Virus record (IMG/VR): IMGVR_UViG_3300025704_000013
Span: 1-64,000 of that record
Reading direction: 5' to 3' (one strand)
DNA from: a virus
DNA length: 64,000 bases
Positions 1-64,000 of the stretch are shown one piece after another; position 1 is the first letter of the stretch; each line of letters begins with the position of its first letter. The translations under genes were made by a program, and so were the position numbers. The notes below the pieces were generated by a model that saw only the letters and a program-made list of their open reading frames with translations, was not told where the DNA came from and did not search any database.

Positions 1-300
1 AAATACCTGATCTCTAGAATGTAGTTCATGAATCTCTGCTACTTCTTCTAATAATTTTTTAGTCCCAGAATGTGCTGGTAATTGATGGTGAGTACTTACA
101 TTATTTAAAAATATAATACTTGACCCAACAAAACCAGATAAAGCAATACATGCTAAAGTAACTGCCAACCACCCTTGAATCGTATTTGGTTTTTTAAATC
201 GTATACCAGTGTCAGTCGCATGTAACTCTTTGATAGTTTCAGCAACGACAAGTTTCATTTCGCGCGTAAAGGCATCTTCGTCAACTTCTGTGTGTTTCAT
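1..300 (-). CDS. Small membrane protein, 3' end cut by the window edge
   Basis: An open frame starts at the ATG whose first base is 300 and runs off the left edge, so only the first 100 residues are visible. It begins MKHTEVDEDAFTREMK, has one hydrophobic segment at about residues 43-65 (WLAVTLACIALSGFVGSS), then a polar stretch with several His and Glu. The layout suggests a cytoplasmic N-terminus and a single membrane span. It follows the tail-fibre gene on the same strand and has an exact late-promoter octamer upstream. No family is recognised; a lysis, injection or exclusion role is possible but unsupported. Confidence 0.7.
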   Translation of the reverse strand, partial: MKHTEVDEDAFTREMKLVVAETIKELHATDTGIRFKKPNTIQGWLAVTLACIALSGFVGSSIIFLNNVSTHHQLPAHSGTKKLLEEVAEIHELHSRDQVF

Positions 301-345
301 AACAAATGGGTATAATATAAAGGTTTGGTTTACTTATTATAAACT

Positions 346-353
346 TATTTATA
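346..353 (-). promoter_or_regulatory. T4-type late promoter octamer TATAAATA
   Basis: Exact TATAAATA on the minus strand, in the gap between the stop of the 1261-aa fibre gene (365) and the start of the membrane protein (300). The expected start leaves a leader of about 40 nt. The octamer is the known T4 gp55-dependent late signal; use here is inferred from position. Confidence 0.6.
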
Positions 354-364
354 AAATAGTATTT

Positions 365-3300
365 TTAATTACCGATTGCTTGCCAACAGAATCCAACGCC
401 GTTACTACCAGCGCCCTGAGAATTATCAATGCCGTCTGGCCGATTTATAGTAAAACCTTGACGGTTATATGAATCATATGACATAGTCGTACCACCGCCC
501 CCTTGTTTTGTAATATGTATAGTAAACATATTATTTGGAAACTCTTCTTCAAAGATAAACGTTTGGGCGCCATCTATGTTACTCATAGCAGTTCCAAACT
601 TCATAATTAAACCACCAGGTAGTTGTACATGGCCACTGCTGCCGATTAAGCTTGTGCTATAAGGAGCTCCAGGAGTTGGAATTCCGCTTAAAGTATTTGG
701 AAATATGTCATCAGTTCCAATTGTTAATTTCTGGCCTTGCTTAATAACAGTATCTCCGGCTTGAGTTACTGTTAAATCAAGATCTGATGAAGTAAGTGAC
801 CCTTGGCCTCTAAATCCAATTCCAGAATTATCAGGTCCTTGATCAATAAATCCCCAATCGGCATCTCCATTACTACTGATAGCAATTCCGCCGTTGGTAA
901 TACTTAAAGTACTAACTGGTGCTACAGAATCAGGTCCAACCCTAACTAGGCCATCGCTTTGAATCTTTAAGCGTCTTGGTGATGGGGTCCCATCACCGGT
1001 ATGGAATTCCAGTCCGTTATCCTCTTTAATAATGCGACAATCAAAATCTTCAGCACTTCCGGCCGTTTTAAAGTCGATGAACGGGTTGTCACCATCGGCT
1101 ACTGACTCTATTAATTCAATACTTCCAGCACTGCCATTAATAAGAACGCCACCATCGTCGGCATTTTGGCCCTGTGTGAAAAGGCCTTGTCCAACAACAT
1201 GTAATTTTTCAAGAGGATCAATTGTTCCAATACCAACATTTCCATTTTGTATAACACGAAATTTAGGAATATCAGTTGTATCTGTGCTGTTCCAATCACC
1301 ATCGGTATATATACTTACATAGTCGTTGCTGCCCAATCGTAAATCATCCTTTTGTCCTAAATCTGTATTAGGGATTTCAGTGGTTCGAGTTGCGGTAATT
1401 AGTGCTAATGGCCAAGTGTTGCCAGACCCAGCCGCAGAATAATCTGATCCAAGGAAGAGGCTATCAGCAACATATAATTTACCATCTATTTGAGTATTAC
1501 CAATTACTTGTAACGGGCTGTTTGGCGTTTCAGTTCCAATTCCAACGTTACCACTTCCAGTAACACATAAATCCAAGCCCTGGCTAGCATTAAAACCAGA
1601 TCCTCTGAATCCAATACCTGAATTAGTAGTACCTTGGTCAATCATTCCCCAATCGTCATCACTGTTAGAATCAATACCAATAGTTCCGCCTTGAATAGAT
1701 AACTTCATTGGAGGATTTGTTTCACCGGTTCCAATACCGACATTACCATCATCAGTTATTCTAAACCTATTAATTAAATTAGTAGATTCGCCTATTGCGT
1801 TAAACCCTAAAGGTGGCGTGAATGGCATTTGTGATTCGTAGGTATCAATTCTAAATTCGCCTGATGCAATTCTAATTCGATCGGCATTACCGCCACTGCC
1901 CGGGTCATTACCTTTGTAGATAAGTAACTCACTTTTTTGATCTGCGGTTTCATCATAACGGCGTTCTCCTATAAAGGCGGCGTCTGGGTCTCCATATGTT
2001 CCTGCAAATGATATATAATTACTTGCATCATAATCGGATACATCTGTACTATATCGACCAAGAGCAATATTACCTCTAACATCTAAAGCTTCTCGGCCAA
2101 CTACCAAATCATGACCTGCAAAGCCAGTAATTTCATCATAGCTGATAACTTCACTAGTTAGGCGCTGCCCAATTACAAATTCGCCAGATTGAGAAAAATG
2201 AAATTTACCACCAGTGCCGCCATTGCCACCGGTTACAATCTTTAATGCGTCACCTTGTTTAATTATACGGCTACTATAATCATCGGTTTGTTGGTTTTTA
2301 AAATCAATATATGGATTTCCCCAACCAGGCTCCTCGGTATAATCATTGGCGCCGTCAAATAATTCTATACCGCCATCACCGGCAGATAATAATATGCCAC
2401 TCGTATAATTTTCTTTTGCAAATATTACATCCTGCCCTAAAACATCAAGTGCATAATCCGCGCTTCCAGGAGCTCTTCCAATACCAACGCTGGAAGTATT
2501 TTCAAAAATCGTTGAAGCTTCAGCATATCTTGAAACTTCACCATTACTTGTATCTTTAAATAAAAGTTTATCATCTGCAAAAATATCAGCTTCAGTGAAA
2601 ACAGATTCTGTTATACTATTGCTTACATCAAAGATAAAATCTTCTAAAGAAAACTCCCCAAGGTTTTCATTATATTTAATAACTTGGCCATCTTGCGCAC
2701 CTTCAGGTGCAGTCAAATCGTTTATTTCATGTATATGATATAAAGGTTGACGCTGATTAATTAATCGAAAATCCTCTGTATCAATAAGTTCAGCATCAGT
2801 TAATATACTATTAAGTCCTGATAAAGTATCAATATCAGAAGGTTGAATTGCAGAATCTGCTTTTTGTCCTTGAGCGGTCGTTACTGGTAATGTAACTGTA
2901 TTACTATCGGAGAGTGTTAATTGATCATCAACAATTGATAAGTCTTGTAAATTTGTATTTTGTGGTAATGTAACTGTATTACCTCCATCAATTGTTAATT
3001 CAAAAGTTTGTGGATCAAAAATTAAACTTTGCATTCCTCCAATAACTGGCACTGGAAGTTGAATACTATTGCCTCCACTAATTTCAATACTTGTTCCATT
3101 TAATGTTAGCGTTTGGTCACTACCAATCTGCTTACTTGTAATAGAACCGCCAACGTTTAAATCAATAAACACGTCGGTTGCATCTCGCCTTAACGCAACA
3201 TAACCTTCAGGTAATATACCATTAACGGCACTTCCTGGATTTTCATCGCCAGTTATTGGAGGAATAGCTGAATTGGTTAAACTTAAAGCGACTTGCCCAT

Positions 3301-4150
3301 CAGGGTGAATTCTTATTTTTCCATTTCCTGCGGCATTTCCAACGCCAAGATCTGCAAAGGTTAAAGCAGAATTAACTTCATCTTTTTTAGTTAATAAATG
3401 CTTAGCTCTAACAACAGTATTATTAGCAGGGTCGTTTCCATCTGCACTCCAAACTTCTGATTGTGTTGAAAACTCTACGATACCTTTATCAATATCGGTT
3501 GCCGCACTAGAAGCTGGTCCTGTTAGACCCACAGCACCAGTTGGACCAGTTGGGCCGGTTGGACCAGTTGCACCCACATCACCAGTTAATCCGGTTGGAC
3601 CAACGGCACCAATTAGTTCTCCAAGATCTGTCCAAGAATCTGCAGTTGCATTATATACATATATGTGAGTATTAGTCCACACTGGGCTATCACCTGTAGT
3701 CACTCCATATAAAACTGCAACGGTTACGCCGGTTCTTTGTAATGCAGCTGATAAAGGATTACTAATATCACCCGCTGTAGGAATTTCATCTGCCCACTCA
3801 TAAACTGCGACAGGACTAATTCCAAGTCCTGTCGCACCTCTTACATCACCTAAGTTTTTGGTTGTATCTCCACTATAATATGATACAACTAAATTTGATT
3901 TGTTATTATCACCAGCAACTAAATTAATATCTGATATTAAAAAGTCGCTATATTCATCCCTAATAACTGCAGCAATATCTTCATTAATGTTTAATGATTT
4001 TGTTATTAAATCTCCAGATTGATCTTTCCAAAACAAAGTTGAATCTGTCGCATTAAAAGCAAGTTCTCCATTAACAAGTGACGCAGGATCAGGCTCTGCT
4101 CCACTATTAAACGAATGTTTTAGTATAATTTTTGTTGGTGTAATTGCCAT
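365..4150 (-). CDS. Long tail fibre with collagen-like repeat and receptor-binding tip
   Basis: A 1261-aa virion protein, probably a distal tail fibre that contacts the host surface. The N-terminal ~100 residues are an attachment-type region. A short collagen-like Gly-X-Thr/Pro run (GPTGPTGPTGAVG) lies near residues 190-215. The shaft carries repeated GNVGIGT-type motifs with intervening beta-rich segments, typical of trimeric fibre shafts. The last ~90 residues (GGLIMKFGTAMSN and onward) resemble the C-terminal tip of gp53-like phage fibres. It lies 22 bp after the 1295-aa fibre gene without a late octamer between them, so the two are likely cotranscribed. Fibre identity is secure; receptor and tip family are inferred. 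Confidence 0.85.
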   Translation of the reverse strand: MAITPTKIILKHSFNSGAEPDPASLVNGELAFNATDSTLFWKDQSGDLITKSLNINEDIAAVIRDEYSDFLISDINLVAGDNNKSNLVVSYYSGDTTKNLGDVRGATGLGISPVAVYEWADEIPTAGDISNPLSAALQRTGVTVAVLYGVTTGDSPVWTNTHIYVYNATADSWTDLGELIGAVGPTGLTGDVGATGPTGPTGPTGAVGLTGPASSAATDIDKGIVEFSTQSEVWSADGNDPANNTVVRAKHLLTKKDEVNSALTFADLGVGNAAGNGKIRIHPDGQVALSLTNSAIPPITGDENPGSAVNGILPEGYVALRRDATDVFIDLNVGGSITSKQIGSDQTLTLNGTSIEISGGNSIQLPVPVIGGMQSLIFDPQTFELTIDGGNTVTLPQNTNLQDLSIVDDQLTLSDSNTVTLPVTTAQGQKADSAIQPSDIDTLSGLNSILTDAELIDTEDFRLINQRQPLYHIHEINDLTAPEGAQDGQVIKYNENLGEFSLEDFIFDVSNSITESVFTEADIFADDKLLFKDTSNGEVSRYAEASTIFENTSSVGIGRAPGSADYALDVLGQDVIFAKENYTSGILLSAGDGGIELFDGANDYTEEPGWGNPYIDFKNQQTDDYSSRIIKQGDALKIVTGGNGGTGGKFHFSQSGEFVIGQRLTSEVISYDEITGFAGHDLVVGREALDVRGNIALGRYSTDVSDYDASNYISFAGTYGDPDAAFIGERRYDETADQKSELLIYKGNDPGSGGNADRIRIASGEFRIDTYESQMPFTPPLGFNAIGESTNLINRFRITDDGNVGIGTGETNPPMKLSIQGGTIGIDSNSDDDWGMIDQGTTNSGIGFRGSGFNASQGLDLCVTGSGNVGIGTETPNSPLQVIGNTQIDGKLYVADSLFLGSDYSAAGSGNTWPLALITATRTTEIPNTDLGQKDDLRLGSNDYVSIYTDGDWNSTDTTDIPKFRVIQNGNVGIGTIDPLEKLHVVGQGLFTQGQNADDGGVLINGSAGSIELIESVADGDNPFIDFKTAGSAEDFDCRIIKEDNGLEFHTGDGTPSPRRLKIQSDGLVRVGPDSVAPVSTLSITNGGIAISSNGDADWGFIDQGPDNSGIGFRGQGSLTSSDLDLTVTQAGDTVIKQGQKLTIGTDDIFPNTLSGIPTPGAPYSTSLIGSSGHVQLPGGLIMKFGTAMSNIDGAQTFIFEEEFPNNMFTIHITKQGGGGTTMSYDSYNRQGFTINRPDGIDNSQGAGSNGVGFCWQAIGN

Positions 4151-4172
4151 GATTTTAAATATTTATTCAGGT

Positions 4173-7100
4173 TTAAACGTAAGTAGTTCTAACATATCGT
4201 TGAGCTGATGTAAACACTGGATGAATAGCTTCGTCGTGTGATGTCGCTCTAGTTCCCTGTACCCAACCGGCTACATATAGTCTTCCGCGTTCAGCATCAG
4301 GATCACCACCATCTTTACATAATATAAACATAACATGTGGGTTACCTGTTGCAATTTGAACAATATTCATTGGATCTTCTGGGAAGAATATTCGACGCCA
4401 CCCATTCGTATAATTATTAGCAGAATCGTGAGTTTCTGCTCCTGAACCCATATGCCAGCCGGTTTCATGATAATAGGTATATCCATTAACATATAGTTGT
4501 GCTTGAATACCACCTGCTTCATCTGTGACCGATCGTGTAACTGCAAATTGTTGGTTTCCAGTATTGCCTTGCCAAGGAACTACAAATAATTTTTTACAAG
4601 CATTATTACCGGCTGCGCCGATTGTTACTCGTTGAAGAGATGTTACGCTTTGAGTTGTATTTGTACTTGAAATTGCTTTAGCAAATCCAACTCCTCCGGA
4701 ATTACCGTGATATCCTGTAAAAAATAGTGCAGCATTTTTTCTAACAAAGTTACCATGACCAGTATTGTATATTTGATCAGTATAACCTGTAATCTTAGCA
4801 GGAGATCTCCATGAACCAGTATTACCTTGTCCAGTTTGTCCATGGTTATTTCTTCCCCATGTCCATAAGTCATGATTCGGATTGGTCCAAGTAGAAAAGG
4901 TTGAAGAGTTCTTCCGTAAAGCCCATACAACGTTTTGTGTTGTATTATTTTGCCAATGATTAATTTGTAAATCAACAATTCCTGTTAATCGAGTTTGATA
5001 ATTTGGAATAAAGGTACTTGTAGTTGCACTAAGAGTATATGATGTTGCATTTGTTGTTCCAGGACTATTTGGAAACAACCCGTTCTTTAATGCATTTGTT
5101 CCAGAATATGGATATACTCTAAAGCGCGTATTCTTTCTTTCGTTATTACCATCGCCAAGAATTACAAAATACCAATAATTATTTGGTAATTTAATAGCAT
5201 CTAGGTTTTTAAGGCCATGTGGTTGAGAATCTTTCCTTCTAAAAATTCGTGTATTACCGCCATCATTGACCATTGGAGAACCAAGATTTCGATTAATTCC
5301 GTCATGAACAGGTACCATAAATTGATTATTTACTCCACGCGTAGCTTGGTTACCTGATTCATAATATGCGTTTATTCCCCAATGCCATAATTCATTAGCG
5401 TCATCGTCGCCTTCTTTTCCAACAATAACAAAATGATCCCAACAACTAGAAACGATTTTCTTAATATACCAAGGGTAATCTGAATCATAATTTGCATTTT
5501 CTGGAGTATAGAAGTTAAAGGATTTGTTTCCTGGAGACTGAACTCTTTCTGGCTCTCCGTTAGGACTGCCTGTTAATGTTTGAGTTGAGTTTCCATATTC
5601 CCACCAAAGAACGGCTCCCATTTGAGTTTGCCCCGGCCCCCAGATTATTGGACCTCGTGCGGTCGTTGCATTAGCGCTGTTAGCAGATGCGTTTTCATAC
5701 CAATAGTTAGCATTAAGATGACCTCCAGAAATTACACGACCACGTATTGTTGGTTTGTTTATTCCATCATCTTCGTTATTGCCTGTAAAGAATTTAGCAT
5801 CATCTAAATCATAGCCATCTTTAGTAATAACATGAAATCCATTTCTTCTCCACCAATAATCACCTGAGAGGTAAGTATCATATGCTACTTGTTTTATTCG
5901 AATATAATTACATTTATTAGAACTGAATATCGCGGTTGCGTTTGGAACCATACATGGTATCGGCGTATGATCTGTAATTTGATCAACAGTTAACCCGCTT
6001 GCACTATTTGAAGTCCAATTGTTTTCTGGGTTTATATACGCGCCTTGCCCGCGTAATCCATAATAATTTGATTGATAACCCCAAGCATATGGAATTCCAT
6101 CTTCATCAATCATCATCGTGCGATGACCATTTGGAACGATTTCTTTTGCCTTTGCCCATGTTCCAGTAATTGGAGATAGCGCTGCAATTGGCGCGCCATC
6201 GGTATATTTTTGAGTTCCATAATCATAGTCATCACTATGAACTGTTGCCATCTTATCATCAGATGTAATATACATCCAATTTTGATTTAAATTTGACATT
6301 GAGGTTCCCCAAAGTTTATTACCGGTTGACCCTGTTAGATATACTTCATCCTTAGAATTCTGATTACCTGAACTAGTGTTAGCGTTTTCAAATATTGTCA
6401 AGTTACCTTCACGTGCAGGTAATTTCCAAATACGGCCAACGTTTTCAAAAACATTAATTCGATCTAAAAGAATTTGGTTTTCAGCTTCAACCGATGCAAG
6501 AGTATTTGAAAGAGATGTATTAACTGTGGTTTCTAAAGTATCAACCGTGGTATTAACAACATCAAGTTGATTTTCTAAATAACTTTTACTTACAGCATCT
6601 TCATTTGCAACAGGCCACTTCGTTCTTAATTGGCCTGATGTTGTATAACCTGCAACGAAACCATTTTGAGTATCTGCAAAATACGGATCAAAGGTGCTTC
6701 TTACATTAAGTTGTCTTCCACTATTTGTAAGATCTATTGTTTTACTGTTGTAGTTTACTGCAATAGATCCGCCATTAATATCAAGATAAGATTGTTGAAC
6801 TCCAGCAGCATCGAAGAGTTTAATTCCAGTACCTCCAGATAAGTCATTTTTATTTCTCAAACGGAAATTAATAACTGCGTCCTCCGCGACTTTCATTATA
6901 TATCTTTGACCTGTTGGAGCGGTTTCAAATAAATCTGTGAGAGTTACTGTTCCAGAGGTTTGGCCAACTAAAGCTGGATTAATTAACTTAGCAATTTTTT
7001 CATAAGTTGTATCATTAGAATCAAATGAAACTTGTTTAACTCCATCTGGAACCAACCATGTTGAAAATTCAGCATCTTCAACATATGCAAGGCCATTTCC

Positions 7101-8060
7101 TTCATCTGCTTGATCCCAATTAGTTAATACATCAGAATCAACTGCAATGATTGTTCCAACCGGTAATAATTGTACTGGAATTGAAAAGTTAGCTGCGGTT
7201 AAACTACTTGAAACAGCTAATTCAATATCATCTGCAAAATCTGTTTTTGTTACCCATTCTAATGTATCTCCGCCGATGTCCCAACTTAGAATAGAATCTT
7301 CAAGCGGCTTACTTGTAGGAATTTCCCAATCATAACCTATGCCTGGGAATGAAAGAATAGGCGCCGTTGAATCGCTAAATTCAATTTCATCGCCTTCAAT
7401 AAATAAATTGTTATTAAGAGTTGCATTTCCATTTTGAAATAATGTTCCTCCACCCCAAACGATTTCATCAGTTACAATTAATCCTCCGGCTGTAGTTTCA
7501 ATATCACCCCCGCTTACTTTTAATCCAAGACCATCTTGAAGGTAAGAATCGAGTGGGCCCCAACTTAATCCACCGTCGACCGATAAGTTACCTCCGCCAT
7601 CGACACTGAAACCATTTGCTTCAAGTTGTCCGCCAACTACTAAATCACCGCTTCCTCCAATTTCTAAATTACCATCAGTAATTAATAAGGTAGATGGCGA
7701 AGCCGACTTTAATGTTAGAGATACAACAGGATCTAATATTGACTTTTGAAAAGTAATATTTGGATCATAAAATTTAGTATATGTAACCTCTGGTTGATCC
7801 AGTTGGCCAATAACTAAATTTCCTGAAGCAATACTAACGGAATTTAAAAGTCCGGCAAAAGATGCGCTTGCAAAAGAACTAGGTCCATCAAAGGTTTTGT
7901 TTCCAGTTATTGTTTGGTTGTTAGATATACCAACGACGCTGTCAATAGTTGGTATTTCCGTTATGTTAATTTCGCCAATTAACTCATTACACTTATCAGC
8001 CCATTGCTTAAAGGTGTCTGTGGAAATTACTGTTTCAAATGTTTTATTGTTTAAGGGCAT
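4173..8060 (-). CDS. Giant tail fibre with an RCC1-like beta-propeller half
   Basis: A 1295-aa virion protein. Residues 1-550 look like a fibre shaft: TITGNKTFDG near the start and beta-rich repeats with many Gly, Ser and Asn. From about residue 550 the character changes to repeats with an RCC1-like signature: AWGYQSNYYG near 658, LWHWGINAYYESG near 890 and LWTWGRNNHGQTGQGN near 1067, separated by Trp- and Asn-rich strands. RCC1 repeats normally form a seven-bladed propeller, here probably the receptor- or glycan-binding head. The gene has its own exact late octamer about 26 nt upstream. The propeller call rests on motif reading, not alignment. Confidence 0.8.
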   Translation of the reverse strand: MPLNNKTFETVISTDTFKQWADKCNELIGEINITEIPTIDSVVGISNNQTITGNKTFDGPSSFASASFAGLLNSVSIASGNLVIGQLDQPEVTYTKFYDPNITFQKSILDPVVSLTLKSASPSTLLITDGNLEIGGSGDLVVGGQLEANGFSVDGGGNLSVDGGLSWGPLDSYLQDGLGLKVSGGDIETTAGGLIVTDEIVWGGGTLFQNGNATLNNNLFIEGDEIEFSDSTAPILSFPGIGYDWEIPTSKPLEDSILSWDIGGDTLEWVTKTDFADDIELAVSSSLTAANFSIPVQLLPVGTIIAVDSDVLTNWDQADEGNGLAYVEDAEFSTWLVPDGVKQVSFDSNDTTYEKIAKLINPALVGQTSGTVTLTDLFETAPTGQRYIMKVAEDAVINFRLRNKNDLSGGTGIKLFDAAGVQQSYLDINGGSIAVNYNSKTIDLTNSGRQLNVRSTFDPYFADTQNGFVAGYTTSGQLRTKWPVANEDAVSKSYLENQLDVVNTTVDTLETTVNTSLSNTLASVEAENQILLDRINVFENVGRIWKLPAREGNLTIFENANTSSGNQNSKDEVYLTGSTGNKLWGTSMSNLNQNWMYITSDDKMATVHSDDYDYGTQKYTDGAPIAALSPITGTWAKAKEIVPNGHRTMMIDEDGIPYAWGYQSNYYGLRGQGAYINPENNWTSNSASGLTVDQITDHTPIPCMVPNATAIFSSNKCNYIRIKQVAYDTYLSGDYWWRRNGFHVITKDGYDLDDAKFFTGNNEDDGINKPTIRGRVISGGHLNANYWYENASANSANATTARGPIIWGPGQTQMGAVLWWEYGNSTQTLTGSPNGEPERVQSPGNKSFNFYTPENANYDSDYPWYIKKIVSSCWDHFVIVGKEGDDDANELWHWGINAYYESGNQATRGVNNQFMVPVHDGINRNLGSPMVNDGGNTRIFRRKDSQPHGLKNLDAIKLPNNYWYFVILGDGNNERKNTRFRVYPYSGTNALKNGLFPNSPGTTNATSYTLSATTSTFIPNYQTRLTGIVDLQINHWQNNTTQNVVWALRKNSSTFSTWTNPNHDLWTWGRNNHGQTGQGNTGSWRSPAKITGYTDQIYNTGHGNFVRKNAALFFTGYHGNSGGVGFAKAISSTNTTQSVTSLQRVTIGAAGNNACKKLFVVPWQGNTGNQQFAVTRSVTDEAGGIQAQLYVNGYTYYHETGWHMGSGAETHDSANNYTNGWRRIFFPEDPMNIVQIATGNPHVMFILCKDGGDPDAERGRLYVAGWVQGTRATSHDEAIHPVFTSAQRYVRTTYV

Positions 8061-8078
8061 CTTTAAAGTATATACTAT

Positions 8079-8294
8079 TTAATTATTATTTATATCAGAT
8101 AAAATATGAGTTTCTAAAACAGATATTCTATCATGGAGCTGTTTAATTTGTTTTTTTAAATTAAGAATCTCTCGGTTCTTTTTCTTTTTAGCCATCGCCG
8201 ATCGATACGCATCTTTATCTGTATTAACAATAGCGCCGCTTTGGTAATCTTTAACCAAAGATGCTTCATTTTCTAATGGTTTAAATCTAGCCAC
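8079..8294 (-). CDS. Small coiled-coil protein of the baseplate gene cluster
   Basis: 71 aa beginning MARFKPLENEASLVKDY, with a basic linker (AMAKKKKNREI) and a C-terminal heptad-like helix (LKKQIKQLHDRISVLETHI). Small proteins of this plan sit between the long baseplate and fibre genes in many marine T4-like phages. It is packed 5 bp downstream of the DUF4815 gene, and its 3' end contains the late octamer of the next fibre gene. A structural or assembly role is likely from context; no function is known to me. Confidence 0.75.
   Translation of the reverse strand: MARFKPLENEASLVKDYQSGAIVNTDKDAYRSAMAKKKKNREILNLKKQIKQLHDRISVLETHILSDINNN
8087..8094 (-). promoter_or_regulatory. T4-type late promoter octamer TATAAATA
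   Basis: Exact octamer on the minus strand inside the last codons of the 71-aa gene, 26 nt before the ATG of the RCC1-type fibre. A leader of about 20 nt is expected. Confidence 0.65.
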
Positions 8295-8299
8295 TTATA

Positions 8300-11200
8300 T
8301 TATGCAGTTGCGATTATTCTTAGATCTTTAACAGTTACAATATCAGTATTATTTTTACCCCACATAACAGCTTTTATAATGAATGAAGTAAAGTCAATAT
8401 CAGACGTGTCTTCTTCTAAGTTCTTTCTAAATAATACGTCGGAATATGTTTTACCATCAGAGTTAATAGGAACAACCTTTGGTTCAGTTGGAGTAATTTC
8501 CCACCATTCATTTTGGTCATTATCATCAGAAGGTGTTATATCAGGGTTTATTCTAACGCCGTCTTCATCATCAAACATTTTAATAAAGAATTGAATTTCT
8601 GATGTTTCAGTTGGACGATTTATCGCAGCATAAACATCAACTTGATCTGAAGGAGTTTCTAAAGCAATTTTCTTTGTATAATATTGAGAAGTATTTTTCT
8701 CATCTTCATAACCGCCCTTTTCTTCAATAAAGTAACTTCTTACTTCTAAAGCGATTCCATTCTTCTCAAGCATTGGCGTAACTCGGTTATCGCTTGTTCC
8801 AATAATAATATCAAGTGTAGTGTCTTCAGCATTTCCAGCATTAACACTATGATTTACATCTCTTAATTCAATTGGAGTATTACTCTGAATATTATATTTC
8901 TTATTATTTAGTGTAAGCTTATTAACGATTGAGGTTTTACCAGATATTGACATCGCGCTTTGATTAAGGTTTGCCGCTGCAAATTTTATCGTTGGTAAGT
9001 AACCAACAGCAGTAGCACCTTCGCCTCCGCCAATGTCTTCTATTGTAATTGTTGGTGGAGAAATATAACCCTCACCTTCATTAGTAATAACAATATCTGC
9101 AATAGCACCGGTATTCGCATCAATGACCGCGACGGCTTCTGCCGCAGTTGAATCAGGAACATCAACTAGAACGCCTGCACTATTTAGTTCTTGTGGAGCC
9201 GATATTAATACTGTGGTTGATGTAGTATAACCAGATCCTCCATTAGTAATTTCAACAGAATCTAAATATCCGCCAATTCGTGCTTGAGCTTTAATTGTAG
9301 CTCTACCAGTTTTAAAGGTAGCTCTTCTTAACTTGAATTTTAAGTCTCGGTTTTGCTCAGCGGTCCATGTTCGTTTATTACTACTTGTAAAGAATGAACC
9401 AACTGCAGGCTGCTTAGAAATAATTTGGTTTGTAATTAAATCAACCTTGTCTCCACCCATTTCAGCAATATACACTGTATATGATGGATCAACTGAGAAT
9501 ATAACAACAGCATACTCGGTTTTACCATTGAGGTAAACTGGTTTTTTAAACTCAAACTTAGTTGCAATTGAAGAGTTATTCGAAGTCTTTATTTGGCTTG
9601 GCTTTAATACTCTTTGACTGCCAGGAAGAATTTTGTTTGTTGGGTAACCATTCTCAACAGTAACAAGATAGGCTCTTACATTTGCACGCCCTCTTTTTTG
9701 GAAATACACATCCACACTTGAGGCATATATACCGGTTGTATCTCTAACAAAGAATGTTTGAGCGACAGGGTCCCACCTTCTAACGTTCACCGCTGTAGAT
9801 GAACTAATTTGTACCTCTTCAAAAGATGAATCAACACTTTGTGAGACATCCGTAATAGATGTTCTTACTACAGAACGGTTTGCCCGTAACGGTCTAACTA
9901 CTAGTCTTGGAACGCTTGTACTTACAATTGATTCTTGTTGAACCGCACCCAAACCATTTGAAATATATCTAGCAATTGCACTACTAGTTTCTTCAGATTC
10001 TAAATTACGAGGAGAATCTGTAAACTTAAGAGTTTTTTCACCAGAAGCAAATTTAAGAGATGGCGTATTAGGAACAATAAATACCGCTTGTAATGTTCCA
10101 TCAGAATCTGAAATTAACAATTGCGGATTTTGTCCTCTCCAAGTTTTGCCATTACTAGCTCTTAAGAATCTTCTATTATAAAACCTAAAGCTTCGGTTAG
10201 TACTAGCGTTTGGATTAAAATCTAAAACATCAGCACCTCCCGTATATCTAGTTACATATTTAGTAACATCAACGTCATCAAAGAAAGCGTAATACCTTGT
10301 ATTTGGTTTAAGATCTTCAACTCTAACCCACACTTGGCGTGAGCGCATGAATGGCTTATATGATACCGATGTTAAGAAGGTTCCTAAAGATTTATTAATA
10401 GAATCTTCTGTTAATCTCGTAAAGGTACCAGTTCTAGTTTGATCCAATCGCCTAGTTTCAGACTCAATCGTTTCTGATAGCGTTGTAGTTAAAGAGGTAT
10501 CAAAAACATCAGTCCTTTGAGTTGTAATATCTGTTATTCCGACACCGCGCCTAAAGGGTTGCCTTTGAAAATCGGTAATAGTAACTTCAGTTCTTTCATC
10601 GCCAAGAAGAAGCGAACTTTCGCTTAATATGTTTGTTTCCGATTGAGTACTAAGCAAAGTGTTTCTGTTTGTCTGCCATGAGTTCCATTCGGTACCAAGA
10701 ACTCCTGCTTCACGTGCAAGGTTTGATATTGTAGTATTTAATTCATTAAAGAGATCAGTTTCAATTGCAGGATCGGTTTTAGTATCAACCCAAGTATCAA
10801 CTTCTGGATTAAGCTCCATAATTCCTGAACTGTTTATTGTTTCATATGGCTGAACACTAATAAATTGAGTTCCAAGTTTTTGGTTTACATAATTAGTTTC
10901 TTTATATGGGAAACCAATAACGCGGCCGGTTGAACATGTCTTATTAAATTCTGAATCTGTACCAATTTCAGATTCGTCAACAATATCAAATGGTAAGTTG
11001 GAACCAAAGTGGTATGGGTAAAGTTTACCTTCCCCTCTTTTAACCGAACACTTATAATATTTTTCTGAAATATTACCTACGGTGTGGCCTCTAAATCCAT
11101 CAACGATAAATCCGTTTTTAAATCTTTCTTCGCCGTCAGTTCCATAGACGCCTTTATCTTTTGCTGATTTTTCTAAAAGAGAAAGAGCAGTATAATATTC

Positions 11201-13846
11201 AACATTAGAAATTCTAGAATCAAGTTGCCCAATATCACGCATCGTGTATCTTCTATTATTTACACGATCTTTAATTATGCCGCCTAAAGTAAACGTATAA
11301 GGAAATAGTGTTAAGTTGAATAGAATCATCGAGTCATCAGGAACTGATGGAAACTTTGGTTTCAAATCAGCTTCACCTTTTAAGATAGAGAAAATACCAT
11401 TTGAACTAACAGTTATTAAATCTTTACGAGCTAGATAAAAATCTAGTTCCATTTCAACGGTACTATAAGGATCTAAAGAGAACCTACCATTTGATGTTTC
11501 AACATACCTAAGGTCTATTACATCGTGTAAGCCTGTTTGTTGGAAAATAGGAATCTCTTCTAAAGGAACCTGTGAATCATCTGCATACTTATAACTGTTA
11601 ACAGTATAAAAATTTCCACTGCCAACAAAATCCCAATGAGTATATGAAATTGTTGTTGCTCCATCTTTTAAACAACGAACTTTTGCTTCCTTATAACTGT
11701 TCTTCCTTTGGCCGTCGTTAACTAGTTCCCATTCAGTTGTATCAACACTAATCAAATGGTAAACACCATCCAATGTTATTCTGTCTCCTACTTTAAACTC
11801 AAGAGGATCTCTAACTGGGTTGGTGACTGGAATTTTAGCAGTTACATCTAAATTAGTAACTGAAGTTTTAACTTTCTTTCCTAGCCTTTCAGAAATATTT
11901 GTTTCAACGCTTGCTAATAATCTAACCGCTTTAGTATTAGCAGAGCCACTATCAAAGTCTGTTAAATCAATAGTTATAATATCGGCTGAACCGGTTCCCA
12001 ATCCGATAATTTCAAAATCGGCGTTTGGCACATGTTGATATGTAACGTTGTTTCCATTATCAACCATTACAACCATATTGGATTTACTCTTATCGATAAA
12101 TCCATTATCTTCAGCTGTAAATGTTACTTTTACTTTATTATCAGCTGGGTCAAGTTGAGCTGTGCCATTTAAAATTCTTTTTTCTGTTCCTTTTAAAGAA
12201 CTCACTGTTTTAACAGTTTGATATGGAAGATTTAAGAATGATGAACTAATATTTGTATCATGTATGCGCTTACCGTTTTTTGGTTCAACGATAAAGTCCA
12301 TAGTTCCTATATCAGTTAACCCTACATTACTTGCTACTGCGATTCGTTTAACATCTTTATATGGTCGACTGGTATTATTAGAACGAGCAATGTCGGTAAG
12401 ATATAGTCTAGCTCTTACTTTGCCATCGGCGTTTTCACCAAGTACCTCAACAGTTGATATTCTACATGTACCTACATCATTAACAAAGTCGTTAACATCT
12501 TCAGTTGACCACATAGTATAAGTTTGAACATTTGCATAATCAAGTGCAGGTAAACCAAAGGATGTATCATCGATGTAACCTTCAACATATGTTCCTAAAT
12601 CTGCAGTGATCGCAGTTTTTAATAACTCGCCATTATTTTTATCTATATATGACTCACGCGCACGACTTGCAAAAAGAGAAATCTGCTCAGGTAGATCTAC
12701 TCTATAACCTTTAACATAAGCAGTTGACGGTTGAATAGTAACAGCATAATCATCGTTAGAATCAGTAACACTTTGATATCCAGCTTCGTTTAAATCTTGT
12801 AATGATTTGTATAATCCATTAAATCTACCTACAGGATTTCCATCTTCGCCATCTCCACCCCAAATATCGCGAACTTCTAAACTAAATGGATCTAAAACAT
12901 AATCACCAGATTCCTCTGATGTTCTTGTTGCAAAAATATCGTTTAGCGGGCTTTCATTATTTTCAACTTTTGTTTCTAAAATAATATTAGAATCTTGAAT
13001 TTCAAGTATAACAATATTAGATAGATCCAGAGTTTCGTCTTTAACGAGAGCTAGATTAAGTGAAATTTGATAACGATCTGCGCCAGGCGCTGCATAGTTA
13101 GGAAACCCATTTGAGTTATCAAGAAGAGTTTGGTCATCATTATAATTAACGGTATCTTCTCTTACAGTTAATATAAGATAGCCGGAATATACAAATTCAT
13201 CGTCATCTAATGCAATCGCTGTAATTTGTTCTTTAACAGGAACACAATTTCCCTTTATGAAAAATATACCATTACTGATACTTGCGCCAACTGCTAAACC
13301 TTGCTTAATAACTCCAGCAATAAAGGATGTATCAATTTCTTTATTTTCAATTGTAATATCAGTCGCACTAAATTCACCGAGGTTTGTATCATCTTCGCTA
13401 ACAGTGTCGGCAGTATAATGAATAAAAAGCCTATATGTTTTACTAGGGTTTTCTGATTCTTCATTAGCTTCTAAAATATCAACTTTGTTTATACTAGCAG
13501 TAAGCGTAGTATTAATCTGTTGTAATTCTATATTAGCTAAATCAGTTGACCATAATTCAAATGTCGATACAAAATCACTAGGTACTTCTACATCGATATA
13601 ACGTAAAGTATCATCAAATGAAGCGCCTCCTCCTACAATAGGAGAATTAGATTGAAACAAACCCTGGCCAAGTTTATCAACCTGGCTTTGCAAAATTGAT
13701 TGTGCCTGATTTAATTCCCTAGCTTGAACACTTTGGCCTGGCTTAAATAAAATTCTTAAATAATTTTTATCTTCAGGCGTTAATCCATTAGCATCAGGTG
13801 TATTAAAGTCGTCATAATAATTTTCCGGATATATTGTAATTGACAT
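8300..13846 (-). CDS. Very large virion structural protein, DUF4815-like (baseplate periphery)
   Basis: 1848 aa, the largest gene here. The N-terminus (YPENYYDDFNTPD, then FKPGQSVQARELNQAQSIL) matches the DUF4815-type start of large baseplate-associated proteins in cyanophages and other marine T4-like phages. The middle is a long beta-rich body. Residues ~1520-1615 carry two TNGGSGY/TNEGEGY modules of a kind repeated in marine phage structural proteins. It directly follows gp8 (1 bp gap), the place of T4 genes 9 and 10, so a peripheral wedge or fibre-anchoring job is likely. Equivalence to a specific T4 protein cannot be shown from sequence reading. Confidence 0.85.
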   Translation of the reverse strand: MSITIYPENYYDDFNTPDANGLTPEDKNYLRILFKPGQSVQARELNQAQSILQSQVDKLGQGLFQSNSPIVGGGASFDDTLRYIDVEVPSDFVSTFELWSTDLANIELQQINTTLTASINKVDILEANEESENPSKTYRLFIHYTADTVSEDDTNLGEFSATDITIENKEIDTSFIAGVIKQGLAVGASISNGIFFIKGNCVPVKEQITAIALDDDEFVYSGYLILTVREDTVNYNDDQTLLDNSNGFPNYAAPGADRYQISLNLALVKDETLDLSNIVILEIQDSNIILETKVENNESPLNDIFATRTSEESGDYVLDPFSLEVRDIWGGDGEDGNPVGRFNGLYKSLQDLNEAGYQSVTDSNDDYAVTIQPSTAYVKGYRVDLPEQISLFASRARESYIDKNNGELLKTAITADLGTYVEGYIDDTSFGLPALDYANVQTYTMWSTEDVNDFVNDVGTCRISTVEVLGENADGKVRARLYLTDIARSNNTSRPYKDVKRIAVASNVGLTDIGTMDFIVEPKNGKRIHDTNISSSFLNLPYQTVKTVSSLKGTEKRILNGTAQLDPADNKVKVTFTAEDNGFIDKSKSNMVVMVDNGNNVTYQHVPNADFEIIGLGTGSADIITIDLTDFDSGSANTKAVRLLASVETNISERLGKKVKTSVTNLDVTAKIPVTNPVRDPLEFKVGDRITLDGVYHLISVDTTEWELVNDGQRKNSYKEAKVRCLKDGATTISYTHWDFVGSGNFYTVNSYKYADDSQVPLEEIPIFQQTGLHDVIDLRYVETSNGRFSLDPYSTVEMELDFYLARKDLITVSSNGIFSILKGEADLKPKFPSVPDDSMILFNLTLFPYTFTLGGIIKDRVNNRRYTMRDIGQLDSRISNVEYYTALSLLEKSAKDKGVYGTDGEERFKNGFIVDGFRGHTVGNISEKYYKCSVKRGEGKLYPYHFGSNLPFDIVDESEIGTDSEFNKTCSTGRVIGFPYKETNYVNQKLGTQFISVQPYETINSSGIMELNPEVDTWVDTKTDPAIETDLFNELNTTISNLAREAGVLGTEWNSWQTNRNTLLSTQSETNILSESSLLLGDERTEVTITDFQRQPFRRGVGITDITTQRTDVFDTSLTTTLSETIESETRRLDQTRTGTFTRLTEDSINKSLGTFLTSVSYKPFMRSRQVWVRVEDLKPNTRYYAFFDDVDVTKYVTRYTGGADVLDFNPNASTNRSFRFYNRRFLRASNGKTWRGQNPQLLISDSDGTLQAVFIVPNTPSLKFASGEKTLKFTDSPRNLESEETSSAIARYISNGLGAVQQESIVSTSVPRLVVRPLRANRSVVRTSITDVSQSVDSSFEEVQISSSTAVNVRRWDPVAQTFFVRDTTGIYASSVDVYFQKRGRANVRAYLVTVENGYPTNKILPGSQRVLKPSQIKTSNNSSIATKFEFKKPVYLNGKTEYAVVIFSVDPSYTVYIAEMGGDKVDLITNQIISKQPAVGSFFTSSNKRTWTAEQNRDLKFKLRRATFKTGRATIKAQARIGGYLDSVEITNGGSGYTTSTTVLISAPQELNSAGVLVDVPDSTAAEAVAVIDANTGAIADIVITNEGEGYISPPTITIEDIGGGEGATAVGYLPTIKFAAANLNQSAMSISGKTSIVNKLTLNNKKYNIQSNTPIELRDVNHSVNAGNAEDTTLDIIIGTSDNRVTPMLEKNGIALEVRSYFIEEKGGYEDEKNTSQYYTKKIALETPSDQVDVYAAINRPTETSEIQFFIKMFDDEDGVRINPDITPSDDNDQNEWWEITPTEPKVVPINSDGKTYSDVLFRKNLEEDTSDIDFTSFIIKAVMWGKNNTDIVTVKDLRIIATA

Positions 13847-13847
13847 T

Positions 13848-15497
13848 TTATAATTGTATAATTAGTTTTAATTCTTCGTTTTGGCCTTCTTCTCTTTGAA
13901 TGCCACTTCGGTTATCCAAAAATAATACACTACCTGAGTCTCTTTCATATGAAGGCTCAAAGAGTTCCTTAATAGTGGTTCCTGTATATTGGCCAACGAC
14001 TTGACTATCTGGAGACTGAAATGTTAGTTGCTCTCCTAGAGGATCTATATCGGTATATCCGAATTTATGATCTGTATAATAATAATATGAAAAATACGAT
14101 AATGGTGATTGAGTGGTATTAGAATCGACAGTCTGAATATAAGCAATTACGCCGCATTGTTTTCCATTTTGCCAAATCTTCCAACCTGGCCCAATTTCAA
14201 TATTATCAATTGATGGGATTATTTGTTGAACTGGATCACCTTCACCTTCTAATTGGAAAAACCGCATTGGCGTAACAAAGTCGTCGTTAAGTATAGGATT
14301 ACCTGCTGTTGATGACAACGGATTTTTAACCAAAGAGATTTGATGATACTTTGTATTATTAGGAACAAACGGCGCAAGACTGGTGTCTGCAAATAATCCA
14401 ACATACCAGCTTGGCAGAGTTTCGCTTTTAATTCCACCGAATCCAGTTAAAGGAGCAATAAGAGGAATTATAACAGCCTCTTGTCTTTCACTAACAGCAG
14501 GCCGCACGTCACTTTCAAGTTGTAATATATTATCGGCATCGCCTGGATTTGTTTCATTAACTAAAAGAGGATCTAAGACAAGCTTGGCTTTACTAAAGCC
14601 CCATGCGGCAATTTCTTGGCTTACTACTCCAGCACCACCGTCTGCGTAATCAATTTCATATGGAAAATTATTATCTTCTTTATAATATTTTACACTAACA
14701 ATTTTAGCAGTATCATTGACAGGATCTGCTGAAAGATCACCCGAATCAATCGTAATTTCTAATGAAACTGTAATTTCTTTAGGATTACCGTTAAGATCTA
14801 ATCCAACCAAAGTACCAGTATAATCATTACTCGTACTTTCGTTCAATAAAGAAGGGTGGCGATAAATATTACCTCCATTAATAACTTTAAAACCATAAAC
14901 GGCTCCAGCAGTAATATCAGAAGATGTCGTTGAAGATATGGTTGGTAGTTGGTCATCCGTAACTGCAATGAACGAACTTGTATTAATTGATGAAAACTGG
15001 TTATATTTTCCTAGGTAAGTCCAATCATATTCTCCTTCACCACTTGTATATAATCCATAATTATTAACCTCTTCGGCCGCGACCGGCGCAAAGGAACCGG
15101 CAACGGTCGCGTCACTTGTTTTACCAATACATAAAAATAGTTTATCATCACCAACTGTAATATAACACGGCTTTAACCCTGTGTCAGGACAACCATAAAA
15201 ACAACTTGGGTCAAATGGATCATAAACTTTATACGAAGATAATACATCATATGGATTTTTAGGAATAACATTAGTGATATTATTACTTGTTATTTTAAAT
15301 AATCCGGTAAGATGCTCAAGAGTTCGTCTTTCATCTCCGAATGTACCGTTTGGAAACGGTGATGCGTCGTTACTGGAAAAAACGTCATCCCATGGATCTT
15401 GTTGACCAATACCTATATAATAATTATTGGTTGCAAAATCGTCCGAAAAAAGTTTTTTCGTATTCTTTCTAAATTGTTCTGTAATAATTGCGGCCAT
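13848..15497 (-). CDS. 8: Baseplate wedge protein gp8-like
   Basis: 549 aa. The N-terminus follows the T4 gp8 plan: an ITEQFRKNTKKLF helix, YYIGIGQQDPWDD (compare the T4 gp8 FITFGRSEPW region), then a Cys-bearing segment (YKVYDPFDPSCFYG) and GEGEYDWTYLGKYNQ, like the VWEYLFEI strand. It is longer than T4 gp8 (about 334 aa), with extra beta-rich insertions. It lies between the gp7-position protein and the DUF4815 protein, matching T4 order 6-7-8. An exact late octamer precedes the ATG by only 6 nt, with no Shine-Dalgarno. Confidence 0.85.
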   Translation of the reverse strand: MAAIITEQFRKNTKKLFSDDFATNNYYIGIGQQDPWDDVFSSNDASPFPNGTFGDERRTLEHLTGLFKITSNNITNVIPKNPYDVLSSYKVYDPFDPSCFYGCPDTGLKPCYITVGDDKLFLCIGKTSDATVAGSFAPVAAEEVNNYGLYTSGEGEYDWTYLGKYNQFSSINTSSFIAVTDDQLPTISSTTSSDITAGAVYGFKVINGGNIYRHPSLLNESTSNDYTGTLVGLDLNGNPKEITVSLEITIDSGDLSADPVNDTAKIVSVKYYKEDNNFPYEIDYADGGAGVVSQEIAAWGFSKAKLVLDPLLVNETNPGDADNILQLESDVRPAVSERQEAVIIPLIAPLTGFGGIKSETLPSWYVGLFADTSLAPFVPNNTKYHQISLVKNPLSSTAGNPILNDDFVTPMRFFQLEGEGDPVQQIIPSIDNIEIGPGWKIWQNGKQCGVIAYIQTVDSNTTQSPLSYFSYYYYTDHKFGYTDIDPLGEQLTFQSPDSQVVGQYTGTTIKELFEPSYERDSGSVLFLDNRSGIQREEGQNEELKLIIQL

Positions 15498-15503
15498 TGT
15501 TTA

Positions 15504-15511
15504 TATTTATA
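15504..15511 (-). promoter_or_regulatory. Late promoter octamer TATAAATA abutting the gp8 start
   Basis: Exact octamer on the minus strand within the 39-bp gap before gp8. Only 6 nt separate it from the ATG, so transcription would begin at or next to the start codon. Confidence 0.7.
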
Positions 15512-15536
15512 CTTTTAATATTTATTTTTTTATTCA

Positions 15537-18500
15537 TTAATTTGAATTACTTTCAGTTGCATACCAACAAATTAATTCTGAGGCAGGACCTGGTTCAAAA
15601 TAAACTAATGAATTGAGATAATCTGAATCTGATATGAAGACATCGTTAGCATTTAAGTCGTCTAAAGCGCTTCCATATTCAACAATATCTTTTATATATT
15701 CTATATTTTTAATATATATTTGATATTGTGCTGTTGATGGAATTTCGTCAAAAAACAATTTTAGTGTATTATTATCTATTGCTTTCCCTTGAACATAAAT
15801 AAGGTCGCCTGTTGATATCTCTCTGGCAGTATACATAATGTTTGAAGATCCAATGTTGTGGTTAATTTCAATTTCATTATTAATTCCATCGCCAATATTA
15901 AATATTCTATCACTTGGCTCAGCATCATAAAATACTGAAACCTTTAAAGAATCTGGAGATAACTCTGGTTTTTCATTAAACGATAGTTCTAAATTATTTG
16001 AATCAACCGTTCGGCCGCTTACCATTATATTTTGTTTAGCGATTAATTCGCTAACGGCAAAAATAACATTTTCATTATTAAGATTATGGTTAACGTTATA
16101 TGTCCAAATACTATTATCTGCTGGCTCAATCGCAGTTCCTGAATTAATTTTAATTGCGCTTGGATTACGAGCCAATCTTAATGTTGAATTAGTGCCAAAA
16201 AGTTGTGGCGCTTGTTGAAATCTAGTTGATTTACTTAAGTTAGATACATCATATCCCCATGATCCACCGCGGATGACTCTATTTGCTTCAGGATTTACTT
16301 TTGCGACACGAAGACCTTTCGACGGGCTCCCGATATTTGCACCGGCAAACTCACGCTCGGGATTTGTCAAGTTGCTTGCAAATAAACCAAAGCTACCGCC
16401 GCGGTATACCCGATTAGCAAGCACGTTATCGTTAGCGCCATCAAAAGTATTCTCCGTATGTTCGTATACATTACCACCTTGTCCCATTGTACCATAAGGA
16501 CTGAGCCCACCAGCCTCTGTGACATCAGCTGGGCTTAAAGGTGTTACACCGGCACCGACAAATACCGCGGTATCATCAACAGTTCCAGATGTTACAGCTG
16601 TTGGAGCACTATCACTGCCTGTTGGATATAACCAATAACCAGCGTTAGTACCGCCACTCTTATAATAAGCGGCTTTATACCACTCATTTTCGTTCGGTAT
16701 AAAGTATTTTGCGTCTTTATGTCTGAATAGATTTTCGCCGTCGGTTTGCCACGCTTCGCCAGAAGTCCAAACCTCAATATTTGTAGAACTGCCAGGTGCA
16801 GTAAAATTATATGCTGGCTGTATACCCTCTCTTTCGTTAAGCCAGTTAACATAACGAGCACATTCGTTCCAAGTTATGTCTGTAGCTGGTTTATTAGCGC
16901 CACGAAGAGGTGAGGTAAGTGTAATCGGTTGAAGATTATTTGCGGGGTCTGCATTATATTCAGCAATGTTACCTTCAGTAATTTCAAACTTACTGATATC
17001 ATATGCATATGATACATCACCATAGCCGGTGGTATCAGCGGCGTTACCCTCATCGCCAATAGTTACAAACGTTAACTCTTCTAAAAGATCTATCGTTGAG
17101 TTAGCGGCATCTTCAATAAATTCATAAGCATTACCACCCTGACCCATAGTACCATATGAACTTAATCCACCTGCTTCATAAACAGATGCCACCGTATCAT
17201 TGATTGGATCTTGGTCAAATACTGCGGTTCCTTCATCGGTTCCACTTGCAACCGCAGTTGGTGGCGTATCGCTTCCTGTTGGATATTCATAATATCCGCC
17301 CAAACCTTCTCCGTTTTTATTAGGATCATAATAAGCAGCTTTATACCATTCATCTTCGCTTGGTATGAAATATCTTGCGTCTTTATGCCTAAACCGATTA
17401 CTAGCAGACCATGAATCTGCTAAAGGCCATAATTCAATAGGGTCGTTATCATTTGAAGTTGTAAAGTTATATGCTTCATGATAACCATATCTTACATTTA
17501 ACCAATTAATAAATCTTGAAAATTGATTAAAACTAAAACCTAAAGGTGAACTATCAGGATCTCCTGAAATAGGCAATGGTGCATCCCACCATAATTCAAT
17601 ATCTGATATTTTAATTTCATATTTTGCTATTTCATAATCATATGAAACTGAACCATAACTGCCATCTGCTGGGTTATTAATATCTTCTATTAATACATAA
17701 TCATTTCCACTTATTATAGTGTCATCTCCATCAAATATTTCAGTGAATCCATTATTAACTGGTTGGTTATTATTAATGGCTTTAAAAATAGTAACATAAT
17801 ACTCATTTTCTTGTGGAACCTCCGAAAATATAAATGAAATTATATTTTCATTAAAAACTTCCCATTGAACAATATAATTTAATTCACCGGTTATAACATT
17901 ATGAATAATTGGTATAACATTCGTTGTGCCTAAATTATGAGTAATTGGTAAGACACTATTAAGCCCATCTCCAAGTTTAAATGAAAGAAAATTTTCTAAA
18001 ATTCCAGACGAGCTTGCTTGCTTAATATAAATTTCATATTGCTCTGAAGAAGGTGGAGTATTAAATTCTAATTTAATATTATTGTCATCTATAACTTCGG
18101 CATATACAAATTGAACAGCGTCACCGGTTGAGATTTCTTTTAGAGCAAAAGCAACATCTGCATAACCAATTCCATGATCAACTATTATTTCGGTATCAAT
18201 GCCATTACCAATACGGCTAGAAAAATCGTTACTTTCTTCGTTATAATATATTGTAACATAATACCCACCAGGAGACGCCGCCGGTTCTTCAGCAAACGTT
18301 AGTCTTAATATATCATTATTAATATAAGTGGCATTAGGTAAAACAAATTCGTTAGTTTCTAAGTCTCTAACAGAGAAAAGTAACTTATCATGCGAAAGGT
18401 TATGACTTATATCTTTAATCCAATATGAAGTGCCATTAATGTCGGTTTCAATAGTGTCACTACCTTCAAAACTTTCAACGTAACCATTAGTAAATTCTGT

Positions 18501-19907
18501 TATATCAACTTTAAAAATATAAGCGCTATATTCAGAAATATTTGGAGCTGAATCAAAATTAAAAACAACAGTATTTAAATCGGTAACCTCAGTATGCGCA
18601 TAAACAGAAAGTTCCCCTGTAATATTATTCTTAAGTAAAGGAACGATATCATATGTATTAAAATTATGTATAACAGATAAAGAAGTATCTATTGAATTAC
18701 CAATTGTAATTTTTTTGCGATCTCCAGCATCAATCACTTCATTTGTATAATCAGCCCAAGCATTAAGATCAACAATAGGAGTTTCATTGGGATCAATAAT
18801 ACAAGTATAGGAACGAGAAAAATCATCAACCGATGTATCATAACTCCAACCGGCAAATCTAGTATTATTATTTTCAACAGTTCTCCCAGGATTAAACTCT
18901 AATTCAGTCCCACCAATTGTATAATCTGAATATCCATCGGTATACGCGCCATGCTCTAGGTATTTACCGATTCCTCTATAAATATCATCCCACCGCTTTA
19001 CTTGGCCATAAGGCTCGTCCGTAATTAAAAGCGATATTGCATATGATGCGTAAATCGCTTTTAGGTTATATTTAGAACATTTAGAATTAATCGTGTTTCT
19101 TAAATATTCAATGTAATGTACGTTACTATTATATAAGACAGTAAATACATAAACCAGTCTTAAATCAATACATGGCTGGAATAAAGGACTATGCTTGCCA
19201 ACCGCTTTTTCCCAATCAATACTTTCCCAAAAATCGCAAGGATCTTCTGGCAGTTCTCCATCTTTTAGATATTTTGTTAATACTCCACACCCGTCATTCC
19301 ACATTGTTTCCAACGCAGTATCTCCACCAATTGCACTAATTGTTAATGCTGTGAAAAACTTTAATCCGGCTGGGTGAACGAATTTTTTAAATTCGCTTTT
19401 CCATTCTGCGGCATCTCGGTTACTACTGATTAAGTATGAAAACTCTTGATATCTATAGCTGTCTCTTAATTTAAATTTATCAGATGATACGGATTTATCA
19501 TTACTTGTATCGAAAATAAAGTCCTTTGGATATATTAAGGTTACAACTTCATTATAGAATATTTTAAAGAATGTATAAACGCTTTCTTCACTACCTCGAT
19601 TAGTATAATAGTTTGCAATTATTTTAAAAAGCCTTTGCCGATCTAATGTTTCAGATTGCGGAATGTTCGGAGCAATAACTCTTTCAATTGCGTCTAAATA
19701 TTTTTCACTTGCTAAATCAATATCATGAGATGATATTAAATTTGAAATTTCAAAGGAGGGTCCTAGTTCAGTATTAAGATGTTTATAATATTCTTTAATT
19801 AAGACTATAAGTTTCTTAGACTCACTTTCAAAAAAGTCAGGAAGAACATCTGATGCAGAATAATTTTCTACAGCCTTTGAATTACCACTAGCTACGCTTT
19901 GAATCAT
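15537..19907 (-). CDS. 1456-aa baseplate/fibre protein with apparently nested FGE (SUMF1) domains
   Basis: The N-terminal ~220 residues (LIVLIKEYYKHLN, then YYTNRGSEESVYTFFKIFYNE) are a known opening of large marine-myophage baseplate proteins, here in the position of T4 gene 7. Next come several repeats with an ITHNLGTTNVIPII-like pattern. Residues ~735-935 form the N-terminal half of an FGE/SUMF1 domain (FIPSEDEWYKAAYY, YGTMGQGGNAYEF). Residues ~940-1205 form a complete second FGE domain (VTIGDEGNAADTTGYG, FIPNENEWYKAAYY, RVYRGGSFG, GLRVAK). Residues ~1207-1250 are an isolated C-terminal half (NRVIRGGSWGYD, LRLAR). FGE and C-type lectin folds in fibres usually bind ligands, so a receptor-binding role is likely. 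Bases in the inner copy look GC-richer than the flanks. Confidence 0.8.
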   Translation of the reverse strand: MIQSVASGNSKAVENYSASDVLPDFFESESKKLIVLIKEYYKHLNTELGPSFEISNLISSHDIDLASEKYLDAIERVIAPNIPQSETLDRQRLFKIIANYYTNRGSEESVYTFFKIFYNEVVTLIYPKDFIFDTSNDKSVSSDKFKLRDSYRYQEFSYLISSNRDAAEWKSEFKKFVHPAGLKFFTALTISAIGGDTALETMWNDGCGVLTKYLKDGELPEDPCDFWESIDWEKAVGKHSPLFQPCIDLRLVYVFTVLYNSNVHYIEYLRNTINSKCSKYNLKAIYASYAISLLITDEPYGQVKRWDDIYRGIGKYLEHGAYTDGYSDYTIGGTELEFNPGRTVENNNTRFAGWSYDTSVDDFSRSYTCIIDPNETPIVDLNAWADYTNEVIDAGDRKKITIGNSIDTSLSVIHNFNTYDIVPLLKNNITGELSVYAHTEVTDLNTVVFNFDSAPNISEYSAYIFKVDITEFTNGYVESFEGSDTIETDINGTSYWIKDISHNLSHDKLLFSVRDLETNEFVLPNATYINNDILRLTFAEEPAASPGGYYVTIYYNEESNDFSSRIGNGIDTEIIVDHGIGYADVAFALKEISTGDAVQFVYAEVIDDNNIKLEFNTPPSSEQYEIYIKQASSSGILENFLSFKLGDGLNSVLPITHNLGTTNVIPIIHNVITGELNYIVQWEVFNENIISFIFSEVPQENEYYVTIFKAINNNQPVNNGFTEIFDGDDTIISGNDYVLIEDINNPADGSYGSVSYDYEIAKYEIKISDIELWWDAPLPISGDPDSSPLGFSFNQFSRFINWLNVRYGYHEAYNFTTSNDNDPIELWPLADSWSASNRFRHKDARYFIPSEDEWYKAAYYDPNKNGEGLGGYYEYPTGSDTPPTAVASGTDEGTAVFDQDPINDTVASVYEAGGLSSYGTMGQGGNAYEFIEDAANSTIDLLEELTFVTIGDEGNAADTTGYGDVSYAYDISKFEITEGNIAEYNADPANNLQPITLTSPLRGANKPATDITWNECARYVNWLNEREGIQPAYNFTAPGSSTNIEVWTSGEAWQTDGENLFRHKDAKYFIPNENEWYKAAYYKSGGTNAGYWLYPTGSDSAPTAVTSGTVDDTAVFVGAGVTPLSPADVTEAGGLSPYGTMGQGGNVYEHTENTFDGANDNVLANRVYRGGSFGLFASNLTNPEREFAGANIGSPSKGLRVAKVNPEANRVIRGGSWGYDVSNLSKSTRFQQAPQLFGTNSTLRLARNPSAIKINSGTAIEPADNSIWTYNVNHNLNNENVIFAVSELIAKQNIMVSGRTVDSNNLELSFNEKPELSPDSLKVSVFYDAEPSDRIFNIGDGINNEIEINHNIGSSNIMYTAREISTGDLIYVQGKAIDNNTLKLFFDEIPSTAQYQIYIKNIEYIKDIVEYGSALDDLNANDVFISDSDYLNSLVYFEPGPASELICWYATESNSN

Positions 19908-19911
19908 TTAA

Positions 19912-21834
19912 TTAACTTCTTTCTCTTGGGAATGCTTTATAATCAATTGACTGAGTAACTCCGCCTCGAGCGATTTCATCAGGATTTGCAATTATCCTCG
20001 TTGAAGTTTCATCAATCCTTAAAAGGAAGTTTCTAGTTCCAACAACATCATTAGATTTAGGATGCACCATTATTTTTAATTTAACAGGATTATCTGCAAA
20101 TATAGAACGAAGCTTTAATACACCGGTATCTAAATTTAATTCGCCAACATCCCTAATCTTAGTAATAGAATTTTGCTCGCCCCTCTTATAAAGAAATATA
20201 TTTCTTTCACGAGTTGAGTTTATTTTTGCTTCATCTCCTAAAAATACGAGCTCTCCATTTTCAGTCCATGGAATGTCTGATGATGTTTGTACTAAAACGG
20301 TTCCATCATCAACGGTTAAAGGAACACCAAACTCAATATTAAATACATTTTGGCTATTATCATCAGGAATATCAATTGTTTGTTGTACAAATACCCTAAC
20401 GTGAGTATTAAGAATAGCACGTGACGCATTATCAACTGCTCCAACAAATTGAGAATACCTAAAGATAGTATCAAACTTATTTAAAACATTATTGTTATAA
20501 GGTATTAATACCTCTCTTTCAACAACGGCCTGCATTTCATTTGTTACTAAACTCGTAATGTTTGTATCATATTTAAATAATACATCAAGAACAATATTAA
20601 TATATTTTGCATCAACAATTTCTGGTTGAATAGATAGAATTTTTTTAGTATTAAGATAATCTACTATTTCTTTTTTATTTAAATTACTAAGCTTTTCATA
20701 TTGTTGGCTATTAGAAAAGCTATCAAGCGCAATGAAGATTTTACCATATTGAGGAGGAATGTTGTCTTCACCGCCCCACACACTTGCGCTTTGAATATAT
20801 CCAAACTTAGAAAGAATTAAGCTTCGATAATCATCTGCAGTAACCGCTCTGTTTTGAGTAGTAAAAGAATTGGTTGAATTAATCTTTAATTCATTATTTG
20901 ATTCTTTAACAGATCCACCAAAGACTCGAGCGTTATCTTTAATACCTAATGAAATTGGTTTTCCAATAGGACTATTATTATCATTAATTTGGTTAACTGA
21001 AAAAGGAGAGTTTAAACCATTTGCCGCCGTTCCCTGGGTGGTTAAATATTCAATTTCAATAACCTGGCCAGAAGTAAGGTTTTTACCAAAAACGCCATTA
21101 CCGAAATATATTTCATATCTTCCAAATGAATTTTCAAATATAAAGTAAATTGTAGAATCTTCATTTACATCGCCAATATTAGAATAACGATTAAATACAA
21201 CGGCGCTTCCTTCACTTTTGTTTGTTGTAGGATAAACCCTAACAATAAGAGTACTTAAATCGACGTCTTCATCTATAATTTCATACCTAGATCCATCGTC
21301 ACTAGCATCTACAGCAAACGTTCTTGAAATTAAGCTGCCTTCTCTTGCAACAATCGGGGAATCCTCTGTCGTTTGATAATAAAAACTTCCGTCATCTGCT
21401 ATTTTTTCAAGACGAATAATATCATCGAGAACAACAAAATTAAATGATTCTTGGTTAAATTGAGATGAAAATATACTACCCTTTGGAATAACATATTCAA
21501 TCGGAGAGTCTTCTTCTGCTTGAAATTTACCGTCAAGAATAGCAATTGGCGCACTATAACTACGAGGAACATATCCTAAAAGTTTTGCAGAACTAACAAT
21601 ACTTGATCGTATTTGCGCACTATCAATAAAGCTTTCATTAACTGCCATGTGAGCGGTTACCGCATTATAATGAGTATTATATGCTAAAACATCAATCAGA
21701 TTATTTATGTTTGAACTTTCAAAATCCCAGTCAGTCAATTCGGACTCACCATTTTTGAAATAATCAATAATGTTTTGTTTAATAGTTTCAAAATCTAATT
21801 CTGAAACTTTTAGTTGTTCTCCTACTTGTGCCAT
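19912..21834 (-). CDS. 6: Baseplate wedge protein gp6
   Basis: 640 aa, close to T4 gp6 (660). The N-terminus is the gp6/gpJ-type signature: LKVSELDFETIKQNIIDYF, DWDFESSNINNLIDVLAYN, HYNAVTAHMAVNESFIDSA. A central AVTADDYRSLILSKFG motif is also typical. gp6 forms the core ring that joins the six wedges and drives the baseplate conformational change. Its ATG lies 4 bp after the gp25 stop, so the pair is one transcript and probably translationally coupled; no clear Shine-Dalgarno is seen. Confidence 0.95.
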   Translation of the reverse strand: MAQVGEQLKVSELDFETIKQNIIDYFKNGESELTDWDFESSNINNLIDVLAYNTHYNAVTAHMAVNESFIDSAQIRSSIVSSAKLLGYVPRSYSAPIAILDGKFQAEEDSPIEYVIPKGSIFSSQFNQESFNFVVLDDIIRLEKIADDGSFYYQTTEDSPIVAREGSLISRTFAVDASDDGSRYEIIDEDVDLSTLIVRVYPTTNKSEGSAVVFNRYSNIGDVNEDSTIYFIFENSFGRYEIYFGNGVFGKNLTSGQVIEIEYLTTQGTAANGLNSPFSVNQINDNNSPIGKPISLGIKDNARVFGGSVKESNNELKINSTNSFTTQNRAVTADDYRSLILSKFGYIQSASVWGGEDNIPPQYGKIFIALDSFSNSQQYEKLSNLNKKEIVDYLNTKKILSIQPEIVDAKYINIVLDVLFKYDTNITSLVTNEMQAVVEREVLIPYNNNVLNKFDTIFRYSQFVGAVDNASRAILNTHVRVFVQQTIDIPDDNSQNVFNIEFGVPLTVDDGTVLVQTSSDIPWTENGELVFLGDEAKINSTRERNIFLYKRGEQNSITKIRDVGELNLDTGVLKLRSIFADNPVKLKIMVHPKSNDVVGTRNFLLRIDETSTRIIANPDEIARGGVTQSIDYKAFPRERS

Positions 21835-21838
21835 AAAA

Positions 21839-22270
21839 TTATCTTAATCTGTTTAATGTAAATGTGACTTCTTCATCTGTATCATATCCTGCTATAAATA
21901 CTATTGATACGTCGTAATCTGTATCAAATTGTCTTTGAAAAACTTCAACGCTCTTTATTTTTACTCTTGGTTCGAGTCTAGATAAAGCAATTTTGATTTC
22001 GCTTCTAATAGAAATTGCCGTAACCGGAGTAGGATGTTCAAATAAAAGGGTTTGTATTTTAGTCCCAAATGAAGGATTAAATGCTCGTGATCCTGCTGGA
22101 GTTAAAATAATATTTCTTATACTATTTTTAATAGCGTCAATATCGGTTGCTAAAATAACTCTGCCAGAAATTGGGTGAGTTAAACTATCACTAATATCAC
22201 TATAATATCTTTCTGAAATAACCTTTGGCGAATAACCAGGTGAGTTAAAGTCTGACAGAATGGTGTTCAT
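21839..22270 (-). CDS. 25: Baseplate wedge protein gp25
   Basis: 143 aa, near T4 gp25 (132). The conserved core is clear: DAIKNSIRNIILTPAGSR, FNPSFGTKIQTLLFE, then IKIALSRLEPRVKI. This is the gp25/GPW lysozyme-like baseplate fold shared by contractile injection systems; the fold has no lysozyme activity. It is paired with gp6 downstream, as in most contractile tails. The ATG is 8 nt from an exact late octamer and lacks a Shine-Dalgarno. Confidence 0.95.
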   Translation of the reverse strand: MNTILSDFNSPGYSPKVISERYYSDISDSLTHPISGRVILATDIDAIKNSIRNIILTPAGSRAFNPSFGTKIQTLLFEHPTPVTAISIRSEIKIALSRLEPRVKIKSVEVFQRQFDTDYDVSIVFIAGYDTDEEVTFTLNRLR

Positions 22271-22278
22271 ATATTATT

Positions 22279-22286
22279 TATTTATA
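22279..22286 (-). promoter_or_regulatory. Late promoter octamer TATAAATA at the gp25 start
   Basis: Exact octamer on the minus strand within the 24-bp gap between the 511-aa gene and gp25. An 8-nt spacer to the ATG predicts a leader of 0-3 nt. Confidence 0.7.
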
Positions 22287-22294
22287 ATAAAAAA

Positions 22295-23830
22295 TTAGCC
22301 CCACTTTTCCTGGGCGGTTGTATATAATGATGATACTTGTGTTCCACTTGAATATAAGTATGCTTGAACGCTTTGTAGTTGTGTTTTACTATATGCTTCA
22401 ACATGTTCAGCTCCAACATATAAATTTAATAATGAAAAATCTTTAATTCCTTCTGCAGCATCAACAACCGTAACTAATCCCTTTGAGTTTATTCCAGCAG
22501 GATCATATATAGAACCATCTCTATTCTTTAATTGTAAAACGGTTCCTCCTTTAAACTTAGTGCTTGATACACTATATCCAGATTTTAATTCCTGATTATA
22601 CACGCCGATAAACATTGAATTATAACTACGAGTTCCCAATTTAATTCCAAATTGGTTACTTAATCTATTAGTGTCTTCTTCAATATTTTTATTTCTTTCG
22701 TCAATCCAATAATCAATTAGTTTTTGAGGACGATCTTCAGGAGCTATTAAAAGGAATCTTAAATAATTCCAATCAGGACCACCATAGATTGTTATACCAG
22801 TTGATGCTAAAGCACCTATTGAAACAGTTCCCTTTGTTATTTTACTATCACCCGCCTTTTTATTTGATGTTGGTGAAAGAATATTATCAGGAATATTAAA
22901 GAAGTTATTACCAGTCCATGATTCAGGGCCTTCTTCCGCTTTTTTAATTTGAAAGTGTTTACCTATTATTGAGCCATCTTTATTTCCAAGATCTGTTAAT
23001 TGAGTAACTCTAGTTTTAAACTCTTTCTTATCTTCTGAACTCCATGTTTTTTCATTCTTTCTCAGTTCTTCATCTGCTGCTTGTTGTAAAGCAGTTATAG
23101 GATCTTGACTACGTTCTGTAGCATATGGTAATACCTCGGGCGCTCTTGTTCCTGCTAATGAATCATGATAATCCCGCCCAATAAATTGTAAACTTGACAT
23201 CATACTCATTCCGCTTTCAGTCTTTGAGACGTTTGTTTTATCGTTAACAACATCGCCCATTCTAGCCATCGCTTGTCGATAATCGGCTTTAGCTTCTTCA
23301 GCCGCATAGTTTACATTAACCGGTGGAGTAAAAGCCGGAAAGGGTTTTGGCTGTTCATTTAAAAATTTACCTGGTGCAGGAATTTCTTTTGCATTACCAT
23401 TTGCATCAACTTTAAAATTAACCATACTACATGGATCAAAAGATGTAATGTTATCTACTAAACTGTTTAAATCTTCAACAGCATCTCCGAATTTTGATTG
23501 TATATTCGCAATAAGTGGAATCCTTTCAAGAATACCGGCGCCAGCCGCTTGCTTTAATAAGTCAGATAAGTTCTTTTCTTTTAACTCATTTATTTCATCA
23601 CCCATCTTTTTGACGGTGTCAGACATTTCTTGCATCTTAGCAATATTTTTACTTAAGTCTTTAGCTGCTGGAATTTCCGAAATTGCTTTTAAAACTTGCT
23701 CTTGCGCATTATCTAATACAAGATTATCAATATCCTTAAAACAATCGCCGGCGGAAGATACTTGAGAGATAGCTTGATTTAAACCTATCCCACTTAGCTT
23801 GTTTCCAAACCCATTTACATTAATAGCCAT
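22295..23830 (-). CDS. 511-aa structural protein of the baseplate hub region, unrecognised
   Basis: The N-terminal ~130 residues are helical with a heptad-like part (MQEMSDTVKKMGDEINELKEK). The C-terminal ~170 residues contain YGGPDWNYLRFLLIAPEDRP and a Ser/Thr/Gln-rich tail. It lies between the gp5 needle gene and gp25 with very small gaps, so it is a virion or assembly protein by context. Unrelated genes of similar size occupy this slot in other marine T4-like phages. I do not recognise the family; hub-wedge adaptor is a guess. Confidence 0.75.
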   Translation of the reverse strand: MAINVNGFGNKLSGIGLNQAISQVSSAGDCFKDIDNLVLDNAQEQVLKAISEIPAAKDLSKNIAKMQEMSDTVKKMGDEINELKEKNLSDLLKQAAGAGILERIPLIANIQSKFGDAVEDLNSLVDNITSFDPCSMVNFKVDANGNAKEIPAPGKFLNEQPKPFPAFTPPVNVNYAAEEAKADYRQAMARMGDVVNDKTNVSKTESGMSMMSSLQFIGRDYHDSLAGTRAPEVLPYATERSQDPITALQQAADEELRKNEKTWSSEDKKEFKTRVTQLTDLGNKDGSIIGKHFQIKKAEEGPESWTGNNFFNIPDNILSPTSNKKAGDSKITKGTVSIGALASTGITIYGGPDWNYLRFLLIAPEDRPQKLIDYWIDERNKNIEEDTNRLSNQFGIKLGTRSYNSMFIGVYNQELKSGYSVSSTKFKGGTVLQLKNRDGSIYDPAGINSKGLVTVVDAAEGIKDFSLLNLYVGAEHVEAYSKTQLQSVQAYLYSSGTQVSSLYTTAQEKWG

Positions 23831-23839
23831 ATTATTTAA

Positions 23840-24742
23840 TTATGCGGGGCCTCCAGTTGAAGAACCGTGAACTCCACCATACGGATGGATGTGTGATGAT
23901 AGAGAAACAGCCGGACCAAATACATCTGCGTAACCGGTAATTTTTCCATCTGCTTCAAGAGTTGAGTGGTTTTGTTGTGCAGCAGCAACATCAAGCTGAT
24001 CAAGCAGCCATGTTTTTTGTTCAACAAATAATTCACTACCTGAAAAACGAAAAGTGCCGCCGCAATCAAAATTAATACCATTTGCTATTCCAGCGTCAAA
24101 GGATTGTCCTGCAAGTGTTATTGCTCCATTAGGAACAGCCGTAACTTTTGATCCATTAATAACCTGCGTATCATTTATACCAGTGAATCCAACTTTATTA
24201 CCGGCAACGTAAGAATTAAATTCTGATCCAAGTACTTTATGACGATGAGCGCCATTAATAGTTTCCTCAGCATCAGCATGAACATTTAATTTATAATTTT
24301 GTCCAGTCTTTAAACCAACATCACCCGTAACTGCTTTAAAATCGTTTCCATCAACACGAGTATCAACATTACCTTTAACATTAACATTCATGTTTCCTCC
24401 AACATTAATATTTAAATCATTTGTTACATTTAAGTTACACGAATCGCCAATAACAACTGTAACGTTACCACTTACTACAATTGTCTTATCTTTAAATACT
24501 GCAGTGTAATCATCGCCTTCTACAACAACAGTCCTTCCACCTTCTGGAGTAAACTCCTCAAAAGTTCCGCTGGCGTGAGTTCTTTTAATTCTTTCAACTG
24601 CTAAAGTATTATCTTCAACAAACTGATGGCCACCTAAGGTCTTCCTTAATGATACGGTTTGAGAGCAAGACTCTAAGGCGCCCATACTCGTAGGCAAATT
24701 AAATTCGATTTGCCCAGGAGAAATGTTTTCAGATTCTGCCAT
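23840..24742 (-). CDS. 5: Tail needle, gp5 C-terminal beta-helix as a separate gene
   Basis: 300 aa. A short N-terminal region is followed by a triple-stranded beta-helix-like body with repeated VxVxGxxxxxV patterns (INVGGNMNVNVKGNVDTRV) like the T4 gp5 C-terminal needle. The C-terminal SSHIHPYGGVHG has closely spaced His residues, as in metal-capped spike tips. In T4, needle, lysozyme and OB-fold are one gene; here the needle is separate from the OB-fold/peptidase protein encoded just upstream. The role is membrane puncture by the tail tube. Needle identity is good; metal binding is inferred. Confidence 0.85.
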   Translation of the reverse strand: MAESENISPGQIEFNLPTSMGALESCSQTVSLRKTLGGHQFVEDNTLAVERIKRTHASGTFEEFTPEGGRTVVVEGDDYTAVFKDKTIVVSGNVTVVIGDSCNLNVTNDLNINVGGNMNVNVKGNVDTRVDGNDFKAVTGDVGLKTGQNYKLNVHADAEETINGAHRHKVLGSEFNSYVAGNKVGFTGINDTQVINGSKVTAVPNGAITLAGQSFDAGIANGINFDCGGTFRFSGSELFVEQKTWLLDQLDVAAAQQNHSTLEADGKITGYADVFGPAVSLSSHIHPYGGVHGSSTGGPA

Positions 24743-24752
24743 ACTCTTTATT

Positions 24753-24760
24753 TATTTATG
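24753..24760 (-). promoter_or_regulatory. Variant late octamer CATAAATA before the needle gene
   Basis: One mismatch from TATAAATA, 10 nt before the needle ATG and overlapping the end of the upstream gene. It fits the spacing of the exact octamers, but chance occurrence is likely in AT-rich DNA. Confidence 0.3.
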
Positions 24761-25688
24761 CAGTTGGAGTCCCGGGTTGACCAGTTGCTATAGTTCCACT
24801 TGGAGCCATACCGCCCCTCTCAGGCGATGCTGCAATTGAAATTGAATCTGTAATTAAACTTAGAGCTCGTTTTTTAATATAAACGCCATGGCCTTCACGT
24901 GATCCTGCTGCGTTTGTATTACCTTCAATGCATTGCACATATCCGCCATTTGAGTTTTCAATAGCCATACCAATATGAGAAAATTTAAAAACAACAATGT
25001 CACCCGCATATACGGTTTGAGGATTAACTCTGCGTTGAGCAAGGTGAGGGTGTTTATTAGCCCATTGCCTATAAGCAAACGCACTAGCGGTCTTTGGTCT
25101 ATCTTTATCTTCTAATACGCCTGTTTGTTCTACAATCCATGTTACAAATGCTGCACACCATGGCTGACGACTAGAATAACCATCCCATCCGACAGAATCC
25201 CAATATTTTTGCAGCCCTGGTCCTTGATTATTTCCACTTGTTTCTCTTACTTGTAATTGGCTTTTACAAAGTGAAATTATTTTTTCTGCTGGACTACCAG
25301 CTACAGTCGCCGGAGCAGGGAACCCATCCCATCCACTATTGGCTCCAACAAAACCGCCTGTTGCCGCAGATGTTCCACCACTCACTCCCATGCCGGTTTC
25401 ACTATTGGATTTAGGGTATGCTCCAATAATAACAAAATCTTGATAATCACCCGGGTCTCTGAAAAAACCAGTTACCCATGATCCTTTAATTAGTTGAACA
25501 TTGGTAGAGCCAACGCTAGCAACACCGGCACTATCCACTGGAAGTAAACATGTAGCCCAAGGTAAATCTTCGGTTGGAAGCGCCAACATATCGGTTGTAT
25601 GATACTCAAGGCATCGAGCTTTTACTCGGCCCATACTTAATGGGTCGTTAACATCTTCAACCACGGCTGTTGCAAATCCTTCTATCAT
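24756..25688 (-). CDS. 5: Baseplate hub OB-fold protein with CHAP/NlpC-type peptidase domain (gp5-like)
   Basis: 310 aa. Residues 1-95 are the gp5/VgrG-type OB-fold (MIEGFATAVVEDVNDPLSMG, RVKARCLEYH, KGSWVTGFFRDPGDYQDFV). After a Gly/Ala/Ser linker, residues ~135-285 form a cysteine-peptidase-like domain: the nucleophile in QPWCAAFVTWIVEQTG and the His in FKFSHIGMAIENS. It takes the place of the T4 gp5 lysozyme domain, so the tail would cut peptides or amide bonds of peptidoglycan rather than glycan. It sits between gp27 and the needle gene, as expected for a hub spike. The exact peptidase family (CHAP or NlpC/P60) is uncertain. Confidence 0.85.
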   Translation of the reverse strand: MIEGFATAVVEDVNDPLSMGRVKARCLEYHTTDMLALPTEDLPWATCLLPVDSAGVASVGSTNVQLIKGSWVTGFFRDPGDYQDFVIIGAYPKSNSETGMGVSGGTSAATGGFVGANSGWDGFPAPATVAGSPAEKIISLCKSQLQVRETSGNNQGPGLQKYWDSVGWDGYSSRQPWCAAFVTWIVEQTGVLEDKDRPKTASAFAYRQWANKHPHLAQRRVNPQTVYAGDIVVFKFSHIGMAIENSNGGYVQCIEGNTNAAGSREGHGVYIKKRALSLITDSISIAASPERGGMAPSGTIATGQPGTPTA

Positions 25689-25694
25689 ATTAAT

Positions 25695-27272
25695 TTATTT
25701 TTTAGTTTGCAGCGGTTTAATTAATTTCAATTTAGTTGTATATTCACCATTCTTAAATATATGAATAGCAACTGCAATTGTATAATCGCCTGATAAATTT
25801 GAATCTAAATCGGTTATACCAACTTTACCGCCATCTATCGACTTACCGCCATCTGCCGCAGGAATATTAATTGTTATTTTTCTTCCTGGATTTAAATTAA
25901 AATCTCCATATAAAGTACATGAGTGAGAAATATTTTCCGATAAAGATTTAAAAAACATTTCACGCTGACTATAAATTTCTTTAATATCAATCGTAGTTAG
26001 CGTCCCGGGCGGGAGGTCTTCATATAAAGGAGCGGGCTTATGTAAAAAGATATCTTTATTTTTTGCTAAGCTCTTCGCTTTAAAAGCGTCATTAATGATA
26101 GCTTCTTTAATTCCTCCTGTGGCAGATGAAATAATACCTGTAAATATATTGTTACTTTGTTTTTTATTATTTTGAGAAGAGAAACTAAACGTGCTACCAA
26201 GCGTACTTTTATTATTAATAGTTTCTTTATATTTTCCTTTTTTATTTTTTAAAATTTTAGTAACCTGAGATTGAAACTTATCCATTGAATACTTAGGATC
26301 GTTAAGTTCTTCTGAAGGAATAAACAAATTAGCGTCTACCTCTTCAGCCGCAACGTAATTCTTATCATATTCAAAAACATTTAATTGGCTGCCATAACCG
26401 CCTTCGCTAATTTCTTTTAGCTTATTTAATTTTAAAGATGACGAAAAGGATATTATTGTGTGTAATACATCCTTTTGATATTCATCAGTTCCAGGCTTTC
26501 CTTCAAAAAACTTTTTATAAACATAAGGTTCTCCTTCAGCCACTGTGTTAAGAATCTTTTCCCATGAAGTAATTAAAATCTTATCTTTAAATTGAGTGTT
26601 TATTGTTTGCCACATAAAGAATGGGCTAAACTTTAATTGAGATCCGCCTTCATCAGAAAACGCTTTTGATAGGACCCATGAAATTGCTTGTAATGGAGTC
26701 TTCTTTGTTAGAACTGTTTTAATTTTATGAGGGCATGTCCCATTAACAAGAATATTACTTTTTGGAACTCCTAATTTACTTTCATATAATTCTTTAACAA
26801 TATCAAATATGTTTCCTTCAATAGATTCAGATATCGTTTGAATTTTACTGAAATAGCCAAATGGTGTTATAAAGATAATATCATATTCTTGAATGTGAAT
26901 TCCATCAGCAGACTTTGTATATGTTGGATATTCTAAAGAAACTAAAGTAAGATCAATTGATTGTTGATCATTTGCGGTTTTCTTTATTAATGATAACTTT
27001 AAAATTTCCTTTCCAGATATTTTAAACTTTTGGAAAAAATCATCGTCATCTGACACTGAAATTTTACATGTAATAATAGGAGAGTATATTTCTTCAATAA
27101 TTTTAATAGATGAAACAATTTTACTGAAGTTTTCTTCTTCAATACCATCTTCATTGATTAAAACCATTTTAACGATTTCATATGAAGCTGGCACTGTTGA
27201 ATTACCATCAGCATCAAGCGTTTTAGGACTATGGTTTTCAGGCCGATCCTTATCTACATTTAAAATTCCCAT
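25695..27272 (-). CDS. 27: Baseplate hub protein gp27-like
   Basis: 525 aa (T4 gp27 is about 391). The N-terminal domain (KIIEEIYSPIITCKISVSDDDDFF, KISGKEILKLSL) and the EYDIIFITPFGYFSKIQTI region fit the gp27 tube-like hub fold that continues the tail-tube channel and holds gp5. It is followed 6 bp later by the OB-fold gp5, giving the conserved 27-5 pair. A polar insertion rich in Lys, Asn and Ser lies around residues 340-400. Confidence 0.85.
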   Translation of the reverse strand: MGILNVDKDRPENHSPKTLDADGNSTVPASYEIVKMVLINEDGIEEENFSKIVSSIKIIEEIYSPIITCKISVSDDDDFFQKFKISGKEILKLSLIKKTANDQQSIDLTLVSLEYPTYTKSADGIHIQEYDIIFITPFGYFSKIQTISESIEGNIFDIVKELYESKLGVPKSNILVNGTCPHKIKTVLTKKTPLQAISWVLSKAFSDEGGSQLKFSPFFMWQTINTQFKDKILITSWEKILNTVAEGEPYVYKKFFEGKPGTDEYQKDVLHTIISFSSSLKLNKLKEISEGGYGSQLNVFEYDKNYVAAEEVDANLFIPSEELNDPKYSMDKFQSQVTKILKNKKGKYKETINNKSTLGSTFSFSSQNNKKQSNNIFTGIISSATGGIKEAIINDAFKAKSLAKNKDIFLHKPAPLYEDLPPGTLTTIDIKEIYSQREMFFKSLSENISHSCTLYGDFNLNPGRKITINIPAADGGKSIDGGKVGITDLDSNLSGDYTIAVAIHIFKNGEYTTKLKLIKPLQTKK

Positions 27273-27277
27273 TTATA

Positions 27278-28270
27278 CTATGTTAGTAAAGTTCTATATT
27301 GATATGTTAAGTCAGATAAAGATTCTTTCTTAGGAACAATAATGTCTTTCTTGCGCTCATTAATTATTCTTTCATATTCAATAAATGTTATTTCTTGAGG
27401 AAAAGATATCTCTTGATTATAGATTGCATTAGTAACTACATCATAATGAGAAATTATTTTTTGATTTAATAACGTTTCTCCTTGTACAAAATTATCATAA
27501 TATTGATAAGACGCGTTTTTCAAAAATTCGTGAGATAATCTGATGTTATAATATAAAGGAATAAGAGTTTTGCCACCTTCGGTTATTGTTTGATTAAATG
27601 TAGATTCTTCAATAATTTCTAACCATTCTTGTCCAAGAGGCGAGCTATCTGCTTCTAAATATATAATTCCTAATGACTCAGGCTGAAAAGCATTATCAAC
27701 AATTTTATTTCCGATACCTAATTCCGTTATATAATTATTTGTTCCTTTTTCAAGTATAATACCAAATCGGTTATTATCAACATTTTTAATTTTTAAATCG
27801 CTTTTCTGAAGGTCATCATTAATGTCTTTTACATATATATTAATAGAAGAGTAATATTTTTTATTAAGAGGTAACTTTTGAAAGAAATAGTTCTGTGAAT
27901 GCCTTGTAGAATTTGATATAGTTGGCATCGGCTCTGGACAAATAAAACTATACCCGTCATATTCAGATTCAATCATTCTATCAAATTGAGAATTAGAAAG
28001 AGGCCAACCTTCTATACCATTTCTCAATGAATTATTATATAAAAAGAAAAGCCAATAATATTGTGGATCATTATATAAGTTTAAAGAAACAGTGTCGGGC
28101 CGTTCGCCATCTTTAATTGAATATTTTAAATAGCGGACGCTAGTTGATTTATCTTTAATGATAATGTTTTTAGTAATATCAATAACTGTATTAAAATCGC
28201 CTTTGCCGCTAAAGTCGTATTCGACGGTATCAAAGTAATCTAAATATTTTATTTTTCTTGGTAAAGCCAT
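27278..28270 (-). CDS. 53: Baseplate wedge protein gp53
   Basis: 330 aa; T4 gp53 is shorter (about 196). The N-terminal half shows the gp53/LysM-linked wedge signature: KYLKYSIKDGERPDTVSLNLY, then NDPQYYWLFFLYNNSLRNG and WPLSNSQFDRMIES. The family brings wedges together around the hub. The C-terminal half is less conserved. It lies between gp48 and gp27 on the same strand. Confidence 0.9.
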   Translation of the reverse strand: MALPRKIKYLDYFDTVEYDFSGKGDFNTVIDITKNIIIKDKSTSVRYLKYSIKDGERPDTVSLNLYNDPQYYWLFFLYNNSLRNGIEGWPLSNSQFDRMIESEYDGYSFICPEPMPTISNSTRHSQNYFFQKLPLNKKYYSSINIYVKDINDDLQKSDLKIKNVDNNRFGIILEKGTNNYITELGIGNKIVDNAFQPESLGIIYLEADSSPLGQEWLEIIEESTFNQTITEGGKTLIPLYYNIRLSHEFLKNASYQYYDNFVQGETLLNQKIISHYDVVTNAIYNQEISFPQEITFIEYERIINERKKDIIVPKKESLSDLTYQYRTLLT

Positions 28271-28291
28271 GATGATTTATATGTAATAGTA

Positions 28292-29041
28292 TTAACCAAT
28301 TTCCAAAATATCTTTTCGAGTTAGAGCCTTGGTCTCTGTAAAAGTAAAATTAATATCATATTCAACAGGGTTACCATCTTCAAAGAAAGCGTTGGCGGCG
28401 CCGTTATATGTTGTTGAAAAAGACGTTAAATAACATTCTCCAAAATTTGGAAGGTTTGGTGGTTGCTTACCATTCAATACTGCGTATGATATACTCCATT
28501 TTGGTGGATATTTTAAATATAATAATTCGCCTTCAGGGTATAAATTAATTCTAAATAAGTCAATAATACTTTTAATTGAGCGAGATTCTCCTTCAGAAAA
28601 TGGAACTAGTTTATATTGAAAAGAAAAGCTTCTAACATTAGTTCCTGTAAATTCTGTTGTTGTATTAGGATTAGCCGCTACACCTCGTGCAATACCAAAA
28701 GCTTTTCCAACATTACCCAGACTACCTTTAAGAAGCGCTGTAGCAGTATTACCAGCGCTTTCAAGACTCCCAACATTCGCTCCTAATTGTTTTTTAACTT
28801 TATCAACCGCTCCTTTAACTTCACCTGATCCAGAAGATTCAAAGGTATTTAACGCAGTCCCACCTAATGCTCCTAATTCAACTCCTCCGTAATTAGCAGA
28901 ATCTGATATTTGTAAACCAACAGGACCTGGGAAAGTGGCAGATCCATTTGTGCCTCCGCCACTTCCTCCTTGTAAACAAGTAAATGTTATAACTGGTCTT
29001 CCGCCTTGCTCTTGAATGTTTTCTGGAAAATATAAGCTCAT
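28292..29041 (-). CDS. 48: Tail-tube cap / baseplate protein gp48-like
   Basis: 249 aa (T4 gp48 is about 364). The diagnostic part is the C-terminus: YPPKWSISYAV, then PNFGECYLTSFSTTY, AFFEDGNPVEYDINFTFTE and a final LTRKDI, the tube-fold module of the gp48/gp54 family. The N-terminal 90 residues are Gly/Ala-rich and variable. It would polymerise the first tube ring on the hub. It is the first minus-strand gene left of a divergent late-promoter pair at 29041-29066. Confidence 0.8.
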   Translation of the reverse strand: MSLYFPENIQEQGGRPVITFTCLQGGSGGGTNGSATFPGPVGLQISDSANYGGVELGALGGTALNTFESSGSGEVKGAVDKVKKQLGANVGSLESAGNTATALLKGSLGNVGKAFGIARGVAANPNTTTEFTGTNVRSFSFQYKLVPFSEGESRSIKSIIDLFRINLYPEGELLYLKYPPKWSISYAVLNGKQPPNLPNFGECYLTSFSTTYNGAANAFFEDGNPVEYDINFTFTETKALTRKDILEIG

Positions 29042-29048
29042 ATAAATA
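29041..29048 (+). promoter_or_regulatory. Late promoter octamer TATAAATA driving the gp4 unit
   Basis: Exact octamer on the plus strand, 25 nt before gp4, which also has an AAGGA Shine-Dalgarno. It overlaps the gp48 start codon on the other strand. Confidence 0.75.
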
Positions 29049-29058
29049 CTATTATTAT

Positions 29059-29066
29059 TATTTATA
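29059..29066 (-). promoter_or_regulatory. Late promoter octamer TATAAATA driving the gp48-to-fibre unit
   Basis: Exact octamer on the minus strand, 17 nt before the gp48 ATG. Together with the plus-strand octamer it makes a 26-bp back-to-back late promoter. Confidence 0.75.
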
Positions 29067-29073
29067 AGGAAAG

Positions 29074-29520
29074 ATGAAGTATTATTCTGGCAGATTTAGA
29101 CCAAAGAACATTCCTAAGTATGCAGGAGACTATACTAAGATTAAGTATAGATCACATTGGGAAATGCAGGTTTTCAAGTGGTGCGACACTCAATCTCAAG
29201 TTCTAAAATGGAGCAGCGAAGAAGATATTATTCCTTATCGTTGCAAAACAGACGGAAAACAACATAGATATTTTCCAGATCTTAAAGTTACTTTTAATAC
29301 AGGCGATACTTATTTAATTGAGATTAAACCAAAGAAACAAACCGAGGAACCAAAGGTTAGATCACGTAAAACTAAAAAGTATATAAATGAAGTGACCACA
29401 TATGCTAAGAATATTAGTAAATGGGAAGCTGCTGAGAAGTGGTGTAGCAAGCGTGGATATAAGTTTGCGATTTGGACAGAGGAAACAATTAAAGGTCTAG
29501 GAATAAAGCTTTTAACCTAA
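29074..29520 (+). CDS. 4: Head completion protein gp4 (nuclease-fold)
   Basis: 148 aa, the size of T4 gp4/50 (about 150). YRSHWEMQVFKWCDTQ, ILKWSSEEDIIPY, the acidic-basic core DLKVTF...YLIEIKPKKQ and KWEAAEKWCSKRGYKFAIWTEE match the gp4 family, which has a PD-(D/E)XK-like nuclease core (E of WEMQ, D of PDLK, E-x-K of IEIKPK). gp4 completes filled heads before tail joining. The start is supported by an AAGGA ribosome site 3-5 nt upstream, one of the few clear ones here. Confidence 0.92.
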   Translation: MKYYSGRFRPKNIPKYAGDYTKIKYRSHWEMQVFKWCDTQSQVLKWSSEEDIIPYRCKTDGKQHRYFPDLKVTFNTGDTYLIEIKPKKQTEEPKVRSRKTKKYINEVTTYAKNISKWEAAEKWCSKRGYKFAIWTEETIKGLGIKLLT

Positions 29521-29523
29521 AAT

Positions 29524-29531
29524 TATAAATA
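29524..29531 (+). promoter_or_regulatory. Late promoter octamer TATAAATA in the 17-bp gap before the 205-aa gene
   Basis: Exact octamer filling the gap between the gp4 stop (29520) and the next ATG (29538). A 6-nt spacer predicts a leaderless transcript. Confidence 0.65.
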
Positions 29532-29537
29532 TAATAT

Positions 29538-30155
29538 ATGGCAAGCACCTTTGAAAAACAATATGATAAAGCTATTGCAGCTGGCATCGGCCCATATACA
29601 AAGGAAAGCAAAAAGTGGTTCTTTGATAACTTAAAATATCTCAGATCTGTTAGAAACCCAAGGCGGATTATTACAGATGACGCTTTACTAAAAAGACCAA
29701 AAATTATACCTGGTCGAGTGTTTATGTATGGGTATGATCCAAAGCATGCTAAAACACTTCCCTATTATGATACGTTCCCTTTAGTAATACCGGTGAAGAC
29801 TGTTAAAGATGGCTTCTATGGAATAAATTTACATTACCTTCATCCTTATGATAGAGCAAAACTGTTTGATCGAATGAGAACATTTATGCTTCAGGAGGTT
29901 GATGAAAATACAACAGGTTCTGCCGTAAGAACAAAATTTAGAGTTTCATATGATAAACTAAATGATAGTATGAAATTTAGATATTTTAAACCTGCATATA
30001 AAAAATATCTTTTTAGTCAGGTAAAAACAATTATGATGTTAGTTCCTCCAAAGTTCTGGGAGGTCGCATTGTTTATGCCAACCGAAAATTTTCAGAAAGC
30101 AACAAAAAGAAAGGTTTGGAGAGATTCAAATCGTAAATTCAGAGGAAACAAATAA
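29538..30155 (+). CDS. Conserved T4-like virion protein next to gp4
   Basis: 205 aa, basic. It contains PGRVFMYGYDPKHAKTLPYYDTFP in two parts around a Tyr-rich turn, then GINLHYLHPYDRAKLFDRM and a Lys/Arg-rich C-terminus. I recall similar proteins in many marine T4-like phages as structural or DNA-end proteins. Its place beside gp4 corresponds to T4 gene 2 (DNA end protector), but I cannot show that relationship. A small SH3-like fold is suggested by the YYDTFPLVIPV...FYGINLHYL pattern. Confidence 0.75.
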   Translation: MASTFEKQYDKAIAAGIGPYTKESKKWFFDNLKYLRSVRNPRRIITDDALLKRPKIIPGRVFMYGYDPKHAKTLPYYDTFPLVIPVKTVKDGFYGINLHYLHPYDRAKLFDRMRTFMLQEVDENTTGSAVRTKFRVSYDKLNDSMKFRYFKPAYKKYLFSQVKTIMMLVPPKFWEVALFMPTENFQKATKRKVWRDSNRKFRGNK

Positions 30156-30164
30156 TAAAATAAT

Positions 30165-30755
30165 ATGGCTTCAATTAATAAATTAAAATCTATCTTTAAT
30201 AAAAGAGGTCCTGCGCTTGCTAATCGATTTAAACTTGATTTTTCAGGAATGGCGACTTTAAGTAGTAAATTAGATGCAACAACAGAGGATCTTAGAGAGC
30301 TTTCTTATTTAGTTGATTCTGCATCTATGCCTGGGAGACAACTGCAAACCTTTGGGTATGACTTGTTTAGACATACATCTGAAGTTCCAACGGGATATGT
30401 TAATGAAGGATTTTCGGTTGAGTTTAATATGACAGCCGATATGATGCCTAAGCGCGTATTTGATAGTTGGATAAATCTTGTAGTAGATTCTGAATCATAC
30501 TTAATGAAATATGAAAAAGAGTTTAAATGTAATCTTCATATTATTCAAACCGATATGGAAGATAAGAAATCATATGTGTTAGAACTAGATAAAGTATTCC
30601 CAAAAACAATTAGAGGAATTTCATATTCTCAAACTTCAGCAGACTTAACAAAGTTCGGAGTTGAATTTGCATATAATGATATTCGCATATGGGATGAAAA
30701 GCGCTATTCTGAAGTTAATAAATTAGCGTGGGATCATGATAAAGGCGGTAATTAA
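30165..30755 (+). CDS. 54: Tail-tube-fold protein, gp54-like tube initiator candidate
   Basis: 196 aa with the tube-protein plan: ANRFKLDF strand, SYLVDSASMPGRQLQT loop (typical of gp19-like tubes), GFSVEFNMTADMMPKRVFDSWINLV, and a C-terminal FPKTIRGISYSQTSADLTKFGVEF split over two strands. T4 has three such proteins: gp19, gp48 and gp54. Since gp48 is across the divergent promoter and gp26 follows, gp54 is the best guess; a paralogous tube protein is possible. There is no Shine-Dalgarno, only AT-rich sequence. Confidence 0.7.
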   Translation: MASINKLKSIFNKRGPALANRFKLDFSGMATLSSKLDATTEDLRELSYLVDSASMPGRQLQTFGYDLFRHTSEVPTGYVNEGFSVEFNMTADMMPKRVFDSWINLVVDSESYLMKYEKEFKCNLHIIQTDMEDKKSYVLELDKVFPKTIRGISYSQTSADLTKFGVEFAYNDIRIWDEKRYSEVNKLAWDHDKGGN

Positions 30756-30773
30756 GCTTTATATATAAATTAT

Positions 30774-31472
30774 ATGAACTTACCAAAAATAACTACTCCA
30801 AAATATTCTCTTACCATTCCGTCAAATGGTAAAAAAATAGAATTTAGGCCTTTCTTAGTTAAAGAAGAAAAGCTATTATTACTAGCTCAGGAATCTAAAA
30901 AGACTTCAGAAATTACAAAGGCAATTAATGACGTTATTGGGTCTTGTACATTTGGAAATATTAATTTTAATGATCTGACAAACTTCGACGTTGAATATAT
31001 TTTCCTTAAGTTAAGAGCAAAGAGCGTTGGCGAAGTCGCAGAAGTTTCTGTCAAATGCAAACATTGTGAAGCATCTAACGAAATTGAAATTAACTTAGAT
31101 GAAATAGAAGTTAATAAAAAAGAGCCGTTGCCTGATAAGGTAATGCTAACAGATAAAATTGGTATTATCCCACGTTATATTTCAGCCGCCTCTTTAGGCG
31201 TAGATGTTGGAGATGATGTTAATGATATGTTTTCATTTTATATTAGAAGCGTAATTGAAAGCATTTTTGATGAGAATGAAGTATATCCAATTTCGCAAAC
31301 AAGTAAAGAGGATTTAGACGAATTTATCAATAGTCTTAATCGAGAGCAAATGAGCAAGATCGAAGAAATTATTGAATGCGCGCCAAAGCTTGAAAAGGAA
31401 ATACAATTTAAATGCGTTAAGTGTAAAAAAGATAATACATATGTTCTTTCAGGCGCAGAGAGTTTTTTCTAG
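30774..31472 (+). CDS. 26: Baseplate hub assembly protein gp26-like, frameshift donor
   Basis: 232 aa (T4 gp26 about 208). The N-terminus (KITTPKYSLTIPSNGKKIEFRPF, LVKEEKLLLLAQES) is the family hallmark. Two CxxC pairs (CKHCEASNE near residue 100 and CVKCKKD near the C-terminus) suggest a zinc ribbon. It lies between the tube-fold gene and the tape measure, as lambda gpG does. The last codons read AGT TTT TTC TAG, placing a canonical T TTT TTC slippery heptamer directly before the stop. A -1 shift would add 59 codons. Confidence 0.88.
   Translation: MNLPKITTPKYSLTIPSNGKKIEFRPFLVKEEKLLLLAQESKKTSEITKAINDVIGSCTFGNINFNDLTNFDVEYIFLKLRAKSVGEVAEVSVKCKHCEASNEIEINLDEIEVNKKEPLPDKVMLTDKIGIIPRYISAASLGVDVGDDVNDMFSFYIRSVIESIFDENEVYPISQTSKEDLDEFINSLNREQMSKIEEIIECAPKLEKEIQFKCVKCKKDNTYVLSGAESFF
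31463..31469 (+). promoter_or_regulatory. Slippery heptamer T TTT TTC for programmed -1 frameshifting
   Basis: In the gp26 frame the bases parse exactly as X XXY YYZ (T TTT TTC), followed at once by the TAG stop at 31470-31472. The -1 frame is open from before the heptamer to 31648. A small palindrome (CTCATGAG, 31482-31489) lies 13 nt downstream; no large pseudoknot is obvious by eye. Confidence 0.65.
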
Positions 31473-31648
31473 TATGCCTCTCTCATGAGTCTTTGTTTAA
31501 TTATTATAAGACCAACTTTGCTTTAATGCAACATCATAAATATAGTTTAACAGAACTTGAGAATATGATGCCATGGGAGAGGGAAATTTATATTTCCTTA
31601 TTACTTGAATGGATAAAAGAAGAGAACGAAAAGCAGAAAAATCAATAA
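31469..31648 (+). CDS. 51: gp51-like short ORF, probable -1 frameshift extension of gp26
   Basis: In the -1 frame relative to gp26 the reading continues LVCLSHESLFNYYKTNFALM, then QHHKYSLTELENMMPWERE, ending NEKQKNQ. The only ATG in frame is at 31526 (40 aa), inside what looks like conserved sequence. A TTG at 31493 is the only other start-like codon. The fusion product would be about 291 aa. The domain resembles short proteins labelled baseplate hub assembly catalyst or tail-assembly-chaperone partners; T4 gp51 itself is far longer. Independent initiation at 31526 is the alternative. Confidence 0.7.
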   Translation, partial: LVCLSHESLFNYYKTNFALMQHHKYSLTELENMMPWEREIYISLLLEWIKEENEKQKNQ

Positions 31649-31657
31649 AGATATCTA

Positions 31658-31665
31658 TATAAATA
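31658..31665 (+). promoter_or_regulatory. Late promoter octamer TATAAATA at the tape-measure start
   Basis: Exact octamer in the 25-bp gap between the gp51-like stop and the tape-measure ATG. The 8-nt spacer predicts a near-leaderless mRNA. Confidence 0.7.
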
Positions 31666-31673
31666 TAATATAG

Positions 31674-34124
31674 ATGGAAACGCCAAGTAATACTAATAAT
31701 AATACTAATAATAATTCTATTATAGGCCCTATAATTGCTTCTTTACAGAAAGAATTTATAAGTGGGCTTAATGAATTAAAGGGTATTGGTATAGCAACTT
31801 TAAAGAAAAGTGTTGCCAATAAAATTGAAACAAATACATTATTAAGTAGTGGTAATAAATTACTTGAGTTCATTGCTAGTGATAATCAAAAAAATGTTGA
31901 TGCTATCAAGGATTTACAAAAGGATTTATCGGCATCATCTAAAAGTTCTATAGCCGCTATTAAAGAACAAAGTGAAGAATTCCAAGGGTCTATAGATAAT
32001 TTATCAAAGGTTGTTAACCAACCCTCAATAATTAAAGAAACTATAGTTAATAATGATAAAGAAACTATAGTTAATAATGATGATAAAGAAACTATAGTTA
32101 AGCCTGCGCCGCTACCTAAAATGTTTACTGATAGGGCTTCTTTATTTAATGCGCCCAAATTACTAGATCCTGTTGCACAGGACAGAGGCCTTAAAGTTCT
32201 AAAAAAGATAGCCGAAGGCAACGGGCTTTTAAATGCAAATGCAGAAGAGCTAAAATCAATATCTTTACTAACTAAAAAAGCTAATAAGACTGAGAGCGAC
32301 AGTTTTAGTTTTGAAAAAATGATGGCTAGGAAATTGGCTTTAAATAAAAAAGAATCCGAAGCCGAAGCCGCTAAAAAAGGACAAAGTTCAGGCAAGATGG
32401 TTAAAGAATTTATTAAAGATAACGGATGGCTTACTAATATATTAGGTTCTTTATCTTTAATAGGTGGAGTGATTGTTGGCTTTGTTGGCGAAGTGATTAG
32501 AAAAATAAAATCATTTAAAATTGTAAAATCAATTCTTAAAATTTTCGAACCAGTCAAGAATTTCTTTAGCGCTATTGGAAAAGCTTTTCGCTCTGCTGCT
32601 TCTACTTTCAGCAAAGCGTTTGACTTTATAAAACCCGTATTCAATTTCATTAAAGGGCTTGGGTCAGGCGGAAAAATTTCAAAATTCTTCAGTGCTATCT
32701 CTAAGTTTTTTAAAATAGGTATTAAAATTGGAGCAACTCTAGCCAAAAGTATTCCGATTATAGGCCAAGTTATAATGATTATTGAAGGTCTTGTTTTTGG
32801 AGTCATGGGCGCCTTTAAAGGTTTTACCGAAACTGAAGGTAATATTATTCAAAAAATCGCCGGAGGACTTATTGGATTTATTAAGGGTGCGATTGAAGGT
32901 GTCTTTGGCGGACTTATTAATCTAGTGATAGACGGTATTGGCTGGCTCGGTGGTTTATTAGGATTTGATAATTTCAAGGAAATGTTATATGACTTTGATA
33001 TTAACAAATATATTGGTGTGATAATTGACGCTATTGCTATGCCTGCCAAACTCATCATAGATTTCTTTTCAGACTTCTCAGAAAACATGAAAAGAGTTGG
33101 CGGATTCTTTGTATCTATTGGAGATAGTATAATGGGTGGTTTAGAAAAAATCGGCTTGTTCTTTGAACCTATTATCAAAGAAATACTGGATGGTTTTAAC
33201 GCGATTAGTTCGTTCTTTGTATCTATTGGAGAAAGTATAATGAATAGTTTTAACGCGATTGGTTCGTTCTTTTCAAATATCGGAGAAGAAATAAAATCTG
33301 TTGGATCATCTATAAAAGGATTTTTAAAGAACGGGGTTACATCTTTAGTAAAAACCGTCTGGGATTTCATTGTTGATGGCGTTAAAAAATTCTTTGCTAT
33401 GTCACCTGTTGGTTTAATTTCAGGCGCTATATCTGGTGATGGTGCTCTTGAAAATATACAAAGAGAAGTACTTAAAAATGTAGTTCCTGATCCTAATAAA
33501 AAGTATGATACGTTTAGTAAGGAAACCTTAATGCTTAAGGTAATGCCTGATTCTTTACTTGAATTTGTTTGGGGTTCAAAACCATCTGCAGCTGAAAGCG
33601 TTGCAGCTAGAGGATCAAAAAAGGTAGCATCTGATAAGAAAGCGGCAGAAGAAAGCGGTAATCCCGAAGCAAAACGATTGGCTGAAGAAATAGCAAAATT
33701 AGAAGCTGACAAACAAAAATTCCAAAAACAATCTGTTGAACTAACTAAACAGCAAACAGATGAAATGGATGATTTCTTTGTTAATGACGAAAAGGTAGAT
33801 ACTCTTGGACAACAATCAGATGAAGCTCAACGAAAGTCAAATGAGGCTGGGCTAGAATTAAAACAAAAAAGAGAGCAACTTAATTTATTATTAAACGAAC
33901 CTAATACATCAAACCAGCTTAGCCCTGATCAAATGGAAAAGCCCTCAAAGGTTGATAATGTTGGAGAAGCGTTATCAGAAACTGGCGCAATGAATGCAGC
34001 TCCAGTTATTAATGTTGTTAATAATAACGGAGGGAACGTAACTAATAATAGTTCACAATCCACGCAGAACACTATCGCCGAATCCACTGATAATGTTCTG
34101 GCTGGGTCTGCTATGTCTTTATAA
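31674..34124 (+). CDS. 29: Tape measure / baseplate hub protein gp29-like
   Basis: 816 aa (T4 gp29 is 590). The N-terminal Asn-rich tail and a helical, Ser/Lys-rich first third are followed by hydrophobic segments near residues 245-275 (ILGSLSLIGGVIVGFVGEVI), 350-380 and 395-430 (FGGLINLVIDGIGWLGGLLG), which tape measures insert in the membrane. Amphipathic repeats (SSFFVSIGESIMNSFNAIG) follow at ~475-545, and a long charged coiled coil (AKLEADKQKFQKQSVELTKQ) ends the protein. It sets tail length and passes through the tail tube. The minus-strand open frames inside this gene are composition shadows. Confidence 0.85.
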   Translation: METPSNTNNNTNNNSIIGPIIASLQKEFISGLNELKGIGIATLKKSVANKIETNTLLSSGNKLLEFIASDNQKNVDAIKDLQKDLSASSKSSIAAIKEQSEEFQGSIDNLSKVVNQPSIIKETIVNNDKETIVNNDDKETIVKPAPLPKMFTDRASLFNAPKLLDPVAQDRGLKVLKKIAEGNGLLNANAEELKSISLLTKKANKTESDSFSFEKMMARKLALNKKESEAEAAKKGQSSGKMVKEFIKDNGWLTNILGSLSLIGGVIVGFVGEVIRKIKSFKIVKSILKIFEPVKNFFSAIGKAFRSAASTFSKAFDFIKPVFNFIKGLGSGGKISKFFSAISKFFKIGIKIGATLAKSIPIIGQVIMIIEGLVFGVMGAFKGFTETEGNIIQKIAGGLIGFIKGAIEGVFGGLINLVIDGIGWLGGLLGFDNFKEMLYDFDINKYIGVIIDAIAMPAKLIIDFFSDFSENMKRVGGFFVSIGDSIMGGLEKIGLFFEPIIKEILDGFNAISSFFVSIGESIMNSFNAIGSFFSNIGEEIKSVGSSIKGFLKNGVTSLVKTVWDFIVDGVKKFFAMSPVGLISGAISGDGALENIQREVLKNVVPDPNKKYDTFSKETLMLKVMPDSLLEFVWGSKPSAAESVAARGSKKVASDKKAAEESGNPEAKRLAEEIAKLEADKQKFQKQSVELTKQQTDEMDDFFVNDEKVDTLGQQSDEAQRKSNEAGLELKQKREQLNLLLNEPNTSNQLSPDQMEKPSKVDNVGEALSETGAMNAAPVINVVNNNGGNVTNNSSQSTQNTIAESTDNVLAGSAMSL
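32037..32103 (+). repeat. Three short tandem repeats in the tape measure N-terminal region
   Basis: Three near-perfect 24-27 bp units built on AAAGAAACTATAGTTAATAA encode KETIVNND-like repeats (residues ~122-143). They could change copy number by slippage and so alter the linker. Confidence 0.7.
33105..33242 (+). repeat. Internal direct repeat of the tape measure
   Basis: A 30-bp segment beginning TTCTTTGTATCTATTGGAGA occurs at 33105-33134 and 33213-33242 with one mismatch. A second motif (TTTTAACGCGATT followed by GTTCGTTCTT) recurs just after. It marks recent duplication of an amphipathic tape-measure unit. Confidence 0.7.
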
Positions 34125-34126
34125 AA

Positions 34127-34164
34127 AATATCGCCATCTAGTAATTAAACCAGATGGCGATATT
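34127..34164. terminator. Terminator between convergent tape measure and gp32
   Basis: A perfect 13-bp stem (AATATCGCCATCT, 34127-34139; complement 34152-34164) with a 12-nt loop, centred between the two convergent stops. On the minus strand the stem runs into six T, so it is a good intrinsic terminator for gp32. In the plus direction the T-tract is weak. Confidence 0.8.
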
Positions 34165-34179
34165 GTAATTAGTTTTAAA

Positions 34180-35082
34180 TTAGCTTTTGGCCAATTGAGC
34201 AAAGTAACTAAGTGAATCGTCGTCATCATCGTCATCGCTAACGTCTGATGATACTTCTTCAGTAGTAACTTCTGGTTCTGATTGAACCTTTGGAGAAGTT
34301 GGAGCAGAAGGCTCAGTGAGAACCTGTACACCATTAACTTCTTCAGCACCAAGAACTTCAATCAGCTTGCGCTTTAGATCGTCGTATGACTTATATGAAG
34401 ATTCATCGGTGAATTCAGATAGACTGTATAGTCCATCATAAATTTCGCGAAGGCGATCTTCATCGTTATCAAAGAGAGGAGTACAACCGTCAAATTCTGA
34501 CTTATCATAGTTCCTCCATTGTTCGGTGCGGATCTTCAACTTAAAGTTAGCGCCTTCCCAAAAATCAAATGGGTTAACTGCTTTCTCATCTTGAAATTGT
34601 GGCTGCATAACATCCATAATTTTATCAAAGATCTTCTTACCATACTTGTAAAGGAAAGTCTTTCCTTCATTGTCTGGGTTAGCTGGATCAGATACCACCA
34701 AGATATTTGAGACATAATGTAGACGGCGTTTACGTGAACGAGCGACATCTTTGTCAGCTTCATTACCTGTATTCCACAGTCGGCTATTAATCTCAGATAC
34801 TGGATCATCTTTACCAATTGATGTGAGTGATTTCTCAATGTACCACCTGCCTGTTGGCCCTTGGAATCCATGATCCCAATAACGAACCCATGGCAAATCG
34901 TCTCCATCTTTTACTGGAAGAAAACGAATGATGGCATAACCGTTACCTGCTTTATCCACGGTAGGTTTCCACTCACGATCATCGCCGTAAGATTTAGTGG
35001 ATTTACCTCCGACCTTTTCAGCTTCTGCGACTAGTTTCCCAATTGCGGCTGACCGATTTGCTTTTAGTTTATCAAATGACAT
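34180..35082 (-). CDS. 32: Single-stranded DNA-binding protein gp32
   Basis: 300 aa (T4 gp32 is 301). The N-terminal basic region (FDKLKANRSAAIGKL) gives cooperative self-binding. The core has the T4 order: NGYAIIRFLPVKDG, WVRYWDHGFQGPTGRWYIEKS and YVSNILVVSDP. The T4-type zinc cluster is not clear: the core segment WEGANFKLKIRTEQW is present but Cys residues are few. The C-terminus is strongly acidic (SDDDDDDDSLSYFAQLAKS), the usual partner-binding tail for replication proteins. It has its own early-type promoter overlapping the end of gp59 and a strong terminator. Confidence 0.95.
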   Translation of the reverse strand: MSFDKLKANRSAAIGKLVAEAEKVGGKSTKSYGDDREWKPTVDKAGNGYAIIRFLPVKDGDDLPWVRYWDHGFQGPTGRWYIEKSLTSIGKDDPVSEINSRLWNTGNEADKDVARSRKRRLHYVSNILVVSDPANPDNEGKTFLYKYGKKIFDKIMDVMQPQFQDEKAVNPFDFWEGANFKLKIRTEQWRNYDKSEFDGCTPLFDNDEDRLREIYDGLYSLSEFTDESSYKSYDDLKRKLIEVLGAEEVNGVQVLTEPSAPTSPKVQSEPEVTTEEVSSDVSDDDDDDDSLSYFAQLAKS

Positions 35083-35130
35083 ATTATTTTATTTGTATTG
35101 CGTTGTATTGTTTGTTTGTTTCGTTGTATT

Positions 35131-35159
35131 ATTATACACTAATTTTCTACAGATGTAAA
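35131..35159 (-). promoter_or_regulatory. Sigma70-type promoter for gp32
   Basis: TTTACA (35159-35154), 17-nt spacer, TATAAT (35136-35131). The -35 lies in the gp59 3' end. A leader of about 42 nt before gp32 is AT-rich, with TTTG/GTTG repeats on the plus strand; T4 gp32 autoregulates translation through its leader, so the same could occur here. Confidence 0.8.
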
Positions 35160-35783
35160 CCATAAAGTTCTAGTTATTTCTGCATACTTATTAATGTCTA
35201 TCATCGGTCTAAGAAAAGGAGTATATTTCCTAACCTTAAAAGTAAGTTCAGAAGATATTCCCAGAGGGTCCGTTAACTTAGACTGAAGATCTGATGTATA
35301 AGATGAAATGATATTAAGAATAGTTATAGTCTCAATTGATACATTACCACCTTGCACCATTTTATATATATAAGGAACATCAGTTAAGTCTTTCGGTAAT
35401 ATCATCTCATCAAAAGTTTTATATGGAGATTGCTCAATTAGAGTTTTCATCTCTTCTTTATAAGTGTATTCGACGTTTTGCATTTTGGCTTTCCACCTAT
35501 CATATGCGACATCTGTAAAGTTGCCAATCCATTTTTCTCCACTTAAAAGGTTAGCTAATGAGTATAGAATAATATCGTTTCTATATGGATATTTCCTTGC
35601 CAACTTTTCAAATTGAAAGCGGTTTTTGTTTTGTTCAAAGGTTTCTCTTTTACATCGAGGACCTTTAAAACTAAATTTAAATGCATCATAATCTCTTTCA
35701 GAATTAAAATGCAGCGACATTGCAGTCACTGTACTCCACGCATCCATCGGTGAAGTGCTAGTATCTATACTTAAGTTAATCAT
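35139..35783 (-). CDS. 59: Replicative helicase loader gp59
   Basis: 214 aa (T4 gp59 is 217). It is all-helical in plan, with the family features: FEKLARKYPYRNDIILYSLANLL, EKWIGNFTDVAYDRW (compare DAWIGDISDADAL in T4) and VPYIYKMVQGGNVSIETITIL. gp59 loads the gp41 helicase on gp32-coated forks. The conserved 33-59-32 order supports the call. Its ATG overlaps the end of the small upstream ORF. Confidence 0.88.
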   Translation of the reverse strand: MINLSIDTSTSPMDAWSTVTAMSLHFNSERDYDAFKFSFKGPRCKRETFEQNKNRFQFEKLARKYPYRNDIILYSLANLLSGEKWIGNFTDVAYDRWKAKMQNVEYTYKEEMKTLIEQSPYKTFDEMILPKDLTDVPYIYKMVQGGNVSIETITILNIISSYTSDLQSKLTDPLGISSELTFKVRKYTPFLRPMIDINKYAEITRTLWFTSVEN

Positions 35784-35934
35784 TTAATGGTTCTTCTTTA
35801 ATTACCGCCCATTTAAGTGGCTCACGGTTCCTTTGATATTGATCCATAGACCATTTAATATTATTACTTTTAATACTAACGTATTCTATTAAATCAAGAT
35901 TAATATATTTTACTTCAATTGTGCAGTCTTTCAT
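35776..35934 (-). CDS. Small ORF between gp33 and gp59
   Basis: 52 aa, starting at an ATG that overlaps the gp33 stop (TAATG) and ending 8 nt inside gp59. It reads MKDCTIEVKYINLDLIEY, then DQYQRNREPLKWAVIKEEP. The tight double overlap argues that it is translated by coupling. Function unknown. Confidence 0.7.
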   Translation of the reverse strand: MKDCTIEVKYINLDLIEYVSIKSNNIKWSMDQYQRNREPLKWAVIKEEPLND

Positions 35935-36185
35935 TATTCAAGTGTGGCTGTATTAGATCTAGGTAAAACATTATTTTTCTGAGCTTCAACTTTTAGTTTC
36001 GTTTTCAATGGGCCTTCAATTAATTTTGCAACATCTTCTGGGTCAAGTTCTAGTTCTAAACAAATCTGGCACACGGCGTGAGCATATTCGATCTTATCTT
36101 TTAATACTAGCCTTTCTGTTTTTAAAATTAATTCTTCCTTTGTTATTGCTAATCCTATTGTTTTTTTAATGTCGGTTTTTTTCAT
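35934..36185 (-). CDS. 33: Late transcription co-activator gp33-like
   Basis: 83 aa (T4 gp33 is 112). The C-terminal half (YAHAVCQICLELELDPEDVAKLIEGPLKTKL) fits the helical core with which gp33 binds the RNA-polymerase flap and links it to the sliding clamp at late promoters. Position next to gp59 and gp32 matches T4. The N-terminus is short and the clamp-binding tail at the C-terminus is not clear. Other small helical proteins could look similar, but the many TATAAATA promoters require such a factor. Confidence 0.65.
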   Translation of the reverse strand: MKKTDIKKTIGLAITKEELILKTERLVLKDKIEYAHAVCQICLELELDPEDVAKLIEGPLKTKLKVEAQKNNVLPRSNTATLE

Positions 36186-37384
36186 TTAGTATCAAGTGTT
36201 CGTAGTATAATCATGTTTGCGTTTATTCTGCCATTCCCTTTACGGGGTTTTGTTTTAAGTGTTTCTAAGACCTTATCGATCTTTTTAGGAGTGGCTGATA
36301 ATAATATCGGTAGAAATTCCATAGGCTTTCTAAGAGTTGTTATAATGCTTCGTTCTTCATCAAAACCTTTTAGAGAAGTTCCTTTTACTTCAAACCCAGC
36401 ATTACCACTAGCATAATAAATTGACAGTTGGCGATTCTTAGTATTAAAGAAGTAAGCTCTCTGTGAAAATGGTAAGCTCGTTGGATCAACGCTTGTTAGT
36501 TGATATTCGCTTGATGCAGCAGCATACTTAAGTCTAGTAATTTGTTTATCAACAGCCTTTGGTTTTTTAACTCGAGGTTTACGAGTCTTAACTTTGCTTC
36601 GTGAATAAATCTTAGTATCATCCAGCATTTTTTCAAAGTTCTTTATAATCCTATTTAGTTGAGGACGACGTAACCAAGAATAACCTTCAACAACATATTC
36701 ATCGGTTTTGTTATACGCTTCGTTAAACTCATCGAGATGTTTATTAATCCATTCAACAACATATTTAACTCCATTACCAGCAGCATTATTACTACGAAGT
36801 AATCTACCAATATCCATATTTGGAATTTTTGCAGGAGCAGTATCTGGTTTGATACTAATGATATCATCTAAAAGCATCTCAAGAGGAACAATAATATCTT
36901 CATTTATTTTATTCTCTACACGCTTTAGAGGTGATATCGGTTTTACTTTAGGAATATCTACCTTTGCTTCTTCATCAAAGATTCGCTTTGGATCGTTCAT
37001 CATTCGATTAATTTCATAAAGCGAATCATTTAACTCTGATTTAATCCAGCTCTTAATGTTTCTCTTATTAGGCATTCCCATATTCAACATACGAATGAGT
37101 TTACCAACCGTACCATTGACATAGGACGGCGGAGCCACTTTAATAATATCAACTTGCTCTTTGGTAAAACCATTAGATGGCATCCAATCAAGAACCCACG
37201 GCTTCATTGTTTTAGAATCACAATAATAACCATAAAACCTTAACCCACGATCGAGCCGTTTATTATATTCTTTAAGGTCAATTTCAGATGCATCGCCCCA
37301 TTCGGGTTCGTCACCAGTATACTTTGTATCTAGTGCAATTATTCGGCCGCGTTTATTAAATAGTCGTTGTGATGTTTTTGCCAT
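36182..37384 (-). CDS. 400-aa conserved phage protein of unknown function, first gene of the gp33-59-32 unit
   Basis: The N-terminus is RGRIIALDTKYTGDEPEW. Later come a helical middle (IKSWIKSELNDSLYEINRMMND), a very basic linker (YSRSKVKTRKPRVKKPKAVDK near residue 270) and a compact C-terminal part that begins YAAASSEYQLTSVDPTSLPF and includes YFFNTKNRQLSIYYASG. I recall similar proteins in other marine T4-like phages without a function. The basic linker suggests nucleic-acid contact. Its stop overlaps the gp33 ATG by 4 nt, so it may take part in replication or late transcription. Confidence 0.7.
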   Translation of the reverse strand: MAKTSQRLFNKRGRIIALDTKYTGDEPEWGDASEIDLKEYNKRLDRGLRFYGYYCDSKTMKPWVLDWMPSNGFTKEQVDIIKVAPPSYVNGTVGKLIRMLNMGMPNKRNIKSWIKSELNDSLYEINRMMNDPKRIFDEEAKVDIPKVKPISPLKRVENKINEDIIVPLEMLLDDIISIKPDTAPAKIPNMDIGRLLRSNNAAGNGVKYVVEWINKHLDEFNEAYNKTDEYVVEGYSWLRRPQLNRIIKNFEKMLDDTKIYSRSKVKTRKPRVKKPKAVDKQITRLKYAAASSEYQLTSVDPTSLPFSQRAYFFNTKNRQLSIYYASGNAGFEVKGTSLKGFDEERSIITTLRKPMEFLPILLSATPKKIDKVLETLKTKPRKGNGRINANMIILRTLDTK

Positions 37385-37405
37385 AATGTTATTTTGTATA
37401 ATATA

Positions 37406-37434
37406 ATTATAATCTAAAATGAAGTATATGTAAA
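37406..37434 (-). promoter_or_regulatory. Sigma70-type promoter for the 400-aa gene to gp32 unit
   Basis: TTTACA (37434-37429), 17-nt spacer, TATAAT (37411-37406); the leader before the ATG at 37384 is about 15 nt. Confidence 0.8.
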
Positions 37435-37447
37435 GGATAAAATAACC

Positions 37448-37663
37448 TTAAAATGATATATTGACATTTTCTTCTTCAATAACAAGGTCTTCAATCCTTT
37501 TTAAGACTTCGGCTTTCTTATCTGAATAATTGTTGTGTATTTTTAAGGTGTTATCCAAAGCGTAAATCATTCGAATTTGAGTTCTTTTCAAATCCAAACA
37601 TATAGCAATAGATGTAACCAAGCACACAAGAAAAACAAAGTTTATTAGTAGTTGTAGTTTCAT
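37448..37663 (-). CDS. Small single-span membrane protein
   Basis: 71 aa: hydrophobic residues 4-23 (LLINFVFLVCLVTSIAICL), then a charged helical tail ending EEENVNISF. No family recognised. It starts 1 bp after the next upstream gene ends. Confidence 0.7.
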   Translation of the reverse strand: MKLQLLINFVFLVCLVTSIAICLDLKRTQIRMIYALDNTLKIHNNYSDKKAEVLKRIEDLVIEEENVNISF

Positions 37664-37664
37664 A

Positions 37665-38012
37665 TTAGTCTAATCCGTTTTCGCTAAGCCAATCAAGATC
37701 TGATTCAAATGTGACGTCATCATCAGTACCAAACTCTTTTCTTTTGTCATAAACAATATCGCCATCCCAGAGCTCTTCAATATAATCGCCAGGGCAATCT
37801 TTAATTGCTTCGGCAAGTTCAACATTACTCATATCTTCATATGAAATTCCGTTGTTAGTTCTAACATCATCAAGGTTAATTTCAGTTCTCCATGTTGTGC
37901 AAAGGTGAGCGGTTTCTGTTCTTTCTACTATAACAGTAGTTTCACGAGATTCCATTAGTTCTTTACACCCATCATATTCCTCCAATAAGGATTCACTTGT
38001 TTCGTTGTTCAT
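37665..38012 (-). CDS. Acidic hypothetical protein
   Basis: 115 aa, strongly acidic (net negative, DDDVTFESDLDWL near the end), with three Cys. Its ATG follows a CAAATAAATT leader without a Shine-Dalgarno. Acidic small early proteins often act as inhibitors or DNA mimics, but nothing specific supports that. Confidence 0.65.
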   Translation of the reverse strand: MNNETSESLLEEYDGCKELMESRETTVIVERTETAHLCTTWRTEINLDDVRTNNGISYEDMSNVELAEAIKDCPGDYIEELWDGDIVYDKRKEFGTDDDVTFESDLDWLSENGLD

Positions 38013-38015
38013 AAT

Positions 38016-38258
38016 TTATTTGTTTTGTTTTGTTTTATTATATGAGATATTAATCTCAAAGTTTCTTTCTACTAGAAATCTTACCACTTCGTTTAAAGGC
38101 ATACATGCTAGCATATAAGCTTCTTCTGGGAGTGTATCCATCTGCGTGAATGGATCGATGCTTTCGTCATTACTGCATTCTGATAAAACATCTTGCAGCA
38201 TATTCCAAAAGGCACCAATCTTTTCATTTTCAATTAGGTCTATATCTGTTGGCATCAT
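38016..38258 (-). CDS. Acidic hypothetical protein
   Basis: 80 aa, acidic and helical (LPEEAYMLACMPLNEVVRFLVE). It sits 3 bp before the next gene in a dense operon. Function unknown. Confidence 0.6.
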   Translation of the reverse strand: MMPTDIDLIENEKIGAFWNMLQDVLSECSNDESIDPFTQMDTLPEEAYMLACMPLNEVVRFLVERNFEINISYNKTKQNK

Positions 38259-38262
38259 AATA

Positions 38263-38661
38263 TTACTCGCCCTTTAATTCTTTTAGTTCTTTTTCAAGAG
38301 CTTCTATTCTTTTTGATTTCTCATTCCAATCCATTTCTTGCCAATCATCAGGATCTCCTCTATAAAAACCTCGCCATGAAATTCCATCAAGAGCTTCTTT
38401 ATTATTTGTAAATATATTGGTTTCTAAATCAGGATCACTTTGATTTACAACGGCAAGATAAGTTTCAAAATAATCAGTATCTTTGCAGTCGCAGATAAGA
38501 TCAGAGTCGGATATAAATTCATTTAAGTCTTCTTCATCCATTTCTAAGATATCGGGGCGTTCATAATCTTCAGCCATTTTTTTCAAATTAACTTTTAAAA
38601 GTTGCCCACGGAATTCTGTAAAGGATTCCCATTTTTCTATTATTATTTCGTCTTTATTCAT
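38263..38661 (-). CDS. Acidic hypothetical protein with C-terminal coiled coil
   Basis: 132 aa. It contains DLICDCKDTDYFETYLAVVNQ and ends in a charged helix (KSKRIEALEKELKELKGE). No family recognised. Confidence 0.65.
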   Translation of the reverse strand: MNKDEIIIEKWESFTEFRGQLLKVNLKKMAEDYERPDILEMDEEDLNEFISDSDLICDCKDTDYFETYLAVVNQSDPDLETNIFTNNKEALDGISWRGFYRGDPDDWQEMDWNEKSKRIEALEKELKELKGE

Positions 38662-38662
38662 A

Positions 38663-38752
38663 TTAAAATATTTCTGATATTGTTATTAATAATGTGTATA
38701 TTACAATTATAATACTAAACGCGATTGTCGTATCAATTATCCATTCTTCCAT
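38663..38752 (-). CDS. 29-aa membrane miniprotein candidate
   Basis: A short frame, MEEWIIDTTIAFSIIIVIYT and onward, nearly all hydrophobic after residue 8. It fills the gap between the endolysin stop and the 132-aa gene (1 bp gap on that side). Gap-filling and a membrane-span composition support it, but it is too short to be sure. Confidence 0.45.
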   Translation of the reverse strand: MEEWIIDTTIAFSIIIVIYTLLITISEIF

Positions 38753-38761
38753 ATTAGTATA

Positions 38762-39421
38762 TTAGTTACTTACCCAAAGTGAAGTTTCCCAGTTTCTTCT
38801 TTTAGTTAATCCTTTGAGAGTTCTACCTCCGCCTTTATTATACTTAGGTAGCATCTTTTCTACGCTTTCATAATTTCCTGAGTTTAAGCGTCCAGGTTGA
38901 TTTACTAGCATTCGCAGATTGCCTTGCCCTGCATTAAATGTGAAGGAAGTGAGGGCTGCCATTTGAGCTTTCGTTAAAGGTACCTTTACAATACGTTCTA
39001 CATGGCTTCGTGCTTCCATAAGTTCATCCATTAGCATTTCCTCGGCTTCCATTTCAGATACGATTTTCTTAACTTTGGCATATTTACCAGTATGCCCATA
39101 TCCAATGGTAGTTACTCCAGCAGCACATTTATAAGCTTTAGGTTTAAATCCTTCAAAGAACTTTACGCCCTCAACCATCTTATCCCAAGCTTCGTTTTCA
39201 TTACGTTCGGCTTCATCTCTTTCAAAATCCTCGATGGTATATCGTTTGATTGTCGGTTTAACCAGAACTGCATAAATTCGTTTTGGCTTTACTAAGATCG
39301 GCTTGGAAATTTCAATTGGAGTAAAAATTTCGTTTGGCACGTGTGAAGCGGTATCTTCGGCGTTAAAGGTTGTAAAAATACTTCCTCCAACGATGGTGGT
39401 TAGCGTAATTAGCGTTTTCAT
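38762..39421 (-). CDS. GH24 endolysin with N-terminal export signal
   Basis: 219 aa from the chosen ATG at 39421; an upstream ATG would add 34 residues of non-signal character. It begins MKTLITLTTIVGGSIFTTFNA, a signal peptide or SAR-type anchor. The GH24 catalytic set is intact: FFEGFKPKAYKCAAGVTT gives E-x8-C-x5-T, the arrangement of P21/P22-like lysozymes with Cys where T4 has Asp, followed by IGYGHT. The conserved NAGQGNLR and the final RRNWETSLW are present. It cuts peptidoglycan glycan at lysis. It has its own early-type promoter in the 89-bp repeat. Confidence 0.88.
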   Translation of the reverse strand: MKTLITLTTIVGGSIFTTFNAEDTASHVPNEIFTPIEISKPILVKPKRIYAVLVKPTIKRYTIEDFERDEAERNENEAWDKMVEGVKFFEGFKPKAYKCAAGVTTIGYGHTGKYAKVKKIVSEMEAEEMLMDELMEARSHVERIVKVPLTKAQMAALTSFTFNAGQGNLRMLVNQPGRLNSGNYESVEKMLPKYNKGGGRTLKGLTKRRNWETSLWVSN

Positions 39422-39468
39422 GATATAAGGTGGTGGTGGATTGAGTTGGTTGGTGTCCCTCTCTGTAG

Positions 39469-39557
39469 TTATATTATACCATAAAAAGGCACATTTGTAA
39501 ATAAAATAATTCACAAAATGCACATTTCACTCTACAACCCCCGTAGAATATAGGGTT
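39469..39557 (-). repeat. 89-bp promoter repeat, copy A
   Basis: About 93% identical (6 mismatches) to 43546-43634. It holds a promoter (TTTACA 39501-39496, 17 nt, TATAAT 39478-39473), a short direct repeat CACATTT, and an AACCC/GGGTT stem at its upstream end. It follows the stop of the 68-aa gene and drives the endolysin. Confidence 0.85.
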
Positions 39558-39563
39558 TTCCCA

Positions 39564-39770
39564 CTAGCTAAATGGGTCTCTTTTCTTTCTTTTTCGATGC
39601 GGTTTGTGATGTTTGTGCATTTCTCGGCTAATAATGTATGATTTAATAAACATAATTCCTAGTATAATCTGAGGAATTATCATGAGTAGAATCTTTATAT
39701 TATTACTCAAATCAAAAATGAGAGATGATATGAAAAGAAAAACTGATATGAAAAGAAGGTTTAAAATCAT
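39564..39770 (-). CDS. Small two-span membrane protein, holin candidate
   Basis: 68 aa: two hydrophobic segments (residues 2-20 and 27-47, IKILLMIIPQIILGIMFI) and a very basic His/Lys/Arg tail (HKHHKPHRKRKKRDPFS). Two spans plus a basic cytoplasmic tail beside an endolysin fit a class II holin. A promoter repeat separates it from the endolysin, and a second holin-like gene lies at 60997. Confidence 0.6.
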   Translation of the reverse strand: MILNLLFISVFLFISSLIFDLSNNIKILLMIIPQIILGIMFIKSYIISREMHKHHKPHRKRKKRDPFS

Positions 39771-39800
39771 GGCGTAAGGGCTTTATTTAATTATATTTAT

Positions 39801-39983
39801 TTAGGTTTGTAAACTAAATAAGAAATTTTTAAAATGTAATGAAACCTCGTTTAAATCATATGATGATTTAAAGCCACTATTAAATTTTAATGTTATTGTA
39901 TTATCATCTTCATATATAATTTCCTCTAATAATGATACATTAATAATAACGTTATCGGTTATGTTGTAAAAGGGCCTTGCCAT
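39801..39983 (-). CDS. Hypothetical protein, 60 aa
   Basis: It reads MARPFYNITDNVIINVSLLEE and ends HFKNFLFSLQT; a beta-rich small domain. Same strand as its neighbours, just downstream of tRNA-Tyr. Function unknown. Confidence 0.55.
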   Translation of the reverse strand: MARPFYNITDNVIINVSLLEEIIYEDDNTITLKFNSGFKSSYDLNEVSLHFKNFLFSLQT

Positions 39984-40009
39984 TAATATAATTTATAATA
40001 AAAAAAAGG

Positions 40010-40092
40010 TGGGCAGGGCTGGATTCGAACCAGCGTACTCATACGAGAGCAGATTTACAGTCTGCCGCCTTTAACCACTCGGCCACCTACCC
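40010..40092 (-). tRNA. tRNA-Tyr (GUA)
   Basis: Full cloverleaf with acceptor GGGTAGG/CCTGCCC, a class II variable arm, T-loop TTCGAAT and anticodon loop CTGTAAA giving GUA. The genomic sequence after the discriminator reads CCT, so the terminal A of CCA is not encoded. Confidence 0.92.
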
Positions 40093-40111
40093 AATAATTA
40101 TTAACTTAAAA

Positions 40112-40187
40112 TGGCTCCCGAGGTAGGATTCGAACCTACGACCTAGTGATTAACAGTCACCCGCTACTACCGCTGAGCTACTCGGGA
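40112..40187 (-). tRNA. tRNA-Asn (GUU)
   Basis: Cloverleaf with perfect acceptor TCCCGAG/CTCGGGA, T-arm GTAGGTTCGAATCCTAC and anticodon loop CTGTTAA giving GUU. CCA is encoded. It lies 19 bp from tRNA-Tyr, probably on one transcript. Confidence 0.93.
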
Positions 40188-40205
40188 ATTATACCTTTAT
40201 TTGTT

Positions 40206-40436
40206 TCAGTGAATCCACTTATTACCACGCTTGCCTTTTACTAATTTAAGGTGTCTCGTACTTTCTTCAATATGAATCGATAATAGTAATATAACTGTAA
40301 ACGTTAAATTACAAAATGCTAAGACAGCCAATAGAGAAAGAAATAGATTAAGTGTATTCATATAAAGCATATATGCTATGGGTAGTAATAAACAAATTAC
40401 ACTTAATACCACAGCAGATCTTAATATGAGTTTCAT
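40206..40436 (-). CDS. Small two-span membrane protein
   Basis: 76 aa with hydrophobic residues 7-28 and 33-53 and a basic C-terminus (HLKLVKGKRGNKWIH). No family recognised; it follows the tRNAs and overlaps nothing. Confidence 0.65.
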   Translation of the reverse strand: MKLILRSAVVLSVICLLLPIAYMLYMNTLNLFLSLLAVLAFCNLTFTVILLLSIHIEESTRHLKLVKGKRGNKWIH

Positions 40437-40440
40437 AATA

Positions 40441-40641
40441 TTATTCAGTAATAATTTCGTATTTACCTTCTAAACTTAACAATGAATCACATGCTTCTGC
40501 AACATCTAGTAGTGTATACTCATAACAGAATTGAAGGATTCTGTCTTTAGCGTGGTTACGAAAGTAGAAGCTGTGGCCATCGACATAGGTGTGGCAGGCA
40601 TCATACGCTTTTTTATTTTTAAACTTTAGTTGCATTTTCAT
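40441..40641 (-). CDS. Hypothetical protein, 66 aa
   Basis: Basic N-terminus (MKMQLKFKNKKAYDACHTY), then FYFRNHAKDRILQFCYEY. Its ATG touches the stop of the 113-aa gene. The AT-rich CAAATAAAATATA leader has no Shine-Dalgarno. Function unknown. Confidence 0.65.
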   Translation of the reverse strand: MKMQLKFKNKKAYDACHTYVDGHSFYFRNHAKDRILQFCYEYTLLDVAEACDSLLSLEGKYEIITE

Positions 40642-40982
40642 TATATTTTATTTGTTGTGTATTGTTTTTTTGTGTTTTCAATTGCATGTTCCCAAATTAC
40701 ATCTGGGACTTTATTAGCTGGAAATTTTTGTTTGTTTATAATAACCGTATGTTGGCTTCTTCTTTTTTCTAAAACCTTCTTTGGCATAAAAGCAATCCTC
40801 TTTGAAAATTCTAGATTTTTTGTAACGTGCAGGCCAATGGATATATTTTCGTATTTATCGTTTTCGTAAAAATCTGGAATAAGTTCTTTAATGCCAAGTG
40901 ACAAAATTAGTTTATCAATGTTTTCTATTTGCTCAAGATATTTGGCTTTTAAATCTTTAGCTGCTTCAAGAGCGGTTTTCAT
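40641..40982 (-). CDS. Hypothetical protein, 113 aa
   Basis: N-terminal helix (ALEAAKDLKAKYLEQIENIDK), basic C-terminal half with KKVLEKRRSQHTVIIN. No family recognised. Leader is ACAGCAAACAAAATATA. Confidence 0.65.
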   Translation of the reverse strand: MKTALEAAKDLKAKYLEQIENIDKLILSLGIKELIPDFYENDKYENISIGLHVTKNLEFSKRIAFMPKKVLEKRRSQHTVIINKQKFPANKVPDVIWEHAIENTKKQYTTNKI

Positions 40983-41002
40983 TATATTTTGTTTGCTGTG
41001 TT

Positions 41003-41227
41003 TTATTTTTTGAATGAGGCAGCAAACTGATTGATAGCGCGGCGGAGTTTGGTTTCTTCATTTTTCATTAAGCTCTTAATATACACGTCAACTTCCTCCT
41101 TACATACAAGGAATTGCTCGGCAAAATCTCCACGAAGAGGCAATACGCTGTTAATGTAATCCTGAAACTTATCATCATTGTTACCAATCGCGAGGCTTTT
41201 ATCTATAAACTTTACTATCTTTATCAT
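41003..41227 (-). CDS. Hypothetical helical protein, 74 aa
   Basis: It contains DFAEQFLVCKEEVDVYIKSL and TKLRRAINQFAASFKK, an amphipathic helix pair. Its start lies just after the 49-aa gene on the same strand. Function unknown. Confidence 0.65.
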   Translation of the reverse strand: MIKIVKFIDKSLAIGNNDDKFQDYINSVLPLRGDFAEQFLVCKEEVDVYIKSLMKNEETKLRRAINQFAASFKK

Positions 41228-41229
41228 AT

Positions 41230-41379
41230 TTATTTGTTTTCTAATTTTTCTTCAAGGGTGTTTATTCGTTCATTTGAATTATTAATCTTAACCGCATTTG
41301 CTACTGATGTAATGAATATCACCAAAAAGGCAAAAGCAACTAAAAGTGTTTCGGCGTTTTTTACTTTTTCGTCTCTCAT
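41230..41379 (-). CDS. 49-aa membrane protein with coiled-coil tail
   Basis: MRDEKVKNAETLLVAFAFL opens a single hydrophobic span, followed by a short heptad region (NERINTLEEKLENK). Its ATG overlaps the stop of the 34-aa gene (ATGA), so the two are coupled. Confidence 0.65.
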   Translation of the reverse strand: MRDEKVKNAETLLVAFAFLVIFITSVANAVKINNSNERINTLEEKLENK

Positions 41380-41480
41380 TTATTTTCAAAGTTTGATATA
41401 ATTTTAATAAGAACCATTCCAATAGCAATACCACTAATCAAAGGTATTACCGTATTCCATTCAATTATTGTCGCTATCAT
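41376..41480 (-). CDS. 34-aa membrane miniprotein
   Basis: MIATIIEWNTVIPLISGIAI and onward, almost wholly hydrophobic, with ATGA overlaps at both ends (to the 84-aa gene upstream and the 49-aa gene downstream). Overlap on both sides is the main evidence for translation. Confidence 0.6.
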   Translation of the reverse strand: MIATIIEWNTVIPLISGIAIGMVLIKIISNFENK

Positions 41481-41731
41481 AAGTTAAACATGTGGGTTTT
41501 GAGAATCTTATCAATTAAGATATCTTCTGAGTTTGCAAGTCTAACCTTATCTGTCACTTCAAAAGAATGAGTTGTGTGGCAGGTTTTCTCTTCATATACC
41601 CATCCATCTTCTTCATTAACAAAGTATGTTGGTTTCCAATCGGTCTGCTTATATAGATAATCCCGAGTAACTTCTTTCTGTTGCTCATTATCTAAATTTA
41701 TATTTAGTTCCTGTGTTGCTTTAATTACCAT
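41477..41731 (-). CDS. Hypothetical protein, 84 aa
   Basis: It contains DWKPTYFVNEEDGWVYEEKT and a C-terminal helix (RLANSEDILIDKILKTHMF). No family recognised. Confidence 0.65.
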   Translation of the reverse strand: MVIKATQELNINLDNEQQKEVTRDYLYKQTDWKPTYFVNEEDGWVYEEKTCHTTHSFEVTDKVRLANSEDILIDKILKTHMFNL

Positions 41732-41744
41732 AACGTGTTTCTAT

Positions 41745-42065
41745 TTAAAATTTAAATTCGTATCCGAAGACTGCTCCAATAGTATTATCTTCTTCTTCAA
41801 ACGCCGGCATAACAAAAAAGTCATGATAAGTTGCTCTTACAAATGGAACAACAGGCGCAATTGAATATCCAGATACTATGCCAACTTCAATGCCACAGTT
41901 ATATTTTTCCCATCGTTGTCCGACATATGCGCTAATTTCTTTTTCGCTATTATAATATACTCCAGTAATAATATCATCGTGTGTATATCTTATATGTGGA
42001 TGTACTTCATTATAGTCTTCTTTTAATCCTACATGTAATGATAGCGCAATTATTAAATCTAACAT
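41745..42065 (-). CDS. Small exported beta-barrel-like protein
   Basis: 106 aa. The N-terminus MLDLIIALSLHVGLKEDY could be a short signal; alternating strands follow (GVYYNSEKEISAYVGQRWE, CGIEVGIVSGYSIAPVVPF) and it ends VFGYEFKF with a terminal Phe, as outer-membrane beta-barrels do. Similar small proteins occur in marine phages. Location in the outer membrane is inferred; a surface-exclusion role would fit but is untested. Confidence 0.65.
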   Translation of the reverse strand: MLDLIIALSLHVGLKEDYNEVHPHIRYTHDDIITGVYYNSEKEISAYVGQRWEKYNCGIEVGIVSGYSIAPVVPFVRATYHDFFVMPAFEEEDNTIGAVFGYEFKF

Positions 42066-42066
42066 A

Positions 42067-42348
42067 TTAAATATAGTTAATTGTTGCTTTTAGATTTTTA
42101 TAAGCATAAGTATGATCATCTTCAGTTGTAAACTTTTCAATTACAAACTTACTAGCTTCTTCTAAAGAATTAATACCAAGTTCATTATCTTCGGAAATAG
42201 ATAGTAACCATGACATAATCATTTTGGAAATAAGGTTGTTATTATCAACTTCTTTAATATATAAACCACATACTTCTTCTGAATCACATGCTATTAGCAC
42301 ACCTTCATTAAATAGGTTGCCAACTATTTTTTTCTTTTGTTTTTTCAT
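42067..42348 (-). CDS. Hypothetical protein, 93 aa
   Basis: Basic start (MKKQKKKIVGNLFNEG), then LIACDSEEVCGLYIKEV and a helical C-terminal half. It ends one base before the next gene's start region. Function unknown. Confidence 0.65.
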   Translation of the reverse strand: MKKQKKKIVGNLFNEGVLIACDSEEVCGLYIKEVDNNNLISKMIMSWLLSISEDNELGINSLEEASKFVIEKFTTEDDHTYAYKNLKATINYI

Positions 42349-42352
42349 ATGT

Positions 42353-42571
42353 TTAAAATAAATCGTCTTCTGTTACTGTTGTTTGTTCTCTGTTGCCAAG
42401 AGTTTTAGCGTGTTCTATAATATCATCTGTGGACGTGTTAAACCTATAGCTTTTACAATTCCTACATATATTAACGTGGTATTGCAAAATGGAATCACAA
42501 CCTTCGCAAATCTTAAATAGATCAGGTGATGACATTATACTCAAAGCAACCATTTTTCTTTCATCACTCAT
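42353..42571 (-). CDS. Zinc-ribbon protein, 72 aa
   Basis: ICEGCDSILQYHVNICRNCKSYRF gives two CxxC knuckles 12 residues apart, a one-metal zinc ribbon. The acidic C-terminus (TTVTEDDLF) could bind a partner. It overlaps the 71-aa gene by 8 nt. Small phage zinc ribbons often bind RNA polymerase or DNA; the target here is unknown. Confidence 0.75.
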   Translation of the reverse strand: MSDERKMVALSIMSSPDLFKICEGCDSILQYHVNICRNCKSYRFNTSTDDIIEHAKTLGNREQTTVTEDDLF

Positions 42572-42779
42572 ACATATTATTGATGTTTGCAGCGATTTTG
42601 CTTTCTGCTATTTGGTCTTGAATATTACTATAATGTTCTAAGATAAAGATATATCTTTCTTTTGATAACCCGACCATTTCACGAGCACGAGGATCAAACA
42701 TATTAAATTTACCAGTTAATCTAATGCGTTCATAATTACGCCAATCAACAATATCACGATCTGAAAATCTATTATTCAT
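42564..42779 (-). CDS. Conserved small phage protein, 71 aa
   Basis: DIVDWRNYERIRLTGKFNMF and DPRAREMVGLSKERYIFILEH form a pattern I recall in several marine T4-like phages. It appears helical. Function unknown; translationally coupled to the zinc-ribbon gene. Confidence 0.75.
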   Translation of the reverse strand: MNNRFSDRDIVDWRNYERIRLTGKFNMFDPRAREMVGLSKERYIFILEHYSNIQDQIAESKIAANINNMYE

Positions 42780-42798
42780 AATATAATAAAGTTTTTAA

Positions 42799-43008
42799 TT
42801 AACTGCACCAATAAGTTTCACTTGCTACGGATTGTGTAAATGGAGTTTCTTCATCTTCAAGAATCCAATATTCTGACATAATGTTTTGAATCCATTTCTT
42901 ACCATCAGGAGCTTCATCACGCCCATGAATGTAACCTTGTTCTACCCAATAAGGAGCAGTGTTTCCATTCTTACCTTCGTCGGTATATTCAGTTTTTTTG
43001 TTTTTCAT
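42799..43008 (-). CDS. Hypothetical protein, 69 aa
   Basis: The ATG at 43008 (MKNKKTEYTDEGKNGN) is chosen because the longer frame from 43122 would overlap the neighbouring gene by about 100 bp. It is Trp/Glu-rich (GKKWIQNIMSEYWILEDEE) and ends SETYWCS. Function unknown. Confidence 0.6.
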   Translation of the reverse strand: MKNKKTEYTDEGKNGNTAPYWVEQGYIHGRDEAPDGKKWIQNIMSEYWILEDEETPFTQSVASETYWCS

Positions 43009-43024
43009 AATAAAATTATATAGT

Positions 43025-43249
43025 TTATCCAAATTGAATCCAGAGCTTAGTGGCAAAAGTCTTAAATTGGCCTGGCTGATTTTTATAATGTGGGTTAATC
43101 CAATCTTCACCGTTTCCGACATATTTCACTGGCATATCGCCATCTTCAGAATGACCAACGGCGGTGTTATTAATAACAAGTATTTCTTGAATCTTTTTCA
43201 GATGCTTATCAACGAGAATGTCCATATATGGTTTGTTTTCTTTTTTCAT
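43025..43249 (-). CDS. Hypothetical protein, 74 aa
   Basis: MKKENKPYMDILVDKHLKKI opens it, with DWINPHYKNQPGQFKTFATK later. No family recognised. Confidence 0.6.
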   Translation of the reverse strand: MKKENKPYMDILVDKHLKKIQEILVINNTAVGHSEDGDMPVKYVGNGEDWINPHYKNQPGQFKTFATKLWIQFG

Positions 43250-43267
43250 ATTATATTAGAGTTTTAA

Positions 43268-43462
43268 TTATGCAAAAAGGATATCATATATACCATGCCC
43301 AATAACCTTAATATAATTGTCTTTGCGATTTTTAAGGTAATTTAATGCCTCGGGCTCAGTCGTTATAATTACATCATCGTCTTCAGCAAGTTCAATGATA
43401 TCTTCAAGAGTATAAATTACCCATTTAGTTGCGGGCTCTGGTGTGGCGAATTCTGATTTCAT
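43268..43462 (-). CDS. Hypothetical protein, 64 aa, first gene after promoter copy B
   Basis: Acidic middle (DIIELAEDDDVIITTEPEAL), then YLKNRKDNYIKVIGHGIYD. The mRNA leader of about 80 nt contains a perfect 8-bp hairpin. Function unknown. Confidence 0.6.
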   Translation of the reverse strand: MKSEFATPEPATKWVIYTLEDIIELAEDDDVIITTEPEALNYLKNRKDNYIKVIGHGIYDILFA

Positions 43463-43483
43463 AATATAGTTGGTTGTGGTGGT

Positions 43484-43504
43484 GATCCCCGCCTTACGGG
43501 GATC
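43484..43504 (-). promoter_or_regulatory. GC-rich hairpin in the leader of the 64-aa gene
   Basis: GATCCCCG (43484-43491) pairs perfectly with CGGGGATC (43497-43504) around a 5-nt loop. No T-run follows in the direction of transcription, so a terminator is unlikely; an mRNA 5' stabiliser or protein site is more plausible. Confidence 0.6.
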
Positions 43505-43545
43505 TTAGGAACTCTTAGGTTTGTTTTGCCGTTCCCTTATTATGA

Positions 43546-43634
43546 TTATATTATACCATAAAAATGCACATTTGTAAATAAAATAATTCACGAAATGTGC
43601 ATTTTGCTCTACAACCCCCGTAGAATATAGGGTT
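43546..43634 (-). repeat. 89-bp promoter repeat, copy B
   Basis: About 93% identical to 39469-39557. Promoter: TTTACA (43578-43573), 17 nt, TATAAT (43555-43550). Here ATGCACATTT and AAATGTGCAT form a perfect 10-bp inverted repeat flanking and overlapping the -35 region; copy A keeps only the left arm. The AACCC/GGGTT stem is conserved. Confidence 0.85.
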
Positions 43635-43680
43635 GAGGCTCATTAAAATATTGAGAAATACGCGTAAAATGCTTATCGTT

Positions 43681-43890
43681 TTACAGATATTTACATATTT
43701 CTTCAGAAACAGTTATTTTATATACGCCAATCTTTCTAAACTTTAACCAGTTGTATGATGATTCACATTCTTTATTTCTATTATAAAAATCAACTGCGGA
43801 TTCTACATTAGAAAAACGAGGTGTATTAGGAATCGTGTAAGCATCATCGTTATGCCTACTAATAATTCCTTTTATTGCATAATGTTCCAT
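43681..43890 (-). CDS. Hypothetical protein, 69 aa
   Basis: MEHYAIKGIISRHNDDAYTI, then AVDFYNRNKECESSYNWLKF and a beta-rich end. Plausibly a small alpha/beta domain. Function unknown. Confidence 0.6.
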   Translation of the reverse strand: MEHYAIKGIISRHNDDAYTIPNTPRFSNVESAVDFYNRNKECESSYNWLKFRKIGVYKITVSEEICKYL

Positions 43891-43899
43891 ATTAGTTCT

Positions 43900-44166
43900 T
43901 TAAGATTGCCAAAGGTTTTCTACAACATCAATTGTGATTTTTAAATCCTCGATTAATTTTTCAACTTCCATAATTTTACTATTAGTTTCAGATGATTCTG
44001 TATGGTCTTCTTGAGTAAATTTGTCAAAGGTTAAGTTCGAAAAATGCTCACGTTTTGCAAGCAGTCCTCGCAAAGTTTTAAAATGTTTATCGGATACCTT
44101 ATTTAATTCATTTAAAATATCAGCTTTTAATAATTCTTTTCGGTTGGTTGGTTCTTTTGATTTCAT
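43900..44166 (-). CDS. Coiled-coil hypothetical protein, 88 aa
   Basis: The ATG at 44166 (MKSKEPTNRKELLKADIL) is chosen because the longer frame runs into the tRNA-Leu gene; 44178 is an alternative. Helical throughout, with IMEVEKLIEDLKITIDVVEN. Function unknown. Confidence 0.6.
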   Translation of the reverse strand: MKSKEPTNRKELLKADILNELNKVSDKHFKTLRGLLAKREHFSNLTFDKFTQEDHTESSETNSKIMEVEKLIEDLKITIDVVENLWQS

Positions 44167-44186
44167 AAGTGTAATCATTTTTAAAG

Positions 44187-44272
44187 TACGGAAGGCGGGA
44201 ATCGAACCCGCAAGGACGTTACCATCCACCTGAGCTTAAATCAGGCGTGTTTACCAATTTCACCACTCCCGC
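44187..44272 (-). tRNA. tRNA-Leu (UAA)
   Basis: Class II cloverleaf: acceptor GCGGGAG/CTTCCGT (first pair G-U), long variable arm, T-loop TTCGATT, anticodon loop TTTAAGC giving UAA. CCA is not encoded. UUA is a favoured codon in AT-rich genomes, which explains why a phage would carry it. Confidence 0.92.
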
Positions 44273-44284
44273 ATGTTTAATTAT

Positions 44285-44452
44285 TTATTTACCAACATCT
44301 TTCCAAATCTTACCGTGAACATCCAAGTTACTACTCCATAACATTAGCTTTTGGTAAACAGGATAAAATGGTTTAACCAAGAAATTACAGTGTAAAGTAT
44401 AACTAATAATATCACCGAGCCAGAATAAAATATAAGCTAATATAATTTTCAT
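44285..44452 (-). CDS. Small membrane-associated protein, 55 aa
   Basis: MKIILAYILFWLGDIISYTL, then PFYPVYQKLMLWSSNLD. This plan (N-terminal span, aromatic loop, LMLWSS) is familiar from small proteins of many marine phages. Its ATG overlaps the stop of the 43-aa gene (TAATG), so both are translated together. Function unknown. Confidence 0.75.
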   Translation of the reverse strand: MKIILAYILFWLGDIISYTLHCNFLVKPFYPVYQKLMLWSSNLDVHGKIWKDVGK

Positions 44453-44583
44453 TATTTACCCTGCCCTCTATAACGCTTCAAATAGTTTTTACTCTGTTTC
44501 AGTTTTGAAGCTTGCGTCTTAGCATGAATGCCTTTACGTTTAATTCTTTTCGTGCTTGGTCCGGTTTGTGTATTCTTTGCCAT
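44452..44583 (-). CDS. Very basic 43-aa protein
   Basis: MAKNTQTGPSTKRIKRKGIH, then SKLKQSKNYLKRYRGQGK: about one third Lys/Arg. Similar KGxHAKTxxSKLKxSKNY proteins occur in diverse phages. Composition suggests nucleic-acid or ribosome binding. The leader of about 17 nt is from the promoter at 44607. Confidence 0.75.
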   Translation of the reverse strand: MAKNTQTGPSTKRIKRKGIHAKTQASKLKQSKNYLKRYRGQGK

Positions 44584-44606
44584 ATTGTTTGTTTGTTACA
44601 TTATTA

Positions 44607-44634
44607 ATTATATATTAAAATGTTGATTTGTAAA
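44607..44634 (-). promoter_or_regulatory. Sigma70-type promoter
   Basis: TTTACA (44634-44629), 16-nt spacer, TATAAT (44612-44607). It shares the ATTTACAAAT core with the 89-bp repeats. Confidence 0.75.
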
Positions 44635-44641
44635 TAACAAA

Positions 44642-45217
44642 TTACCTTAATTCTTGTTTAAATAATCTCCATCGATCAGAGTCAGCTTTAACAGTTCCAT
44701 CATTAATCTTGGTAATGATTTCCTTAACTTCATCAAATGAATTGTAAATGTATTTGTGAGGGAACATACCCATTACCCAGAACGGAGTCTTTTCTTTACC
44801 GCCTTCCATAATAATAAAGGTTGGCTTCTTACACCTAGCGGCCCAACTAAGTTCTTCCATAGTTCCAAACGTTGGTACCTCTGCGTTAAGATAACAAATG
44901 ATAAAGTCTGCAGCGTCAACCATTGAAAGATCAAAGTTACGAACCTTCTTCATATGTTTAGCAACAGTATCATACCCAGTGTCTTTACTCCAATAATCAA
45001 GATGTGTCTCGCCCTTTTTCATTAAGCTCTCCATCCATTCATGAGTTTTCTCATCTTCTTCAGGAGCATTAATAAATGGTTTCTTATAAGGATCAAAGAT
45101 CGTTACGTTAATTTCATTTAGAAATTCTGAAAAATCCTCTCTCCAATATCGTCCTTCTGCATATTGCATTGGACCAATCAGGTATGTTCTTGTCTTATTT
45201 AATACTGCCGTTTTCAT
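44642..45217 (-). CDS. Nucleoside 2-deoxyribosyltransferase-like protein
   Basis: 191 aa. TYLIGPMQYAEGRYWREDF, TIFDPYKKPF, the VRNFDLSMVDAADFIICYLN strand-helix and VPTFGTMEELSWAARCKKPTF fit the nucleoside 2-deoxyribosyltransferase / DUF4406 superfamily; GTMEEL carries the usual catalytic Glu. It may salvage or hydrolyse deoxynucleotides, or act on a nucleotide signal. Its ATG overlaps the stop of the pseudopilin gene, so the two are coupled. Confidence 0.8.
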   Translation of the reverse strand: MKTAVLNKTRTYLIGPMQYAEGRYWREDFSEFLNEINVTIFDPYKKPFINAPEEDEKTHEWMESLMKKGETHLDYWSKDTGYDTVAKHMKKVRNFDLSMVDAADFIICYLNAEVPTFGTMEELSWAARCKKPTFIIMEGGKEKTPFWVMGMFPHKYIYNSFDEVKEIITKINDGTVKADSDRWRLFKQELR

Positions 45218-45873
45218 AATCCTATTTGATCTGGATGTTTAATGCGCGATGTAGTACCTTTCTTCCATATTACAAAGCCTCCAACGTTTCTATCATCATC
45301 GCTTCTTATTGGTTCTACGGTTCCTGGTGGTAATGATCCTCCGCTAATAATAAAGCGCGGTGCCAGTACTCCTGGCTTTGGATCTGTTAATAGGCCTTGT
45401 GTATTGAACTCGTAATAGAAGCATGTGGACGTTTCTCCCGCCGGTTGTCCTGGGAGCCTTGCATCGACTGTTGGTATAATTAAGTCTGTTTGATTGCTTA
45501 AGCTTGGAATGAACCATGCTCTATTTGGTAGATACTTTCCCTTCTGTGCTATTTCCCAAAAGTCATCGTCTGTGTTCAATTGCTCATCTGGCCCTGCGTT
45601 TAGTACTTGTATAACCATATACCTTAGATAGCGCTCTCTATGAAGAGTGTTGGTTGGATCATTAGTACCATGAATAAGCAGCCGTGATCGCGATGGTCTT
45701 GTCAGTGCCGTTTCTTTTGCGGCCTGTGTATATTGCTGTGCTAACGTTACTCCTGTTGACACTCCTCTAGCCTTACTGAAGTTTGAAATGCCGAACGATC
45801 CAATTGTCATCAACGTTGCCATAATGCTAATGACGATGAGTAGCTCAATTAGAGTGTATCCTGGTTTATTCAT
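45214..45873 (-). CDS. Type II secretion / type IV pilin-like pseudopilin
   Basis: 219 aa. The N-terminus NKPGYTLIELLIVISIMAT is a textbook class III prepilin signal: Gly at -1, aromatic Tyr at +1, Glu at +5, then a 20-residue hydrophobic helix. The rest is a globular pseudopilin head (LAQQYTQAAKETALTRPSRS, STCFYYEFNTQGLLTD, DDDRNVGGFVIWKKGT), like GspH/GspG-type proteins of Verrucomicrobia and Planctomycetes. No prepilin peptidase is in the window, so host processing would be needed. Codons look GC-richer than the neighbours. Both ends overlap adjacent genes, so it is part of the phage operon, not a stray insertion. Confidence 0.88.
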   Translation of the reverse strand: MNKPGYTLIELLIVISIMATLMTIGSFGISNFSKARGVSTGVTLAQQYTQAAKETALTRPSRSRLLIHGTNDPTNTLHRERYLRYMVIQVLNAGPDEQLNTDDDFWEIAQKGKYLPNRAWFIPSLSNQTDLIIPTVDARLPGQPAGETSTCFYYEFNTQGLLTDPKPGVLAPRFIISGGSLPPGTVEPIRSDDDRNVGGFVIWKKGTTSRIKHPDQIGL

Positions 45874-46112
45874 TAGTGCTTAAGTTCTACGTTTATCATA
45901 CCCTCAACATCCTTTGCCCACATTGTAACCATTATAACGTTTACTGTTAGTAATAGTACGGCTGATGCTAGTAGTAGTGACGATAGTGTTATATGCTTGT
46001 TTGTTGTTTGTACTATATCTACAGCTGGGGTTACATTTACTCGCACTGTCTCTTTTCTTAGTCGTATTTGTGGTGCTTTCCTTACTAGTGCTATTGTTGG
46101 TTTATCGTTCAT
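45873..46112 (-). CDS. Single-span membrane protein coupled to the pseudopilin
   Basis: 79 aa: basic N-terminal 40 residues (VRKAPQIRLRKETVRVNV), a membrane segment near 44-66 (SSLLLASAVLLLTVNVIMV) and a short external tail. The stop overlaps the pseudopilin ATG (TAATG). It could be a pilus or secretion partner, but no motif proves it. Confidence 0.7.
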   Translation of the reverse strand: MNDKPTIALVRKAPQIRLRKETVRVNVTPAVDIVQTTNKHITLSSLLLASAVLLLTVNVIMVTMWAKDVEGMINVELKH

Positions 46113-46130
46113 CTTGTTTTACTAATTATA

Positions 46131-46406
46131 TCAATGTTCCTCTGGTTGCACTTTATCAAACTCTGCTGCCTGTTTCTTTGCCTCTTCAAATGTGGTTAGC
46201 TTATGCTGCTCTCTGGATTCTCTCATCTCACAAAGCCTATTAGTCTCATATAGCTTATCCGCGAATTCCTTAACCTCCCTCTCTGACATTCCTGCGAAAT
46301 AACCTCGCGCAAACACCTGTGTTAGATTATCAGTATCTTTATAATACTCTCTGACGCCATTGACCCAATCACGGGTTATATCTCGTAAGTTTATATTCAT
46401 GTCCAT
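46131..46406 (-). CDS. Hypothetical helical protein, 91 aa
   Basis: DITRDWVNGVREYYKDTDNL, FARGYFAGMSEREVKEFADK and a Lys/Glu/Gln-rich end. No family recognised. It overlaps the 181-aa gene by 10 nt. Confidence 0.7.
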   Translation of the reverse strand: MDMNINLRDITRDWVNGVREYYKDTDNLTQVFARGYFAGMSEREVKEFADKLYETNRLCEMRESREQHKLTTFEEAKKQAAEFDKVQPEEH

Positions 46407-46942
46407 AGTCTATGATGGTGCTTAATAATGGCTCTCATACAATCCTTATCCTTCTTAAGTTTTATAGCTTCAAGTCTGCCTACCTCTTTATAACACGCTG
46501 TTTGCTCAGGTGAAACGGTTATCTCATAATGTCCATCAACGGTTTCACTCTTGCTGAATAGTGTCTCAAGTGGCTCTCGTGGTGGGTATGCAGCATCTAT
46601 CTGCTCATCTATATCACTACGACCAGTCTTAATCCAGTTATAGGCCTTCATTAGCTCTTTGTCAACCTTCATCTGCTCATCAGCATAGGACTGACTTACA
46701 AACTTAAGCTTAACTTCTTCAGCCCAATCATAACCAATGTCGTGTACCCAGTTAACTTTGCGTTCAACCTCTACATGATGCTCAAGGCACTTAAATAACA
46801 TCCGCGGAATAAGTTCAACCTTATCACAATATGTATCAGGTATAACATTAGTCAACCACTCTTGCTTTGGGTGGAAGAAGCATTTGATCTTATACTGTAG
46901 GTCCCACCAGTAGTGGCTGTTGAATAGTAATTTTATTTTCAT
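46397..46942 (-). CDS. Conserved phage hypothetical protein, 181 aa
   Basis: Start chosen at 46942, whose ATGA overlaps the upstream stop. It opens MKIKLLFNSHYWWDLQYKI, then FFHPKQEWLTNVIPDTY and a His-rich ERKVNWVHDIGYDW region. Helical, with many Trp, His and Cys. Similar proteins occur in unrelated marine phages; function unknown. Confidence 0.7.
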   Translation of the reverse strand: MKIKLLFNSHYWWDLQYKIKCFFHPKQEWLTNVIPDTYCDKVELIPRMLFKCLEHHVEVERKVNWVHDIGYDWAEEVKLKFVSQSYADEQMKVDKELMKAYNWIKTGRSDIDEQIDAAYPPREPLETLFSKSETVDGHYEITVSPEQTACYKEVGRLEAIKLKKDKDCMRAIIKHHHRLWT

Positions 46943-47412
46943 ACTTGTAATTTTTTCTTCCTTTGCTCCCACGCGTCCTTATCATACTCGTTAACAGGCT
47001 CATACTCGTGGCTTGCATCTTGAACGGCTTCGAAAGATAATGTTTTAACCCACGATCCGCGCTTGCACAACACACCGTAGTTACCTGTAAGCTCACAACA
47101 ACTACGTGATTTTTGTAATGCTGCCTCAGTTATACATTCAATGATTTTTAAAACAACAGTGTCGCATTCGCCATAGGTCATATAGATTCTCAATTGACCG
47201 AACTTCTCTTTAATTTGAGCGACAACAATATCCTCATAACCAAATTTAATACACACCTGATTAATCATATGTAATGCTTCATCAATAACATCATACCAAC
47301 CATCTCCGCACTCCATTCCCCATGCTAAACATGTAACTCTAGGATCACCACCGTAATCCTTTAGAAGCCGAGGATATTTCTCAACGAGCTTTAGTTCTAA
47401 TTCTTTTTTCAT
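46939..47412 (-). CDS. Conserved phage protein with Cys-rich C-terminal half, 157 aa
   Basis: TCLAWGMECGDGWYDVIDEA, then VAQIKEKFGQLRIYMTYG and SRSCCELTGNYGVLCKRGSW: a family seen across many phages and bacteria in which the CxxCG...G(W) part is zinc-ribbon-like. Here the second half reads CCELTG, so metal ligands are altered. Function unknown. Confidence 0.7.
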   Translation of the reverse strand: MKKELELKLVEKYPRLLKDYGGDPRVTCLAWGMECGDGWYDVIDEALHMINQVCIKFGYEDIVVAQIKEKFGQLRIYMTYGECDTVVLKIIECITEAALQKSRSCCELTGNYGVLCKRGSWVKTLSFEAVQDASHEYEPVNEYDKDAWEQRKKKLQV

Positions 47413-47962
47413 TTCCCTTTGATTTAAATTCTTTACCAGCTAACCACAAATACTTATCAACTTCTGCTAAAGAATATTCGTGTAAATGATTCTTTTGTAT
47501 AAAATTATCCATCACTCTCATGAATGTTGGATAATCTCTTAGTTCTGGTTTCTTAAAGGTATCAAATGGGTCATTCTCATTAAAGGTAAACAGCGCTTTC
47601 TCAACAAATGAATCATATATTGAATATGTCTCTGGTTTATGGTGCGCGCAATATTTACTAGCGAAAGAATAAAAGTTTTTAGATTTACCGCTAATCTCAC
47701 ATTTTGCTATTCTATTAACTAAACTTAAATCACCAGTTAATAAATCTTCATCAACTTCTAATTCGTAAATATGTTTAGCAACGGAATAAGTATCAAAAAT
47801 TTGAGTACTATATAAACTGTTTAGCGTGCATACTTTAATTAAGATATGCTCAAAGAAAGTATTTGTATTAAAATATTCTTGGAATAAAACATCTAAAGTT
47901 TTATCAATCCCTTGAAGTTTTTCGTTCCCTTTCCAATTATATAAATGTTGTTCAATCGTCAT
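47381..47962 (-). CDS. 193-aa conserved protein of unknown function
   Basis: Start chosen at 47962, overlapping the 59-aa gene by 11 nt; a longer frame exists but would bury that gene. Core: TLNSLYSTQIFDTYSVAKHI, KNFYSFASKYCAHHKPETYS and IYDSFVEKAL. All-helical. I recall similar proteins in diverse bacteria, not as phage hallmarks. The pattern is vaguely like helix-hairpin-helix glycosylases, but no catalytic motif is visible. Confidence 0.7.
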   Translation of the reverse strand: MTIEQHLYNWKGNEKLQGIDKTLDVLFQEYFNTNTFFEHILIKVCTLNSLYSTQIFDTYSVAKHIYELEVDEDLLTGDLSLVNRIAKCEISGKSKNFYSFASKYCAHHKPETYSIYDSFVEKALFTFNENDPFDTFKKPELRDYPTFMRVMDNFIQKNHLHEYSLAEVDKYLWLAGKEFKSKGNEKRIRTKAR

Positions 47963-48131
47963 TTTCTTTAGGGAGTGATCCTCCATGTAGTGGGCAGGCT
48001 GTACTATATATAAAAGTGTTTTCCATTCCCATATAGCCTTTCCCATATTCGTTATCCATTACAGGACAACTACACCCAAGCGCAATCGCTTCATCTGAAC
48101 CTGGACTTGGTATTTTTTTATCTTCGCTCAT
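47952..48131 (-). CDS. Small conserved phage protein with Cys-rich motifs, 59 aa
   Basis: PSPGSDEAIALGCSCPVMDN, then YSTACPLHGGSLPKEND. The GCxCP...CPLHG pattern is widespread in phages and suggests metal binding. It is recovered from the region because the 193-aa frame hides it; both stops and starts overlap neatly. Confidence 0.8.
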   Translation of the reverse strand: MSEDKKIPSPGSDEAIALGCSCPVMDNEYGKGYMGMENTFIYSTACPLHGGSLPKENDD

Positions 48132-48140
48132 ATTATTATT

Positions 48141-48338
48141 TTAACGATTTATTTTGTCCAATACAACTCTGGCTTTTTGATGCAGACTTTCTCTCGAATT
48201 ACTAAATGTTCCGTTCGTCTTTTTAGATGCTACCGCCAAGTGAATAAAATCTAATAGTAATGCATGCTCTTCCGCAAGTCTAAAACATTCTTTTTCCAAT
48301 AGGGTATCACGTTGTGTTTCATTATAATTTTTTATCAT
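48141..48338 (-). CDS. Hypothetical helical protein, 65 aa, leaderless
   Basis: MIKNYNETQRDTLLEKECFR, then EEHALLLDFIHLAVASKKTN. The promoter's TATAAT lies 6 nt before the ATG, so the message probably starts at the start codon. Function unknown. Confidence 0.65.
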   Translation of the reverse strand: MIKNYNETQRDTLLEKECFRLAEEHALLLDFIHLAVASKKTNGTFSNSRESLHQKARVVLDKINR

Positions 48339-48344
48339 GTATAT

Positions 48345-48373
48345 ATTATATCACGTATAATAAGAAATGTAAA
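48345..48373 (-). promoter_or_regulatory. Sigma70-type promoter abutting the 65-aa gene
   Basis: TTTACA (48373-48368), 17 nt, TATAAT (48350-48345), 6 nt before the ATG. It heads a ten-gene run down to 44642, including the pseudopilin. Confidence 0.8.
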
Positions 48374-48392
48374 TAAAATAATACAATTATTT

Positions 48393-48746
48393 TCAATAAC
48401 GTCGATATGGTGATACACCACAACTTGGTCTTGTACTATTATAGATATGATGATTTCCTCTTACTCTATAAACATTGGGAGCGTGATAGAATCTGTGCCC
48501 AGTTGTATAAAAGGATGCTGGTCGATCGCATCTTCCATTATATCTATTGGAACCATAATAACGATTATTATAGTAACTATTATTCTGCCCTGCATTATAC
48601 GCTAATGCTCCAACAGCAACTGCTCCAACAGTAGCTACTACAGGATCAACGGTTTGAATAGGGCGGCCATATCTATCGTATGATGTAACACAACTACATA
48701 TAGTTATACAAATCAAAGGTAGTAGCGCGTATTTTATTGTTTTCAT
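48393..48746 (-). CDS. Glycine-zipper lipoprotein, 117 aa
   Basis: Signal peptide with lipobox ICSC (Cys near residue 19: LPLICITICSC). Residues ~36-53 (VVATVGAVAVGALAYNAG) form a glycine-zipper helix as in outer-membrane lipoproteins, and the C-terminal half is Tyr/Arg/Asn-rich. Its location is the periplasmic face of an outer membrane. Phage lipoproteins of this sort sometimes block superinfection; that role is not shown. Confidence 0.8.
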   Translation of the reverse strand: MKTIKYALLPLICITICSCVTSYDRYGRPIQTVDPVVATVGAVAVGALAYNAGQNNSYYNNRYYGSNRYNGRCDRPASFYTTGHRFYHAPNVYRVRGNHHIYNSTRPSCGVSPYRRY

Positions 48747-49015
48747 TTGTTTTGTACTGGTATTAATATTACTTTTTCTTTTTTAAGATTTGATACTAAA
48801 GTCGCTAATCCAAGTATGAATCCAAAGTCATACCATCCTCCATTATTATACGGCTCATAAATTAAAATGTTATCATTAAACAAAGAGATTAACCAAGCAA
48901 TAAAAACTATAAAACCTTGTAAGAATCCAATAAAGAAACCGGCAGGAGCGCTGTTATCAGATCCAGCTGAACAAGATGTAAAAAGTAGTGTTAGTATTGC
49001 TAAGTAAATTTTCAT
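48743..49015 (-). CDS. Membrane lipoprotein, 90 aa
   Basis: Lipobox LFTSC at residues ~11-15, a hydrophobic span (FFIGFLQGFIVFIAWLISLF), then YEPYNNGGWYDFGFILGLAT. This NNGGWYDFGF plan is common in small bacterial membrane proteins. Its stop overlaps the glycine-zipper lipoprotein ATG, so the two are coupled and may work as a pair in the envelope. Confidence 0.8.
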   Translation of the reverse strand: MKIYLAILTLLFTSCSAGSDNSAPAGFFIGFLQGFIVFIAWLISLFNDNILIYEPYNNGGWYDFGFILGLATLVSNLKKEKVILIPVQNK

Positions 49016-49611
49016 AGTGTTGGTACATTCCTAGATAGATACTTATAAAGTTCATGCGTTTTCTGAATATCATATTCCGCATTGTGAGCTTTTGATTCGT
49101 CCCAACCAACTCCAGCGCTTTCGCAAACAGTACCAAGTTGGAAATTAGGCAAAGCTCCTCGAACTCGTTGAACAAACCATGCAGCAGCTTGCATTACACA
49201 AATCGGGGGATTCCAAAAGAGAGAACCAAAGTAAGGATCATCCGCTTTTTTCCACCACTCCCTCATAAACTCAGAATCAAACTGCGCGTTATACGCAATG
49301 AAGTGCATCTTATCTTTTTTATTATATGCGTCTACGTGAGTTTTACAAAGGTCTATAAACAGTTGACGAGCTTCCAAAGATCCAAGTTCTAATGAATTTA
49401 AATATTCAAGAGATGCTCCAGTTTTATCCAATGCGCCTTGTTCAAAAGTTTGTGTCTGAAAGGGCCTGAATGATAGAGTCATTTCATCCAAAATATGTTC
49501 ACCTGTTGGGTCAGTAATAATTGTAGCCAATTGGAATATATCACATTTATTGCGATCAAGACCTGTTGTTTCAAGATCGACAAAACATAGTTTATGGTTA
49601 TATTTGCTCAT
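49012..49611 (-). CDS. DEDDh 3'-5' exonuclease (DnaQ-like)
   Basis: 199 aa. Exo I CFVDLETTGLD (D and E), Exo II FIAYNAQFDSEFM (D), Exo III HNAEYDIQKTHELY (H and D): all catalytic residues are present. A stand-alone proofreading or RNase T-like trimming nuclease. It could serve repair, RNA turnover or degradation of host nucleic acid. It overlaps the lipoprotein start by 4 nt. Confidence 0.9.
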   Translation of the reverse strand: MSKYNHKLCFVDLETTGLDRNKCDIFQLATIITDPTGEHILDEMTLSFRPFQTQTFEQGALDKTGASLEYLNSLELGSLEARQLFIDLCKTHVDAYNKKDKMHFIAYNAQFDSEFMREWWKKADDPYFGSLFWNPPICVMQAAAWFVQRVRGALPNFQLGTVCESAGVGWDESKAHNAEYDIQKTHELYKYLSRNVPTL

Positions 49612-49651
49612 TTAATTTTTAAGATTCATCATATAAAGGGCGATTGAGATA

Positions 49652-50158
49652 TTACACAGGAGCTAGTATATAATCCTTACCGTCAATATTAATGATATTT
49701 TTGCTTGGTATTGATGGCTGAGGAGCTTCTTCTTCAAATTCAATAACAAGATCAAGTAATTCCTCTTTACTGTCAGCAAAGGTTTCTTCAGATGGTTTTA
49801 CAAGATCTGAAAATTCATCTGGCATATAGGCCGCGAAAAAATCATTCATTGATTCAATTTTAATAATATCGCCCTGTTCATATCGAACCCATTCATCAAA
49901 TTCATTTGCTCTATACTCAAGAATTTTTACAGGCTCTTCTGCTTCATTAATAAAAGGTTGCCATTGGCCTGTCCTAGTATACCACAACTGCCCTGAATTA
50001 GGACGAGTTAAAACTGGTGCTTCTTCAATAAATTCAGAGTGTGAATTATTATTATGTAAACGACCAGTTAGTCTAAAGCTAATGTAAATTAGCGCCATTG
50101 CACCTACTACCAAAAATGATAGGAGTGTTTCCATTGTCATATAGTTTTGTATATTCAT
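49652..50158 (-). CDS. Membrane-anchored acidic protein, 168 aa
   Basis: Residues ~11-29 (LLSFLVVGAMALIYISFRLTG) make one span. The soluble part has SGQLWYTRTGQWQPFIN and VKILEYRANEFDEWVRYEQGD, a beta-rich domain, then a strongly acidic C-terminus. No family recognised. Promoter at 50224 with a leader of about 60 nt. Confidence 0.7.
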   Translation of the reverse strand: MNIQNYMTMETLLSFLVVGAMALIYISFRLTGRLHNNNSHSEFIEEAPVLTRPNSGQLWYTRTGQWQPFINEAEEPVKILEYRANEFDEWVRYEQGDIIKIESMNDFFAAYMPDEFSDLVKPSEETFADSKEELLDLVIEFEEEAPQPSIPSKNIINIDGKDYILAPV

Positions 50159-50223
50159 ATTTAATCAATTTGTGTTTAGATACTGTAAAGAAAAATGTAT
50201 TCCTTTTCCAACCATCTGTATCT

Positions 50224-50252
50224 ATTCTATCACAAAAAAGGCTATTTGTAAA
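50224..50252 (-). promoter_or_regulatory. Sigma70-type promoter
   Basis: TTTACA (50252-50247), 17 nt, TAGAAT (50229-50224); one mismatch in the -10. It heads the 168-aa protein, exonuclease and lipoprotein genes. Confidence 0.75.
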
Positions 50253-50273
50253 TAAAAAAATGAATATATTTTA

Positions 50274-50429
50274 CTATGAACTTGCGGCCCATATTAAGCC
50301 AATATTGGCGGTTCCATAACTCATCCATATTAAAGCCCATGGATAATCGCCTTTTAGTATGTAAGATATTCCTACTATTACATACCCAAGCATACACATT
50401 CCAACAATACAATTTTCAAGATTAAGCAT
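50274..50429 (-). CDS. Two-span membrane protein, 51 aa
   Basis: MLNLENCIVGMCMLGYVIVG, then YILKGDYPWALIWMSYGTAN. Two short spans around a KGDYPW turn, a recurring plan in small phage membrane proteins. It overlaps the end of the dNMP kinase by 8 nt, which supports translation. Confidence 0.7.
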   Translation of the reverse strand: MLNLENCIVGMCMLGYVIVGISYILKGDYPWALIWMSYGTANIGLIWAASS

Positions 50430-51021
50430 CAGATTCTTCTCCTTCTATATATGATAATATTTCAGGAAATACGTTTCTTAAAATAAACCTTTCTCTATAT
50501 GCAGGATCTTTAATAGTTTGCCAAGTTGTATTAATATCGGCTTCTGCTTTTAACCACTTGTTGTTTTCCCTTTCATAATCATTGCAAGGCTGAACAATAT
50601 TAGGCAGCCCATCAAAGCCAACTCCGCTAATAGCACGATCCAAAAATAACGATAAACCATCATTATTCTTTAACCATTCAAACTCATTTTGATATCTTAC
50701 ATCAGTAATAATATAAACAATATCTTCGTTTGATAACTTATCGCTAACTTTATTAATCCAATGCGAATCGTCGATGACTCTTCTAAAGTCAGTTCCCCAC
50801 CAAACTAAGAATGGGCGAATTAATTTCTTTTCTTCTTTATCAGTTGTAAAGGCACTAATGCCTAGAGATGATTTAAGAAACTCGTCGGTTTCATATTTTA
50901 ATTCATCAGCAAAAGCGAAGCGTTTTGCTTTAATGTTGCGCTCTTTTAGAAGTTCTATTAGAGCGTTACAAAAAGAATCTTTACCAACAGTAGCGTTACC
51001 TGAGATACCAATTATTTTCAT
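50422..51021 (-). CDS. 1: Deoxynucleoside monophosphate kinase (T4 gp1-like)
   Basis: 199 aa. P-loop IIGISGNATVGKDSF (GxxxxGKD), typical of dNMP kinases; KRFAFADELKYETDEF and LVWWGTDFRRVIDDSHWINK follow the family pattern, and VYIITDVRYQNEFEWLK contains the DVR of the LID-side motif. It feeds dNTP synthesis. The promoter TATAAT lies 7 nt before the ATG, predicting a leaderless mRNA. Confidence 0.85.
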   Translation of the reverse strand: MKIIGISGNATVGKDSFCNALIELLKERNIKAKRFAFADELKYETDEFLKSSLGISAFTTDKEEKKLIRPFLVWWGTDFRRVIDDSHWINKVSDKLSNEDIVYIITDVRYQNEFEWLKNNDGLSLFLDRAISGVGFDGLPNIVQPCNDYERENNKWLKAEADINTTWQTIKDPAYRERFILRNVFPEILSYIEGEESDA

Positions 51022-51028
51022 TAGATTT

Positions 51029-51057
51029 ATTATACCACAAATTTGGTATAAAGTAAA
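51029..51057 (-). promoter_or_regulatory. Sigma70-type promoter abutting the dNMP kinase gene
   Basis: TTTACT (51057-51052), 17 nt, TATAAT (51034-51029); 7 nt to the ATG. One mismatch in the -35. Confidence 0.75.
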
Positions 51058-51075
51058 TCAAAAAATAACTAATAT

Positions 51076-51306
51076 TTAATCCTTTTTCAGGATATTAATA
51101 GTACCTACTAAAGATGCTCCTGCTGTAATAATAGCTTCTGCTTGGTCTGGAGCAAGGCGCCACCCTAATAAAGTAGCAACAGTAATAAGACCACGCCATG
51201 TACTTTCTTGTTTTAGCCTTACCATAACGTCATCATTAAAAAAACTATGCTTACATACAACAACAGTTGTTGGCTCTTTTATTTCTTCTTTTGTTTCTTC
51301 ACTCAT
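51076..51306 (-). CDS. Small membrane protein, possible holin, 76 aa
   Basis: Start chosen at 51306 (MSEETKEEIKEP): it has a rare perfect GGAGG Shine-Dalgarno 6 nt upstream; the longer frame from 51339 lacks one. The C-terminal half (STWRGLITVATLLGWRLAPD, then AIITAGASLVGTINIL) has two hydrophobic helices around a PDQAEA turn, the plan of many small phage holin-like proteins. Confidence 0.7.
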   Translation of the reverse strand: MSEETKEEIKEPTTVVVCKHSFFNDDVMVRLKQESTWRGLITVATLLGWRLAPDQAEAIITAGASLVGTINILKKD

Positions 51307-51358
51307 ATTTTTATCCTCCAAATTCGTGTCCAGCAACACGTTTCATTTGTTTTTTAAA

Positions 51359-51457
51359 CTAAGCTTTTTGCTTATCTTGAGTAGATTTAGCAAGGCCTTT
51401 ACCATAAGCCTTGCTTAATTTATTTTCAATAATATATTCTTTAAACGATAAAATCAT
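51359..51457 (-). CDS. 32-aa basic miniprotein
   Basis: MILSFKEYIIENKLSKAYGK, ending TQDKQKA. The ATG overlaps the stop of the 476-aa gene (ATGA). The N-terminal FKEYI.E motif resembles starts of head-targeted proteins in marine T4-like phages. Confidence 0.6.
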   Translation of the reverse strand: MILSFKEYIIENKLSKAYGKGLAKSTQDKQKA

Positions 51458-52884
51458 TTATCATTTTTTTGATTTAAAATCTTATTAGCAGCATTAACCA
51501 AAGAATCATTACGATATTTTATATGCGGCACGTTTTCATTTACAATAGTGTCTTCCATTAGAGAAAGCAATGAAAGAACATATCGACCTCCGCTCTTACG
51601 TTGATTAAACTTGAGTTTAGTTTCAGGAGTATCCTTTGCTTTTACTGTAATATAATCTTTACCCATTTTCTTAATTACTCCAAAGTTAGTTTTATCACCA
51701 ACCTTCATACTTAGAGCAAGTTTAGTAATACGAGCAACTTCAGCATTCTCTTCAAGCTCAACGCTCTCAACAATCTTTCCTTTAGTTAAATCAAGTATAG
51801 TGGCCGTTCCCATTTCTTCTGGGTTCTTTTTATATTCAGCGCTGAGTTTTTTAGCTTTATCAAGAGTTGGAGCCGTATGATAAACTTGTCCTTTATTATT
51901 AAATACAAAGAACTTATTTTTTGTTTTAGTTCCTTTAGCGACAGCAACAAACTTATCAATTGATAAATCCAATTCTACAAGATCAACGCTCTCAATCATT
52001 TTAGTATCTGCTTCAAGATCATCAAAAATTTCACCGGCCATACGAAGATGCTTATACATTTCATCGTACTTTTTATTAAGTTCTCCATCTGAAGCATCGT
52101 CAAGTTCTTTATTTAAACGACCTCCAAGTTTAAAATGACCCATGATATCATTAAAAAGTTTAGTTCCTTTTTTAAAGTTAGCAGTCTTTATATGACGTAA
52201 GCCTTCATTCAATTCAGCGTCTTCGCCAACTTCAACCTCTTCATTCCTCTTAAAATCTTTATATGCTTTTTCTGCTTTAACATAAGCTTCTTTACGAAGT
52301 TTATCAATAAATTTTTGAACTTCTTTTAATTGTGCTGGATCAAGATTAAGTTTTTCTCTTTTAGCAAGAGGTATAAAATCTTTCATGACAGAATCAAGAT
52401 AACCATATGCAAATGGATAATTGATTTTACTTGCTTCTGATATATCTGTATCTTCATTAAGCTTTATACTCTTGATGTCTTTACTAAGTTGTGTCATTTG
52501 ATCAGCAGTCAAGTGAACATAGTTATCTCTCACACTTCTTTTTCCAAGAGTTCCTGCACCGATTTGAAAGGCCGTGTTTCTGCCCTTTAAAGGAGAATCA
52601 AATCCCATATTCCATCGAGTAATAACAACACCCTTTTTATTATAAACCTCGGTTGATTCGTTTAAAGTTTCTTCTGGTATATAGTCAGACTCTTCTTTTA
52701 CAAGTTCTAAATCTTTTTCCTTTGCACCTGCAGCTCCAAGACGATACTTTACATTTTTTCTATTAACTGGTGTAATATTATAAACGCCATTTCCTGTCAT
52801 CGCAATCACCGTATGATCTTCTCCTTTGTGCGGCCCCGCCAATGCTTTTACAATTGACCCTACTTTAATTTTTCCGTTTTTCAT
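51454..52884 (-). CDS. Probable internal head protein with multiple prohead-protease-like sites
   Basis: 476 aa from the ATG at 52884, 1 bp past the upstream stop; a longer frame would overlap. Residues 1-75 look like a KOW-type beta-barrel (VGSIVKALAGPHKGEDHTVI). The rest is highly charged helix and small domains separated by acidic linkers with [L/I]-x-E triplets: ETLNESTE, IKLNEDTD, AELNEGLR, VELEENAE. T4 gp21 cuts after Glu in such triplets, so this may be a polyprotein processed in the head. The encapsidation role is inferred from motifs and a Lys/Glu-rich composition. Confidence 0.65.
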   Translation of the reverse strand: MKNGKIKVGSIVKALAGPHKGEDHTVIAMTGNGVYNITPVNRKNVKYRLGAAGAKEKDLELVKEESDYIPEETLNESTEVYNKKGVVITRWNMGFDSPLKGRNTAFQIGAGTLGKRSVRDNYVHLTADQMTQLSKDIKSIKLNEDTDISEASKINYPFAYGYLDSVMKDFIPLAKREKLNLDPAQLKEVQKFIDKLRKEAYVKAEKAYKDFKRNEEVEVGEDAELNEGLRHIKTANFKKGTKLFNDIMGHFKLGGRLNKELDDASDGELNKKYDEMYKHLRMAGEIFDDLEADTKMIESVDLVELDLSIDKFVAVAKGTKTKNKFFVFNNKGQVYHTAPTLDKAKKLSAEYKKNPEEMGTATILDLTKGKIVESVELEENAEVARITKLALSMKVGDKTNFGVIKKMGKDYITVKAKDTPETKLKFNQRKSGGRYVLSLLSLMEDTIVNENVPHIKYRNDSLVNAANKILNQKNDK

Positions 52885-52885
52885 A

Positions 52886-53338
52886 TTAGTTTCCTTGTCT
52901 TTTTGATAATTCTTTAGCAGCAAGTTTTAATGCCTGAGCGGATTTAAAGAATGCGGTTGCAAACTCTTTACCAGATTGATCTGCGATTTCCTTTGCGGTC
53001 TCTTCTTGATACTTTGCAAGAGTTGAAAGTAGATCTTCAATTACTTCAGCATCAGAAATACCGATATATTGATCCATTATACGTTGAACCGTTTTGGTTT
53101 TTGCTTTAACGCGCACTTGTTCTTGAATATCTTCTCTTTGAGTTTTTTGTTTTGCCAATCCTTTTAAAATTTCAGCAGCAATCTTTTTTGCTTCGGGATT
53201 TGTATTAGACTCCTTTGGAACTACACTAATAATATTACCAGTCTTTTGATCAACTTCAATATCATAAAAATCGTTCTCTTCAGATCCTAATGTTTTTTCA
53301 AATAGCATTTTAGCTGCCGCGTTAATTAAATGTTTCAT
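52886..53338 (-). CDS. Helical protein, possible head-associated partner, 150 aa
   Basis: MKHLINAAAKMLFEKTLGSE, then AAEILKGLAKQKTQREDIQE and a long Ala/Lys-rich C-terminal helix. Its stop lies just before the 476-aa gene's ATG, so it is cotranscribed. Charge and helicity suggest a scaffold or internal protein. Not recognised. Confidence 0.65.
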   Translation of the reverse strand: MKHLINAAAKMLFEKTLGSEENDFYDIEVDQKTGNIISVVPKESNTNPEAKKIAAEILKGLAKQKTQREDIQEQVRVKAKTKTVQRIMDQYIGISDAEVIEDLLSTLAKYQEETAKEIADQSGKEFATAFFKSAQALKLAAKELSKRQGN

Positions 53339-53357
53339 ATACTCATTTATTTATTTA

Positions 53358-53804
53358 TTAAACCCAATAAGAGTCATCTTTATAATCTGCAGGAATAGGA
53401 GACATAGCTTCAATCTCATCAGACTTAGTACGAATACCTTGAATTGTTGTCCATACTGCTTCCATCTCTGCTCTATCAGATTCTTGTTCAGTAGTAAGTG
53501 TTCCCCCGCTTTGAATAATCTTAGTGTAAGTTAAATCGGTTGCGATATGGTTCCGCTGTTTCCATTCTGGGCAGATGGCTACTATTCTACGACCCGCTTC
53601 ACTCTTAACTGCACTTGGATCTATTGGATCATCTGGCGCTGGTGTGCCATCTACGTTATAGTTGTCGGCATACGTGCCATCGTCTTTACGAACGCATAGC
53701 GACCAGTCATTTTGGATGAGTTCTGGGCGAGAATCATCAACTGCGAATCTTTCTCCTTGAGGATCTATGTATATTTTGGGAATCATGGTTACGGTAGTTT
53801 TCAT
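53358..53804 (-). CDS. Tailspike partner / fibre-assembly-type protein, 148 aa
   Basis: Beta-rich N-terminus (PKIYIDPQGERFAVDDSRPE), then EAGRRIVAICPEWKQRNHIA and a helical end with VWTTIQGIRTKSDEIEAM. The RIxAICPEWKQRN and IRxxSxxIE patterns are shared by small proteins that follow tail fibres or spikes in many phages. It starts 7 bp after the spike gene and shares its higher GC, so both probably arrived together. Confidence 0.75.
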   Translation of the reverse strand: MKTTVTMIPKIYIDPQGERFAVDDSRPELIQNDWSLCVRKDDGTYADNYNVDGTPAPDDPIDPSAVKSEAGRRIVAICPEWKQRNHIATDLTYTKIIQSGGTLTTEQESDRAEMEAVWTTIQGIRTKSDEIEAMSPIPADYKDDSYWV

Positions 53805-53811
53805 TATGTTT

Positions 53812-55686
53812 CTATCTTAGTTCGTGCCAAGTCCCTAAAGTGCCAAATATTATATTCGCAGCTTCGCTCCTGTAGTAGACCAGTGCAGGAGTGGTAGGTA
53901 TTACAGCTTGAACGCTAATGATTTCGCTAATTGATGAAGCCACTGAATTGTCTATTATCAGCCCATCAAAGCGTAGATCTAAAGCGCCAAATTGTGCGCT
54001 CGCAGTGCCTCTGATGGCTGCTACAATGGTTCGCCCAGTAAAGTTATTATAATTGGTAAAGGGACTGCGAGCAGAAAGAACATCCACCCACCCCTGCCCG
54101 TATCCTAGTGGAGCGTTTCTAGCCTTACAGGCTAGTGTTACTGTGACACCACTGACATTAGGCTGCTCTTCAAGAGTCTTGTTTGCAGCAGTCCATGTCT
54201 TGTTAGCGTGAGCGTCATTAACTTCGACAAGAGCGCCACTGACAATGTTGGTTACGGTAAACGCCTTGTCGTTATTGCCAGAGGTTGATCCCGTCACCTC
54301 AATGACATCACCGACAGCCAGTCCTTCTAGTAGACCGACACCATTTAGTGCTATCGTGTTGGTTGAGTTGGTAAAGGTTGCTGTGCCTGTGACTGATGGT
54401 TCTACAAACTTACCATTGCTAATTATATTACCAGCACCGAACTTAGCATCATACCAAGCGGTTGAACCGTCCTCTTTTAAGTTTCCTGCCCACTGTATTT
54501 CTAGGTCGAGGTCATCGACATAAGATCCACTACCAGTTGTCTGGAAGTCTATGATGTCAGTATAAGAAGTGGCGAACTTATTATTTGCTACAATAGTCTC
54601 AAGTTTTTCTCCTACTGTTCCCGTGGTCATACGTATAGCACCACCAGAAAGACTTGAGTCATAAGCAACGAAGTTATTACCTATTATTGAATGATTATGG
54701 GTGAACAGGGACGCTATACAGCCAGAAAATATATTGTTTGTGATTGAGGAAGTAGCAGACGCGGTTATGTTTACTCCTAATCTCGGAGCCCCGCTGCCAT
54801 TAATTGGCGTACCGTATTGGTTAGCATTAAACATGCAATTTGAAATCAAACAAGTTTTACTATTTGTTTCTACGCAAGTTGCACAGCTACGGAAGAGACA
54901 TGACTCAACTCGGGATCTTGCAATTTGAATTTTAACTGCGACGCCTGCCCAATATAAATCATCACCGATTGCAGTAGTATTCACCAAATCCCATTTCTGA
55001 AAAGTGCAGTCCTTGACAATCTGACCAGCTCCGTTCCCAATGTATATGCCAATATCGTTATAGTGAGAAAAGTTAACGTTGTCGTAAGTAGCACCCATTG
55101 CCAATGATAAAATTAAGTCGTTAAGGTTAGCCGTAGCTGTTGCCTCATCTCCGTCAGTTCCTCCATCAATATTGATGTTTCTGACTGTCACATGATCTGC
55201 GTTTGCATTGCAATACAACATATAGGTTGCCCCGGCTCCCGGAGTGGTATCGCCAGCCATTGCCGTTGTAGCTATTAGCGTTCCGTTCTGGAAGATGATT
55301 GGTCTGCTTATTAACAATGTGTCAGTTATACGATACAAACCACCAGCAAGGTCGACTACAGCGCATGCGCGGCGAGTGACGATAGTACCGGCTGTAGGAC
55401 CAGGAAGTAGTAATTCAGCGGCGTCAATAGCGTCCTGTATTGCAGCACGATCATCCGCAACACCGTCACCCACAGTACCGTAATCTGTTACGCTAAAAGT
55501 CTCACGTAGCTTGGTTTCTACGTCCCTGTCTACCGCTCCCGTGCCTGCTGCTGTGTAAGCCACTGATTTCGCCAGAGAACTAGTAAGGCCTTCCCATGCT
55601 TTACCGTTCCATTTCCATGTTCTGGAACTTGCGGGATCTGTATATATTTCCCCAATAGTTGTTGGGGGTGGAAAATTAATAGCCAT
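53812..55686 (-). CDS. Tailspike with pectate-lyase-3 type beta-helix
   Basis: 624 aa. N-terminus: FPPPTTIGEIYTDPASSRTW and KWNGKAWEGL, a common particle-binding stub. FSVTDYGTVGDGVADDRAAI at ~70-90 is the hallmark of Pectate_lyase_3 right-handed beta-helices, followed by VDLAGGLYRITDTLLISRPI and many short-strand rungs (DHVTVRNINIDGG). The C-terminal 150 residues are a separate beta domain. It likely binds or cleaves a host surface polysaccharide. Bases are clearly GC-richer than the flanks. An exact late octamer lies 9 nt upstream. Confidence 0.85.
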   Translation of the reverse strand: MAINFPPPTTIGEIYTDPASSRTWKWNGKAWEGLTSSLAKSVAYTAAGTGAVDRDVETKLRETFSVTDYGTVGDGVADDRAAIQDAIDAAELLLPGPTAGTIVTRRACAVVDLAGGLYRITDTLLISRPIIFQNGTLIATTAMAGDTTPGAGATYMLYCNANADHVTVRNINIDGGTDGDEATATANLNDLILSLAMGATYDNVNFSHYNDIGIYIGNGAGQIVKDCTFQKWDLVNTTAIGDDLYWAGVAVKIQIARSRVESCLFRSCATCVETNSKTCLISNCMFNANQYGTPINGSGAPRLGVNITASATSSITNNIFSGCIASLFTHNHSIIGNNFVAYDSSLSGGAIRMTTGTVGEKLETIVANNKFATSYTDIIDFQTTGSGSYVDDLDLEIQWAGNLKEDGSTAWYDAKFGAGNIISNGKFVEPSVTGTATFTNSTNTIALNGVGLLEGLAVGDVIEVTGSTSGNNDKAFTVTNIVSGALVEVNDAHANKTWTAANKTLEEQPNVSGVTVTLACKARNAPLGYGQGWVDVLSARSPFTNYNNFTGRTIVAAIRGTASAQFGALDLRFDGLIIDNSVASSISEIISVQAVIPTTPALVYYRSEAANIIFGTLGTWHELR

Positions 55687-55695
55687 ATTAATAGT

Positions 55696-55703
55696 TATTT
55701 ATA
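55696..55703 (-). promoter_or_regulatory. Late promoter octamer TATAAATA at the tailspike start
   Basis: Exact octamer inside the 21-bp gap between ligase stop and tailspike ATG; the 9-nt spacer leaves a leader of about 3 nt. Confidence 0.7.
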
Positions 55704-55707
55704 AAAT

Positions 55708-56838
55708 TTAATTGTCAACACCTTCGCCATCTCGCAGACGAGTGACATAAGGAAATCTTGGAATTCCATCTGGAGTTAAGTTAAAATAAGTACAAGTCGC
55801 ATATGATCCAATATAAGTTTCCTTTTCAACTAGCAGGTTTTTTAGAAACTCATGATTACCTTTAATGTTTGAATGAAATTGAGTTCCATCACTTTTCTCA
55901 AGAACCATAAATCCTGCCATATTTGTTTTATTGCCTTTCCCTTCTTCAATAGAAACAATCTTATATTCTGAATCAGTAAAGTCTTTGCGCTTTAAAAGAG
56001 AGTTACTTCGCTTACGATCATATTTTGAATTAAGGCGAACCATGCCTCCTTCATATCCAAGTTCAATAAAGTCTTTGTAATTGTTATTAAGGTCTTCTTC
56101 AGAATCGTGATAATAAGTTGGAACTAATATAATACCACTTAGTTTATATTCATTACTAAGATTTACCATTTCTTTAAACCTATCAGAAAAGATAGTATCT
56201 TCTTCACAAAATCCGTCAACTGGAATAATATCATACCACCAGAACTGAAGTTTATCAGCAGAATCTTTTAGATCTTGTTCAGTTGGTTTTGTCTTTTTAG
56301 CTAATGAACTGATTGTATTAAAGTCTTCTTTATACTCATGATTATATAGTTCGCCATCCAATACAAGATTTGGGTAAACTTTAAATATTGGTTCTAATGA
56401 TTTTAAAATATGTGGAATAGTAACCCATGGTTTTCCATTACGAGACTTTGCTCCATCCTTTGTAATAATAGCTCTCATACCATCGAGTTTTGGTTGAGTA
56501 TAAACTGGATATTCAATTTTATCTTTTCGATCTTCCCACTTCTTTGCTAGCATTGCTTTAATAAAAAGAGTACTAACATCAACAGATTTTAAATCTGGAG
56601 TATAACCGCCATCAACTTTCTTTTTCCATTTAGCTTCTGCTTGGAATTTAGATTGTTCAAGTAAGCCTCTCTCATTTGATCTACCAACATTCATTGCAGT
56701 TACAGAATACCATTTTGATGTTGTAATCTTACCGCCAATTTGACCAGAATGAGTTCGGAATTTTCCTTCTTCATATTCAACAGTCCATTCGCGAAGAGCT
56801 CCAGTTGTTGCTCTGGAATATAATGTATCTAACTTCAT
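55708..56838 (-). CDS. ATP-dependent DNA ligase with N-terminal WGR-like domain
   Basis: 376 aa. Residues 1-80 resemble a WGR domain (EWTVEYEEGKFRTHSGQIGG, then AEAKWKKKVDGGY). The ligase motif I is YTQPKLDGMRAI (nucleotidyl-accepting Lys in KLDG), motif III is LVLDGELYNH, motif IV is YEGGMVR, motif V is LLKRKDF. The order is complete. It seals nicks in replication or repair; WGR domains in other proteins recognise DNA ends. T4 gp30 is larger and has no WGR. The promoter TATAAT is 6 nt from the ATG. Confidence 0.9.
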   Translation of the reverse strand: MKLDTLYSRATTGALREWTVEYEEGKFRTHSGQIGGKITTSKWYSVTAMNVGRSNERGLLEQSKFQAEAKWKKKVDGGYTPDLKSVDVSTLFIKAMLAKKWEDRKDKIEYPVYTQPKLDGMRAIITKDGAKSRNGKPWVTIPHILKSLEPIFKVYPNLVLDGELYNHEYKEDFNTISSLAKKTKPTEQDLKDSADKLQFWWYDIIPVDGFCEEDTIFSDRFKEMVNLSNEYKLSGIILVPTYYHDSEEDLNNNYKDFIELGYEGGMVRLNSKYDRKRSNSLLKRKDFTDSEYKIVSIEEGKGNKTNMAGFMVLEKSDGTQFHSNIKGNHEFLKNLLVEKETYIGSYATCTYFNLTPDGIPRFPYVTRLRDGEGVDN

Positions 56839-56844
56839 AGTATT

Positions 56845-56873
56845 ATTATATATTATTTATACATAGATGTAAA
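56845..56873 (-). promoter_or_regulatory. Sigma70-type promoter abutting the ligase gene
   Basis: TTTACA (56873-56868), 17 nt, TATAAT (56850-56845); 6 nt to the ATG. It lies in the 77-bp divergent gap with the sulfotransferase island. Confidence 0.8.
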
Positions 56874-56915
56874 TAAAATTAACTACCGTTATATATACTA
56901 TATATTTAAAGTTAC

Positions 56916-57752
56916 ATGATTAAAAAAAATACTATAGAAAAAATTCCAGTGTTTTTTCACATACCTAAGAACGCAGGAACGTATGTATATAATAAAGCCT
57001 TTCATGTGATTAGATTATTAAACACAAAAGATCTAACAACATACAACTTAGCAGTCAAAAGAGAAGGCAAAACTGTATACCGTATAGTTTGCTCTGCAAA
57101 AAAAGAGCTGAATGACAAATATAAAGACGCAGGTTGTTGGATTGATAAAAGTGTTGACTATGAAGATCTAGATTTTAATGATTTAACTGTTTATTTTATA
57201 GTGGTATGCGATCTTAGTTTTGGTATATACAAAGAAGACATATACAAAAAACTAGACAAAAATACAAAATTTTATGAGTTCTTGGTTTTAAGAGATCCAT
57301 ATGAAAGGGTTTTGTCGCTATTTAGTTATTTAAAATCCTCACAATCCTCCCACGAATCCAAGCACGGTATTTTTGGCGACATGACATTTGTTGAATATTT
57401 AAACTCTCCTTATTTAGAGGGTTCTTGGCTTATTAGGACTTTACTACATATACCTAATAAAATACCGATAACTAGTAACGATTTCGAAAAAACCTGCGAA
57501 ATACTAGACGGGTTTTTAATTGATGATATCACAGGTGTAGATAAACTTATTTCCAAAGTGTTATATACATGTTTAAACGTTAAGGATTGCAGCTTACCCC
57601 AACGATTACAAAATGTTATAAAACCTTTTTCAAATAAAACAAAGGAAAAGATTACGTATGATTTTAATTGTTTGAGCGAGGAAACTAAAGACAACTTCAA
57701 CAACCAAACAAAGTGGGATCAATTATTATTTAACAAATATAAAAAAATATAA
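56916..57752 (+). CDS. Sulfotransferase-family protein 1
   Basis: 278 aa. VFFHIPKNAGTYVYNKAF is the 5'-phosphosulfate (PAPS) binding loop with the KxGT core, and FLVLRDPYERVLSLFSYL is the 3'-phosphate motif (RDPxxR...S). This matches the Sulfotransfer_2 type that modifies carbohydrates or small molecules. It is first of three plus-strand genes in an otherwise minus-strand region, with lower GC than the flanks by eye. Substrate unknown. Confidence 0.85.
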   Translation: MIKKNTIEKIPVFFHIPKNAGTYVYNKAFHVIRLLNTKDLTTYNLAVKREGKTVYRIVCSAKKELNDKYKDAGCWIDKSVDYEDLDFNDLTVYFIVVCDLSFGIYKEDIYKKLDKNTKFYEFLVLRDPYERVLSLFSYLKSSQSSHESKHGIFGDMTFVEYLNSPYLEGSWLIRTLLHIPNKIPITSNDFEKTCEILDGFLIDDITGVDKLISKVLYTCLNVKDCSLPQRLQNVIKPFSNKTKEKITYDFNCLSEETKDNFNNQTKWDQLLFNKYKKI

Positions 57753-57756
57753 AACA

Positions 57757-58479
57757 ATGTACATAACACCTAAAAAAAATATAGACATAAATGATTGTCG
57801 ATTTTACCATACATTTAACTTTGATGGTAAAGACAAAATCAATGCGAAATGGGATCTTACAAACTGTATAGACGATTACCTTAGTAATTTTGATTTTAAA
57901 GGAAAGCGCGTAATTGATATTGGATCTGCTTCGGGTTACTTATCTTTTGAAATGGAGAAGAAAGGCGCTGATGTTGTTTCTTTCGATATGCCAGATGGTA
58001 GTTATTGGGATCACTTAATATATCCAGGCTATAATAAACCTAAATCAAAACCATCAGAAAGTCTTTTTAATAGTTATGAATATATTCATGAAAAACTTTC
58101 ATCTAAAAACAAAATATTTAGAGCCAATATTTACGAACAGCTCCCTGATGAGATTGGTTATTTTGATGTGGCCGTTTTTGGAACCATGCTTTCTCATGTA
58201 CGAGATCCAATTTTAACCTTAATGAATATACTTCTTAGAGTTAAGGATCATGCTATCCTAATAAATCCATTTCAAAATGAGAAACCGACTATATACAAAA
58301 ACCACAACGGAAAAACATGGTGGATGCTATGTCAAGAAGATATTGAAAAAATAATGTTTGATATTGGATTTCAAATGGAAAAAGTTACAATAGTCAAACC
58401 AATGTTTGATGGAACTCCAAGACTTTACAAATCTATTTTATTTAAGAGATGCTCATATCACATAAACACAAATTCATAA
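57757..58479 (+). CDS. Class I SAM-dependent methyltransferase
   Basis: 240 aa. KGKRVIDIGSASGYLSFEME is motif I (DIGSASG), VVSFDMPDG is the acidic strand after beta2, and YFDVAVFGTMLSHVRDPIL is motif IV-V with LSHVRDP, close to DUF1698/tRNA-uridine-type methyltransferases. Substrate unknown; glycan or small-molecule methylation fits its sulfotransferase neighbours. It starts 4 bp after the first and overlaps the second by 31 nt. Confidence 0.85.
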   Translation: MYITPKKNIDINDCRFYHTFNFDGKDKINAKWDLTNCIDDYLSNFDFKGKRVIDIGSASGYLSFEMEKKGADVVSFDMPDGSYWDHLIYPGYNKPKSKPSESLFNSYEYIHEKLSSKNKIFRANIYEQLPDEIGYFDVAVFGTMLSHVRDPILTLMNILLRVKDHAILINPFQNEKPTIYKNHNGKTWWMLCQEDIEKIMFDIGFQMEKVTIVKPMFDGTPRLYKSILFKRCSYHINTNS

Positions 58480-59120
58480 CAATTGACATACCCAAGACAG
58501 GAACCAAAACTCTAAGGGAGACATTTTTACCTGTTATTCCTATTGATGTTATTGGTAATCCTGGCGATTATCTTGATGATTTTTATCAGCATAGCACAGT
58601 GAATGCTTGTGAAAGAGGATTTAAAAAACGCGGTTGGGATTTTAATCAATATACCACCTTTTCGACTCTAAGAAATCCTTGGGAAAGATATGTATCTTTC
58701 CTTATGTATAAAATAAACAAAGGCAATGAATATAAAAACGCCACGGAAGAAGAGCTTAAAAATTGGAAACCTCTAAAAAGACTTCAGGGTAAAGAATGTG
58801 GCAGAGTATTTGATAACTTCAATAGAAATGAAGTAGAGTTTTTAAAGTTTATCATAAAAACAAACCCAAGTCAAGACAATTATGTTTTAGATAGTAACGA
58901 TGAGATCGCTATAGATTTTCTTGGCAACCTTGAAGATTATAATAATCATTTTTATAAATTCTGTGATGCGGTTGGTATAACTTCAATCCCAAAACTTAAA
59001 CACTCTAATAAAAGCTCATATAAAAAACCACATACTGAATATTACACTCAAGAGTTAATAGACATGGTTGCAGAGAAAGAAAAATGGGTAATAGATAAAT
59101 TCAATTATAAGTATAACTAA
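58449..59120 (+). CDS. Sulfotransferase-family protein 2
   Basis: 223 aa. KFITIDIPKTGTKTLRETF is the PAPS loop, FSTLRNPWERYVSFLMYK the 3'-phosphate motif, and the end (YYTQELIDMVAEKEKWVID) is the classic Sulfotransfer_2 C-terminal helix. It is not a close copy of the first enzyme, so they may act on different positions. It starts inside the methyltransferase gene. Confidence 0.88.
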   Translation: MLISHKHKFITIDIPKTGTKTLRETFLPVIPIDVIGNPGDYLDDFYQHSTVNACERGFKKRGWDFNQYTTFSTLRNPWERYVSFLMYKINKGNEYKNATEEELKNWKPLKRLQGKECGRVFDNFNRNEVEFLKFIIKTNPSQDNYVLDSNDEIAIDFLGNLEDYNNHFYKFCDAVGITSIPKLKHSNKSSYKKPHTEYYTQELIDMVAEKEKWVIDKFNYKYN

Positions 59121-59156
59121 TTAAAAATGTTAATTAATAATAAACATAATGTAGTT

Positions 59157-59483
59157 CTACACTTTGACAGGCTCGTTTTTAATATCGGAAATATACCAAT
59201 TGTCTTTCCATCGTAACCAACTAATAACGTTATCGGTATCTCCATCACATTCGATTTCAATAATATCTCCAGTCTTTGGATTCTCAGAAAAAGATAATAG
59301 ATATTGATTAACAATGACCTCTTTTAGTTTTTCCTTTATTGAATTAATTTTTCTTTTACATTCCCAAAAGTCATATGATTCAAAACTAGAACAATCTCTA
59401 GGAAAATATGAAATAATCGAATAGGGATATTCCTCGCTCGTCATTATAACGCTTAGTTTATCAATTGAGATTTCCATTACCAA
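59157..59483 (-). CDS. Hypothetical protein, 108 aa
   Basis: DKLSVIMTSEEYPYSIISYF, CKRKINSIKEKLKEVIVNQY and DVIEIECDG-like acidic strands. Overlaps the M15 peptidase by 7 nt. Small alpha/beta plan; function unknown. Confidence 0.65.
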   Translation of the reverse strand: MVMEISIDKLSVIMTSEEYPYSIISYFPRDCSSFESYDFWECKRKINSIKEKLKEVIVNQYLLSFSENPKTGDIIEIECDGDTDNVISWLRWKDNWYISDIKNEPVKV

Positions 59484-60055
59484 TCTGCGTTTTTTCCACG
59501 AGTGTCTATATGTACAAACCCTCGATAAGTTCCTATGCCGCCTTTAAACGTTTTGTTATCTCTTAGTACTCTAGCGGCTTTAGCAACTCGCCAAGAGCTT
59601 TTATTAAATACAACATCAACGGCTTGATTCGTCATATGGTATGATCCTATATTACCATGAACTGCTTTGTTATATTCGGGACTTCTATATGCTGAGACTA
59701 TCTCTTTAACCGGTAATCCAACCTCATTACATAACTTATCAATAACCTTAAGTGTTGGGCCAACCTTCTTCCATAACTTCTTTGGTGGTATAGAATTTCT
59801 AACTCTACCGCGCGTTTTAAAGTGTGGAGCAATTACCATTCTTGGAGTTATATTTTTTAAGTTTAATTTTAAAATATAATTCGCATATCTATAAACATCA
59901 TTATTTAAAATAAACCATTCATCAGGAATTCCTTTTACTTTTTTATTGTAATCTTCATGACGAATAAAAGCACTACCTACTGGTAAATTACTAATAAATA
60001 AACTTGAACTTGTTAAACCAAATAACTTTAAAAATTTACGTCTAGGTTTGTTCAT
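59477..60055 (-). CDS. M15-family peptidase (YcbK/DUF882-like) with Tat-type signal
   Basis: 192 aa. N-terminus NKPRRKFLKLFGLTSSSLF has the twin-Arg RRKFLK and a hydrophobic stretch, a Tat signal. The catalytic part has VSAYRSPEYNKAVHGNIG, SYHMTNQAVDVVF (H-x6-D) and GFVHIDTRG (HxD): the zinc ligands of M15-type D,D-peptidases. It would cut peptidoglycan cross-links in the periplasm. Export by Tat is rare for a phage enzyme; folded export before lysis is implied. Confidence 0.85.
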   Translation of the reverse strand: MNKPRRKFLKLFGLTSSSLFISNLPVGSAFIRHEDYNKKVKGIPDEWFILNNDVYRYANYILKLNLKNITPRMVIAPHFKTRGRVRNSIPPKKLWKKVGPTLKVIDKLCNEVGLPVKEIVSAYRSPEYNKAVHGNIGSYHMTNQAVDVVFNKSSWRVAKAARVLRDNKTFKGGIGTYRGFVHIDTRGKNADW

Positions 60056-60059
60056 AACT

Positions 60060-60248
60060 TTATTTAGTACGCTCTATAATTTCTTTTTCTATACTACCAA
60101 TAATCTTTTTATAAGTAGGAATTAAATAAAGAGCCTTTACTCCAAACTTTTCATCTAATTCTTTCGCAGTCTTTTTATTACTTAATTCTTTTAATCGTTT
60201 TTTATGGTCTTCTAGATCTATCCTTAAATCTTTTAATGATGTTTTCAT
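60060..60248 (-). CDS. Small coiled-coil protein, 62 aa
   Basis: MKTSLKDLRIDLEDHKKRLK, ending GSIEKEIIERTK; basic and helical. It opens the operon that includes the M15 peptidase. Its ~85-nt leader has three hairpins. Confidence 0.65.
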   Translation of the reverse strand: MKTSLKDLRIDLEDHKKRLKELSNKKTAKELDEKFGVKALYLIPTYKKIIGSIEKEIIERTK

Positions 60249-60274
60249 AATGATATATTTATTGTTATTTAAGA

Positions 60275-60320
60275 TCCCTTCGGGAACCTTCGGGGTTTAG
60301 TTTTTAAACCTTTATGGTTT
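60275..60320 (-). promoter_or_regulatory. Three tandem mini-hairpins in the mRNA leader
   Basis: TCCC-TTC-GGGA (60275-60285), AACC-TTCGG-GGTT (60285-60297) and AAACC-TTTAT-GGTTT (60306-60320). All lie between promoter and the 62-aa gene. They could stabilise the mRNA, bind a protein or act as attenuators; no T-run follows. Confidence 0.55.
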
Positions 60321-60340
60321 CTTTAATAACTCATAGTTAT

Positions 60341-60369
60341 ATTATACACTAAGAATAGAATTATGTAAA
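60341..60369 (-). promoter_or_regulatory. Sigma70-type promoter
   Basis: TTTACA (60369-60364), 17 nt, TATAAT (60346-60341), preceding the hairpin leader of the 62-aa gene. Confidence 0.8.
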
Positions 60370-60382
60370 TAAAAAAATGTAA

Positions 60383-61018
60383 TTATTTTAAATACTTAAA
60401 GTTTAAAATCTTTTTATCTTCCATTCTTTTCCAAATCGCGGCAACTCCAATTTGTTTAGAACGAGCTGTGCTGCTCCACTTTCCATCTGAGACATATTTC
60501 CCAGGCTTTTCAATAGAAGTCTTAGCATAAAGATATGGCGAAGGTGTAGATCTATGGTACCTCCAATAGCCAGTTCCATTATAACCTTCAACTGCCCAAA
60601 GAGTATCAAATAAGTATGCCCAACGTTTTTGACCCATCTTATCATAGCTTAATGCGTCCTGCGCACTTTCTACCCACGTAAATGGCGGAGCGCTGGTTTT
60701 AGGTCTACCTTTTGGTACCCAACGAGTTCTACCATATAATGGAGACCCTTCATGTAAATGGTGTTTAAATGATCCACCACTTTCCATATTATGAAGGCTG
60801 GCAATAACATACCAAGGAACATCTGTTCTACTATCAACACACTTATATAGTTTTTGATTTAATAAAATGCGTCTAACAACTTTATCAACTTGTGGTATAT
60901 ATTGCTTCTTAACTTCTGCATTAAGAAAACGCTGTACACGCAAGTCCGCTCCCTGCTCGAAAGCAGGAAGGGACCCAGTTAGTAAAGTCAGTACAATTAA
61001 AGTAATGAAGAAACGCAT
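60383..61018 (-). CDS. Exported lysozyme-family protein (second endolysin)
   Basis: 211 aa from the ATG at 61018, giving a clean signal peptide (MRFFITLIVLTLLTGSLPAF). The body follows a phage/bacterial lysozyme-like family: VIASLHNMESGGSFKHHLHE with the likely catalytic Glu, RTRWVPKGRPKTSAPPFTW, then YNGTGYWRYHRSTPSPYLY and the PGKYVSDGKW end. It overlaps the holin-like gene by 22 nt. With the GH24 enzyme, the phage has two secreted lysozymes. Confidence 0.8.
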   Translation of the reverse strand: MRFFITLIVLTLLTGSLPAFEQGADLRVQRFLNAEVKKQYIPQVDKVVRRILLNQKLYKCVDSRTDVPWYVIASLHNMESGGSFKHHLHEGSPLYGRTRWVPKGRPKTSAPPFTWVESAQDALSYDKMGQKRWAYLFDTLWAVEGYNGTGYWRYHRSTPSPYLYAKTSIEKPGKYVSDGKWSSTARSKQIGVAAIWKRMEDKKILNFKYLK

Positions 61019-61368
61019 AGTAGTGTAACAGCGTAAGATACGAATGTTGCAAACCAATAATGTAAAAGCTCAGGCGTTGCTGTTTTTAATTTCAGTAACT
61101 CTTTAACTTTTCCACTCTCGGCGAGAGCCGCCGCCTCATTGAAAACGAGGAAACGAATAATCGGCGCAATAACGATAACTGCACTCGTAAGAACACCGGC
61201 ATAAATGAGTTCAGCAAAAGGTGCATCGCTCAGGCCTGTGTACTTTAAAATCAGCATAACCAGTAGAATAATGGCGACGCCTTTACTCCATAGTAACTGA
61301 ACAACCGATTTTGTTTTATTCCAAAATCCGGTTAATAACGGACTAATTAATTTTAGTAATGTATTCAT
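60997..61368 (-). CDS. Holin-like membrane protein, 123 aa
   Basis: Start chosen at 61368 (MNTLLKLISPLLTGFWNK); an upstream ATG would add 9 residues. Hydrophobic segments near residues 32-52 (GVAIILLVMLILKYTGL), 60-80 (YAGVLTSAVIVIAPIIRFLV) and 105-123 suggest three spans. It lies between the u-spanin candidate and the lysozyme, which is the usual order of a lysis cassette. Holin function is from context. Confidence 0.7.
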   Translation of the reverse strand: MNTLLKLISPLLTGFWNKTKSVVQLLWSKGVAIILLVMLILKYTGLSDAPFAELIYAGVLTSAVIVIAPIIRFLVFNEAAALAESGKVKELLKLKTATPELLHYWFATFVSYAVTLLCVSSLL

Positions 61369-61441
61369 ATTTGTTTGTTTGTTTAAATGAGCCACTCGGC
61401 CCTAATATCATCAACCATATTAAATGATTGAGATATAAAAA

Positions 61442-62095
61442 TTATCCAATAAGAGCTTTAGCGATTCTTCCTTGAGGAGACCACATACCAAGTCCGCCTA
61501 AGAACTTAACTAATATCCATCCGCCCAATCCCCAAACAATCCACTTATACTTGGTTAGCTTATGATACTTGTCTTTATAGCCTTCAGCTTCTTTTAACTT
61601 TTTTTGTAAAGATTTGTTATGAGCAAGCATGGCAGCTTTATGTTGTTCTTGTGCTGCTATCTGAGCTTTTGCTTTAATAAGTTCTGCTTCTGTATTCTTA
61701 AGAGCAACTAACTGTTTCCTTAGTGCAATACCAGTTATGGTTAATTCTCTATCAAGTACAACAATATGCTGAACATATATCTGCCTTAAGTTTTCAATGT
61801 TTTCAGCAAATTCAGACTTCTTACGTCTCATTACTTCAACCAAAGATTCAATCTCTTTAGCATGTATCTTTGCTTTCACTATTTCTGCCTGTGCGGTGGT
61901 GACGGCTTGTTGAGCAGTGAAGGAAAAACCAGTTGCAGCACCTAAGCTCTCTGTTGCTCCACCAATATCTATTGCTCCGCCTTTTCCAGGGTCGCCTTGT
62001 TCTGTTTGTTTAAAAAGAGCACAAGACGTCATTATCAGTGTTAATGAACTGACGATCATTAGTCTTAATAAGACTTTATATGAAGTTGTTTTCAT
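61442..62095 (-). CDS. Unimolecular spanin candidate: lipoprotein with coiled coil and C-terminal span
   Basis: 217 aa. N-terminal lipobox LTLIMTSC (Cys near residue 25) would anchor it in the outer membrane. Residues ~55-175 are a long Ala/Lys/Glu-rich coiled coil (EIVKAKIHAKEIESLVEVMR, HNKSLQKKLKEAEGYKDKY). Residues ~183-205 (YKWIVWGLGGWILVKFLGGL) could span the inner membrane. Lipid at one end and a span at the other define a u-spanin, the outer-membrane fusion protein of lysis. The late octamer 8 nt upstream and the holin-lysozyme pair downstream support this. The span is only moderately hydrophobic. Confidence 0.7.
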   Translation of the reverse strand: MKTTSYKVLLRLMIVSSLTLIMTSCALFKQTEQGDPGKGGAIDIGGATESLGAATGFSFTAQQAVTTAQAEIVKAKIHAKEIESLVEVMRRKKSEFAENIENLRQIYVQHIVVLDRELTITGIALRKQLVALKNTEAELIKAKAQIAAQEQHKAAMLAHNKSLQKKLKEAEGYKDKYHKLTKYKWIVWGLGGWILVKFLGGLGMWSPQGRIAKALIG

Positions 62096-62103
62096 AGTAT
62101 TTT

Positions 62104-62111
62104 TATTTATA
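62104..62111 (-). promoter_or_regulatory. Late promoter octamer TATAAATA for the lysis cassette
   Basis: Exact octamer in the 45-bp gap between the glycosyltransferase stop and the u-spanin candidate; 8-nt spacer, near-leaderless. Confidence 0.7.
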
Positions 62112-62140
62112 TGTTTACGTTTTCTCTGAAGGGTGAATTA

Positions 62141-63277
62141 CTATGGATATTCCATCTTTAATTGTTCAATTGAAATACTTTCTTTGGATTTGTTTTCATA
62201 CCATCCTTTTCCAGTATATACATTAAGAACATCGTCAAAGTATTTTTTGTACCTTGGCCGTATATTATCTATACTAAAATTATTTGCCCATTTTCTACAA
62301 TCGCCGCTTTTAATTTTGCCATCATTAACATTATGAACCGCTTCAACAAAATCGCTCATTGTTCTACATCTATAACCAGTTACTCCATGTAAATTGTTTT
62401 CAGAAAAAGCTCCCCAATCTGTAGTTATTGTTGGAGTGCCACTAAATAAGTTTTCAATTTGTACTCCACCAAATGGTTCATAATACATTGATGGTAAAAA
62501 AGAACCTTTTGCATTTGCCATTAATTCTTTTCTTTTATCAACTCCAGCATACCCAATATACTCAACGTCATCTGGTAGTTTATATCCTTTTTCTTTTTGG
62601 CCTGCTATTACTAATTTTACTCCAGCTCTTTTGCTTGCTTCAATTGCAATTTTTACACCCTTGCCATCATATACTCTACCAAGATAAAGAAAGTAATCTT
62701 CCTTTTTTTCTTTATATTCAAATTGTGTTTCATCAAAATAATTTGGTATGACAACATCATACCAATTAGGGTTACAATTTAAAACCATTTTATTACCGCC
62801 ACAGGCGTGCATTATAGCATAAGACTCCCACACCTTCCATTTAGCGAAATGGCCTTCACCATAACCAATCCCAGGTTCTACAACAATAGCTTTCTTTTCT
62901 TTTTCAATTAAACCACAAACAGATCTAACTCCAGATCCCCAAAAAGCTAAAACAAAGTCATTCTTTTTTAATCTTTTATTTAATTCACGAAGAGTATTTT
63001 CATAGAAGGTTGTATAAGCATGATCATTATTATTAAACTTAAAAAATTCTTTTCTCCAATCATGAGAGCCATATGCTTTTTGTAAATCATCATTGGTTGT
63101 AACAGTAATATGTTCATCACAACAAACATTACTATCTTCATGGCCATAATGAAATACTTCAACACCGGGTTGCCCGGTAAACATTTTACCAAATTTTAAT
63201 ACTTTGGCGGTATATGCACAGGCCGTATATTCATCATTGGTAACCGTATGTGGTATACCCAATAAATGGAATCTCAT
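62141..63277 (-). CDS. GT4-family glycosyltransferase
   Basis: 378 aa, GT-B fold. The C-terminal nucleotide-sugar half is clear: FLYLGRVYDGKGVKIAIEA, VKLVIAGQKEKGYKLPDDVE, and the E-x7-E motif in YYEPFGGVQIENLFSGTP, followed by TDWGAFSE. The N-terminal acceptor half is variable (FHLLGIPHTVTNDEYTACAY). Phage GT4 enzymes modify DNA bases, virion proteins or host glycans; the sulfotransferase island suggests glycans, but DNA modification is possible. Confidence 0.85.
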   Translation of the reverse strand: MRFHLLGIPHTVTNDEYTACAYTAKVLKFGKMFTGQPGVEVFHYGHEDSNVCCDEHITVTTNDDLQKAYGSHDWRKEFFKFNNNDHAYTTFYENTLRELNKRLKKNDFVLAFWGSGVRSVCGLIEKEKKAIVVEPGIGYGEGHFAKWKVWESYAIMHACGGNKMVLNCNPNWYDVVIPNYFDETQFEYKEKKEDYFLYLGRVYDGKGVKIAIEASKRAGVKLVIAGQKEKGYKLPDDVEYIGYAGVDKRKELMANAKGSFLPSMYYEPFGGVQIENLFSGTPTITTDWGAFSENNLHGVTGYRCRTMSDFVEAVHNVNDGKIKSGDCRKWANNFSIDNIRPRYKKYFDDVLNVYTGKGWYENKSKESISIEQLKMEYP

Positions 63278-63279
63278 AA

Positions 63280-63552
63280 TTACTGAGATGTTCCGTTGTA
63301 AATATTATCAAGGAATGCTTGGAATTGATTAATTTTTTCAATTCGGTTTGGCCAATAAATGTAATCCTTACTGCTATCTTTTTCTAGATTTTCTAATAAA
63401 GGTTTAATTGCAGCAAACATTTTATCTAAACGCTCCTGTGCACTGCTGGCTTCAGTTGTTGCTTTTGTCACAATATCCAATTCTTCTTCGTTTACCGCAG
63501 TAAAACCAAAATCTTCAAATGTAGCAAAATTATTTACTATTTCTTCACTCAT
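63280..63552 (-). CDS. Helical hypothetical protein, 90 aa
   Basis: DFGFTAVNEEELDIVTKATT, AQERLDKMFAAIKPLLENLE and RIEKINQFQAFLDNIYNG. Overlaps the thioredoxin-like gene by 4 nt and precedes the glycosyltransferase by 2 bp. Helical; proteins of this plan are common in marine T4-like phages. Function unknown. Confidence 0.65.
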   Translation of the reverse strand: MSEEIVNNFATFEDFGFTAVNEEELDIVTKATTEASSAQERLDKMFAAIKPLLENLEKDSSKDYIYWPNRIEKINQFQAFLDNIYNGTSQ

Positions 63553-63830
63553 AATTCTTTTAGTATGTTTTGTATTGATGTTATATCTAGTATACCAACG
63601 TATACATTTTCCATTTCATATTTGTTTTTTGTTACTAAGATTGGTAAATGCTCAATATTGTTTCCTTTTTCTCTTAGTCTTCTAACTTCTTTAAAAACTA
63701 AGATAGGATCAACATCACAAGTTGTTAATGTATATTCATATTGAAAAGCTTTACAACCCTTTTGAATTTCATCTAAATAGTCGTCGCATCCTCCGCAACT
63801 CCAATCTAAATAAACATTTACCGTTTCCAT
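63549..63830 (-). CDS. Thioredoxin/glutaredoxin-like protein
   Basis: 93 aa. NVYLDWSCGGCDDYLDEIQK gives a CxxC (CGGC) after the first strand, TLTTCDVDPILVFKEVRRL a second strand and helix, and EHLPILVTKNKYEMENVYVG the cis-Pro strand (LPIL). This is a minimal thioredoxin fold, perhaps a reductant for ribonucleotide reductase outside the window. Confidence 0.75.
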   Translation of the reverse strand: METVNVYLDWSCGGCDDYLDEIQKGCKAFQYEYTLTTCDVDPILVFKEVRRLREKGNNIEHLPILVTKNKYEMENVYVGILDITSIQNILKEL

Positions 63831-63912
63831 AACCGATATATTATATATCTGCTTAATTATAGTTCATAATATAAACATCCCATATACTGGAACTAAATTC
63901 GAACCGCTATCA

Positions 63913-63932
63913 GCAATTCAACATTGAATTGC
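63913..63932. other. Perfect 7-bp hairpin in an intergenic gap
   Basis: GCAATTC (63913-63919) pairs with GAATTGC (63926-63932) around a 6-nt loop. It lies in the 119-bp gap between the cut-off gene and the thioredoxin-like gene. No T-run follows on either strand. The rest of the gap (63831-63949) shows no gene I can support. Confidence 0.5.
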
Positions 63933-63949
63933 AACACTCTTGAATAACG

Positions 63950-64000
63950 TTATACAACAAACGCGATTTGTTTACTAGTGCCGTCAGGTAGTGTTAGGTA
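63950..64000 (-). CDS. C-terminal end of a gene that starts beyond the window
   Basis: The minus-strand frame entering from the right edge reads YLTLPDGTSKQIAFVV and stops at TAA (63952-63950). Only 16 residues are visible, so nothing can be said of function. Confidence 0.55.
   Translation of the reverse strand, partial: YLTLPDGTSKQIAFVV

Follow-up and report, generated by a model that had tools for sequence, protein, structure and literature searches.

A conserved -1 frameshift signal joins gp26 to a gp51-type domain in an uncultivated marine T4-like phage and probably yields two forms of a tail assembly chaperone

Is the short open frame that follows gene 26 of a marine T4-like phage a gene of its own, or is it the frameshifted end of gp26? 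The question is raised by positions 1 to 64,000 of the uncultivated virus record IMGVR_UViG_3300025704_000013 (IMG/VR); this whole stretch of 64,000 nucleotides is called the window below, and its features discussed here are all on the plus strand. The gp26 gene (30774..31472) encodes a 0-frame product of 232 amino acids. Immediately 5' of it lies the gene of a tail tube protein (gp19/gp54-like, 30165..30755; phrog_45, E 5.2e-23), and the frame in question is followed immediately by the gene of an 816-amino-acid tape measure protein (31674..34124; phrog_58 tail length tape measure, E 3.2e-15). An earlier sequence-only reading had proposed the order tube-fold protein, gp26, frameshift ORF and tape measure, and with the phrog_45 and phrog_58 matches on either side of the slip locus this order holds. 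T4-late-promoter-like motifs, TATAAAT(A/T), closely precede both gp26 and the tape measure gene (30755-30773 and 31655-31673), and no Shine-Dalgarno (SD) sequence was detectable at either start in the window. The tape measure gene contains a short tandem repeat (32024-32101), seen as a repeated KETIVNND in the protein. No phage-encoded ribosomal protein S21, a possible slippage modifier, was found in the 91-kb record.

Direct reading shows that the 3' end of gp26 is GAG AGT TTT TTC TAG. The slippery heptamer T_TTT_TTC (31463..31469) is in the phase X_XXY_YYZ and is followed directly by the 0-frame TAG (31470..31472), which confirms the in-phase heptamer abutting the stop that had been claimed. 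After a -1 slip, reading would continue with CTA GTA TGC for 59 codons up to the TAA at 31646-31648; the predicted fusion of 232 and 59 residues thus has 291 amino acids, in agreement with the frame and product lengths given earlier. The -1 frame translation from the heptamer to 31648 is FFLVCLSHESLFNYYKTNFALMQHHKYSLTELENMMPWEREIYISLLLEWIKEENEKQKNQ. The statement that the only ATG of this frame is internal was right on position and wrong on number, since there are three (31526, 31565 and 31568), all within the conserved domain. The sole earlier start candidate is a TTG at 31493 without a credible SD sequence. Among the 14,288 codon positions of the window's long ORFs, 4 have the pattern nnT_TTT_TTn (0.03% per position). 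The copy in gp26 is the sole one near a stop, the other three being at least 120 codons away from theirs.

The two parts of the predicted fusion belong to known protein families. Window gp26 matches PF12322 (T4_baseplate, E 2.3e-57) and phrog_150 (E 3.2e-62); we call it the short tail assembly chaperone, or TAC-N, the -1 extension (31463..31648) TAC-C, and the fusion of both TAC-NC. The extension, which had been described as a conserved helical domain, indeed matches phrog_634, annotated as 'baseplate hub assembly catalyst', with E 4.1e-29. It separately matches positions 231-277 of the phrog_150 profile, and because this is the C-terminal end of that profile, some members of the gp26 family must carry the extension domain fused. 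The same domains are found in T4. Its gp26 and gp51 both belong to PF12322 (E 8.8e-64 and 3.9e-52) and can be aligned with one another directly (E 2e-06), and only in gp51 does the sequence go on into the phrog_634 domain (E 1e-23). T4 gp51 is therefore a full gp26-like domain with a small C-terminal domain, not the small domain alone, and the window extension is homologous to its end, as indicated by the shared phrog_634 match and by alignment.

For comparison, 141 loci were collected, consisting of IMG/VR relatives and the window's own locus, of which 140 could be scored; together with 15 named phages they supplied the 120 distinct junctions used for further comparison. Relative to the gp26 frame, the second domain is shifted by -1 in all 140 scored loci. 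T_TTT_TTN is present in 120/120 distinct junctions (60 with C, 36 with A and 24 with T at the last position), and the one scored locus without a canonical heptamer, L058, reads GATCTTTTTACGTAA instead. The same heptamer and phase occur in P-SSM2, S-H9-1 and S-N03 (cyanophages among them), Pelagibacter phage Mosig, Methylophilales phage Melnitz, Ochrobactrum phage OC, Sinorhizobium phage phiN3, Agrobacterium phage OLIVR5, Aeromonas phages 65 and AS-szw, Vibrio phages VH7D and KVP40, Cronobacter phage LPCS28, Stenotrophomonas phage Marzo and Nitratidesulfovibrio phage SRB7757. The first-frame stop lies 0 or 3 nt past the heptamer in 113 of the 120 junctions. The third codon specifies Phe or Leu across the junctions, yet it is always TTN; since six T are kept while the amino acid alternates, protein conservation alone cannot explain the run. 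From codon usage alone TTN at this codon would have a log10 P of about -54 if the sequences were independent, a figure that overstates the independent evidence because they are related. Differences from relatives in the -1 frame peak at its own third codon positions (3405 vs 2137 and 1248). The junction is thus not due to chance, given that heptamer, phase and -1 domain are all conserved in related sequences.

Access to the -1 domain by other means is restricted in most relatives. The -1 frame is closed 0-3 nt 5' of the heptamer in 19/120 junctions and, with a single exception, no further than 51 nt away in the others; between the upstream -1 stop and 30 nt past the heptamer 74 of the 120 have no ATG, GTG or TTG. 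In 87 of the 120 the first ATG comes 60-63 nt after the heptamer and is already part of the conserved domain, and in the alignment the heptamer, rather than a start codon, marks where sequence conservation sets in. With the upstream stops so close and start codons mostly absent, the -1 domain would usually be reachable only by slippage. The comparison that the sequence-only reading had proposed, whether heptamer and phase are conserved while a conserved start is lacking, hence came out in favour of the frameshift.

Candidate stimulatory elements were found on both sides of the slip site. In the family, SD-like GAGG or AAGG sequences occur about 10-14 nt upstream, starting 14-15 nt before the end of the pre-slip codon in most junctions. 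The pairing of this region with the 16S tail exceeds a protein-keeping synonymous-codon null (z = -9), as compared to z values of about 0 for three other intervals. An SD-like element stimulates -1 slippage in dnaX. The corresponding position in the window (31450..31462) reads CAGGCGCAGAGAG, a weak version with a duplex energy of only -3.1, whereas the sister locus L012 carries AGGAG there. Downstream, the folding energy of the first 45-54 nt exceeds the synonymous-codon null in about 108 distinct junctions (z -10 to -14); control intervals further downstream also have z near -2, so that part of the excess may reflect within-genome composition. The hairpins differ by lineage, for example GGCTCTC ACAT GAGAGCC (L117) and GACTATC TCAC GATAGTC (L067). 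A universal downstream stem-loop was ruled out, as no single helix is common to the about 108 distinct junctions. The window junction has no significant downstream stem-loop (z = -0.11), and together with the weak SD-like element this suggests that frameshift efficiency may be low here.

The view that the -1 ORF is a separate gene (gp51) with its own start, used for instance by re-initiation after the gp26 stop, is the one taken in GenBank, whose records list a 'baseplate hub assembly catalyst' as a gene of its own, with the start placed differently from record to record; KVP40 and Marzo indeed have a stop-start overlap, TAATG or TGATG. In two public records the -1 domain appears as a small gene with its own start at an internal ATG (L151:3064-3198 and L152:3064-3207), which removes the first third of the conserved domain, and in the S-H9-1 and AS-szw records it is left unannotated. 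A separate gene is nevertheless very unlikely. It is at odds with the 74 of 120 junctions that lack a nearby start codon, with the 87 in which the first ATG falls inside the domain, and with the onset of conservation at the heptamer, the invariance of which it would leave unexplained. No conserved start codon with a ribosome site was found for the -1 ORF across the relatives compared, the candidate starts in the window are without a credible SD sequence, and T4 gp51 has the domain fused to a gp26-like domain.

A fused product could also originate from slippage of RNA polymerase instead of the ribosome, for which every junction offers a homopolymer run of at least six T. Productive polymerase slippage usually needs longer runs, of about nine or more, whereas the T run here is often only six. 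The spacing of the SD-like element, which is the one known to stimulate ribosomal -1 slippage, and the extra downstream folding in part of the family also argue for the ribosome, and we regard a polymerase origin as extremely unlikely. That sequencing or assembly errors have split a single in-frame gene might be thought from T4 gp51 and from Campylobacter phage CPt10, in which the gp26 and gp51 domains are in one uninterrupted frame (L150:2326-3060). This explanation has a negligible chance of being correct and is refuted by the same -1 arrangement in 140 loci and many independently sequenced isolates. Ribosomal -1 frameshifting at the heptamer thus is the preferred explanation.

Variants of the junction also exist. 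In the Ackermannviridae phages LIMEstone1, allotria, Kevin and HMGUkp5, gp26 has retained its -1 extension, but the slip site is reduced to [AG]TTTTCAT(T/C)TAA (L161:4290-4310, L203:2787-2807, L204:2745-2765 and L205:2787-2807), and the junction is without ATG in three of these four phages. Vibrio phage K369 resembles this variant, with CTTTTCAAGTAA plus TAATG. In the IMG/VR record 2974754850 a mid-gene frame change breaks the ORF of a T4-type gp51 gene (L173:3001-3746), probably through an error in sequencing or because the gene is damaged.

In an unrooted tree, T4-type gp26 and T4-type gp51 each occupy one branch (100/100), and the frameshifting proteins group together on the other side (93/87). 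This separation is compatible with one duplication in the T4 branch of the Straboviridae; KVP40, Aeromonas phage 65 and LPCS28, which are also Straboviridae, kept the frameshift. Since the frameshift is spread widely, it probably came first and the duplication later, an order inferred from this distribution; the tree itself is unrooted. We give about equal credit and doubt to a broader scenario in which the ratio of products would be tuned by the SD-like element and by hairpins reinvented in separate lineages, and in which the signal would be ancestral to T4-like phages and Ackermannviridae, reduced to [AG]TTTTCAT in the latter and replaced once by the 26/51 duplication in the T4 branch of the Straboviridae.

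AlphaFold2 models had pLDDT values of 93 for window gp26 and 90 for a T4-type gp51, a natural in-frame protein that was modelled as the long form in place of the 291-amino-acid fusion. The strand and helix order of the gp51 model is that of window gp26, with four additional C-terminal helices. Among the matches listed by Foldseek for gp26 against the PDB, the highest probabilities were those of 2ob9 (0.47) and 3fgx (0.44), neither of them significant (E > 1). The former is the HK97 tail assembly chaperone (E 1.5-2.0), and the 2ob9 and 3fgx superpositions have rmsd values of 1.7-3.4 over 50-55 columns; the modelled resemblance of gp26 to the HK97 protein is therefore only a hint. Against predicted viral structures the best match was the 'baseplate hub assembly chaperone' of Acidovorax phage ACP17 (E 1e-19). 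Sequence searches of solved structures found nothing for T4 gp51, nor anything credible for the gp26 profile, and the fold search of the T4-type long form against the PDB gave nothing useful.

Judged from sequence, the locus very probably encodes a tail assembly chaperone in two forms, TAC-N and the frameshifted TAC-NC. Most ribosomes would stop at the TAG at 31470 and release the 232-residue gp26, while a minority would slip back one base on T_TTT_TTC, where the two tRNA-Phe would shift their pairing from TTT TTC to TTT TTT; translation would then run on for 59 residues and give a TAC-NC of about 291 amino acids. By analogy with lambda G/GT, many copies of TAC-N and few of TAC-NC may cover the product of the adjacent tape measure gene, tail tube subunits may be recruited by the C-terminal helical domain, and the chaperones would depart during tube polymerisation. 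The suggestion that gp26-gp51 is the T4-lineage counterpart of the lambda chaperone pair is thus supported by the frameshift signal, the gene order, the conservation and the distribution of start codons. The 'gp51' of hundreds of marine T4-like genomes would then mostly be the frameshifted tail of gp26, not a separate gene, and frameshifting and gene duplication would offer a natural comparison of two routes to the same chaperone pair.

The earlier remark that no description of such a frameshift was known for T4-like gp26/gp51 does not stand. The abstract of a 2022 study by Vladimirov, Gautam and Davidson reportedly names T4 genes 26 and 51. As cited in PMC12846349, this study (Virology 2022) reports that the TAC-N genes of T4-like phages have poly-T signals for -1 frameshifting, and according to PMC10274946, which also cites it, some T4-like phages have two genes instead, a short one and a longer, fused one. 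The principle of a frameshifted gp26/gp51 was thus already published, and the window phage adds an uncultivated marine member; the added value of the present analysis lies in its breadth and in the candidate stimulatory elements. For the SD-like stimulator, the hairpins of individual lineages and the reduced Ackermannviridae slip site, no description was found in the literature, in which the 2022 paper was represented by the papers citing it. In a review, T4 gp26 and gp51 are both counted among the hub assembly chaperones, and the function of gp51 is given as unknown (PMC3004832).

The paradigm of frameshifted tail chaperones is the gpG/gpGT pair of lambda, with a ratio of 30:1 (PMC5009743). 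Similar to the window, lambda has a short and a frameshift-extended chaperone between tail tube and tape measure, and -1 slippage takes place close to where the short gene ends (PMC5009743). Sequence homology between the window chaperone and lambda gpG/gpGT was not detected in family searches. The lambda heptamer is GGGAAAG; unlike lambda, the window has a different heptamer, its stop abuts the heptamer, and the phage belongs to the contractile-tail type. In T4, gp26 matches the short form up to its end and gp51 corresponds to the short form plus the -1 domain, but genes 26 (208 amino acids) and 51 (249 amino acids) are separate, divergently transcribed paralogs without a frameshift, whereas the window has one gene with a frameshift. 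In the Vandenendeviridae and Andersonviridae, exemplified by Pseudomonas phage Adele, TAC-N ends in a conserved T-run, GTTTTT, with a -1 frameshift; the T-run mechanism is as in the window, while the run is shorter and these are other contractile-tail families (PMC12846349). The closest counterparts are the TAC-N/TAC-NC proteins of T4-like phages from the 2022 study, which, as far as the citing papers describe them, share with the window the PF12322 family, the poly-T -1 signal and the place before the tape measure gene, with no difference of principle.
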